From: an uncultured Acidobacteriota bacterium
Lineage (GTDB): Bacteria; Acidobacteriota; Vicinamibacteria; Vicinamibacterales; UBA2999
Direction of reading: 5' to 3'
DNA: 43,115 bases
Assembly: GCA_902826515.1 (NCBI GenBank)
Contig: CADEFD010000030.1
Location: forward strand, 1 to 43,115
Shown here: positions 1 to 43,115 of the stretch, one piece after another
How the letters are laid out: every line of letters begins with the position of its first letter
Numbering within the stretch: position 1 is the first letter of the stretch
Notes under the pieces: model-generated
What the model was told of the DNA's origin: nothing
The model's database searches: none
What the model saw: the letters and a program-made list of their open reading frames with translations, nothing else
Program-made: the position numbers and the translations under genes

Positions 1-1141
1 GGCGGTACTCGAACTTGTCGACCGCCTTCATCAGGCCGATGTTGCCTTCCTGAATCAGGTCGAGGAACTGCAGGCCGCGGTTCGTGTACTTCTTGGCGAT
101 CGAGACCACGAGGCGGAGGTTGGCTTCGACCAGCTCCTTCTTCGCCTGTTCGGCCTGCGCTTCGCCGCGCATGATGACCTCGAGGGTGTGGCGGAGGTTC
201 TCGGGGCTCTCCTCGAGCCCGTCGCTCAGCCGCTTCACCTCGACCTTCAGGTCCTTCTCGCGCTTGAGGAGGTTCTTCTTCTCCTCTTCCTTCAGCTTGG
301 GCGTCTTCTTGGTGACGACCTTCGGGTTCAGCGTGCGGCGCACCAGGTCGAGCTCGCGCTGCACCTTCTGCACGGCCTCGACGGCGTCCTTCACTTCCTC
401 GATCATCCGGCGCTTCACGGCTTCCGTGAATTCGATCTTCCGGATGAGCTTCGACACCTCGACCTGGGCGCGCATGTGCTTCCACGCGGCCTTGCGGTAC
501 TTCTTCTTGTCCTTCTTCAGGATGGTGTCGAGCTTCTCGCGCAGCTTCTCTTCGTTCGTGCGCGCCTTGCGCACGTTGTCGATCTGCTTGAGGAACTGCT
601 GGGCGCGCTGCTCGATGCGGTCGTCCGTGATCTCTTCGTCGTTGAAGATCACGAGCTCGCGGACGGTGCGTTCGCCGGCCTTGAGCTGGTCGCCCATGCG
701 GATGACGGCCTTGATGATGGCCGGCATGCGCGAGATCGACTTGATGACCGAGAGCTTGCCGCGCTCGATGCGCTTGGCGATCGCCACTTCACCCTCGCGG
801 GTGAGCAGCGGCACCGTGCCCATCTCGCGCAGGTACATGCGGACGGGGTCGTTGGTCTTGTCGAGGGCGCCCGGGGTGAGGTCGAGCTCCATCCCGTCTT
901 CGGTGGTGGCGGGACCCTCGCCGCGCTCCATCGTGTCGCGCTCGCGGTAGCCCTTTTCGGTATCGACCAGGTCGATGCCGGCGTTGCCGAAGACCGTGAA
1001 CAGCTCGTCAAGTTCTTCGGGGTTGGACGTCAGCTCCGCGGGAAGCACGTCGTTCACCTCGTCGTACAGGAGATACCCCTTCTCCTTGCCGATGAGGATG
1101 AGCTGACGGACCTCTTCGAAGCGTTCTTCGAGGGACGACAA
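1..1141 (-). CDS. rpoD: Primary RNA polymerase sigma factor RpoD (partial, C-terminal part beyond the left edge)
   Basis: Housekeeping sigma-70 factor that directs core RNA polymerase to promoters. The first 380 codons are visible. The chosen start is a TTG at 1141, with GGAGG 8 nt upstream and the N-terminus reading [20 protein letters not shown], typical of region 1.1. Region 1.2 ([11 protein letters not shown], near residue 98) follows, then a long charged non-conserved segment rich in Lys and Glu. Region 2.1-2.2 ([14 protein letters not shown] and [17 protein letters not shown]) ends at the window edge. The DNA-binding regions 2.4, 3 and 4 lie outside. The gene follows dnaG after a 94-nt spacer, the usual dnaG-rpoD macromolecular-synthesis order. 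The TTG start is a weak codon choice; I see no better in-frame start. Confidence 0.95.
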
Positions 1142-1235
1142 GGGCGTTACCTCCGACGAATATTGCGCGCGGCCCTTATGAGCGTGATGGAGCGTTCGTG
1201 TGCGGGACAATTCTTCATTGTATCGCGGCGGGCGG

Positions 1236-2996
1236 TTATGTTTCGCCAAGATGACGCCTCATCGCAATCTTTTTCATGACCAGTTCCGTGAGCCGCGCGG
1301 ACCCCGGGTCCTTCGCGGCGAGGGTGAGAATCTCGTGGTCGATCTCTGCAAGTTCGCGCTTCATACGATCGCGCTGGAGCGCCTCGGCGCACGCCTTCAG
1401 GTCCGTTACCGGCGCCTGCCGTTCGGTGCCGGCCTGCGCGAGCATCCGCGCCTCTCTTTCAGTTAGACGCTCCATAAGCGCATTTGGCAGCACGGACGGG
1501 TCACCCCAGGCCAGCTCGCACGCCTTCCGGAGCACCTGCTCGGAGGCAAGCCCTTCCAAATCAGCCTCTTGCAGGCTCTGAAGGACTTTGGCGACGTCTT
1601 CCGGTGTGTGCAGAATTGCCCACAACAGCCCGCGTTCGGTTTCGGTCAGGTGGGTCGCGGCCGGGCTGGTGCGCACCGGGAGCGTGGTCTTCCGGGCGGC
1701 GGCGGCTTTGCGGATCTCGACCCGCACCACCTCTTCGGTGACCCTCGCCTTGTGAGCCAGCCGGTCGGCGAACTGGTCGCGCGTGGCCGGATCGGGAATC
1801 CGCGCCGCCACGGCCAGCATCTGCTGGAGGAACTCGCGGCGCCCTTCGTCGCGTGTGAGATTGTGTGCAGCGGCGGCCCGGTCGAGCAGGAACTCGAGAT
1901 ACGGCTGCGAGCGGCGCAGTTCAGCCAGATAGGCGTCGCGCCCCTGCGTCTGCATGAAGGTGTCGGGGTCGTCGTTGCCCGGGAGCCGCACCACGTTCAC
2001 GTCGAAGCCGGCCTCGACGAGCAGCTCACTCGACCGTTCAGCGGCGTTCTGCCCGGCGTTGTCGGGGTCGAAGTTGATGATGACCTTCGGCGCGAACCGG
2101 CGCAGCATCTGCGCCTGCTGGGTGGTGAGCGCCGTGCCGCAGGTGGCCACGACCGGCAGTCCGCCGGCCTGATAGAGCTGGGCGAAGTCGAAGTAGCCCT
2201 CGACGACGATGGCAAAGCCGGCCTTGCGCAGGTCCGCCTTCGAGAGGTTCAGGCCGTAGAGCGTGCGGCTCTTCGTGTAGATCGGCGTCTCGGGCGAGTT
2301 CAGGTACTTCGGCACCTGGTCGGGTTCGAGGGCGCGGCCGCCGAAGGCCACGATCGATCCGCTGTCGCGCGCGATGGGCACCATCAGCCGGTTGCGAAAG
2401 CGGTCCTGCACCGTGCCGTCGTCGCGCACGCTGACGAGGCCGCTCTGGCGGATGAGCCCTTCAGCGAACCCCTGCGCCTTGAGCCGCTTGTAGAGTCCGT
2501 CGCGCACCGGCGGCGCCCAGCCGAGTTTCAGCGCGGCCACCGTGGCCGTCGTGAGGCCGCGGTCGCGCTGCAGATACTCGCGGTAGCGTGCCCCGGCGGG
2601 CGAGGCGAGCTGCTCGGCGAAGTGGGCCGCCGCGATGTCGTGCATCTTCAGGAGCGCCTCACGTTCGGCGGCACTTTCCGTCTGTCCTTCGCCGGCTTCC
2701 ATCTCCGGAATCGGGATGCCGAACTTGCCGGCGACGTGTTTCACCGTGTCCTGGAAGCCGAGCTTCTCCTGCAGCTCGACGAACTTGAACACGTCGCCGC
2801 CGACGTTGCAGCCGAAGCAGTGGAAGAAGCCCTTGTCGCGGTTGACCGTGAACGACGGCGACTTCTCGGAGTGGAACGGACAGAGCCCCTTGTAGCTCGC
2901 GCCGGCCTTGCGCAGCGAGACGTAGTCCTGAATCACCGCGACGATGTCAGCGGCGGCGCGCACTTCGTCGATGAAGGACTGGGGGAACTTGGGCAT
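1236..2996 (-). CDS. dnaG: DNA primase DnaG
   Basis: Synthesises RNA primers for DNA replication. It is 586 residues long, a usual size. The N-terminal CHC2 zinc-binding domain has its ligands in place (C39, H42, C60, C63, in [13 protein letters not shown] and [12 protein letters not shown]). It is followed by the primase core and the TOPRIM segment with the acidic [11 protein letters not shown] motif, and then [11 protein letters not shown]. The C-terminal helicase-interaction region is short and divergent, as is common outside the enterics. It starts at ATG 2996. I see no clear Shine-Dalgarno, because the upstream sequence is a GC-rich repeat. The gene is first in the dnaG-rpoD pair. Confidence 0.97.
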
Positions 2997-3000
2997 GGAA

Positions 3001-3035
3001 CGGGGGCTCGGGTCTCGGGGCTCGGGTCCCGGGGC
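3001..3035. repeat. GC-rich dispersed repeat, copy A
   Basis: Two tandem copies of a GGGCTCGGGTCYCGGGG unit lie directly upstream of the dnaG start. Related copies occur at 9746-9773, 36099-36127 and 42082-42109, always between genes or in a leader. The unit is GC-rich and partly self-complementary (GGGTCCCGGG-type), so it could fold in RNA or single-stranded DNA. Its function is unknown. Confidence 0.6.
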
Positions 3036-3071
3036 GGAGACCTGTCTACTCTACTGCGCCGTGGGGCCCGG

Positions 3072-3099
3072 CTGACGCGGCCCGCGGGACTGGTATACT
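3072..3099 (+). promoter_or_regulatory. Predicted promoter for the small membrane protein gene
   Basis: CTGACG (3072-3077), a 16-nt spacer and TATACT (3094-3099) resemble sigma-70 elements. The -10 box is preceded by TGG, giving an extended -10. Transcription would start near 3106, leaving a leader of about 78 nt with the GGAGG ribosome site before GTG 3184. Confidence 0.5.
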
Positions 3100-3183
3100 C
3101 CGGCTCTCCCCGCTCAGTCTGCAGGTTCGTACGGCTGGACATCCCCCGTCCCGCCCGAGGCGCATCGCGCCCGGAGGTGACCG

Positions 3184-3408
3184 GTGACGTACTGGATCGA
3201 GTTCAAGAACACCATCCTGCCGTGGATGCTGGCGGGGGCCGTCGTGACGTTCCTCGTGCACGAGCACCGCCAGACGACCGAAGCGCTCATGGGCGCCAAC
3301 GCGCGGCTGGCCATGGCCATCGAGCAGCAGGGCAAGGCGCTCGAAGGGGTGCGCCAGCTGCTCGCGACCCAGGGGTATACCGTGCCCCCTCCCGGCGCTC
3401 CGCAGTAG
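3184..3408 (+). CDS. Small single-pass membrane protein, unknown function
   Basis: A 74-residue protein starting at GTG 3184, with GGAGG 6 nt upstream. Residues about 10-26 (ILPWMLAGAVVTFLVHE) form one transmembrane helix. The rest is a hydrophilic, probably helical tail (MAIEQQGKALEGVRQLLATQ) ending in PPPGAPQ. I do not recognise the family. It lies 50 nt upstream of a minimal LAS-type metallopeptidase in the same direction and shares its presumed promoter. That pairing of a small membrane protein with a wall-peptidase-like protein recalls phage holin-endolysin pairs or a membrane partner of a cell-wall hydrolase. No sequence identity to holins is claimed. Confidence 0.65.
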   Translation: MTYWIEFKNTILPWMLAGAVVTFLVHEHRQTTEALMGANARLAMAIEQQGKALEGVRQLLATQGYTVPPPGAPQ

Positions 3409-3458
3409 TCCGCGGCCTGCGTGAGCACGTCCGGCTGACTTCGCGGCACGCACTCCGG

Positions 3459-3740
3459 ATGTTCGATCTGGCGGACATCTGGGCCACCCGCACGGGCGAG
3501 GACGTCCGCCTCGTGTCGGCGAACGATCACGTGCACAATCGCCGGTCCGCGCACTACGCGGGCCAGGCGATCGACCTCCACAGCTCGGCCAACGGCCGGC
3601 TGGCGCGGATGCTGCGCGATTTCGGCTACTTCGTGTTGTGGAACGTGCCGGGGCATTTCAGCCACGTGCACGTCGAGACGCCCGGCCTGCCGCCGGCGCT
3701 CAGCGCCGCTCGAAACCCTGCAGCACGCCCACGGCGTTGA
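3459..3740 (+). CDS. Minimal LAS (M15-like) metallopeptidase
   Basis: A 93-residue protein from ATG 3459. It carries the LAS-peptidase zinc signature exactly: S30-x-H32-x2-G35-x-A37-x-D39 (SAHYAGQAID), then H69-x-H71 (FSHVHVE). The LAS superfamily includes D-Ala-D-Ala carboxypeptidases and murein endopeptidases such as VanX, VanY and MepA. A peptidoglycan or D-amino-acid peptide substrate is therefore likely but not proven. No signal peptide is visible and the Shine-Dalgarno is weak, so translation may depend on the upstream gene. The last 41 nt overlap the 3' end of the convergent deacetylase gene. The domain is close to the lower size limit of the fold. The true start could lie upstream at a non-standard codon. 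Confidence 0.6.
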   Translation: MFDLADIWATRTGEDVRLVSANDHVHNRRSAHYAGQAIDLHSSANGRLARMLRDFGYFVLWNVPGHFSHVHVETPGLPPALSAARNPAARPRR

Positions 3741-4731
3741 GGCCGATGTCGTCCACCGCGTAGCCGCCCTCCATCACGAAGAGCGTGGGGCGGGCGAGCG
3801 TGGCGATGGCGGCGCCGAGGCGCGGAAAGTCGTCGCGCGTCAGCCGGAAGCCGGAAATCGGATCGTGCTCGTAGGTGTCGACGCCGAGCGAGACGACGAG
3901 CGCGTCGGGGCGGAACGCGGTGATGACGGCGCAGGCATCGGCGAGGGCCGCACCGTAGGTGGCCCAGGTCGAACCCTGCGGCAGGGGGTAGTTGCACGTG
4001 GCGCCGAGGCCGGCGCCGGTGCCGCGTTCGTCGGCGTGGCCGAGGAAGTACGGGTACTCGTCGAGCGGGTCGGCGTGGATCGACACGAAGCAGACGTCGG
4101 GCCGGGGCTCGAAGATCTGCTGCGTGCCGTTGCCGTGGTGATAATCCACGTCGAGCACGGCGACGCGCGCGCAGCCGTGGTCGCGCAGGTACTGCGCGGC
4201 GATCGCGGCGTTGTTCAGGTAACAGTAGCCGCCCATGGCCGCGGCCGCGGCATGATGGCCCGGCGGGCGGCAGAGCGCGAAGGCGCTCGTGGCGCCGTCG
4301 AGAACCACCTGCGCGCCGGTGAGCGCCACGTCGGCGCTCGCCTGCACCGCGTCCCACGTGCCGGACGTGATCGGCACGCCGGCATCCGACGAGTAGAAGC
4401 CGAGCCGGCCGTCGATGTGGTGCGGCACGCGGTCGTGGCGCACGCTCGGCACCGGCCAGACGAGCGGCAGCGCGTCGTTCGTGCGGCCGAGTGCCGTCCA
4501 GTCGGTCCACGCCTGTTCCAGGAAGGCCACGAACCCGGCGTCGTGCACCCGGCGCACCGGATCGAGCCCGAAGGCGCGCGGCGCGACCACGTCGCCGAGG
4601 CCGACCTCCCGCACACGGGCCAGGATCATCTCGGCGCGCCTGGGCATCTCGAAGCAGGGCTTGAGCGTGCCGTCGATGAGTTCGGCGGTGCCGTGGTGGT
4701 GGTGGTGGCGATCGGAGTAGATGGTCAGCAT
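3700..4731 (-). CDS. Acetylpolyamine amidohydrolase-like, class II HDAC-fold deacetylase
   Basis: A zinc hydrolase of 343 residues that probably removes acetyl groups from polyamines or related acylated amines. The N-terminus (MLTIYSDRHHHHHGTAELIDG), the segment around FEMPRRAE and the whole domain pattern match bacterial acetylpolyamine amidohydrolases better than AcuC. Active-site residues are intact: H159/H160 (RPPGHHA), D196 and H198 (DVDYHHGNGTQ), D285 (SLGVDT) and Y324 (EGGY). ATG 4731 is chosen because upstream residues have no family counterpart. The gene begins 14 nt after the stop of the SDR-like gene, so the two form an operon. The run of five His near the N-terminus lies at a position that is His-rich in the family. 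No polyamine synthesis or transport gene is nearby. Confidence 0.88.
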   Translation of the reverse strand: MLTIYSDRHHHHHGTAELIDGTLKPCFEMPRRAEMILARVREVGLGDVVAPRAFGLDPVRRVHDAGFVAFLEQAWTDWTALGRTNDALPLVWPVPSVRHDRVPHHIDGRLGFYSSDAGVPITSGTWDAVQASADVALTGAQVVLDGATSAFALCRPPGHHAAAAAMGGYCYLNNAAIAAQYLRDHGCARVAVLDVDYHHGNGTQQIFEPRPDVCFVSIHADPLDEYPYFLGHADERGTGAGLGATCNYPLPQGSTWATYGAALADACAVITAFRPDALVVSLGVDTYEHDPISGFRLTRDDFPRLGAAIATLARPTLFVMEGGYAVDDIGLNAVGVLQGFERR

Positions 4732-4745
4732 GGGCGTGGCGCCGG

Positions 4746-6290
4746 CTACCAGTCGGCGGGCCGGTAGTCCTTGAGGAACTGGCCCCACACGTGGGTGCCG
4801 GTGTTGATGCCGTCGATGATCGGATCGACGATGCGGGCGGCGCCGTCCACGATGTCGAGCGGCGGATGGAAGCCCTGTTCGGCGGTTTTCCTCGCCGCGA
4901 TCTGCGCCGGGTCTTCGTCGGTCACCCAGCCGGTATCCACGCTGTTCATGTGGATGCCGTCGGCGTGATAGTCGGCGGCCGCGGTGCGCGTCATCATGTT
5001 GAGCGCCGCCTTGGCCATGTTGGTGTGCGGGTGCCGCGTGGTCTTGAACTTCCGGTAGAACTGGCCCTCGACCGCCGACACGTTCACGATGTGCTTCTCG
5101 CGGCCCGGCGTGCGCAACATGAGCGGCTTCAGCCGCGCGTTCAGCAGGAACGGCGCCACCGCGTTCACGAGGTGCACTTCGAGCAGCTCCACGGCCGCCA
5201 CTTCATCGAGGCGCAGGCGCCACGAGTTGGTCTCGCGCAGGTCCACCTGCTGCAGGTCCTGATCGAGCAGTCCCACGGGGAACAGATCACGTCCGGCGGC
5301 GTCGTCGGGCAGCAGCGACACCTGTGACAACGCCGCCGCGTGGGTCACGCCGGCGAGGGCCAGCGCCGGCGGCGCCGCGAGCGCCACGCCGGCCTCGGGC
5401 AGGACGTGCGCGGCGCGCAGGCCTTCGTAGGCGCCGAGCAGCGCGCGGGCCGGCGCCGGCAGCCCGTCGAGCGCCGCCTGTTCGCCCGCCATCATGTGTT
5501 CGTAGAAGCCGGGCGGCCGGCGGACGGTCTGGCAGGCGTTGTTGACGATGACGTCGAGCCGTGTGCGCGTCGTGAGCAGGTGGCGGCAGAAGCCCTCGAC
5601 GCTCGGGGTATGGCGCAGGTCGAGGCCGAAGATCTCGAGCCGGTGGCCCCACTCCGCGAAGTCCGCCTCGGCGGCGTACCGCGCCGCCGAATCGCGGGGG
5701 AAGCGCGTGGTGACGATGAGGTGGGCGCCGGCGCGCAGCAGCTTGATGCCGGCCTGGTAGCCGATCTTCACGCGCCCGCCGGTGAGGAGCGCCACGCGGC
5801 CGGTGAGGTCGGCGAGTTCGGTGCGCTTGCGCAGGTTGAACTCGGCGCAGGCCGGGCAGAGCGCGTCGTAGAAGTGATGGATGGTCGCGTAGTCCTGCTT
5901 GCAGATGTAGCAGTTGCGCGGCTCGACGACGTCGCGGAACGCCGGATCGTCCTCCACTTCGTGCTGGGTGAACCCCGCCGGCGGCAGTACGTTCGGCGTC
6001 GTGAACACCGGCTTCTGTCGCAACTGACGGATGCCGGTGCCGGCGAGCACGGCCTGGTCGCGCTCGGCGGTGGCTGCGTGTCGACGCCGCACCATCGCCT
6101 TCGCCAGCTTGCGCCGCGCGCTCACGTCGGGACAGAAGACATCGCCGGCGGCGGTGATGAAACGCTGGCGTTCCTCGTCGGGCAGGGCGGCGAGCAGCGC
6201 CCGGTCGGCCGCCACCGCGTCGAGCAGCGCCGCCGCCGCGCGCAGCCGCGCGGTGAGGTCTCCGGAGTCGTCGTCGCGCGGTTCGGCCAT
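4746..6290 (-). CDS. SDR-fold protein with N-terminal Cys4 module; canonical catalytic Tyr absent
   Basis: A 514-residue protein. Residues 1-120 are helical and unrecognised. Residues 127-148 hold CYIC-x14-CPAC with an HH pair at 138-139, probably a zinc ribbon or knuckle. From about residue 162 a Rossmann SDR domain follows: LLTGGRVKIG (cofactor loop), NNAC (250-253), N376 and S405 (VNVSAVEG). The active-site YxxxK is replaced by T423-N-M-A-K427 (HPHTNMAKAALNM), so the usual proton donor Tyr is missing. Insertions of about 90 residues separate NNAC from the second half. Nucleotide binding is likely, but normal SDR redox chemistry is uncertain. A CATAAT box 7 nt upstream of ATG 6290 suggests a near-leaderless mRNA. 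It is transcribed with the downstream deacetylase gene. Confidence 0.8.
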   Translation of the reverse strand: MAEPRDDDSGDLTARLRAAAALLDAVAADRALLAALPDEERQRFITAAGDVFCPDVSARRKLAKAMVRRRHAATAERDQAVLAGTGIRQLRQKPVFTTPNVLPPAGFTQHEVEDDPAFRDVVEPRNCYICKQDYATIHHFYDALCPACAEFNLRKRTELADLTGRVALLTGGRVKIGYQAGIKLLRAGAHLIVTTRFPRDSAARYAAEADFAEWGHRLEIFGLDLRHTPSVEGFCRHLLTTRTRLDVIVNNACQTVRRPPGFYEHMMAGEQAALDGLPAPARALLGAYEGLRAAHVLPEAGVALAAPPALALAGVTHAAALSQVSLLPDDAAGRDLFPVGLLDQDLQQVDLRETNSWRLRLDEVAAVELLEVHLVNAVAPFLLNARLKPLMLRTPGREKHIVNVSAVEGQFYRKFKTTRHPHTNMAKAALNMMTRTAAADYHADGIHMNSVDTGWVTDEDPAQIAARKTAEQGFHPPLDIVDGAARIVDPIIDGINTGTHVWGQFLKDYRPADW

Positions 6291-6297
6291 CCCCGCG

Positions 6298-6303
6298 ATT
6301 ATG
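6298..6303 (-). promoter_or_regulatory. -10 box 7 nt before the SDR-like gene start
   Basis: CATAAT (minus strand) ends 7 nt before ATG 6290, with no Shine-Dalgarno between. It fits the leaderless pattern seen at several genes here. It overlaps the ATG at 6301 of the divergent J-domain gene. Confidence 0.45.
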
Positions 6304-6807
6304 GCAGGGCGGTTGGCCCCGGCGGGTCAAGCCGCGGCGGGCGCGGCCGATTCAGAGCATGTGCGTGCCGTGTCCTTTGCCGACGTGCTGGACGAGGCGC
6401 TCGGCCGCGTCGCCGCCGAGCCGGCCCGGACGGCCGTTCCGTCGCGGACGGCGTGGGCATCGGGCAGCGCCTCCAGCGCCGCCACGGGCTTCCTGTTTGC
6501 CCGGCCGTTGACCACCGCCGTGCCGCGCTGGCTGTCGGTGGCAGGCTCCGGGCCACGCCGCCCCGATCACGCGTTCCCTGACGAGGAACGGCGCGCGTTC
6601 AACCGGCTGCTGGATCTGGGCGCCCGCCTCGAGGCGAACTTCAGCGCCGACGACCTGCGCCGCGAGTATCGCCGCCTGGCGCAGCTGTTCCATCCCGACC
6701 GCCACAGCGGCGGCAGCGTGGTCGAACAGGGCAGTCTGGGCCGGACGTTTGCGGAACTCACCGAGCGCTACCGCTGCCTGCGCGCGTTCGTCGAACCGCG
6801 TCACTAA
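6301..6807 (+). CDS. J-domain (DnaJ-like) protein
   Basis: A 168-residue protein if ATG 6301 is used. The C-terminal third is a J domain with the HPD tripeptide at 131-133 (REYRRLAQLFHPDRHSGG) and a following helix (RTFAELTERYRCLRAF), which would stimulate a DnaK-type Hsp70. The N-terminal 90 residues are low-complexity and Ala/Pro-rich. There is no Gly/Phe region, zinc finger or membrane segment, so it is a type III J protein whose partner is unknown. Only 10 nt separate ATG 6301 from the divergent SDR start and there is no ribosome site. GTG 6361 (VRAVSFADVLDEALG) is a credible alternative start. Confidence 0.75.
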   Translation: MAGRLAPAGQAAAGAADSEHVRAVSFADVLDEALGRVAAEPARTAVPSRTAWASGSASSAATGFLFARPLTTAVPRWLSVAGSGPRRPDHAFPDEERRAFNRLLDLGARLEANFSADDLRREYRRLAQLFHPDRHSGGSVVEQGSLGRTFAELTERYRCLRAFVEPRH

Positions 6808-6846
6808 CGCACCCGCCGCCCGCGCGAAGGTATCGTAGCCACGACG

Positions 6847-7287
6847 ATGGCTGCCTTCTCGGTCGGGGACGCCGTGCAGACGCCCCAGGGCAAGGGTGTC
6901 GTGCGCGAGCTGCGCAACGGCGGCCGCCTGCTCGTGCAGATCCAGGCGCGGATGGTGGTCGTCGCGGCAGTGGACGCCGCACCCACGGCGCCGTCCCGTC
7001 GCATCGCCGCGTCGCCCGCGCCAGCCGCGGCTGCGACGCCGTCGCGCGCCGGTCACGCGCCGGCCGAGGTCGACCTGCACGGACTGCGCGTGGACGAGGC
7101 GCTCCGTCGCATCGACGAGGCGCTCGATGCCGCGCTGCGCGCCGGCCACGCCGAGCTGCGCTTCATCCACGGACGCTCCGGCGGACGGCTGCGCGGCGCG
7201 CTCCATGCGCGGCTGCGCGGCATCTCCGCGGTGCGCGGCCTGCGGATCGACCCGCACAACGCCGGCGTGACGATCGTGGCGCTCTGA
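6847..7287 (+). CDS. Stand-alone Smr-domain protein
   Basis: A 146-residue protein. Residues 1-40 form a small beta-rich part (FSVGDAVQTPQGKGVVREL) resembling the linker barrel that precedes Smr in MutS2 proteins. A Pro/Ala linker follows, then a full Smr domain: VDLHGLRVDEAL, then FIHGRSGGRLRGAL. Smr domains are nucleases acting on DNA or RNA. This one has the LDLHG-type and HGxxxGxLR motifs with minor changes. A TATCGT box ends 10 nt upstream of ATG 6847, giving at most a very short leader. The gene converges on mutS2 with a 7-nt gap. The close layout suggests derivation from a MutS2 tail, but that is inference. Confidence 0.88.
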   Translation: MAAFSVGDAVQTPQGKGVVRELRNGGRLLVQIQARMVVVAAVDAAPTAPSRRIAASPAPAAAATPSRAGHAPAEVDLHGLRVDEALRRIDEALDAALRAGHAELRFIHGRSGGRLRGALHARLRGISAVRGLRIDPHNAGVTIVAL

Positions 7288-7294
7288 GGCGCGC

Positions 7295-9742
7295 TCAGTC
7301 CTTCAGTTCGACGATCGTCGCGCCGCCGCCGCCCTGATTCGGCGGCGCCGGCGTGAACTTCATCACGAGCGGATGGCCCTTGAGGAACACCTCGAGGCCG
7401 CGGCGCAGGCTGCCGGTGCCGTGGCCGTGCACGATGCGAATCTCGCGGACGTCGGTGACGAGGGCGTCGTCGAGGCACTTCGCCACGCGGTCCACGGCCT
7501 GGTCGACCGTGCAGCCGATGACGTTCAGCTCGCTCAGCAGGCCCTCGCGCGGCGCCAGATCGATGTTCACGCGCACCGCCGCCGCCTGCTTCGACGCCGA
7601 CGGTGCCGCCGCGATGACGCGCAGGTCGGCCACCTTCGCGCGCATGCGCTTGCCGCGCACGTCTACTTCGGCGTTCCGGCCATCCACCGCCACGACGACC
7701 CCTTCGAGGCCCATGCCGCCCACCGTGACTCGCGCGCCCACCGTGACCGGACGCGCCGGTTCCGCGGGCGCGGCTGGTCCGGCACCCGGCTGGCGCAGGC
7801 CCTCGACGATGCGGTTCACGGCGGCGGCCGCTTCCGCCCGCGCGGAGCCGGCCTCGCCGGTGGAGACGGCGGCGCGGGCGGCGCGTGCCGAGGCCTGCTC
7901 GATGAGCGTCTCCGACTTCTCCTTGAGCTGCGCGATGACGTCGTCGATGTCCTTGCGCGCCTGTCGCAGCCGGTCGTCGAGCTTCTCGTTCACCCGTTTG
8001 GCGAGCCGGCCTTCCCGTTCGGCCACGGCGCTCTCGCGCATCCGCAGCGCCTGGTTCTGCTCGGCGAGCCCCGCGCGTTCGCGTTCGAGTTTGCGGCGTT
8101 CGGTGTCGAGAGCGCGGGCCTGCGCGTCCACCCGTTCGAGGTGGGCGTCGAGCCGCTTGCGATCGTCTGACAGGTGATTGCGCGCGGCAGCGATGACGGC
8201 GGCCGGCAGGCCAAGCCGCCGTGAAATTTCGATGGCGAGACTGCGCCCGGGAGCGCCGTAGATCAGGCGATAACTCGGCGCGAATGTGTGCGGATCGAAG
8301 GCGAAGGCCGCCGTGGTCACGCCGTCGGTGGCCGTGCCCCACGTCTTCAGCGCGTCGTAGTGCGTCGTCGCGAAGATGAGGGCGCCGCGTTCCTTGAAGT
8401 GCGCGATGATCGCGGTGGCGAGCGCGCCGCCTTCGGCCGGATCGGTGCCGGTGCCCACTTCGTCGAGCAGCACGAGCGCCGGGAGCTGCATGGCGCGGTC
8501 CATCGCCGCGATGTTGGTGATGTGCGCCGAGAACGTGCTCAGGCTCGCCGAAATCGACTGCTCGTCGCCGATGTCGGCAAAAAGCGTGCGGAAGACGGGC
8601 AGCGTCGAGCCCTCGGCGGCGGGGATGTGGAGCCCGGCCTGCGCCATGAGCGCGAGCAGGCCCGTGGTCTTGAGCGCCACCGTCTTGCCGCCGGTGTTCG
8701 GGCCTGTGATGAGGAGCACGCGCGACGGCGGCGTGAGCCGCACGTCCACCGGCACGGGCGTGGTGGCGCGCCGCTCCGCGGCGTCGTCGAGCCGGGCGAT
8801 GACCGCCGCCTGGAGCAGCGGGTGCCGCGCCTCGCGAAGTTCCAGGTGGCCGTTGGTCGAGAGCACCGGCTCGACCGCGTTCATGAGGTGCGCGAGACGG
8901 GCCCGCGCCTGCAGGAGGTCGAGTTCCTCGGCCACCGCCACGCTCACGCGGAAGTCGCCGGGGCGATGCCGGAAGCGGTCCGTCAGCTCGAGCAGGATGC
9001 GGAAGATCTCTTCGGCTTCCTCTTCTTCCGCGGCCACGATGTCGTTGTTGATCTCGACGCCGGCCATCGGTTCGAGGAAGAGCGTGGCGCCGGTGGCGGA
9101 CGCCCCGTGCACGATGCCCGGCACGCTGCCGCGATGTTCGGCGCGCACCATCAGCACGGCGCGGCCGTTGCGCTGCGTCACGACCGTGTCCTGCAGGTAT
9201 TTCGCGGTGTCGCGGCCCTTCACGAACTGCTCGAGCGTGGTGCGCAGCTTCGTGCGCTGCCGGCGCAGGCGTTCCCGGATGGATGCCAGGCGCGGGCTGG
9301 CGTCGTCGAGCACCTCGCCGTTCACGTCGATGGCCTTGCGCACGGCCGCCACTTCGTCGGTGAACGGGGCGAGGCGGGCCACCAGCGCCTGCAGGATCGG
9401 GAACGTGCCGGGGGCGCGGGCCACGGCCGCCTGCGCGTCGCCGATCGAGGCCACGAAATCCGCGAGGATGCGTAGTTGCAGTGCCTCGAGCGGACGGCCC
9501 TCGACCGCGAGCCCCTGCAGGGCCTGCTCCAGCCCGGCGCCGGCGCGCAGTGGAAACACGCCGTACTGCTCGACGTAGCGCACCGTCTCCGACGTGGCGG
9601 CGAGCGCCTGCGCGACGGTAGCGCGATCGGTCTGGGGCGCCTCGGTCCGCATCCGCGCCTTGCCCACGGGCGTCAGCGCGAAGCTGGCGAGGGCATCGAC
9701 GATGCGATCGAATTCGAGGGCGCGAAGGAGCGAGGGGTTCAT
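7295..9742 (-). CDS. mutS2: Endonuclease/ribosome-rescue ATPase MutS2
   Basis: An 815-residue MutS2. The core and clamp helices are followed by an ABC-type ATPase (Walker A GPNTGGKT at 347-354, then LVLLDEVGTGTDPAEGGALA), a long Ala/Arg/Glu coiled coil (about 520-640), a small KOW-like barrel and a C-terminal Smr domain. MutS2 proteins suppress homologous recombination and/or split collided ribosomes. In this Smr domain the nucleic-acid loop HGHGTGSLR is intact, but the usual LDLRG motif reads LNVIG, which may reduce nuclease activity. The gene starts 33 nt downstream of the larB stop and the spacer carries a GC-rich repeat; there is no clear Shine-Dalgarno. Confidence 0.96.
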   Translation of the reverse strand: MNPSLLRALEFDRIVDALASFALTPVGKARMRTEAPQTDRATVAQALAATSETVRYVEQYGVFPLRAGAGLEQALQGLAVEGRPLEALQLRILADFVASIGDAQAAVARAPGTFPILQALVARLAPFTDEVAAVRKAIDVNGEVLDDASPRLASIRERLRRQRTKLRTTLEQFVKGRDTAKYLQDTVVTQRNGRAVLMVRAEHRGSVPGIVHGASATGATLFLEPMAGVEINNDIVAAEEEEAEEIFRILLELTDRFRHRPGDFRVSVAVAEELDLLQARARLAHLMNAVEPVLSTNGHLELREARHPLLQAAVIARLDDAAERRATTPVPVDVRLTPPSRVLLITGPNTGGKTVALKTTGLLALMAQAGLHIPAAEGSTLPVFRTLFADIGDEQSISASLSTFSAHITNIAAMDRAMQLPALVLLDEVGTGTDPAEGGALATAIIAHFKERGALIFATTHYDALKTWGTATDGVTTAAFAFDPHTFAPSYRLIYGAPGRSLAIEISRRLGLPAAVIAAARNHLSDDRKRLDAHLERVDAQARALDTERRKLERERAGLAEQNQALRMRESAVAEREGRLAKRVNEKLDDRLRQARKDIDDVIAQLKEKSETLIEQASARAARAAVSTGEAGSARAEAAAAVNRIVEGLRQPGAGPAAPAEPARPVTVGARVTVGGMGLEGVVVAVDGRNAEVDVRGKRMRAKVADLRVIAAAPSASKQAAAVRVNIDLAPREGLLSELNVIGCTVDQAVDRVAKCLDDALVTDVREIRIVHGHGTGSLRRGLEVFLKGHPLVMKFTPAPPNQGGGGATIVELKD

Positions 9743-9745
9743 GGA

Positions 9746-9773
9746 GGGGCTCGGGTCCCGGGGCTCGAGGCCC
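9746..9773. repeat. GC-rich dispersed repeat, copy B
   Basis: GGGGCTCGGGTCCCGGGGCTCG followed by AGGCCC fills the larB-mutS2 spacer. It matches the unit at 3001-3035 and replaces the expected ribosome-binding site of mutS2. Confidence 0.6.
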
Positions 9774-9775
9774 GC

Positions 9776-10531
9776 TTACCGATGATTGATCAGAGAGGCC
9801 ATGCAGCCGGCGCCGAAGCCGTTGTCGATGTTCACGACGGCCACGCCGTTGGCGCAGGTGTTCAGCATGCCGAGCAGGGCGGCGACGCCGCCGAAGCTGG
9901 CGCCGTAGCCGACGCTCGTCGGCACGGCGATGACCGGCACGTTCACGAGCCCGGCGACGACGCTCGGAAGTGCTCCTTCCATCCCGGCCACGACGATGAT
10001 GACGCGGGCCGCGGCGAGGCGCTCGCGCTCGGCGAGCACGCGGTGGATACCGGCCACACCCACGTCGTAGATCCGCACGACGTCGTTGCCCATGATGTCG
10101 GCCGTGACCGCCGCCTCTTCCGCTACCGGCAGGTCGGACGTGCCGGCCGAGGCGATCGCGATGGTGCCGCTCGCCCGCGGCAGGGGCTTCCTGAGGGTGA
10201 TGGCGCGCGCCAGTTCGTGGTATTCGACTCCCGGCACCCGGGCTCGCACCGCCTCCCAGGCCTCGGCGCTGGCCCGCGTGACGAGCAGGGGAGCGTCGCG
10301 GGTGGCGATCCGGGCCGAAATCTCGGCAATCTGGGCCGGCGTCTTTCCAAGCCCCAGCACGACTTCCGGGAAGCCCTGCCGCACCGCCCGGTGGTGATCC
10401 ACCCGCGCAAAGCCCAGATCTTCGTAGGGTTGCCGCCGGAGTTCCTCCAGGAGCTGACCTTCCGCCTCGGCGGTGGCGATCGTGCCGGCCCGCACGCCGT
10501 CGAGGAGCTGCCGGATCTCACCTGGTGTCAT
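9776..10531 (-). CDS. larB: Nickel-pincer cofactor biosynthesis protein LarB
   Basis: A 251-residue LarB: an N-terminal helical part ([19 protein letters not shown], then [20 protein letters not shown]) and a C-terminal AIR-carboxylase (PurE-like) domain ([19 protein letters not shown], then NIDNGFGAG). LarB carboxylates and hydrolyses nicotinic acid adenine dinucleotide, the first step of the nickel-pincer nucleotide cofactor of lactate racemase and related enzymes. LarC, LarE and LarA are not in this window, so it is an orphan here. It is the first gene of a pair with mutS2. The shared upstream spacer is divergent with the glycosyltransferase gene. Confidence 0.95.
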
Positions 10532-10553
10532 GACTGTAATCGCCTGTGTTTCG

Positions 10554-10581
10554 TTGACTTAGCCGGACTGTCCAATATAAT
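10554..10581 (+). promoter_or_regulatory. Sigma-70-type promoter for the glycosyltransferase gene
   Basis: TTGACT (10554-10559), a 16-nt spacer and a perfect TATAAT (10576-10581). This is the best consensus promoter in the window. Transcription would begin near 10588, 33 nt before ATG 10621. Confidence 0.75.
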
Positions 10582-10620
10582 CGGAATTTGTTTCGCGCTT
10601 CGATCCGACGGCCATAGACC

Positions 10621-12132
10621 ATGACGCTCGCCGAGTCTCTCATTCTCGCGTCCTACTTCTTCGTGCTCGTGATCCTGGCCGTGTACGGGTGGCACCGCTA
10701 CTACATGGTGTACCTCTACATGAAGCACAAGCACGAAGTGCCCGTGCCGAAGGGGCACTTCGACGAGCTGCCGGTCGTCACGATCCAGCTCCCGCTCTTC
10801 AATGAGATGTATGTCGTCGACCGGCTGGTGGATGCCGTCTGCGCCATCGACTACCCGCGCGAGAAGCTCGAAATCCAGGTGCTCGACGACTCGACCGACG
10901 AGACCTGCGCGATTGCCGAGAACGCCGTGCGCCGTCACGCGGCCGCCGGCATCGACATCAAGTACATCCACCGCACCGATCGCTCGGGCTACAAGGCCGG
11001 CGCGCTCGAAGCCGCCATGTACGTGGCGCGCGGCAACTTCATCGCCATCTTCGACGCCGACTTCATCCCCGAACGCGATTTCCTCATGGCCACGGTGCAC
11101 CACTTCACCGACCCGAAGGTCGCGATGGTGCAGACGCGCTGGGGCCACCTGAACGAAGACTACTCGCTGCTCACGAAGATCCAGGCGATCCTGCTCGACG
11201 CCCACTTCGTGCTCGAGCATGGCAGCCGCAATCGCGGCGGCTGCTTCTTCAACTTCAACGGCACGGCCGGCATCTGGCGCCGCGAGGCGATCATCGACGG
11301 CGGCGGCTGGCAGCACGACACGCTCACCGAAGACCTCGACCTCAGCTACCGCACGCAGCTGCGCGGCTGGCAGTTCGTGTTCCTGCCGGGCCACGTGGCG
11401 CCGGCCGAGCTGCCCGTCGAGATGAACGCCTTCAAGAGCCAGCAGCATCGCTGGGCGAAGGGCTCCATCCAGACCTTCCTGAAGCTGATGCCGCGCATCC
11501 TGCAGTCGGATCAGCCCTTCAAGGTGAAGGCGGAGGCGTTCTTCCACCTCTCGGCCAACTTCAACTACCCGCTCATGTGCGTGCTGTCGGTGCTGATGGC
11601 GCCGTCGATGGTCATCCGCTACAACATGGGCTGGTACGAGATGCTGCTCATCGACATCCCGCTGTTCTTCGCGGCGACGGCGTCGGTGGCCAACTTCTAC
11701 ATGGTCTGTCAGCGGGAACTGCATCCGCAGAGCTGGACCGAGCGCCTGCGCTACCTGCCGATCCTGATGTCGATCGGCATCGGCCTCGCGGTCAACAACA
11801 CCAAGGCCGTGATGGAAGCGATCTTCCACAAGCCGAGCGAGTTCAAGCGCACGCCGAAGTACCGCATCGAAGGCACCGGCAACGGCGCCGGCGGCGGCGA
11901 GTGGATGGGCAAGAAGTACCGCCAGGCGGTGGCTATCCAGCCGCTCATCGAGCTCGGCCTCGGCCTCTACTTCACCGGCACGCTGTTCTACGCGCTGGCC
12001 AATGGCATCTACGGCACCGTGCCGTTCCTGATGTTGTTCCAGGTGGGCTTCCTCTACACCGGCCTGCTCTCGATCGTGCAGCAGTTCGGCGGCGACCTCG
12101 ACTTCAAGCCGGTCGCGAGCAAGCAGGTCTAG
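10621..12132 (+). CDS. Family 2 glycosyltransferase, cellulose-synthase/CslA-like membrane protein
   Basis: A processive-type GT2 enzyme of 503 residues. One N-terminal membrane helix (about 7-24) precedes the cytosolic GT domain with the four signatures: D89-D90 (VLDDSTDE), D145-A-D147 (FDADFIP), T236-E237-D238 (TLTEDLD) and Q274-QHRW278 (KSQQHRWAKG). The C-terminal part has about five membrane helices. This pattern fits cellulose synthase-like glucomannan/beta-glucan synthases that polymerise and export a beta-glycan. It lacks a PilZ domain, so direct c-di-GMP control is not visible. No BcsB- or BcsC-like partner is adjacent. The donor sugar and product cannot be told from sequence. I see no Shine-Dalgarno. 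Confidence 0.9.
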   Translation: MTLAESLILASYFFVLVILAVYGWHRYYMVYLYMKHKHEVPVPKGHFDELPVVTIQLPLFNEMYVVDRLVDAVCAIDYPREKLEIQVLDDSTDETCAIAENAVRRHAAAGIDIKYIHRTDRSGYKAGALEAAMYVARGNFIAIFDADFIPERDFLMATVHHFTDPKVAMVQTRWGHLNEDYSLLTKIQAILLDAHFVLEHGSRNRGGCFFNFNGTAGIWRREAIIDGGGWQHDTLTEDLDLSYRTQLRGWQFVFLPGHVAPAELPVEMNAFKSQQHRWAKGSIQTFLKLMPRILQSDQPFKVKAEAFFHLSANFNYPLMCVLSVLMAPSMVIRYNMGWYEMLLIDIPLFFAATASVANFYMVCQRELHPQSWTERLRYLPILMSIGIGLAVNNTKAVMEAIFHKPSEFKRTPKYRIEGTGNGAGGGEWMGKKYRQAVAIQPLIELGLGLYFTGTLFYALANGIYGTVPFLMLFQVGFLYTGLLSIVQQFGGDLDFKPVASKQV

Positions 12133-12147
12133 CGCGCCGGCACGCTC

Positions 12148-12693
12148 GTGCGCACGGCCACTGACACGCTCGACAGCGCGCGCCTCAGCGTGCGGCGCTT
12201 CACCCACGACGACCTCGATCTGCTCGCGCGGCTGCTCGGTGATCCGGTCGTGACGCGCCACCTGGGCGGCCCGAAGGATCGCGCCGGCGCCGAAGCGACG
12301 CTGCGCACGCGGGCCCTCGACTACTACGACGAGCATCCGGGCCTCGGCATGTGGGCCACCATCGAGCGCGCCAGCGGACGGGCCGTGGGCTTTCACGTGC
12401 TGAATCACATCCACGGCGAGCCCGACATCCAGGTGGGATACGCGCTCTTCCAGGAGGCGTGGGGCCGGGGTTACGCCACCGAGATGTCGGTGCGCCTGCT
12501 GCGCTACGGCTTCGAGGATCTCAGTCTGCCCACCATCTGCGCCATCACGAACCTCGACAACACGGCCTCGCAGCGCGTGCTGCTGAAGGCCGGCCTGACG
12601 CGTCAGGGCGAGCGTACGTTCTCGCACCCGGCGCTCGCCGGCGAAGGCCCGATGGCCTGGTTCGAAGCGCACCGCGCCACCTGGCAGTTGTAA
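12148..12693 (+). CDS. GNAT N-acetyltransferase, RimJ/RimL (Acetyltransf_3) type
   Basis: A 181-residue acetyl-CoA-dependent transferase. The first strand-helix unit is RLSVRRFTHDDLDLLARLLG; the acetyl-CoA loop lies around FQEAWGRGYATEMSVRLL, followed by ITNLDNTASQRVLLKAGL. This is typical of RimJ/RimL relatives that acetylate protein N-termini or small amines; the substrate is unknown. It starts at GTG 12148, 15 nt after the glycosyltransferase stop, so it is probably co-transcribed. The stop codon lies within the first arm of a REP-like inverted repeat. Confidence 0.85.
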   Translation: MRTATDTLDSARLSVRRFTHDDLDLLARLLGDPVVTRHLGGPKDRAGAEATLRTRALDYYDEHPGLGMWATIERASGRAVGFHVLNHIHGEPDIQVGYALFQEAWGRGYATEMSVRLLRYGFEDLSLPTICAITNLDNTASQRVLLKAGLTRQGERTFSHPALAGEGPMAWFEAHRATWQL

Positions 12694-12794
12694 CGGGGTC
12701 TGTCACGGTCACGGATTGCCTCGATCCCGGGACACGCCGTGACGGTGACAGACCCCGTTACAAATGGTGTCCGTGACAGACCCCGTTACAAATG
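12691..12794. repeat. REPIN-like inverted repeat plus direct repeat
   Basis: The arms 12691-12714 and 12737-12760 (starting TAACGGGGTCTGTCACGG) are 24-nt inverted copies with one mismatch around a 22-nt loop that contains TCCCGGGA. A 22-nt segment beginning GTGACAGACCCCGTTACA occurs at 12745-12766 and again, identically, at 12773-12794. The GGGGTCTGTCAC core resembles REP sequences mobilised by RAYT (Y1) transposases; no RAYT gene is present here. The element starts at the GNAT stop codon and ends just upstream of the -10 box of the amidohydrolase gene. It could also act as a transcription barrier, though it has no T-tract. Confidence 0.8.
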
Positions 12795-12802
12795 CCAGGT
12801 GT

Positions 12803-12808
12803 TATCGT
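12803..12808 (+). promoter_or_regulatory. -10 box 6 nt before the amidohydrolase start
   Basis: TATCGT, then GGCGCC, then GTG 12815. No ribosome site is present. The spacing predicts a transcript starting at the start codon. Confidence 0.5.
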
Positions 12809-12814
12809 GGCGCC

Positions 12815-14422
12815 GTGCTGACCCGTGTCTTCGCGCTCCTCGCCGTCCTCGCCGTCACTGCTGCCGGCGGCGACGGCGCGCTCCACGCCCGTCAGACGTC
12901 TGCGCCGGCGTTCGATGTGCTCATCACCGGCGGCCGCGTCGTCGATGGCACCGGCGCCCCGTGGTTCCGCGCCGATATCGGCGTGCGCGGTGACCGCATT
13001 GCCGCCATCGGCGACCTTCGCGCCGCCACTGCCGCAACCCGCATCGACGCCACGGGCCTGGTCGTGGCGCCCGGCTTCATCGACCCGCACGTCCACGCCC
13101 GCGAGCGGATCTTCGCCATCCCCACCGCCGAGGGCTACCTGCTGCAGGGGCTGACGACGGTGGTCGATGGCAACGACGGCAGCTCGCCGCTGCCGCTCTC
13201 GCCGTGGTTCGAGAAGGTGCAGGCGGCCACGGTGTCGCCGAACGTCGCGCTCTTCGTGGGCCAGGGCACGGTGCGCGAATCGGTCATGGGCTCGGCCAAC
13301 CGGAAGGCGACGCCGGCCGAAATCACGAAGATGCAGGCGATCGTCGCCGCGGCGATGCGCGAGGGCGCGATGGGGCTCTCGACCGGCCTCGCCTACGTGC
13401 CCGGCACCTTCACGCCCACCGACGAGATCGCGGCGCTGGCGCGCACGGCGCGCGAACACGGCGGCATCTACATCTCGCACATGCGCGATGAAGGCGGCGG
13501 CGTGCTCGACTCGGTGAAGGAGACGATCGCGATTGGCGAGGCCGCCGCGATCCCCGTGCAGATCAGCCATCACAAGGTGGGCGGCCGCAAGCAGTTCGGG
13601 CAGAGCGTGCAGTCGCTGGCGCTCATCGCCGCGGCGCGCGCCCGCGGCATCGACGTCACCTTCGACCAGTATCCGTACACGGCGTCGCAGACCGGCCTCT
13701 CGCTCATCTTCCCGCGCTGGGCGCTGGCCGACGACAGGCTCAACGAGCGTCTCGCGAGCGCCGGGCAGCGGCGCGAGATCAGGACCGGCATGTTGTCGTT
13801 CATCGACGAACGTTTCGGCGACGATCCGTCGCGCATTCAGCTCGTGCGCTGCGGTCACGATCCGTCGCTCGCGGGCAAGACGATCAAGGACCTGCTCGTG
13901 GCGGCGAAGCAGCCGCTCACACAGGGGAGCACGGCCGACATGGTCATCGAGCTGCAGCTCAAGGGCGGCTGCAGCGCCATCTTCCACGCCTACGATGAAC
14001 CCGACGTCGAGCGTCTCATGCAGTCGCCGTTCGGCATGATCGGGTCCGACGGCAGCCTCACGGCGCCCGGCGACGGCTCGCCGCATCCGCGCGCGTTCGG
14101 CACCTATCCGCGCGTGCTCGGCCACTATGTGCGCGAGCGCAAGGTGCTGACTCTTGAAGACGCGGTCCGCCGCATGACGTCGTTCCCGGCGGCGCGGCTC
14201 GGCCTCACCGAGCGCGGCCTGCTCAAGGCGGGCCTCATGGCCGACATCACCGTGTTCGATCCGGCGACCATCATCGACAAGGCGACCTTCACCGACCCGC
14301 ACCACTACTCGGAAGGTGTGCGCCACGTGCTCGTCAACGGCCGCGTGACGATTGCAGACGGCGTGCACACGGGCGTCCGCGCCGGCCGCGTGCTGCGCGG
14401 GCCGGGCGCAGCGAGCCGCTGA
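12815..14422 (+). CDS. Secreted N-acyl-D-amino-acid deacylase-like amidohydrolase
   Basis: A 535-residue amidohydrolase with a signal peptide (MLTRVFALLAVLAVTAAGG, cleavage probably after LHA). The chosen start is GTG 12815. The N-terminal beta-sandwich (DVLITGGRVVDGTGAPWFRA) leads to the metal-binding H92-V-H94 (GFIDPHVHARE). Later metal and catalytic segments are ISHMRDEGG, QISHHKVGG and IGSDGSL. The architecture is that of D-aminoacylases, which release D-amino acids from N-acyl derivatives. The usual GNCG, whose Cys binds zinc in characterised D-aminoacylases, reads G119-N-D121-G here, so D121 may replace that ligand. The gene stands alone between two repeat structures. Confidence 0.85.
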   Translation: MLTRVFALLAVLAVTAAGGDGALHARQTSAPAFDVLITGGRVVDGTGAPWFRADIGVRGDRIAAIGDLRAATAATRIDATGLVVAPGFIDPHVHARERIFAIPTAEGYLLQGLTTVVDGNDGSSPLPLSPWFEKVQAATVSPNVALFVGQGTVRESVMGSANRKATPAEITKMQAIVAAAMREGAMGLSTGLAYVPGTFTPTDEIAALARTAREHGGIYISHMRDEGGGVLDSVKETIAIGEAAAIPVQISHHKVGGRKQFGQSVQSLALIAAARARGIDVTFDQYPYTASQTGLSLIFPRWALADDRLNERLASAGQRREIRTGMLSFIDERFGDDPSRIQLVRCGHDPSLAGKTIKDLLVAAKQPLTQGSTADMVIELQLKGGCSAIFHAYDEPDVERLMQSPFGMIGSDGSLTAPGDGSPHPRAFGTYPRVLGHYVRERKVLTLEDAVRRMTSFPAARLGLTERGLLKAGLMADITVFDPATIIDKATFTDPHHYSEGVRHVLVNGRVTIADGVHTGVRAGRVLRGPGAASR

Positions 14423-14431
14423 TACTCCACT

Positions 14432-14472
14432 CGGGGTCAGACCCCTTACGAAACGCGTAAGGGGCCTGTCCT
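14432..14472. repeat. Palindromic GGGGTCAGACCCC element between convergent genes
   Basis: CGGGGTCAGACCCC opens the element. The arms CCCCTTACG (14442-14450) and CGTAAGGGG (14456-14464) form a perfect 9-bp stem with a 5-nt loop. It lies between the convergent amidohydrolase and alpha/beta-hydrolase genes. The sequence is reminiscent of REP/RAYT-type palindromes and of the element at 12691. There is no T-run, so classical intrinsic termination is unlikely. Confidence 0.65.
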
Positions 14473-14479
14473 CGCGTGG

Positions 14480-15637
14480 CTATTTCTGCAGCGGCTGGCC
14501 GGGCTTGACCGTCTGGCTGGGCGGCGGCGCCTCGCCGGTTTCCACCCAGCGCACCAGACGGTCGAAGGCGTCCTGCACGGTGGGGATGTAGGACGGGCCC
14601 TCGCGCATGGCGTTCGCCACGTCCGGGTCGAGGCCCATCCGCGAGGCGATGTACATGAACGACTGCGTGCCGTCGTCGTCGCCCGACATGTGCCACACGC
14701 CCTCGACCAGATACAGCCGATGCTTGTCGGCCGGTGACACGCGGGCGCGGTAGGCCTTGAGTTCCGTGATGACGAAGTCGTCCCACGTGCCGGCCACCTC
14801 GATGGTCGGCACGCGCACGACACCCGTCGAGTTGCCGGCCGCCCCGGGCGCCGGCGGGGCCGGATTGGCCGCCGCGCGCACCGCGCCTGACGCCGTGTAC
14901 GGCCACAGGCGCCGCGCCGCTACCGGCGTACCGATGGCCTCGGCGAACGCCACAACCTTGGGATCGGTGTCCGGCAGGCCGGGATGGGCCTTCGGGTCGA
15001 TGGACGGCCAGAGCGCCGCGAGACTGGCCTGGCGGGCCGTGCGCGTGGGCAGGTCGCCGTTGGCCCCGGCCACGATGACGACCCCGGCGTAGGGCGAACC
15101 CTGCAGTTCGGCCGCCGCGCGCGCGATGCCGCCGCCCATCGACAGGCCCAGCAGGTATCGCCGCGCCGGCGTACGGCCGAGGCGGCGCGCGATTTCGAAC
15201 GAGGCGAGGTTGCCGAACTGCGTCGTGAGGGCGAGGCCGTCGGCGGCGCTCATCGCGCCGTCGCGATCGACACTCGCATACGCGAACCCGCGCGACACGG
15301 CGTGGCGGCCGATGACGTCGTCGAGTGCGGTCTCATCGGTGCCGATGACATTGCCGCCCGGGTCGAAGTTGTTGCCGCCGGATCCGCCGTGCGCGCCGAT
15401 GACGAGCGCGCCGTTCCAGCCCGTGGCCGGGTAGCGGATGACGAAGCGCTTGGCCACCGGCGTGCCGGCGACGGCAAGCGGCACCGTGCCCTTCAGCTGC
15501 ACCCTGCCGGCGTCACGGCTTTCAGCAGCCGCCGCGAACGGACCAGCAGGCGCCTGCGCGCGGGCTGCGGACGCCGCGGCCGCGGCCGCGACGAGCACAC
15601 ACAGGAGCAATGGACGGACGCGGCAGCAGGTCGGCAT
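14480..15637 (-). CDS. Secreted alpha/beta-hydrolase (esterase-like)
   Basis: A 385-residue protein from ATG 15637 with a signal peptide (RPLLLCVLVAAAAAASAARA). The core has the alpha/beta-hydrolase fold: GALVIGAHGGSGG (oxyanion region), RYLLGLSMGGGIARAA (nucleophile elbow G-L-S-M-G), VEVAGTWDDF-like acid region and a late His (VEGVWHMSGDDD). It ends in a Pro/Gln-rich tail. The closest recognisable types are secreted esterases of the feruloyl-esterase/PHB-depolymerase kind; the substrate is not visible. It is transcribed divergently from citrate synthase (74-nt spacer) and no ribosome site is obvious. Confidence 0.8.
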   Translation of the reverse strand: MPTCCRVRPLLLCVLVAAAAAASAARAQAPAGPFAAAAESRDAGRVQLKGTVPLAVAGTPVAKRFVIRYPATGWNGALVIGAHGGSGGNNFDPGGNVIGTDETALDDVIGRHAVSRGFAYASVDRDGAMSAADGLALTTQFGNLASFEIARRLGRTPARRYLLGLSMGGGIARAAAELQGSPYAGVVIVAGANGDLPTRTARQASLAALWPSIDPKAHPGLPDTDPKVVAFAEAIGTPVAARRLWPYTASGAVRAAANPAPPAPGAAGNSTGVVRVPTIEVAGTWDDFVITELKAYRARVSPADKHRLYLVEGVWHMSGDDDGTQSFMYIASRMGLDPDVANAMREGPSYIPTVQDAFDRLVRWVETGEAPPPSQTVKPGQPLQK

Positions 15638-15699
15638 GAGGATGGTCGGCGTGACGGGCGAGGATAACACCGCCCCGCGGCCGGGCGCCGCGCCCCGAG

Positions 15700-15705
15700 T
15701 AAGAT
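15700..15705 (+). promoter_or_regulatory. -10 box 6 nt before the citrate synthase start
   Basis: TAAGAT, six bases (GCTGCC), then ATG 15712. I see neither a -35 element nor a Shine-Dalgarno. It predicts a leaderless mRNA. Confidence 0.5.
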
Positions 15706-15711
15706 GCTGCC

Positions 15712-16848
15712 ATGGCAGACGTGAAGGCAAAAGCCGGGCTCGAGGACATCGTCGCGACCGATTCGAGCATCTGCTTCATCGACGGCGACCGCGGCGTGCT
15801 CTCGTACCGCGGCTATGACATCCACGACCTCGCCCGCTTTGCGACCTTCGAAGAGGTGTGCCACCTGCTGTGGCACGGCCACCTGCCGCAGAAGCACGAA
15901 CTCGGCGATCTGCAGTCGCAGCTCGCGGCGGCGCGGCCGCTGCCGGAGCCGATCATCCGGCTGATGAAGATGCTGCCGCCCGGTGACGGCATGGACGCGC
16001 TGCGCACGCTCACCTCGGCGCTGGCCCACTACGACGCCGACGCGCACGACAACTCCCCGCGCGCCTCCTACCGCAAGGCCGTGCGCCTCACCGGGCAGAT
16101 GGCGAGCCTCGTGGCCACGTGGGGACGCCTGCAGGTCGGCGGCGGGCCGATTGCGCCCGACCCGGCGCTCGGTCACGCCGCCAACTTCCTCTATATGCTG
16201 CTCGGCGAGCGGCCCGACCCCGTCGCGGTGCGGGCAATGGACGTCGCCCTCGTGCTGCATGCCGACCACGAGCTGAACGCCTCGACCTTCGCGGCGCGCG
16301 TTGCCGCCGCCACGCTGACCGACATGCACTCGGCGGTGGTGGCCGGCATCGGCACGCTCAAGGGGCCGCTGCACGGCGGCGCCAATGCCGAAGTGATGAA
16401 GATGCTGCTCGAGATCGGCGAGGACGCGCCGCCCGATCGCATCGACGCCTTCGTGCGTGGCAAACTCGCCCGCAAGGAGAAGATCTCGGGCTTCGGGCAC
16501 CGCGTCTACACCACCGAGGATCCGCGCGCCACGCACCTCCGGCAGATGTCGCACGACCTCGGCAAACGCGCCGGCAACCTCAAGTGGTTCGCGATGTCCG
16601 AGCGCATCGAGTCGATCGTCAAGGCCGAGAAGAAGCTCAACCCGAACGTCGATTTCTACTCGGCGTCGATGTACTACACGATGGGCATCGCCATCGACCT
16701 CTACACGCCGATCTTCGCGGTGAGCCGCATCTCGGGCTGGTCGGCGCACGTGCTCGAACAGCTCGCGAACAATCGCCTCATCCGGCCCCGGGCCGAGTAC
16801 ACCGGTCCCGCCTACCCGCAGACATGGGTGCCGCTCGATCAGCGATGA
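15712..16848 (+). CDS. gltA: Citrate synthase (possibly 2-methylcitrate synthase)
   Basis: A 378-residue homodimeric type II-short/CitZ-like enzyme. It condenses acetyl-CoA with oxaloacetate to citrate at entry to the TCA cycle. The catalytic triad is intact: H221 (GPLHGGAN), H263 (GFGHRVY) and D314 (VDFYSA). HADHELNAS (183-191) also matches. The short form without the NADH-binding extension resembles both CitZ and PrpC. No prpB/prpD genes are nearby, which favours citrate synthase. Its stop codon overlaps the next start (ATGA), so the following secreted protein is translationally coupled. Confidence 0.93.
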   Translation: MADVKAKAGLEDIVATDSSICFIDGDRGVLSYRGYDIHDLARFATFEEVCHLLWHGHLPQKHELGDLQSQLAAARPLPEPIIRLMKMLPPGDGMDALRTLTSALAHYDADAHDNSPRASYRKAVRLTGQMASLVATWGRLQVGGGPIAPDPALGHAANFLYMLLGERPDPVAVRAMDVALVLHADHELNASTFAARVAAATLTDMHSAVVAGIGTLKGPLHGGANAEVMKMLLEIGEDAPPDRIDAFVRGKLARKEKISGFGHRVYTTEDPRATHLRQMSHDLGKRAGNLKWFAMSERIESIVKAEKKLNPNVDFYSASMYYTMGIAIDLYTPIFAVSRISGWSAHVLEQLANNRLIRPRAEYTGPAYPQTWVPLDQR

Positions 16849-17600
16849 TTCGCGTGGCGGTGTTCGCGGCGGCGGCCGCGGCGGCGCTCGGCCTGGCCGA
16901 GCGGCACGTGGCGGCGCAGCCGCCCGTCGAGTCGCGCGAGGTGCGCCAGCTCGTCACGTTCCGGTTCCTGCCGGGGCAGACGCGCGCGGCGCTCGACATC
17001 TATCGCACCGGCATCCTGCCGATCTACCGGGGCGTCGAGTCGATGCGGACGGTGCGGCTGCTCGGCGAGGTCGAGAGTCCCGAGCCGCTGGATCTCGTCG
17101 TCGTCACCCACTACGCCGACATGGCCGGGATGGACCGCGCCAATCAGACCATGCGCGGGCTGCCGGCCGACGGCCCGACGATCGGCCAGCTCTATCAGCA
17201 GGTCGCGGACCTGAGCCTCGGCCATCACGATCAGTTCATCGAGGTGCTCTCGCCGCCGGTCATGGCCGGCACGCCTGACGGGTTGCTCGAGGTGCTCGAG
17301 TTCCTGCGCGTGGCGCCCGGCTCCCAGGGCGCGTTCGAACGCCAGATGCTGCAGATCGTCCATCCGTGGGAAGAGGACCACGCCACCCGGCAGCTCGTGC
17401 CGCGCACGGAGACCGCGCGGTTCCTCCTGGCCGACGACGGCTGGGACTACCTGCGCACCTACGCGGTGCGCGATCTGGCGTCGTGGCAGGCTTACAGCAC
17501 GGCCCGGGCGCGGCATCCGGCGGTGTGGGCGGCCAACCGCCTGGTCGAACAGCGGAAGACGATGATTCTCAGAGAACTGCCAGACATGCGGGTCCGCTGA
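16845..17600 (+). CDS. Secreted protein with two ferredoxin-like (NIPSNAP/dimeric alpha-beta barrel-like) halves
   Basis: A 251-residue protein starting at ATG 16845 inside the citrate synthase stop (ATGA overlap). An Ala-rich signal peptide (VAVFAAAAAAALGLAERHVA) is followed by two similar-looking halves. The first has VRQLVTFRFLPGQTRAALDI and DLVVVTHYADMAGMDRA; the second has LLEVLEFLRVAPGSQGAFE and WDYLRTYAVRDLASWQA. This duplicated beta-alpha-beta pattern recalls NIPSNAP or EthD-like folds. I recognise no catalytic motif. Coupling of an exported protein to citrate synthase is unexpected. Function unknown. Confidence 0.75.
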   Translation: MIRVAVFAAAAAAALGLAERHVAAQPPVESREVRQLVTFRFLPGQTRAALDIYRTGILPIYRGVESMRTVRLLGEVESPEPLDLVVVTHYADMAGMDRANQTMRGLPADGPTIGQLYQQVADLSLGHHDQFIEVLSPPVMAGTPDGLLEVLEFLRVAPGSQGAFERQMLQIVHPWEEDHATRQLVPRTETARFLLADDGWDYLRTYAVRDLASWQAYSTARARHPAVWAANRLVEQRKTMILRELPDMRVR

Positions 17601-17601
17601 C

Positions 17602-17838
17602 ATGCACGAACTGTTTGCCAACATTCCGAACGACATGCTCGCGCTGATGGTCGTCATCCCGGCCATCATGGCCGCGGCGGCCATCACGCTGGGCTGGAAG
17701 GCCCGCCAGGCGGCGCTCAGGCGGCGCGCCGGCGGCGGCCCGCGCGAGATGGGAGAGGACGCCCTGGCGGCCGGCATCACCGTGGCGCTCGTGCCCATCG
17801 GTTTCGCCCTGTTGATGCTCTGGGGCCGCTTCGGCTGA
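17602..17838 (+). CDS. Small two-helix membrane protein
   Basis: 78 residues with two hydrophobic stretches: residues about 11-32 (DMLALMVVIPAIMAAAAITL) and about 56-75 (GITVALVPIGFALLMLWGRF). They are separated by a basic Arg-rich loop (KARQAALRRRAGGG). It begins one base after the preceding stop, so it belongs to the citrate synthase transcript. Family not recognised. A short GAAACG/CGTTTC inverted repeat follows the stop (17841-17856), without a T-run. Confidence 0.65.
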   Translation: MHELFANIPNDMLALMVVIPAIMAAAAITLGWKARQAALRRRAGGGPREMGEDALAAGITVALVPIGFALLMLWGRFG

Positions 17839-17889
17839 GGGAAACGCCAGCGTTTCGCCCCGTCCGTGGCGGCGCCGGCGTCCCTGAGC

Positions 17890-17895
17890 CATAAT
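17890..17895 (+). promoter_or_regulatory. Possible -10 box for lepA
   Basis: CATAAT 17 nt upstream of GTG 17913 could start transcription near 17902 and leave a leader of about 11 nt. No -35 box is evident. Confidence 0.35.
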
Positions 17896-17912
17896 GGGTG
17901 GTTCACCCAACC

Positions 17913-19718
<1,806 letters not shown>

Positions 19719-19721
19719 GCC

Positions 19722-20378
19722 GTGACCACCGTGGCGTTCGAAAAGTCGACCGTGCGCGAGTACTTCGAATCGATCGTCGTCGCGGTCGTGCTGGCGCTCT
19801 TCATCCGCACCTTCGTCGTGCAGGCCTTCAAGATCCCGACCGGCTCGATGGAGCCGAACCTCCTCGTCGGCGACCACCTGCTCGTCAACAAGTTCGTCTT
19901 CGCGCCGAACGCCAGCGCCCTCGAACGCGCGCTGCTGCCGATGCGGCCGATCGTGCGCGGCGACGTCGTGGTCTTCAAGTTCCCGGAAGACCCCGAGCGC
20001 GACTTCATCAAGCGCATCATCGGGCTGCCCGGCGAGACCATCGAGGTCAGGGGCACGCAGGTGCTCGTGAACGGCACGGCGATCGCCCAGCCCTTCGCCC
20101 ATTTCCTGCTGCCGCACGACCCGAACGCGCCGCTCATCCCCGGCGACCCGCGCGAACATTTCGGGCCCTACACGGTGCCGGCGGACCACTACTTCGCCAT
20201 GGGCGACAACCGCGACAACTCGCAGGACAGCCGCTACTGGGGCGCGCTGCCGGCCCACTACGTGAAAGGCCGTGCACTCATGATCTACTGGTCGTTCGAC
20301 GACGCCCCGGCGGGCGGCGGCGCCGGGCAGATCCTGAGCGGCACCCGCTGGTCGCGCCTCCTGCACCAGATCCACTGA
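19722..20378 (+). CDS. lepB: Signal peptidase I (LepB)
   Basis: A 218-residue membrane-bound serine protease that cleaves signal peptides from exported proteins. One N-terminal membrane helix (SIVVAVVLALFIRTFVVQAF) is followed by the catalytic Ser42 (PTGSMEPNLLVGD), Lys97 (RDFIKRIIGLPGE) and box E (GDNRDNSQDSRYWG). It starts at GTG 19722, 3 nt after lepA, with GGAG in the lepA tail as ribosome site. The C-terminus is slightly extended (FDDAPAGGGAGQILSGTRW). Confidence 0.95.
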   Translation: MTTVAFEKSTVREYFESIVVAVVLALFIRTFVVQAFKIPTGSMEPNLLVGDHLLVNKFVFAPNASALERALLPMRPIVRGDVVVFKFPEDPERDFIKRIIGLPGETIEVRGTQVLVNGTAIAQPFAHFLLPHDPNAPLIPGDPREHFGPYTVPADHYFAMGDNRDNSQDSRYWGALPAHYVKGRALMIYWSFDDAPAGGGAGQILSGTRWSRLLHQIH

Positions 20379-20470
20379 CCGCCGCGCCGCTCCGGCGCGT
20401 TCCGCTACAGTCTGCCGCCACAGCCGCCGATACGCCCGGATGGGACCCCCCGAAGGCAGGCCAGGCAGAC

Positions 20471-20809
20471 ATGTCGACGATCATCAAGCTCCTCATCACC
20501 GCGCTCGTGCTGAACGCGTGCTTCCAGGGCGGACGTTCGGCGTGGGGCTTCTACCAGTTCCAGGACCAGGTGCAGCAGGCGGTGCTCTTCAGCACCACGC
20601 AATCGCCCGAACAGCTCAAGGCGCGCATCGCAGGTGCCGCCGCCGAGATGCAGAAGGAACTGGATCCGGAGACGTTCTCCGTGTCGTATCTGGGCACGCA
20701 GGCGAAGATCAAGGCGGCCTACACCGACGACGTGGCGCTGCTGCCGGGCGGACCGAAGTACAAGTGGCTGCACGAACTCGACGTCGACATGCGGCGGATG
20801 GCGTACTGA
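20471..20809 (+). CDS. Small membrane-anchored protein, DUF4845-like by position and layout
   Basis: 112 residues: an N-terminal membrane helix (TIIKLLITALVLNACFQGG) and a mostly helical and then strand-rich periplasmic part (KARIAGAAAEMQKELDPETF, then IKAAYTDDVALLPGGPKYKW). Proteobacteria carry a protein with the same plan (DUF4845) right after lepB, so this may be its counterpart. The sequence likeness is only general. A TACAGT box at 20406-20411 could supply its own promoter. It converges with the cyclodeaminase gene. Confidence 0.7.
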   Translation: MSTIIKLLITALVLNACFQGGRSAWGFYQFQDQVQQAVLFSTTQSPEQLKARIAGAAAEMQKELDPETFSVSYLGTQAKIKAAYTDDVALLPGGPKYKWLHELDVDMRRMAY

Positions 20810-20834
20810 CGCGGCGCCGCGCGCGCCGCCGCCG

Positions 20835-21458
20835 CTAGTCCTGCAGCGTCGCCATCGAGGCGTGTGCGGCGCGGGCCACCGCGTCGAGCGTGCGCGTGAG
20901 CTGCCGCGTCGTCTCCCGCACGAACGTCTCGTCGGCCAGGCCGTCGATGTTGGCCCGCACGTTCGAGGCGGCGCCGTCGGCGGCCGCCTTCAGCAGGCCA
21001 ATCGCCACGAAGATGTCGCTCACCGCCACGCGCGCGCCGGCCGCGGCCACGTCGCGCGTGCGTTCGAGAGCCTCGGCGCACAGCCGCGACGTCTCGAGCG
21101 GCACGCGCGTCGCTTCGCGCGTGGCGTCCGCGATCGCCTGACGCCGCGCGTCGGCCTCGGCCGCCGTGCCGTGCGGACGGCGGGCCGCCGCCATCAGCGC
21201 CTCGACCGCCGCGGTGTCGTCGTCGGCCAGGCGGGCGAGCGCCACCCGGTACGCGGCGAGATCGCGGGCCGCGAGATCGAGGCGCGTGCGTTCGTCGGGC
21301 GTGTTGTGCCGCGTGCGCGGCAGCGACGCCACCATCGCGCTCACCGCCGCCCCGAGCGCGCCGGCGATGGCGGCCGCGGCGCCGCCGCCCGGCGCCGGCG
21401 TGGGCGCGGCGATGCGATCGAGCAGATCGGCAAGCGGCAGCGAGGTGAGTGGGCTCAT
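20835..21458 (-). CDS. Formiminotetrahydrofolate cyclodeaminase (stand-alone FTCD C-terminal domain)
   Basis: A 207-residue all-helical enzyme that converts 5-formimino-THF to 5,10-methenyl-THF and ammonia. The hallmark Pro/Gly loop near the N-terminus is PTPAPGGGAAAAIAGALGAA; later KAAADGAASNVRANIDGL is typical. In animals it is fused to the formiminotransferase; here it is separate, as in the clostridial FchA type. It begins inside the hutI stop (ATGA overlap) and so is coupled to histidine degradation. No formiminotransferase gene is in the window. The one-carbon product could feed the THF pool used by GlyA, encoded upstream in the same directon. Confidence 0.9.
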   Translation of the reverse strand: MSPLTSLPLADLLDRIAAPTPAPGGGAAAAIAGALGAAVSAMVASLPRTRHNTPDERTRLDLAARDLAAYRVALARLADDDTAAVEALMAAARRPHGTAAEADARRQAIADATREATRVPLETSRLCAEALERTRDVAAAGARVAVSDIFVAIGLLKAAADGAASNVRANIDGLADETFVRETTRQLTRTLDAVARAAHASMATLQD

Positions 21459-22726
21459 GCGCGGAGACTCCCGAGGCGTCCGGCCACGAGCCGGCCGCGT
21501 TTGACGACGCCGGCCACGACCGGCGCGCCGACGCGGACCAGGTCGGCCAGTGTGCCGTCGATGAGCACGCAGTCGAGCAGCTTGCCGTCTTCCAGGCTGC
21601 CGATGTCGTGCGAGCGTCGCAGCGCCGCGGCGCCGTTCGCCGTGGCGGCCACGAGCGCCTCCTCGAGCGTCATCCCCATGCCGAAGGCGGCGAGCGCGAT
21701 GACGAAGGGCATCGAGGGCGAGAAGCCGCCGCCCGGATTCATGTCGGTCGCGAGCGCCACCGGCACGCCGCGTTCGATGAGCATGCGGGCCGGCGCGTAG
21801 CGCCCGAGCTTCAGGAAGAAGGCGGCGGCCGGCAGCAGCGTGGCCACGACACCCGCGTCGGCGAGCGCCGCGGCGCCGGCTTCGTCCACGTGAATGAGGT
21901 GGTCGGCCGAGACCGCCCCCACCGCCGCCGCGGTCAGCGCGCCGCCGCTCAGCGCCAGTTCGTCGGCGTGGATGCGCGGGCGCAGGCCGAGCGGTTTGCC
22001 GGCATCGAGGATGGCGCGCGACTCCTCCGGAGTGAAGACGCCGGTTTCGCAGAAGACGTCGTTCCACTCGGCCAGGCCCTCGCGGGCCACCGCCGGCAGC
22101 ATCTCGTCGATGACGAGCCGCACGTAGGCCTCGCGGCGTCCCCGGTATTCGACGGGAATCTCGTGCGCGCCCATGAAGGTGGGCGACAGATCCACCGGCT
22201 GTCGCGCCGCCAGCGCGCGGATCGCGCGCAGCATCTTCAGCTCGGTCGCGGTGTCGAGGCCGTAGCCGCTCTTGACCTCGCACGTCGTCGTGCCCTGGGC
22301 GAGCGCATCGGCCAGCCGCGGCAGGGCCGACTCGACCAGCGCGGCTTCCGTCGCCTCGCGGGTGGCCGTGACCGTGCGCACGATGCCGCCGCCGGCGGCC
22401 GCGATCTCGGCGTAGGTCGCGCCGGCCAGCCGCGTCGTCAGTTCCTCGCGGCGATCACCGGCAAAGACGATGTGCGTGTGGGCATCGACGAAGCCGGGCA
22501 CGACCGTGGTGCCGCGGGCGTCGATGACGACGGCGTCGGGTTCGAGCGAGACGAGCTTCGCCACCTCGTCGGCCGGGCCGACGGCGACGACACGGCCGCG
22601 CCACGCGGCCACCGAGGCGTGCGGGATGGCCGCGATGTCGCCCTGCGCGCGTCCAGTTCGCGGCGCGGCGCCGCGGCAGGTGGCCACGAGGTCGGCGTGG
22701 TCGATGAGGACGTCGGCGCGGGTCAT
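21455..22726 (-). CDS. hutI: Imidazolonepropionase (HutI)
   Basis: The third enzyme of histidine degradation: it hydrolyses 4-imidazolone-5-propionate to N-formimino-glutamate. It is a 423-residue amidohydrolase with the metal-binding GFVDAHTHIVFAGDR, substrate-contact segments EVKSGYG and MGAHEIPVEYRG, IHADELALSGG, SADHLIHVD and the metal Asp in ALATDMNPGG. hutH and hutU are not present here. Its start overlaps the DUF167 stop and its stop overlaps the cyclodeaminase start, both as ATGA. Confidence 0.97.
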   Translation of the reverse strand: MTRADVLIDHADLVATCRGAAPRTGRAQGDIAAIPHASVAAWRGRVVAVGPADEVAKLVSLEPDAVVIDARGTTVVPGFVDAHTHIVFAGDRREELTTRLAGATYAEIAAAGGGIVRTVTATREATEAALVESALPRLADALAQGTTTCEVKSGYGLDTATELKMLRAIRALAARQPVDLSPTFMGAHEIPVEYRGRREAYVRLVIDEMLPAVAREGLAEWNDVFCETGVFTPEESRAILDAGKPLGLRPRIHADELALSGGALTAAAVGAVSADHLIHVDEAGAAALADAGVVATLLPAAAFFLKLGRYAPARMLIERGVPVALATDMNPGGGFSPSMPFVIALAAFGMGMTLEEALVAATANGAAALRRSHDIGSLEDGKLLDCVLIDGTLADLVRVGAPVVAGVVKRGRLVAGRLGSLRA

Positions 22727-23010
22727 GCGGGAGGGGCCAGGCGGCGCCGCACGTCGCCGGGCAGAAGCCCCTCGACGAGCACGCGTTTTTGCCGCGAGGT
22801 GTCGCCGTGCACGAGCGAGACGCGCCGCTTCGGCAGGTCGAGCACGTCGGCCAGGAATTCCACGAGGGCGGCGTTGGCGCGGCCATCCACGGGCGGCGCG
22901 GCCAGCCGCACCACGAGGGCGCCGTCGCGTTCGCCGGCCAGGGACGAACGCGACGCGCGCGGGATCACGCGGACCTCGACGTAGGTGCCGCCCGGACCCT
23001 CGCGCACCAT
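22723..23010 (-). CDS. DUF167 (YggU) family protein
   Basis: 95 residues with the family signature VRVIPRASRSSLAG, then PPVDGRANAALVEFLADVL and KRRVSLVHGDTSRQKRVLVEG. The biochemical role is unknown. The family is often encoded with yggS, yggT, sepF and divIVA in the cell-division region, and here it follows divIVA by 5 nt. sepF and yggT are missing. It starts at ATG 23010. Confidence 0.92.
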   Translation of the reverse strand: MVREGPGGTYVEVRVIPRASRSSLAGERDGALVVRLAAPPVDGRANAALVEFLADVLDLPKRRVSLVHGDTSRQKRVLVEGLLPGDVRRRLAPPA

Positions 23011-23015
23011 CAGCG

Positions 23016-23603
23016 CTAGCCGTTCTGCGTGCGGGCGGGCGGCAGCTCGGCCACGCCGGGCGCCGGCGCGGCGGCGCCGGCCGAGGCGGCCGGCATGGCG
23101 GCTTCGGACGGGCGCGGACGCATCAGCCGGATCTTGTCGTCGCGATCCTTCTGGTCCTGCTCGCGCACGAAGTCGAGGGTGTTCTTGAGGGCGTTGATGA
23201 TGGCTTCGACCGACGTCTCGGTCTCGCGGCGGCGGGCTCGCAGCCCGTCGATTTCGCGCTGCAGATCTTCGTGGCGGCTCTGCGCCTTCTGCACCAGCAG
23301 GTCGGCGCGCGCCTCGGCGTCGCGCATCACGCGCTGGGCGTCGCGTTCGGCCGTCTCTCGCATCTCGTCGGCCAGCCGCTGCGCGCTCACGAGGGTGTTC
23401 TTGAGGCTCTTCTCCTCGGAGCGATGTTCGGCCAGCAGGTCTTCGAGGCGCGCCACTTCCTGGCGGAGCCGGTCGGCCTCGCGGATGGCGCCTTCGTAGT
23501 CGTCGGCCACCTCGGTGAGGAGGGCATCGACCTCGCCGCGGTCGTAGCCGCGCATCGCGGACTTGAACTTCTGCTGACGGAGGTCCAGAGGCGTGACGTT
23601 CAT
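23016..23603 (-). CDS. DivIVA-domain coiled-coil protein
   Basis: 195 residues. The N-terminal DivIVA lipid-binding unit (TPLDLRQQKFKSAMRGYDRG, then EVDALLTEVADDYE) is followed by a long parallel coiled coil (about 35-150) and an Ala/Pro-rich tail. DivIVA proteins sense curved membrane at poles and septa and recruit division or growth factors. It lies between yggS and the DUF167 gene, the common arrangement. GAGG about 14 nt before ATG 23603 is a modest ribosome site. Confidence 0.93.
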   Translation of the reverse strand: MNVTPLDLRQQKFKSAMRGYDRGEVDALLTEVADDYEGAIREADRLRQEVARLEDLLAEHRSEEKSLKNTLVSAQRLADEMRETAERDAQRVMRDAEARADLLVQKAQSRHEDLQREIDGLRARRRETETSVEAIINALKNTLDFVREQDQKDRDDKIRLMRPRPSEAAMPAASAGAAAPAPGVAELPPARTQNG

Positions 23604-23639
23604 GATTCTCGGTTCCTCGCGGCGCCGGCGCGCCCGCCG

Positions 23640-24344
23640 TCAGCGCCGTTCGCCGAATATCGCGCTGCCGACCCTGACGATCGTCGCGCCTTCCTCGATG
23701 GCCACTTCGAAGTCGTGGCTCATGCCCATCGACAACTCGCCGAGCCGCTCGGCCGGCACGCCGGACGTCGCCAGCTGGTCGCGCAGCGCCACCAGCCGCC
23801 GGAACCACGGCCGCGCCTCGTTCGGGTCGCTCACGGCCGGCGGCAGCAGCATCAGCCCCGCCAGATCCACCGCGCGCAATCCCGCCGCCGCGGCGAAAAT
23901 GCCGGGCACCTCATCCGGTGAGGCGCCGAACTTTGTGGCCTCGCCCGCCAGATCCACCTGCACCAGCACCCTGGGCCGCCGCCCTGCGGCGGCCGCCCCT
24001 TCGTCGATCTTCGTGAGCAGGTCCACGCTGTCTACCGCGTGGATCCAGTGGAAGGCCTCGGCCGCCTTCCGCGCCTTGTTCGACTGCAGGTGGCCGATGA
24101 CGTGCCACCGGATCGTAGTGTCGGCCGTTTCGGCGATCTTCTGCAGGCCTTCCTGCACTTTGTTCTCGCCGAAATCCTGCTGGCCGGCGGCGATGGCCGC
24201 CCGGACGTGGTCGGCCGGATAGGTCTTCGACACGGCCACGAGCCGGACCGCGGCGGCGTCGCGTCCGGCACGGGCGGCCGCCCCGGCGATGCGCGCCCGC
24301 ACATCGGCCAGCCGGGCCGCGATGGTGGCGGCGAGGTCGCTCAC
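23640..24344 (-). CDS. PLP homeostasis protein YggS/PROSC family
   Basis: A 234-residue TIM-barrel PLP-binding protein without known catalytic turnover, which buffers pyridoxal phosphate. The PLP lysine is K40 (VRLVAVSKTYPADHV); conserved segments FGENKVQEGLQKI, WHVIGHLQSNKARKA and LSMGMSHDFEVAIEEGATIV are intact. It starts at GTG 24344, overlapping the TPR gene stop by 4 nt (GTGA), so it is translationally coupled. The downstream neighbour is divIVA. GlyA, a PLP enzyme, is encoded upstream in the same directon. Confidence 0.95.
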   Translation of the reverse strand: MSDLAATIAARLADVRARIAGAAARAGRDAAAVRLVAVSKTYPADHVRAAIAAGQQDFGENKVQEGLQKIAETADTTIRWHVIGHLQSNKARKAAEAFHWIHAVDSVDLLTKIDEGAAAAGRRPRVLVQVDLAGEATKFGASPDEVPGIFAAAAGLRAVDLAGLMLLPPAVSDPNEARPWFRRLVALRDQLATSGVPAERLGELSMGMSHDFEVAIEEGATIVRVGSAIFGERR

Positions 24345-25273
24345 CGGACGGGCGGCTTCAGCTGCGCCAGCATGGCCTTCGCCTGGGCGGCGAACTGCCC
24401 GGTGGGCGCCATCTTCATGTAGGCCTCGAAGCTCGACACGGCGTCGGGGATCTTGCCTTCGTTGAGCAGCGCCATGCCGAGCTGGAAGCGCGAGTCGGCG
24501 TGCGCCGGGTCGGCCGTCACGGCCTCCTCGAACTTGACCTTGGCCTCGGCGATCTTGCCGGCATTCCACAGGATGATGCCCTGGTTGTAGATGGCGTCGG
24601 CGTTGCCGCCGGGCGCCGACGCCGCGGCGCGCGCGCCGATGGCGGCTGCTTCGTCGAAGCGCTTCTGCGTGTTGTAGAGGGTGGCCAGCGCGTTCAGCGT
24701 CTCGGCGTGGTCGGCCTTCTGTTCGAGGCCCTTCTTCCAGTTCTCCTCGGCCTGCTTCTCGTCCTTCTTCTGCTGATAGGCGAAGCCGATGTTGTAGTAG
24801 CACTCGTGGCACGTGGGCTGCACGGCCAGCGCCGCCTGGAACTTCGTGATGGCGGTGTCGTAGTCCTGGGCGCGGCTGGCCGTCACACCTTCGTCGAAGG
24901 CCAGCTTGAGCGCGGCCATCTTCGGGTCGGTGCCGGGCGGCACGGGCGAGAGCGTGATCGTGACCTCGGCGGTGTTGCCGACGCGGACGCGGACATCGGC
25001 GAAACCCGAGCCGAGTTTGTCTGCGGTCGCGGTCACGCGATAACCGCCCGACTGCAGGCCGAGCTGCACGAACTCGCCGCGCTTGTCGGTCTTGGTCGTG
25101 AGCTTGCGGCTCATGCCTTCCACGAACTCGATGCTGATGGCGGCATCGGCCACCGGCTTGCCGTCGGGACCGACGACCTTGCCCTTCACGAGCCCGGTCT
25201 GCGCGGCGGCGGGTGCCGCCAGAGCCAGCACGACGGCGGCGGCGAGGAACCGGGTGACGGTGCGATGAATCAT
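24341..25273 (-). CDS. Secreted TPR protein with carboxypeptidase-regulatory-like domain
   Basis: 310 residues from ATG 25273. A signal peptide (FLAAAVVLALAAPAAAQ) is followed by a CarboxypepD_reg-like beta-sandwich (KGKVVGPDGKPVADAAISIE) and then at least four tetratricopeptide repeats (for example DYDTAITKFQAALAVQPTCH and KRFDEAAAIGARAAASAPGG) to the C-terminus. One repeat contains CHECYYN, which is not a heme motif. The protein is probably a periplasmic or outer-membrane scaffold. It has its own TACACT box (25296-25301) and AGGAG ribosome site. Confidence 0.88.
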   Translation of the reverse strand: MIHRTVTRFLAAAVVLALAAPAAAQTGLVKGKVVGPDGKPVADAAISIEFVEGMSRKLTTKTDKRGEFVQLGLQSGGYRVTATADKLGSGFADVRVRVGNTAEVTITLSPVPPGTDPKMAALKLAFDEGVTASRAQDYDTAITKFQAALAVQPTCHECYYNIGFAYQQKKDEKQAEENWKKGLEQKADHAETLNALATLYNTQKRFDEAAAIGARAAASAPGGNADAIYNQGIILWNAGKIAEAKVKFEEAVTADPAHADSRFQLGMALLNEGKIPDAVSSFEAYMKMAPTGQFAAQAKAMLAQLKPPVR

Positions 25274-25295
25274 GGTGCGAGAGACTCCTGCCGCC

Positions 25296-25301
25296 AGTGT
25301 A
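25296..25301 (-). promoter_or_regulatory. Internal promoter -10 box before the TPR gene
   Basis: TACACT on the minus strand, 22 nt upstream of ATG 25273, would start transcription near 25289 and give a 16-nt leader that carries AGGAG. It may serve TPR-yggS-divIVA and the genes downstream of them. Confidence 0.4.
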
Positions 25302-27325
25302 GCGCGACGGCGCCCCGTCGGCGGCGCCGGGGTGTCCCGACTCCGGCTATTCCGAGGGTTCACCAAAAAAGCGCCGCACCTGCTCCATGTCGTAGGTGAC
25401 CGGGGCCGGCGGCAGCGAGGCCAGGAAGCGCCGTCCGTAGCCCATCGAACGGATGCGCGGATCGAGCACCGCCAGCACGCCGCGGTCGTTCCGGTGGCGG
25501 ATGAGGCGACCGAGCCCCTGCTGCAGCGCGAGGATGGCGAGCGGCACCTGATAGGCCTCGAATGCGCTCGCGCCCTGGGCGGCCAGGGCGTCGATGCGTG
25601 CTGCCACGATCGGGTCGCCCGGCGAAGCGAACGGCAGCTTGTCGATGATGACGGCGCTCAGCTGGTCGCCCTGCACGTCCACGCCCTGCCAGAACGACGA
25701 GGTCGCAAAGAGCACGGCGTTGGGCGTGCGGCGGAACTCGGCGAGCAGCGTCGAGCGCGGCGCCGTGCCCTGCACGAGCACCGGGTATTCGAGCTCGGGT
25801 TCGAGGCGCTGCACCACAGCCCGCATCGAGGCGTAACTCGTGAAGAGCACGAAGGCGCGGCCGCGCGAGCAGCGCAGCAGCTGGCCCGCTTCCCACGCCA
25901 CCGCTTCCGTGTAGCGCTCCTCGCGGGGCAGCGGCATGCGGCGCGGCAGGTAGAGCAGCGTCTGGCGCGTGTAGTCGAACTCCGATGGCACCGACAGCAC
26001 GTCGGCGTCCTCGAGACCGAGCCGCTCCTTGATGTAGTCGAAGCGGCCCTCCACGGTGAGGGTGGCCGAGGTGATGATGGTGGCGCGGCGCTGCCCGGTG
26101 ACCAGGTCGCGCACGATGCGCGAGACGTCGATGGGCGCGGCGCGGAGCTGCACGGCGCGGCCCTTCACCTCGAGGAAGTAGACGTAGGCCGGATCGGCGC
26201 AGGCCAGCAGGAAGCGCAGGTCGGCGGCCATGTCTCCGGCCCGGCGCGCCACGGCCGTGAGGTCGTCCGACACCGCCGCGTCATCGGCCGGAGCCTCGCG
26301 GTCGCGGCCCGCGGCCGTGAGCGCGCACGTGGCCTGCAGCCCGTCGAGGGCGCCGGCCAGGTCCAGGCCCGTCTGCAGATGGTCGGCGAACCACTCGCGG
26401 GCCACGCGCAGGCGTTCGTCGCCGCGGCTCATGCGGGCGAGCGCCAGGCCGCTGAAGAAGGCGCGCGCGTGGTCCACGACACGCATCACGCCGCGCGAGG
26501 CATCGTGTTTCGCGGTGGCGCCCGGCGCGACCACCGCCGCCCTGAGCGCCGCCTCGGCGTCGCGGCCGAGGTCGTCGATGCGCAGGTTGCTCACGCCGCG
26601 TCCGAAGTACTGCGTGGCCACGTCCTCGAGTTGGTGCGCTTCGTCGACGACCAGCTGAGGGCACGACGGGATCACCTCACCGTAGGCACTCTCGCGCACC
26701 GCCGCGTCGGCGCAGAGCAGGTGGTGGTTCACGATCACCACGTCGCTCTCGGCGGCCCGCTGCCGCATGCGCGTCACGAAACATTCGCTGTGGCGTGGAC
26801 ACTCCGAGCCGAGGCAGGTGTCGGCGGTGGCGGAGACTTCGTGCCAGAGCGCCAGGTCCTCCGGCAGTTCGGCCAGCTCCGCGCGGTCGCCGGTGTCGGT
26901 CTTCGGCGCCCAGTGCTCGATGACCGGCAGGAACACGGCGTCGTCGGAGTTGAGGTGCCGGCCGCGCACGCCCTGCCGTGAGCGGTACTCCTCGAAGCGG
27001 TGCAGGCAGAGGTAGTTGGCCCGCCCCTTCATGCACGTGGCCGTGAAGGGGAGGCCGAGCGCGCCGCGCAGCGCCGGCACGTCCTTTTCGAAGATCTGTT
27101 CCTGGAGGTTCTTCGTGCCGGTCGAGACGAGCACGCGGCGGCCGCTCAGCACCGCCGGCACGAGATACGCCATCGTCTTGCCGGTGCCGGTGCCGGCTTC
27201 CGCCATGAGCACGCCGCCCTCGTCGATCGCGCGCGCCACGGCGACCGCCATCCGCCGCTGGCCGTCGCGGGGCTCGAACTGCGGAAGGGCCCGCGCCAGC
27301 GGGCCGTCGTCGGCGAAAGCGCGCG

Positions 27326-28615
<1,290 letters not shown>

Positions 28616-28644
28616 GGAATTGGGCACGCGGAAAAGACGCGGCC

Positions 28645-29106
28645 CTACGAGGCCGTCGCCGGATGACTGCGATCGTCGAGCCGGCCGATCTTGGCGACCC
28701 GCTGTTCGTGCCGGCCGCCGGCGAACGGCGTGTCGAGGAAGGCCGCGACGATGCGCTCGGCTTCTTCGATGCCGGTGCGCCGCGCGCCGAGCGTGAGGAC
28801 GTTCAGATCGTTGTGTTCGCGGGCCAGCACGGCGCCCTCGACATCGACGATCGGCGCCGCGCGCACGCCGCGCACCTTGTTGGCGGCAATCGACATCCCG
28901 ACGCCGCTGCCGCAGACGAGGATGCCGCGGTCGGCGCGACCGCCGGCGACGGCATCGGCCACCTGCACGGCGTAATCGGGATAGTCGACCGACGAGGTGG
29001 AAGCCGTGCCGACATCGTGCCAGGCCACGCCCCGCGCATCGAGCGCGCGTTTGAGCGCTTCCTTCAACTCGAAGCCTGCGTGATCGGCGCCGAGCGCGAC
29101 GAACAT
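28645..29106 (-). CDS. rpiB: Ribose-5-phosphate isomerase B
   Basis: A 153-residue RpiB/LacAB-type isomerase of the pentose-phosphate pathway (ribose-5-P to ribulose-5-P). Key parts are [11 protein letters not shown], the catalytic C65 ([20 protein letters not shown]) and H98 ([12 protein letters not shown]). It starts at ATG 29106, the first gene of the directon that runs to 20835. A TACAAT box lies exactly 6 nt upstream with no ribosome site, so the mRNA is predicted to be leaderless. Confidence 0.96.
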
Positions 29107-29112
29107 GCCGAG

Positions 29113-29118
29113 ATTGTA
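29113..29118 (-). promoter_or_regulatory. -10 box of rpiB, overlapping that of rlmI
   Basis: On the minus strand TACAAT is followed by six bases and then ATG 29106. It shares two bases (29117-29118) with the rlmI box on the plus strand. Confidence 0.55.
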
Positions 29119-29122
29119 CACT
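29117..29122 (+). promoter_or_regulatory. -10 box of rlmI, overlapping that of rpiB
   Basis: TACACT, then AGCGGG, then ATG 29129. There is no Shine-Dalgarno. The two divergent start codons are only 22 nt apart. Confidence 0.55.
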
Positions 29123-29128
29123 AGCGGG

Positions 29129-30289
29129 ATGGCCGCTGTTTCGATCTCGCCGCGTGGGGAAGCCCGTCTGCGCCACGGCCATCCCTGGATCTATCGTTCG
29201 GACGTGGATGCCGGCGGCGCTGCCGGCGGTGACGTCGTGACGGTGCGCGGCGCGCGCGACCGTGTGCTCGGGCAGGCGTTCTTCAGCGATCGCTCGCAGA
29301 TCGCCCTGCGCATGGTGACGCGCGACGATCGGCCGGTGGACGAGGCGTTCTGGCGGGCCCGGCTCGAAGCGGCGATCGGCTTCCGCTCCACGCTCGGCAT
29401 CGACGCCACGGCCTGCCGGCTCGTCCACGGCGAGGCGGATCTGCTGCCGTCGATCATCGTGGACCGCTACGGCGACGTCCTGGTCGTGCAGACGCTGTCG
29501 CAGGGCTCCGATCAGCTGCTGCCGGTGCTCACGCGGCTGCTGGCCGAGCTGACCGGCGCCACCGGCATCATCGAACGCAACGATCCGCGCGTGCGCCAGC
29601 TCGAAGGTCTCGAGTCGCGCGTGTCGGTCGTGCACGGCGAGGTGCCGGCGCGGGTGGCCGTGCGTGAAGGGCCGGTCGAGTACGACGTCGACGTCCACGG
29701 CGGCCAGAAGACCGGCCTCTTCCTCGATCAGCGCGAGAACCACGCCGCCGCGGCCGGCTACGCGCGTGGCCGGCTGCTCGATGCCTTCAGTTATCACGGC
29801 GGCTTCGCGCTGGCGCTCGCCGCCGCGTGTTCGAGCGTCGAGGCGCTCGACGTGTCGGCCGACGCCGTCGCGACGATCGCGTCGAATGCGCTCAAGAACC
29901 GGCTGCCGCACGTGCAGGCCCGCGAGGCCAACGCCTTCGACGAACTGCGCCGTCTGGAGAAGGCCGGTGCGCGCTACGAGACGGTGGTGCTCGATCCGCC
30001 GGCGTTCGCGAAGAACAAGGCCTCGGTCGAGAAAGCGCTCTCGGGCTACAAGGACATCAACCTGCGGGCGCTGCGCCTGCTCGAGCCCGGCGGTTTCCTC
30101 GTGACGTGTTCGTGTTCCCACCACGTGGACGAGGACACCTTCGCGGAGGTCGTGCACGCGGCGGCCGCCGACGCCGGCAGCCTTGTCTCGGTGGTCGAGC
30201 AGCGCACGCAGGGGCGCGATCACCCGGTACTCCTCGGCGTGCCCGAGACCAAATACCTGAAGTGCCTGATTCTGCGGAAACTGGCCTGA
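29129..30289 (+). CDS. rlmI: RlmI-like 23S rRNA (cytosine-5) methyltransferase
   Basis: A 386-residue class I SAM-dependent methyltransferase. The N-terminal PUA domain ([20 protein letters not shown]) is followed by a central domain ([20 protein letters not shown]) and the catalytic Rossmann domain: [25 protein letters not shown] (SAM loop), [12 protein letters not shown] and [12 protein letters not shown] with the catalytic Cys. Family members methylate C1962 of 23S rRNA. The start at ATG 29129 is chosen over an upstream in-frame ATG that would overlap rpiB and the promoter. Confidence 0.94.
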
Positions 30290-30462
30290 TTTCAGCCTTT
30301 GACGCCGTCGGGCGCCCCTGACCGCTGATGCGTTCTGACCGCTCGTTCCATGCCGTCAGGTGATGTCATGTGCCTGGCTGATGGGAGTGGAAATTTTCGC
30401 CGATATACGGGTAAGATTCCCCACCCAGTCTCTGGCGTCTCACGTTTTTGGAGGACCGAGCA

Positions 30463-31812
30463 ATGACCTACGGTCAGTACCGCCCCGTTGCGGGCGCGTT
30501 CGCGTTGACAGCGTTGATGGCAGTGCCCTCGTTCGCGCAGACCGCTGCGAACGCTCCGACGTTCACGAAGGACGTCGCGCCGATCTTCCAGGCGAAGTGC
30601 GAGTCGTGCCACCGGCCCGATTCGATCGCGCCGATGTCGCTCGTCACCTACGAGCAGTCGCGTCCGTGGGCGCGCTCGATTCGTGACCGCGTGCAGACGC
30701 GGCAGATGCCGCCCTGGCACATCGACAAGTCGCTCGGCATCCAGCACTTCGAAAACGACCGGTCGCTCTCCGACGCCGAGATCGACACGATCGTGAAGTG
30801 GGTGGCCGCCGGCGCGCCGAAGGGCGACGTGAAGGACATGCCGAAGGCCATCGAATGGCCGGTGAACGACGGCTGGAACTTCGAGAAGCTGTACGGCAAG
30901 CCCGATCTCGTCATCAAGTCGCCTGCCTACACGCAGAAGGGCAACGCGATGGACGCCTGGTACAAGCCGGTGCAGGCCACGGGCCTCACGGAAGACCGCT
31001 GGGTGCGCGCCATCGAAATGCGTCCGTCCACCGTGCCCGGCCGCAAGATCACGCATCACGCGCTGGCGCGCCTGCAGCAGGACGACGGCGAAACCGGCAA
31101 CTCGGCCGCCGCCGGCGGCGACGACCCGGGCCCGGGCCTCTTCATGGAATGGGCCGTCGGCAAGCAGGGCGAGATCATGCGCGAGAACTCGGGCAAGCTC
31201 ATGAAGCCCGGCTCGAAGATCGTGTGGGACATCCACTACCACGCCGTGGGTGAGGACATCACCGACACGGTGGAACTGGGCATCTACTTCTACCCGAAGG
31301 GCCAGGAGCCGAAGTTCCGCCAGACGCTGGCGCTCTTCAGCGGCATCACCGGCGGCAACCGCGCCCTCGACATCGCGCCCAACTCGCTCAGCGTCACGCA
31401 GGGCTTCCACGTGATGAAGAAGGCCGGGCGGGTCGAGAACTTCCAGCCGCACATGCACCTGCGCGGCAAGGCGATGTCGATGGAAGCCATCCTGCCGACC
31501 GGGCAGGTGCAGATGCTCAGCCAGGTGAGCGACTACAGCTTCAACTGGCACACCAACTACGTCTACGCCGACGACGCCGCGCCGCTGCTGCCCAAGGGCA
31601 CCATCCTGCGCATCACCTCGTGGCACGACAACACGGCCGCCAACAAGAACAACCCCGACCCCAATCAGTGGGTGGGCTGGGGCGACCGCACGGTGGACGA
31701 AATGGCGCACGCGTGGGTGAACATCACCTACATGGACGAGGCCGACTTCAAGGTCGAAGTCGAAAAGCGCAAGGCCAAGACGGCCACCACCTCGGACCGT
31801 CAGCAGCAGTAG
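30463..31812 (+). CDS. Secreted c-heme/PHM-like type II copper monooxygenase-domain protein
   Basis: 449 residues from ATG 30463 (GGAGGA 7 nt upstream). The signal peptide ends near SFAQ25. An N-terminal cytochrome-c-like domain has one heme motif, C46-ES-C49-H50 (FQAKCESCHRPDS). The second part carries the ligand order of peptidylglycine hydroxylating and dopamine beta-monooxygenases: H198-H199 (ITHHALA), H258 or H260 (WDIHYHAVGE), H330-x-H332 (FQPHMHLRGKAM) and M414 (TVDEMAHAW). Spacings of about 60, 72 and 82 residues are close to PHM (64, 70, 70). The function is probably oxygen-dependent hydroxylation in the envelope, with electrons possibly supplied through the heme. The substrate is unknown. 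A strong terminator follows the gene. Confidence 0.85.
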   Translation: MTYGQYRPVAGAFALTALMAVPSFAQTAANAPTFTKDVAPIFQAKCESCHRPDSIAPMSLVTYEQSRPWARSIRDRVQTRQMPPWHIDKSLGIQHFENDRSLSDAEIDTIVKWVAAGAPKGDVKDMPKAIEWPVNDGWNFEKLYGKPDLVIKSPAYTQKGNAMDAWYKPVQATGLTEDRWVRAIEMRPSTVPGRKITHHALARLQQDDGETGNSAAAGGDDPGPGLFMEWAVGKQGEIMRENSGKLMKPGSKIVWDIHYHAVGEDITDTVELGIYFYPKGQEPKFRQTLALFSGITGGNRALDIAPNSLSVTQGFHVMKKAGRVENFQPHMHLRGKAMSMEAILPTGQVQMLSQVSDYSFNWHTNYVYADDAAPLLPKGTILRITSWHDNTAANKNNPDPNQWVGWGDRTVDEMAHAWVNITYMDEADFKVEVEKRKAKTATTSDRQQQ

Positions 31813-31821
31813 CAGGCCGCG

Positions 31822-31833
31822 GAGCGGCCGCTC
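31822..31833. repeat. Perfect 12-bp palindrome after the heme-copper gene
   Basis: GAGCGGCCGCTC begins 9 nt after the stop codon at 31812. Its role is unclear. It lies upstream of the terminator at 31855-31892 and could be a short stem that protects the mRNA end. Confidence 0.35.
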
Positions 31834-31854
31834 TGTAAACGACGAAGGACTACG

Positions 31855-31892
31855 CGGGGGTGCTGTCAATGGGCGGCACCCCCGTTTTCTTT
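31855..31892 (+). terminator. Rho-independent terminator or attenuator
   Basis: The stem CGGGGGTGC (31855-31863) pairs perfectly with GCACCCCCG (31876-31884) around a 12-nt loop, followed by TTTTCTTT. It lies 18 nt before the next start codon, so it can end the upstream transcript or attenuate read-through into the next gene. Confidence 0.8.
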
Positions 31893-31910
31893 GTGATGGA
31901 GTGGACGGCA

Positions 31911-32771
31911 ATGACTCGTTTCTTCTCGCTTCGTGCGATGGCGTCCGCCGCAGTGGTGGCGGCGGCCGTGGCTTTCACCCTGGTCTCGCCCGAGGGGCGG
32001 CAGCTGCCGCTCGAGGCGCTCAAGGACAGCGGCCAGCAGATCTACCCGGCCTTCGAGGGCTGGTACCAGAACCCCGACGGCAGCTACAACCTGCTCCTCG
32101 GCTACTACAACCGCAACCAGAAGCAGACGATCGACATCCCGGTGGGCCCGAACAACCGGGTCGAGCCCGGCGGACCCGACCTGGGCCAGCCCACACATTT
32201 CACGCCGCGGCGCGGCTGGGGCGTGTTCGCCATCAAGGTGCCGAAGGACTTCGGCAAGGACAAGCGCTTCACCTGGACCATCGTGGCCAACGGCAAGCCG
32301 GCCTCGGTGCCGGTGGGCCTCATTCCCGACTACCAGATCGAGCCGTTCAAGGACATGGGCGAGGGCAACACGCCGCCGGTGCTGAAGTTCACGCCCACCG
32401 GCAAGACGTTCACCGGGCCGCCGGTGGAAACCGCGCTCACGCTGAGCGGCACGGTGGGGCAGCCCGTGACGCTCGAAGTCATCACCACCGACGACCTGCA
32501 CACCGAAGAAGGTGAGAGCCCGGCCGCGGCCAGCCGCACGCCGCGGCTCGTGCAGTCGTGGCACCTTCACCGCGGACCGGCCGGCGGCGACGTGAAGTTC
32601 TCCGAGCAGCGCCCGAAGATCGGCGCTGATGGCAAGTCCACGACGACCGGCACGTTCACGGCGCCCGGCGAGTACGTGCTGCGCGCGCAGGCAAACGACA
32701 GCTCGGGCGAAGGCGGCGGCGGCTTCCAGTGCTGCTGGACCAACGCCTACGTGAAGGTCACGATCAAGTAG
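31911..32771 (+). CDS. Secreted beta-sandwich protein of unknown function
   Basis: 286 residues from ATG 31911; GGAG lies about 10 nt upstream. An N-terminal hydrophobic segment (MASAAVVAAAVAFTLVSPEG) is probably a signal peptide or anchor. The body is strand-rich: IYPAFEGWYQNPDGSYNLLL, NRVEPGGPDLGQPTHFTPRR, then an Ig-like end (APGEYVLRAQANDSSGEGGG). The adjacent Cys pair in GFQCCWTNAYVKV near the C-terminus is striking. I do not recognise the family. Its position between a heme-copper protein and an Oar-like receptor suggests an envelope role. The terminator just upstream implies its own start or regulated read-through; no promoter is obvious. Confidence 0.75.
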   Translation: MTRFFSLRAMASAAVVAAAVAFTLVSPEGRQLPLEALKDSGQQIYPAFEGWYQNPDGSYNLLLGYYNRNQKQTIDIPVGPNNRVEPGGPDLGQPTHFTPRRGWGVFAIKVPKDFGKDKRFTWTIVANGKPASVPVGLIPDYQIEPFKDMGEGNTPPVLKFTPTGKTFTGPPVETALTLSGTVGQPVTLEVITTDDLHTEEGESPAAASRTPRLVQSWHLHRGPAGGDVKFSEQRPKIGADGKSTTTGTFTAPGEYVLRAQANDSSGEGGGGFQCCWTNAYVKVTIK

Positions 32772-32826
32772 CGATCCGCGACGGCCGCGGCTCGCCGCGC
32801 CGAATCGGGAATATCGTGCTGCACCC

Positions 32827-32864
32827 AGCCGGTCGGCTTTGCGCCGACCGGCTTTTTGTTTTTT
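32827..32864 (+). terminator. Strong Rho-independent terminator
   Basis: AGCCGGTCGGC (32827-32837), loop TTTGC, GCCGACCGGCT (32843-32853), then a T-rich tail to 32864. A perfect 11-bp stem and long T-run end the 30463-32771 transcription block. Confidence 0.93.
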
Positions 32865-32931
32865 CACCCATCGCGTCGTCCAATGCGATGGATTGTCTTT
32901 GATTGTTGATTCGCCGAATCGATGCTATCGA

Positions 32932-32946
32932 CATGCATCATGCATG
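32932..32946. promoter_or_regulatory. 15-bp palindrome upstream of the TonB receptor promoter (possible operator)
   Basis: CATGCAT-C-ATGCATG is a perfect 7-bp inverted repeat with one central base, in an unusually AT-rich stretch. It ends 38 nt before the -35 box at 32985. Its position suits an activator or repressor site. Smaller inverted repeats (GATTCGCCGAATC at 32909-32921 region) lie just upstream. Confidence 0.4.
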
Positions 32947-32984
32947 AAACCCCTTGTTTTTCAGGGATTTCTGGTGTTTCGCCG

Positions 32985-33013
32985 TTGACTCATGCGCGTG
33001 ACGTCTGTAGCCT
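32985..33013 (+). promoter_or_regulatory. Predicted promoter of the TonB-dependent receptor gene
   Basis: TTGACT (32985-32990), a 17-nt spacer and TAGCCT (33008-33013). The start would be near 33020, leaving a leader of about 70 nt with GGAGG (33078-33082) before ATG 33091. Together with the terminator and the palindrome this accounts for the 319-base spacer; I see nothing else in it. Confidence 0.5.
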
Positions 33014-33090
33014 ATGTCGCGGCGCGGACTTCGCATGTCGAGTCGCGTCGCGCCAGATCCGGTCGATGTTTGCACTTGGAGGTTGGAAGC

Positions 33091-36090
33091 ATGTCGAGTA
33101 GAACCAGGCTAGCGTTGGCGCTGTGCCTGGCGTTCGTGGGAGTTGGACTTCTGTCAGCCCCCGCCTACGCTCAGAGTGCCATCAGTGGTGTGGTGAAGGA
33201 CGAAACGGGCGCGGTGATGCCCGGTGTGTCGGTCGAAGCCGCAAGTGACGCCCTCATCGAAAAGGTGCGCACGGCGGTGACCGACGAAAACGGGGCCTAC
33301 CGCATGATCGACCTGCGGCCCGGCAAGTACCTGCTGACCTTCACGCTGCAGGGCTTCAATGTGATCAAGCGCGAACTCGAGCTGCCCTCGAACTTCGTGG
33401 CCACGATCAACGCGGAACTCGCCGTCGGCACCCTGCAGGAATCGGTCACGGTGTCGGGGCAGTCCCCGCTCGTGGACGTGCAGAGCAACGTCAAGCAGCA
33501 GGTGCTGTCGCGCGACGTGCTCGATGCCGTGCCGACCGCCCGCACCATCCAGGGCCTGGGACAGCTGATTCCTGGTGTGACGTTCAACCAGCCTGATGTG
33601 GGCGGCTCGCGCGCCATGCAGCAGGTCTACTTCTTCGTCCGCGGCACCGGCTCGGCGCAGACGGTCGTGCTCGTCGACGGCCTGATGACCAACGGTCTCA
33701 TGGGCGACGGCGCCGTCAACGCCTACCACAACGAGGCGATGACGCAGGAAGCCGTGTACATGACCTCGGGCGGCAGCGCCGAGACCATGACGGGCGGCGT
33801 CACGCTCAACCTGGTGCCCAAGGACGGCGGCAACCGCTTCTCCGGTGGCTTCAAGTACGCCAAGAGCCCGGCCTCGTGGCAGGGCGACAACCTGACCGAC
33901 GAGCTCAAGTCGTTCAACGTCCGCGCTGTCGACAAGGTCGACAACTTCTACGAAGCCAACTTCGAGTTGGGCGGGCCCATTCTCCGCGACAAGCTGTGGT
34001 TCTTCGGCGCCTACCGCAAGGCGCGCTACGACAAGCCGATCGCCAACACCTTCAACCTGCCGAGCGGAGTGCCGGCGCCCCAGGCGTTTGCGCAGTGCCT
34101 GTCGGGTGCCATCAGCTGCGAACAGGGTATTTCAGACGAGAAGATGGACAACCCGATCCTGCGGCTCACCTGGCAGATGTCGCAGAAGAACAAGTTCGCC
34201 GTCTACTACGACCGCGCCCTTCGCCTGCGCGGCGCCGCCATGGGCAATGCGACCGACCCGCGCACGGCGTCGGTGGTGTGGAACACCCCGATCTTCGCAA
34301 CCGGTTCGGCCAAGTTCACCTCGACCCTGTCGTCGAGCCTGCTGCTCGAGACCGGCTTCTCGTTCAACCGCGAGCGCTACGACAACCTCTATCAGGACGG
34401 GATCTTCGCCGAACGCGGCACCCCCGAGTGGTACCGCAACGTGCGCAAGAACGACCAGAGCACGGGCTTCCTGTGGAACGCCTCATCGGCGCAGCTCGGC
34501 AACTACCCCGACCGCTACACCGTGTCCACGGCGATCTCGCGGGTGACCGGTTCGCACACCGCCAAGCTCGGCGTGCTGTATGGCTGGGGGCCCTACCGCC
34601 GCTACAACAACGCCAACGGCGACCTCTATCAGACCTACAACAACGGCGTGCCGCTGCAGGTCACCGTCCTCAATACGCCGCTCGAAGTGCAGGAGAACAT
34701 GGACGGCCAGTTCGCCGCCTACCTGCAGGATTCGTGGCGCCTGGGTAATGTCACGGTCAACTACGGCATCCGTTACGACCGCGTCGCACAGAGCGTCGCC
34801 GGTCAGGAGGCCCAGATCGGCCGTTTCGCCAACTCGCCGGCCTACGACGACATCAAGATTCCGACCTGGACCGACATCTCGCCTCGGACGTCGGTCGTGT
34901 GGGACATCTTCGGCAACGGCAAAACCGCCGTGCGCGGCGGCTACAACCGCTTCATGACGGCGCAGACGGTGGGTCTGGCGCAGCTCTACAGCCCCACGGC
35001 ACTGACCACGGCGAACATCGCGTGGCAGGACCTGAACGGCGACGACATCGCCCAGGGTGAACGAGGCTGCACCTACCTCACACCCGGCTGCGAAATCAAC
35101 CTCGCGCAGCTGCCGGCGAACTTCGGCATCCGCGCGCTGGCAACGCCCGACCCGGACATCCAGCGGCCCGGCCAGCACGCCTTCAACCTCGGCGTGACGC
35201 AGGAGCTCTTCAACCGCATCACGCTGACCGGCGAGTGGTATCACAACCGCTTCTTCGACATCACCGAGCGCAACAACGTGCTGCGGAATTTCGACAGCTA
35301 CACGCGGGTCGATGTGGTGAGTCCGCTTGACGGCAAGGTCATCCCGGCCTACAACGTGAAGCCCGAGTTCCTCTCCGCCGTGCAGAACGTGGACGTCCAC
35401 GACCCGGACATCAAGCGCGTCTACAACGGCTTCGAGCTCGGCTTCAACGCCCGGCTGCCGCGCGGCGCCCGGGTGTTCGGCGGGTTCAACCTCGAGCGGA
35501 CGCTGGCCGATACGTGCAGTGCCGGCACCGACCCGAACTTCACCGTCAACTGCAACCAGTGGGACAACGGCATTCCGTGGCAGACGCAGTTCAAGCTGTC
35601 GGCCGTCTACCCGTTGCCCTTCTGGGGCATCACTGCGAGCGGATCGTTCCGCAGCCTCTATGGCTACACCGTCGGCACGGCCGCCATCCCCTACGGCGTC
35701 TTCACCTTCGGCACGGGACTGACCCAGCCTCAGGGGCAGGGCACGTTCTGGCAGGTGACGCGCACGACCCGCTACGCGGCGAATTGTGCGGCTCCGTGCC
35801 GCCCGGGCGAGCTCGTGATTCCCGGGTTGACCACGGCCACCCTCAACGTGCCCCTGCGGGCGCCTGAGACCGAGTACATGCCGCGCATCAACCAGCTGGA
35901 CTTCTCGCTGAGCAAAGTCTTCACGGTTCGCGGCGTCCGGCTGCTGCCGAAGGTTGACGTCTTCAACGTGACCAACTCCGACCGCTGGTCGAGCGTCACG
36001 ACGGCGCAGTTCGGCGCTGCGACCTATCTCCAGCCGTCAACCATCCTCCAGGGCCGTCTGATCCGGCTGGCGATCGAGTCGAGCTGGTAG
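33091..36090 (+). CDS. Oar-like TonB-dependent outer-membrane receptor with carboxypeptidase-regulatory domain
   Basis: 999 residues. The signal peptide ends near SAPAYAQ28. A CarboxypepD_reg-like domain (AISGVVKDETGAVMPGVSVE, about 29-110) precedes a plug domain (RTIQGLGQLIPGVTF, FVRGTGSAQTVVLVDG, GGVTLNLVPKDGGN). A large beta-barrel follows to the C-terminus (LDFSLSKVFTVRGVRLLPKV, ending with IRLAIESSW and a terminal aromatic). This is the Oar/SusC-related type common in Acidobacteriota, used for import of peptides or glycans or for export-linked functions; the ligand is not visible. It is monocistronic, framed by two strong terminators and preceded by its own promoter. Confidence 0.93.
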   Translation: MSSRTRLALALCLAFVGVGLLSAPAYAQSAISGVVKDETGAVMPGVSVEAASDALIEKVRTAVTDENGAYRMIDLRPGKYLLTFTLQGFNVIKRELELPSNFVATINAELAVGTLQESVTVSGQSPLVDVQSNVKQQVLSRDVLDAVPTARTIQGLGQLIPGVTFNQPDVGGSRAMQQVYFFVRGTGSAQTVVLVDGLMTNGLMGDGAVNAYHNEAMTQEAVYMTSGGSAETMTGGVTLNLVPKDGGNRFSGGFKYAKSPASWQGDNLTDELKSFNVRAVDKVDNFYEANFELGGPILRDKLWFFGAYRKARYDKPIANTFNLPSGVPAPQAFAQCLSGAISCEQGISDEKMDNPILRLTWQMSQKNKFAVYYDRALRLRGAAMGNATDPRTASVVWNTPIFATGSAKFTSTLSSSLLLETGFSFNRERYDNLYQDGIFAERGTPEWYRNVRKNDQSTGFLWNASSAQLGNYPDRYTVSTAISRVTGSHTAKLGVLYGWGPYRRYNNANGDLYQTYNNGVPLQVTVLNTPLEVQENMDGQFAAYLQDSWRLGNVTVNYGIRYDRVAQSVAGQEAQIGRFANSPAYDDIKIPTWTDISPRTSVVWDIFGNGKTAVRGGYNRFMTAQTVGLAQLYSPTALTTANIAWQDLNGDDIAQGERGCTYLTPGCEINLAQLPANFGIRALATPDPDIQRPGQHAFNLGVTQELFNRITLTGEWYHNRFFDITERNNVLRNFDSYTRVDVVSPLDGKVIPAYNVKPEFLSAVQNVDVHDPDIKRVYNGFELGFNARLPRGARVFGGFNLERTLADTCSAGTDPNFTVNCNQWDNGIPWQTQFKLSAVYPLPFWGITASGSFRSLYGYTVGTAAIPYGVFTFGTGLTQPQGQGTFWQVTRTTRYAANCAAPCRPGELVIPGLTTATLNVPLRAPETEYMPRINQLDFSLSKVFTVRGVRLLPKVDVFNVTNSDRWSSVTTAQFGAATYLQPSTILQGRLIRLAIESSW

Positions 36091-36098
36091 GGTAAGGC

Positions 36099-36127
36099 CG
36101 GGTTCCGGGACCGGGGTCCCGGGGCTG
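36099..36127. repeat. GC-rich dispersed repeat, copy C
   Basis: CCGGGTTCCGGGACCGGGGT followed by CCCGGGGCTGG lies between the receptor stop and its terminator. It is a diverged copy of the unit found at 3001, 9746 and 42082. Confidence 0.5.
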
Positions 36128-36139
36128 GATTCACGGATC

Positions 36140-36173
36140 AGGGGCGGGTCTTCGGACCCGCCCCTTTTTCTTT
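36140..36173 (+). terminator. Strong Rho-independent terminator with UUCG tetraloop
   Basis: AGGGGCGGGTC (36140-36150), loop TTCG, GACCCGCCCCT (36155-36165), then TTTTCTTT. A perfect 11-bp stem closed by a stable UUCG loop. Confidence 0.95.
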
Positions 36174-36190
36174 GCCCGCGTGCGCGGCGC

Positions 36191-36196
36191 TATACT
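36191..36196 (+). promoter_or_regulatory. -10 box 6 nt before the redoxin gene start
   Basis: TATACT, then CGACTC, then GTG 36203. There is no ribosome site. A leaderless transcript covering redoxin and the heme-copper-TPR gene is predicted. Confidence 0.55.
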
Positions 36197-36202
36197 CGAC
36201 TC

Positions 36203-36781
36203 GTGATCCGCGCATCGAGCGTGCTGCGGCTGGGGCTCGTGGGGCTGCTGCTGTTGGCCCCGTCGGCCTCCCTGCATGCGCAGAGCGGCGTGCGCGACCT
36301 GACCGGCCGCGCCGTGACGCCCATCGAGCCCTCCGCCGCCGCGACGGTGCTGCTTTTCACCGCCGTCGAGTGCCCCATCTCGGATCGCTACGCGCCGGCG
36401 GTGCGCCGCCTTGCGGAGCGCTACGGCGCGAGAGGCGTGCGGTTCTGGCTGGTGTATCCCAATGAGGGCGAACTGCCCGACGCCGTCAAGGCGCACGCCG
36501 ATGCGTTCTCGTACGGCCTGCCGGTGGCGCTTGATACCGCGCGCGCCCTCGCCGACAAGGCGCAGGCCACCGTCACCCCGGAAGCCGCCGTCTTCGACCG
36601 CGACGGACGGCTTCGTTATCACGGCCGCATCGACGATCGGTACAGCGACTTCGGCGTCGATCGACCCGTGCCGACCACCCACGATCTCGACGACGCGCTC
36701 GCGGCGGTGCTCGCGGGCCGCACGGTGGCGCGCCCGGAGGCGAAGGCCGTGGGGTGCGCGATCGTCCGCCAGCGCCCGTGA
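36203..36781 (+). CDS. Secreted redoxin (thioredoxin-fold) protein, partner of the heme-copper-TPR protein
   Basis: 192 residues from GTG 36203. The signal peptide ends near LHAQ27. A thioredoxin-like domain has LLFTAVECPISDRYAPAVRR, in which C57 takes the place of the usual CxxC pair, and WLVYPNEGEL. A second Cys, C185, lies near the C-terminus (KAVGCAIV). Two distant cysteines instead of CxxC suggest a peroxiredoxin-like or copper-handling role rather than a disulfide isomerase. The next gene starts 2 nt after its stop, so the two products are made together. A role as copper chaperone or thiol reductant for the copper protein is inference. Confidence 0.8.
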   Translation: MIRASSVLRLGLVGLLLLAPSASLHAQSGVRDLTGRAVTPIEPSAAATVLLFTAVECPISDRYAPAVRRLAERYGARGVRFWLVYPNEGELPDAVKAHADAFSYGLPVALDTARALADKAQATVTPEAAVFDRDGRLRYHGRIDDRYSDFGVDRPVPTTHDLDDALAAVLAGRTVARPEAKAVGCAIVRQRP

Positions 36782-36783
36782 CC

Positions 36784-38925
36784 ATGCGCGCGCTGTCTCT
36801 CTGCGTCGTGTGGGTCCTGGCCGCGGCGATCGGCCTGGCGGCACCCGTGTCGGCGCAGACGGCCGAGCCCGTCACCTTCAATCATCACATCGCCCCGCTG
36901 TTGCACAGCCACTGCGCGCAGTGTCATCGCCCCGGCGGGGCCGGGCCATTCAGCCTGCTCACCTTCGCCGAGACGGCCAAGCGGGCCGCCCAGCTCGCAG
37001 CCGTGACCGGCAGCGGGTTCATGCCGCCCTGGAAGGCCGACGGACACCCGGACGAATTCGTGGCGCAGCCGCGGCTCACGCCGGAGGAAGTGGCGCGCTT
37101 CGCGCGCTGGGCGTCGGCGCCGGTGGAAGGGCCGGGCAAGGCGCCCGCGCCACCGACGTGGCCGGCCGGCTGGTATCTGGGGCAGCCCGACCTCATCGTG
37201 ACGCTGCCGGCCGGTTACACGCTGCCCGGCGAGCCCTCGGACGTCTTCCGCATCTTCGCCGTGCCGCTCAAGGTCAGCGGCACGAAGTACGTGCGCGGCA
37301 TCGAGTTCCACCCAGGCAACCCGCGCGTCGTGCACCACGCCAACATCCGCATCGACCGCACGAACGGCTCGCGGCGGCTCGACGACGCCGACCCGGCCCC
37401 CGGCTACGACGGCCTGATGGCTCGCAGCGCGGAATATCCCGATGGCCACTTCCTGGGCTGGACGCCCGGCCAGATTGCGCCGCTCGTGGACGGCGACCTC
37501 GCGTGGCGACTCGACCCGGGCACCGACCTCGTCGTGCAGCTGCACATGCAGCCGAGCGGCAAGCCCGAGCCCGTGCAGCCGGTCATCGGCTTCTACTTCG
37601 GCGACCGTCCGGCCACGCGCACGCCGTCGATCCTGCGTCTCGGCTCGCAGGGCATCGACATCCCGCCCGGCGAGGGGCAGTACGTGGTGGAGGACCGCTA
37701 CAGGCTGCCCGTGAACACGACGCTGCTCGCCGTACAGCCGCACGCGCACTACCGCGCGAAGGACGTGACCGGCACGGCCACGTTGCCGGACGGCTCGACG
37801 CGCACGCTCATCCACATCGGCAACTGGGACTTCCGCTGGCAGCACGTCTATCGCTACACGGCCCCCATCCGCCTGCCGAAGGGCACGACGGTGGCGATGA
37901 GGTACGTCTACGACAACTCGCCGGAGAATCCGCGAAACCCGCAGGTGCCCACGGCGCGGGTGCGCTGGGGCCAGAAGTCGTTCGACGAGATGGGCGACCT
38001 GTGGTTCCAGCTCGCGACCGAGAGCGAGGCGGACCGCACCGTACTCGGCACCGAGGTGCAGGCGAAGATGACCGGCGAAGACCTCATCGGCCTCGAGACG
38101 ATGCTGCTCTCGAGTCCGGACGACACCGAGCTGCACGACGACGCCGGCGTCCTGGCGCTGGCACTCGGGCAGCCGGCAGCCGCCGTACAGCACTTCGCCG
38201 CCACCGCCGAGCGCAGGCCCGAGAGTGCCAGCGCCCACTACAACCTCGGCACGGCCCTCACCTCGGCGGGCCTCTATGACGACGCCGTGGTCGCATACGA
38301 GCGTGCCCTCAGGCTGAATCCCCGCTATGCACGGGCGCTCAACAACCTGGGCGACACGCTGGTCACGATTGGACGAGCCGACGAGGGGATCAAGCGCTAC
38401 GAGGCGGCGGTGGCCGCCGAACCGCAGATGCCGGAAGCCCGCAACAACCTCGGCGCGGCGTTGTGGCGCAAGGGCGAACTGCTGCGAGCCGAGCGCGAGC
38501 TGAACGAGGCCATCCGCCTGCGGCCCGACTACGCCGAGGCCTACTTCAACCTCGGCCACACCGCCGTGCGCGACAAGCGGCTTGCCGACGCGGCCGCCCA
38601 TTTCCGCAAGGCGGCCACGCTCAAGGACGACTGGCTGGTGGCCCTGACCTCCGCCGCCTGGGTGCTCGCCACGGCGGGCGACGGGAGCGTGCGCGCGCCG
38701 GCCGAGGCCGTGAGCTTCGCCGAGCGTGCCGCCAGACTCACCGCGCGCCGCGACGCCCGTACGCTCGATGTGCTGGCCGTGTCCTACGCATCAGCGGGGC
38801 GATTCGACGACGCCGTGCTGACCGCGCGCGAGGCGCAGGCCCTGGCCGATCCGGCGCTGGCCAGGCAGATCAGCGCGCGCCTCGCCATGTTCGAGCGGCG
38901 CGAAGCGTTCGTGGACAAGCAGTAG
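36784..38925 (+). CDS. Secreted c-heme/PHM-like copper monooxygenase protein with TPR tail
   Basis: 713 residues from ATG 36784. A signal peptide (to about SAQ25) is followed by a one-heme domain, C44-AQ-C47-H48 (HSHCAQCHRPGG). The PHM-like part has H184-H185 (RVVHHANIRI), H254 (VVQLHMQPSG), H320-x-H322 (VQPHAHYRAKD) and M403 (KSFDEMGDLWFQ), the full type II copper ligand set. From about residue 440 to the end there are seven or so TPR units (for example AHYNLGTALTSAGLYDDAVV). It is a paralogue of the protein at 30463 with an added TPR scaffold. It probably works in the periplasm. It is encoded with a redoxin and followed by an M28 peptidase gene. Confidence 0.87.
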   Translation: MRALSLCVVWVLAAAIGLAAPVSAQTAEPVTFNHHIAPLLHSHCAQCHRPGGAGPFSLLTFAETAKRAAQLAAVTGSGFMPPWKADGHPDEFVAQPRLTPEEVARFARWASAPVEGPGKAPAPPTWPAGWYLGQPDLIVTLPAGYTLPGEPSDVFRIFAVPLKVSGTKYVRGIEFHPGNPRVVHHANIRIDRTNGSRRLDDADPAPGYDGLMARSAEYPDGHFLGWTPGQIAPLVDGDLAWRLDPGTDLVVQLHMQPSGKPEPVQPVIGFYFGDRPATRTPSILRLGSQGIDIPPGEGQYVVEDRYRLPVNTTLLAVQPHAHYRAKDVTGTATLPDGSTRTLIHIGNWDFRWQHVYRYTAPIRLPKGTTVAMRYVYDNSPENPRNPQVPTARVRWGQKSFDEMGDLWFQLATESEADRTVLGTEVQAKMTGEDLIGLETMLLSSPDDTELHDDAGVLALALGQPAAAVQHFAATAERRPESASAHYNLGTALTSAGLYDDAVVAYERALRLNPRYARALNNLGDTLVTIGRADEGIKRYEAAVAAEPQMPEARNNLGAALWRKGELLRAERELNEAIRLRPDYAEAYFNLGHTAVRDKRLADAAAHFRKAATLKDDWLVALTSAAWVLATAGDGSVRAPAEAVSFAERAARLTARRDARTLDVLAVSYASAGRFDDAVLTAREAQALADPALARQISARLAMFERREAFVDKQ

Positions 38926-38966
38926 CCGCGCGGTCCGCGGCGCTTGCGTCGCCCGGCGCGGCCGGA

Positions 38967-38972
38967 TAACCT
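38967..38972 (+). promoter_or_regulatory. -10-like box 7 nt before the M28 peptidase start
   Basis: TAACCT, seven bases, then ATG 38980. It fits the TAnnnT leaderless spacing. The similarity to TATAAT is limited, so this is tentative. Confidence 0.35.
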
Positions 38973-38979
38973 CGCGGGC

Positions 38980-41160
38980 ATGCGTCGTCCGATTGTCCTT
39001 GCCGCCGTCCTGCTCGCCCTCGTCCAGCTCCAGCCGGTGCGTCTTGCCGGCCAGGCGCCGGCCCTGCGCGGGTTTCCGTCCGACAGTCTGGCCGCCCAGC
39101 GCGCCCTCGAAGACAAGTTCCGCGCCGTGCCGGATCCGGCGCGGCTGCGCGAGTACATGCGCGCGATGACCGAGGAGCCGCACGTGGCCGGCCGTCCCGG
39201 CTCGAAGAAGGTCGCCGATTACGCGCTGGCGAAGTTCAAGTCGTTCGGCCTCGAGGCCTCGATCGAGGAGTTCGAGGCCTACATGCCGTGGCCACTCGAG
39301 CGGCGGCTCGAGATGGTGGCGCCAGTGGGCCGCGCGATGCTCATCCAGGAGCCGCCGGTCGCAAGCGATCCCGATTCGACCGACAACGACCAGACGCCCA
39401 CCTACAACGCCTATTCGGCCGACGGCGACGTCACGGGCGAAGTGGTCTACGTCAACTACGGCGTGCCGGCCGACTACGAGCAGCTCGAGAAACTCGGCGT
39501 GAGCGTGAAGGGCAAGATCGTGCTGTCGCGCTACGGCGGGAGCTGGCGCGGCATCAAGCCGAAGGTCGCCTACGAACACGGCGCCATCGGCTGCCTCATC
39601 TTCTCCGACCCGAAGGACGACGGTTTCTTCCAGGGCGAGGTTTATCCCGACGGGCCGTACCGGCCGGAGTTCGGTGTGCAGCGCGGCAGCGTGATGGACA
39701 TGCCGATCCACACCGGCGATCCGCTCACGCCCGGCTGGGGCTCGACGGCCGGCGGGAAGAAGCTGCCGGTCAGCGAGGCGAAGACCATCCTCAAGATCCC
39801 GGTGATGCCGATCGCGTGGGGGGACGCGCTGCCGATCTTCCAGGCGATGCGTGGTCCGGTGGCGCCCGAGTCGTGGCGCGGCGGCATGCCGGTGACCTAC
39901 CGCATGGGCGGCGGACCGCTCAAGATGCGCCTCAAGCTCACGCACGAGTGGAAGTCGCGGCCGCTCTACAACGTGGTCGTCCGCATTCCCGGGGCGACGC
40001 TGCCCGACGAGTGGGTGATGTTCGGCAACCACCACGACGCGTGGGTCAACGGCGCCGACGATCCGGTGAGCGGCGCGGTGTCGCTCATGGAAGTGGCGCG
40101 CGGCCTCGGCGAGCTCGTGAAGGGCGGCTGGCGTCCGAAGCGCACGATCGTGCTGGCGCTCTGGGACGGCGAGGAATGGGGCCTGCTCGGGTCCACCGAA
40201 TGGGCCGAAGCGCATCGCGATGAACTCAACGGCAAGGGCGTCGTCTACATCAACACCGACGGCACCGGCAAAGGCTGGCTGAACGCCGGCGGCTCGCACT
40301 CGCTGCAGCAGTTCGTGACCGAAGTGGCGCGCGACATCAACGACCCGCGCACCGGCAAGCCCGTGCTCGAGGTGGGCCGCCGCAAGGCCATCGAGGGCCT
40401 GCCCGAGGCCGAACGGGCCGAGGCCGAGAAGGATCCGAACATCCGTATCGCGCCGCTCGGCTCGGGCTCGGACTTCACGCCGTTCCTGCAGCATCTCACC
40501 GTAGCCTCGCTCAACCTGAGCTTCGGCGGCGAAAGTCCGGGCGGCGTGTATCACTCGGTCTACGACTCGTTCGAGTGGTACACGCGCTTCTCCGACACCG
40601 ACTTCACCTACGGCCGCACGCTGGCGCAGGTGACGGGCACCGCGGTGCTGCGGCTCTCGGAAGCGGCGGTGTTGCCGTTCCGCTTCTCGGACATGAGCGA
40701 CACGCTGGCGCGCTACGCCGCCGACGTGCAGAAGCTCCACGCCGGAAAGAAGGACGCGCCGGCCATCGACTTCGCGCCGCTCACCGCCGCCGTGGCGGCG
40801 CTGTCGAAGGCATCGATGGCGTTCGAGAAGGCGCACGCCGGGGTGCCGGCCGCCAGCGCCAAAGCGCTCCAGACGCAGGAAGAAGCCCTCAAGGTGGTGA
40901 ATCAGCTGGTGTTCTCGTCGGAGCGCCGCCTCGGCAACGAAGCCGGGCTGCCGCGTCGCGACTGGTTCCGCCATCAGATCTACGCGCCTGGCTTCTACAC
41001 GGGCTACGGCGTGAAGACGCTGCCGCAGATCCGCGAAGGACTGGAAGAGGGCCAGTGGGACGAAGCGCGCCAGGGCGTCACGAAGGTGGCCGCGGCCATC
41101 AACGCGCTGGCCGCGCAGGTGGATCGCGCCTCGGCCGGGCTGTCGCGCGTCGGCAAGTAG
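38980..41160 (+). CDS. Secreted M28 zinc peptidase, glutamate carboxypeptidase II-like
   Basis: 726 residues with a signal peptide (to about LAGQ25). A protease-associated (PA) insertion lies around residues 140-280. The M28B catalytic domain has the two-zinc ligand set of GCPII with equal spacing: H351 and D361 (GNHHDAWVNGADDPVSG), catalytic E398 and ligand E399 (LWDGEEWGLLGSTEW), D427 (YINTDGTG) and H525 (YHSVYDS). A helical TfR-dimerisation-like domain closes the protein. It removes C-terminal residues, often acidic, from peptides outside the cytoplasm. The gene lies 54 nt after the heme-copper-TPR gene and converges on the AAC(3)-like gene. Confidence 0.93.
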   Translation: MRRPIVLAAVLLALVQLQPVRLAGQAPALRGFPSDSLAAQRALEDKFRAVPDPARLREYMRAMTEEPHVAGRPGSKKVADYALAKFKSFGLEASIEEFEAYMPWPLERRLEMVAPVGRAMLIQEPPVASDPDSTDNDQTPTYNAYSADGDVTGEVVYVNYGVPADYEQLEKLGVSVKGKIVLSRYGGSWRGIKPKVAYEHGAIGCLIFSDPKDDGFFQGEVYPDGPYRPEFGVQRGSVMDMPIHTGDPLTPGWGSTAGGKKLPVSEAKTILKIPVMPIAWGDALPIFQAMRGPVAPESWRGGMPVTYRMGGGPLKMRLKLTHEWKSRPLYNVVVRIPGATLPDEWVMFGNHHDAWVNGADDPVSGAVSLMEVARGLGELVKGGWRPKRTIVLALWDGEEWGLLGSTEWAEAHRDELNGKGVVYINTDGTGKGWLNAGGSHSLQQFVTEVARDINDPRTGKPVLEVGRRKAIEGLPEAERAEAEKDPNIRIAPLGSGSDFTPFLQHLTVASLNLSFGGESPGGVYHSVYDSFEWYTRFSDTDFTYGRTLAQVTGTAVLRLSEAAVLPFRFSDMSDTLARYAADVQKLHAGKKDAPAIDFAPLTAAVAALSKASMAFEKAHAGVPAASAKALQTQEEALKVVNQLVFSSERRLGNEAGLPRRDWFRHQIYAPGFYTGYGVKTLPQIREGLEEGQWDEARQGVTKVAAAINALAAQVDRASAGLSRVGK

Positions 41161-41175
41161 CCGCGACCGCCTCGG

Positions 41176-41985
41176 TCAGAGGGCCGGGCGGAGGTGCTGC
41201 GTCATCCAGCGAGCGGCGAAGTCCACGAGATCGCGAGCGTCCAGGCGCTCGCTCGTGGCGCCGCCGATGGTGCCGCGCGCCACGGGACGGGCGGCCATGT
41301 AGTCCGCGAGGATGAGCGAGAAGTAGTCCTCGCCCTGCCAGTCCACGATGCCCAGGCTGTCGTCGAGGCATTCGACCACGCGCACCTCCGGGCCGCTCGG
41401 GCCGAGCACGCGGCGATGCCGTCGCACGCGCCGCTTGTCGGGCACGTGCGCCAGGTACTCGGCGTAGTGGAGCAGCGTGACGGTGTTGGTGTCGGCGCCA
41501 AGTCGCAGCACCGATCCGCCCGCCTCCACCACGCGCTCGAGTGGTGAGCCCGGTCCGTAGTAGTCGTGCCACGGTACGTCGGTCATGAGTTCGGCGGCCC
41601 GGCGGCCGCGCGCGCCGAAGCGCCCCTCCGGATGGTCCGAGACCACCGTGCCGGGCGTCGTGCGGAAGAGCTCCGCCAGCAGGCCCACGTCTTCCTGCGC
41701 CGGCGTCGTCAGCGGGTCGAAAGGCTCGGCGTCGACGAGCAGCGCCTCCCGCGCGTCGTCCGAATGTTCGTTCACCCACGACCAGTCGTCGCGCGCGCCG
41801 AGCACCATCAGCCACGTGCCGTCGTCGCCCACCGCCGCGTCCACGGCCGCGACGATGCCGGCGGCATCACCCTCGACCGGACCGATCCGGCGCAGCGAGG
41901 CATGCACCATGAGCACCTCCCCGGGCGTCACGCCGAGGCGGCGCATCTCATCGCAGAGCTGGGCGGGAGTTGACCGCGCGGCCAT
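41176..41985 (-). CDS. AAC(3)-fold (Antibiotic_NAT) acetyltransferase
   Basis: 269 residues with the PF02522-type pattern: GEVLMVHASLRRIGPVEG, VSDHPEGRFGARGRRA and a His in TLLHYAEYLA. Members transfer acetyl from acetyl-CoA to 3-amino groups of aminoglycosides or to other amines. Many environmental members have no resistance role, and nothing here points to mobility or resistance. The usual HPxxSFAA segment reads HPEGRFGA, a difference that may alter the substrate. A GAGAAT box (minus strand, 41992-41997) lies 6 nt before ATG 41985, matching the leaderless pattern. Confidence 0.85.
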   Translation of the reverse strand: MAARSTPAQLCDEMRRLGVTPGEVLMVHASLRRIGPVEGDAAGIVAAVDAAVGDDGTWLMVLGARDDWSWVNEHSDDAREALLVDAEPFDPLTTPAQEDVGLLAELFRTTPGTVVSDHPEGRFGARGRRAAELMTDVPWHDYYGPGSPLERVVEAGGSVLRLGADTNTVTLLHYAEYLAHVPDKRRVRRHRRVLGPSGPEVRVVECLDDSLGIVDWQGEDYFSLILADYMAARPVARGTIGGATSERLDARDLVDFAARWMTQHLRPAL

Positions 41986-41991
41986 GACCGG

Positions 41992-41997
41992 ATTCTC
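41992..41997 (-). promoter_or_regulatory. -10-like box 6 nt before the AAC(3)-like gene
   Basis: GAGAAT on the minus strand, six bases, then ATG 41985. Four of six bases match TATAAT. It is the weakest of the leaderless set. Confidence 0.3.
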
Positions 41998-42033
41998 GCA
42001 TCGCCGGCGCCGGATCGTGCAGGCACCCTCTGA

Positions 42034-42039
42034 TATAGT
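42034..42039 (+). promoter_or_regulatory. -10 box of the thiC leader
   Basis: TATAGT, with no good -35 partner. Transcription would start near 42046, just before the TPP riboswitch. Confidence 0.5.
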
Positions 42040-42045
42040 CCGGAG

Positions 42046-43115
<1,070 letters not shown>

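Follow-up and report, generated by a model that had tools for sequence, protein, structure and literature searches.

Candidate periplasmic copper monooxygenases of the PHM/DBM superfamily with a built-in heme domain in Acidobacteriota

An 11 kb gene block in a 43,115-nucleotide stretch of DNA from an uncultured Acidobacteriota bacterium (the window) encodes two heme-PHM proteins, which probably act in the periplasm as dicopper monooxygenases with the PHM/DBM fold and a self-contained electron-transfer module, and which would hydroxylate a C–H bond of a small substrate; export, metal, heme, activity and electron route are what we infer. Hydroxylation had already been proposed in a sequence-only reading of this DNA, and it remains probable given the fold, the copper ligands and their conservation.

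Gene block, heme and copper motifs, and fold

Both heme-PHM reading frames and every motif named in the sequence-only reading were found where it had placed them, and the redoxin, Oar-like receptor, CCW protein and GCPII-like M28 peptidase that it described are all present in the block (Table 1), while a C-terminal TPR region in protein 2 had been overlooked. Secretion, which it had also claimed, is apparent from the signal-peptide-like N-termini of proteins 1 and 2. The redoxin stop codon is 2 bases from the start of protein 2. A hairpin scan returned 10 sites, where shuffled sequence gave a mean of 5.4; the block is probably divided into more than one transcription unit by the three terminator-like hairpins of Table 1, which have the longest stems. 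Upstream of the block lies a gene for an RlmI-like 23S rRNA cytosine C5-methyltransferase (29105-30289). The minus-strand gene at 41176-42240 encodes a putative aminoglycoside acetyltransferase-like protein, with an Antibiotic_NAT match of 6.9e-51 and a score of 242 of 270 bits, slightly under the cut-off, against the NCBIfam AAC(3) model.

Table 1. Genes, motifs and hairpins of the heme-PHM block (window positions)
Feature	Position	Strand	Remarks
Heme-PHM protein 1 (CCW type)	30463..31812	+	Signal-peptide-like N-terminus, c-type heme domain, two-domain PHM/DBM-like copper core
CxxCH (CESCH), protein 1	30598..30612	+	Heme-attachment motif; invariant in 59 sequences
QMPPW, protein 1	30703-30717	+	Invariant Met, likely distal heme ligand (inferred role)
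HH pair, protein 1	31054..31059	+	Aligned with PHM H107/H108 (CuH site); in THHA, 31051-31062
His, protein 1	31234..31236	+	Aligned with PHM H172 (CuH site); in DIHYH, 31228-31242
HxH, protein 1	31450..31458	+	Aligned with PHM H242/H244 (CuM site); in QPHMH, 31444-31458
Met, protein 1	31702..31704	+	Aligned with PHM M314 (CuM site); in VDEMAHAW, 31693-31716
Terminator-like hairpin	31854..31885	+	Between protein 1 and CCW genes; hairpin scan (putative function)
CCW partner protein	31911..32771	+	Two beta-sandwich (Ig/PKD-like) domains; signal-peptide-like N-terminus; QCCWT, 32727-32741
Terminator-like hairpin	32827..32853	+	3' of CCW gene; hairpin scan
Oar-like TonB-dependent receptor	about 33088..36090	+	CarboxypepD_reg, Plug, OMP_b-brl_4; no general partner of heme-PHM
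Terminator-like hairpin	36140..36165	+	Between receptor and redoxin genes; hairpin scan
Redoxin (AhpC/TSA)	36203..36781	+	One Cys in the ECPISDRY motif
Heme-PHM protein 2 (TPR type)	36784..38925	+	Heme domain, PHM-like core, TPR repeats
CAQCH, protein 2	36913-36927	+	Heme-attachment CxxCH
FMPPW, protein 2	37018-37032	+	Counterpart of QMPPW Met motif
VHHA, protein 2	37330-37341	+	HH motif
QLHMQ, protein 2	37537-37551	+	Single-His motif
QPHAH, protein 2	37735-37749	+	HxH motif
DEMGDLW, protein 2	37984-38004	+	Met motif
GCPII-like peptidase	38944..41160	+	PA, M28, TFR_dimer; block member in close relatives only

The claim that a CxxCH heme domain, N-terminal in both proteins, is fused to a full HH/H/HxH/M set held, well above what chance would give. 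An alignment of 59 relatives, in which protein 2 was also aligned, showed that the HH, H, HxH and M ligands are all invariant, as are the two features examined for a c-type heme domain, the CxxCH and the following Met (Met53, the candidate distal ligand). In a wider set spanning three groups, 67 of 68 members retain all six copper ligands. Profile alignment places the six ligands in register with those of rat PHM, a direct comparison that is statistically weak (P 0.098). The only cysteines of protein 1 are the heme pair, and Pfam cytochrome c models matched proteins 1 and 2 below cut-off only.

Structure prediction, which had been suggested as a check, recovered the PHM/DBH fold for protein 1. 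The AlphaFold model (mean pLDDT 88, pTM 0.86) aligned with DBH at a VIA Z of 21.6 (295 aligned) and with PHM at 20.7, against 8.6 for the next family, PNGase, and the best 31 Foldseek rows were PHM or DBH without exception. A PDB sequence search with protein 1 and the 59-relative profile returned short cytochrome matches and noise, with PHM not found, and for the Pfam models Cu2_monooxygen and Cu2_monoox_C protein 1 gave no match, protein 2 (E 0.0077) stayed below the gathering score, which is a detection threshold and no biological feature, and nine of the 59 relatives matched weakly. A PHM-like protein from Nonomuraea bridges the family to Cu2_monoox_C (profile probability 98, E 1e-13), with ligands in register. 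On the strength of the predicted structure of protein 1, the ligands and this bridge, we assign the heme-PHM proteins to the PHM/DBM superfamily, the window proteins themselves being under the Pfam cut-offs.

Family spread and neighbouring genes

A survey of 396 Acidobacteriota genomes, in which only about four candidates were scored for each genome, found heme-PHM relatives in 88 of them and in 57 of 210 genera. In five genomes that were searched more thoroughly, the number of matches ranged from 10 to 33, counting in some cases pieces of the same gene; some genomes hold about 20-30 copies. A 68-member tree comprises three groups: one, which includes protein 1, whose members have a neighbouring CCW gene (44 of 45 rows); a TPR group, which includes protein 2; and one with neither. 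These labels are not perfectly single clades, requiring 4, 4 and 2 changes. Among the exceptions, the CCW gene near L138_10 was skipped by the gene caller and turned up at a distance of 542 bp in the genome search, while the CCW gene near L137_5 (TPR type) adjoins, as we read it, a different heme-PHM gene. In these 68 members, the copper-site residues stay the same in all but one, while the positions that hold substrate in PHM vary from group to group; the paralogs therefore probably use different substrates. In one related locus, a single ORF of 1248 aa (L160:4665-8408) encodes two heme-PHM units together with TPR repeats. A plasmid search for relatives outside the phylum yielded the Nonomuraea protein, a copper core without heme, and an Agarilytica match that is a multiheme cytochrome lacking copper motifs. 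No description of a heme-fused PHM was found in the open-access papers searched.

The most consistent neighbour of protein 1 relatives is the CCW gene, which is adjacent to heme-PHM in 78 of the 80 loci retrieved with protein 1. Conversely, 58 of 62 CCW genes in the five whole genomes lie no more than 700 bp from a heme-PHM gene. Distances among heme-PHM proteins correlate with those among their CCW partners (Spearman 0.68; 0 of 999 permutations as high); within single genomes, only the paralogs of G053 show this clearly, and those of G035 do not show it at all. A Cys-Cys-Trp near the C-terminus of the CCW protein is invariant. Fold comparison returned nonspecific Ig/PKD-like matches, the best of which (2yhg) reached Z 10.3 over 112 residues, and the CCW sequence found no match in the PDB. 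We regard the CCW protein as a dedicated partner of the protein 1 group that may present a substrate to the enzyme or serve to dock it. In a subgroup (L130:8104-8856, L169:4410-5177), the CCW gene is divergent from heme-PHM and not downstream of it.

A Pfam survey of neighbouring families revealed no constant partner of heme-PHM apart from CCW; PQQ dehydrogenases and NHL propellers recur near a minority of loci. Two related loci (L115:441-6213, L118:6588-12279) have an operon-like arrangement of NHL propeller, heme-PHM, CCW and PQQ dehydrogenase genes, and the propeller in both retains the rat PAL active-site residues. Large proteins encoded near heme-PHM genes (L141:10095-12644, L167:5935-8739) are the probable source of DUF1592-type (PSD/PSCyt) matches, each being followed by a gene whose product has a DUF1552-like N-terminus.

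The sequence-only reading had also inferred an envelope system from the genes of the block and named a neighbourhood survey as a check; the survey did not support one conserved receptor-redoxin-peptidase system, the redoxin going mainly with the TPR type. The redoxin gene adjoins genes for long heme-PHM proteins of this type in the window and in L203, L207, L208 and L209, and in L202 the two are fused in an 801-aa protein that consists of heme domain, PHM core, TPR and redoxin. A group-three locus (L157) has a redoxin gene about 0.9 kb from heme-PHM, and three redoxin loci (L204, L205 and L206, of which L205 is cut by the contig end) have no heme-PHM nearby. The redoxin may be viewed mainly as a companion of the TPR group, with a possible role in peroxide or thiol handling. 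Among loci with at least 5 kb of downstream sequence, the Oar-like receptor and the peptidase were each present in only 4 of 55, and both recur in close relatives only. It is improbable that the 11 kb block works as a single system for uptake and oxidation, with the receptor importing one substrate, the peptidase trimming it and both monooxygenases oxidising it: gene order is mostly preserved in same-family relatives (e.g. L046, L207, L209), but most heme-PHM loci lack the receptor and peptidase, and the block is divided by terminator-like hairpins.

Candidate chemistry and alternative readings

By analogy with animal PHM, an electron donor in the envelope would reduce the c-type heme, which is presumably His/Met-ligated, and electrons would then pass from heme to CuH (HH and H) and on to CuM (HxH and M), where O2 would be activated and a C–H bond of a small substrate hydroxylated. 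The heme would stand in for ascorbate, the reductant of animal PHM.

The substrate is unlikely to be peptidylglycine, because R240, N316 and Y318 of PHM, the residues that bind the peptide carboxylate, are replaced by Q, H and W (Q299, H387 and W389 of trimmed protein 1). The earlier suggestion of a route to peptide amidation is not supported, and bacterial peptide alpha-amidation, with heme-PHM hydroxylating a C-terminal glycine and a PAL-like lyase freeing the amide, seems highly improbable. The PHM-type core of the protein 1 model would fit such a role, as would the NHL propellers found in the fetched flanks of 9 of 80 loci, directly upstream in L115 and L118; most of these propellers keep residues aligned with the active-site His585/690/786, Arg533, Tyr654 and Arg706 of rat PAL. 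Against this, the window block has no PAL-like gene, and in the five whole genomes only 8 of 108 NHL/PAL-like genes lie within 3 kb of a heme-PHM gene, barely over the 3.7 expected by chance (P 0.035; P 0.21 at 1.5 kb and 0.055 at 5 kb). A PAL-like lyase was rejected as a general partner, as its active-site residues fit but its co-location is near chance.

Alternatively, the PHM-like core could bind copper without acting as a monooxygenase, serving as a redox protein that senses copper or oxygen, handles copper or uses peroxide. A heme domain with copper ligands is also compatible with a sensor or other oxidase chemistry, CCW and redoxin partners could suit redox handling, and the reductant requirement of PHM can be bypassed by H2O2 (PMC6123673). 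We nevertheless consider this unlikely, since both full copper sites, the CuM Met among them, persist in all three groups while substrate-pocket positions vary, as in an enzyme family that has diversified. Returning to hydroxylation, we tentatively propose a broader picture: the heme-PHM proteins may represent a large and diversified class of bacterial dicopper monooxygenases of the periplasm, in which a cytochrome c reductase domain is built in and an Ig/PKD-like protein serves as dedicated partner, and which would oxidise many different small molecules without ascorbate.

Comparison with known PHM and DBM enzymes

PHM and DBM are known mainly from animals, where these copper enzymes take electrons from ascorbate and make peptide hormones and noradrenaline. 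A bacterial branch with covalent heme would let the electron path to CuH and CuM be tested within one polypeptide, with the CCW gene as a clear handle on partner function. It would also indicate widespread, many-copy oxidative chemistry in Acidobacteriota, mostly missed by Pfam models, and suggests little-studied oxidation of small molecules outside the cytoplasm.

Protein 1 shares with rat PHM (1phm, 1opm, 6ala; Z 18.9-20.7) a two-domain beta-sandwich core with the six copper ligands in register. It differs in its added N-terminal c-type heme domain, its replaced peptide-carboxylate residues and its failure to reach Pfam cut-offs, and whereas PHM is a disulfide-bonded protein, protein 1 has no cysteines beyond the heme pair. 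Human DBH (4zel), the best structural match, likewise has an extra N-terminal domain before the core and the same types of ligand at CuH and CuM (PMC4846438), but its DOMON domain lacks heme ligands (PMC4846438); DBH combines DOMON and dimerisation domains, whereas heme-PHM has a CxxCH heme domain in front of the core. The actinobacterial PHM-like protein of Nonomuraea gerenzanensis (L201:2105-3433) has the same copper-ligand pattern and passes Pfam Cu2_monoox_C but, unlike heme-PHM, has no heme domain. Heme-PHM is a real variant among the PHM/DBM copper monooxygenases: a heme domain is built in, one group has CCW as its near-constant partner, and another group is linked to a redoxin.
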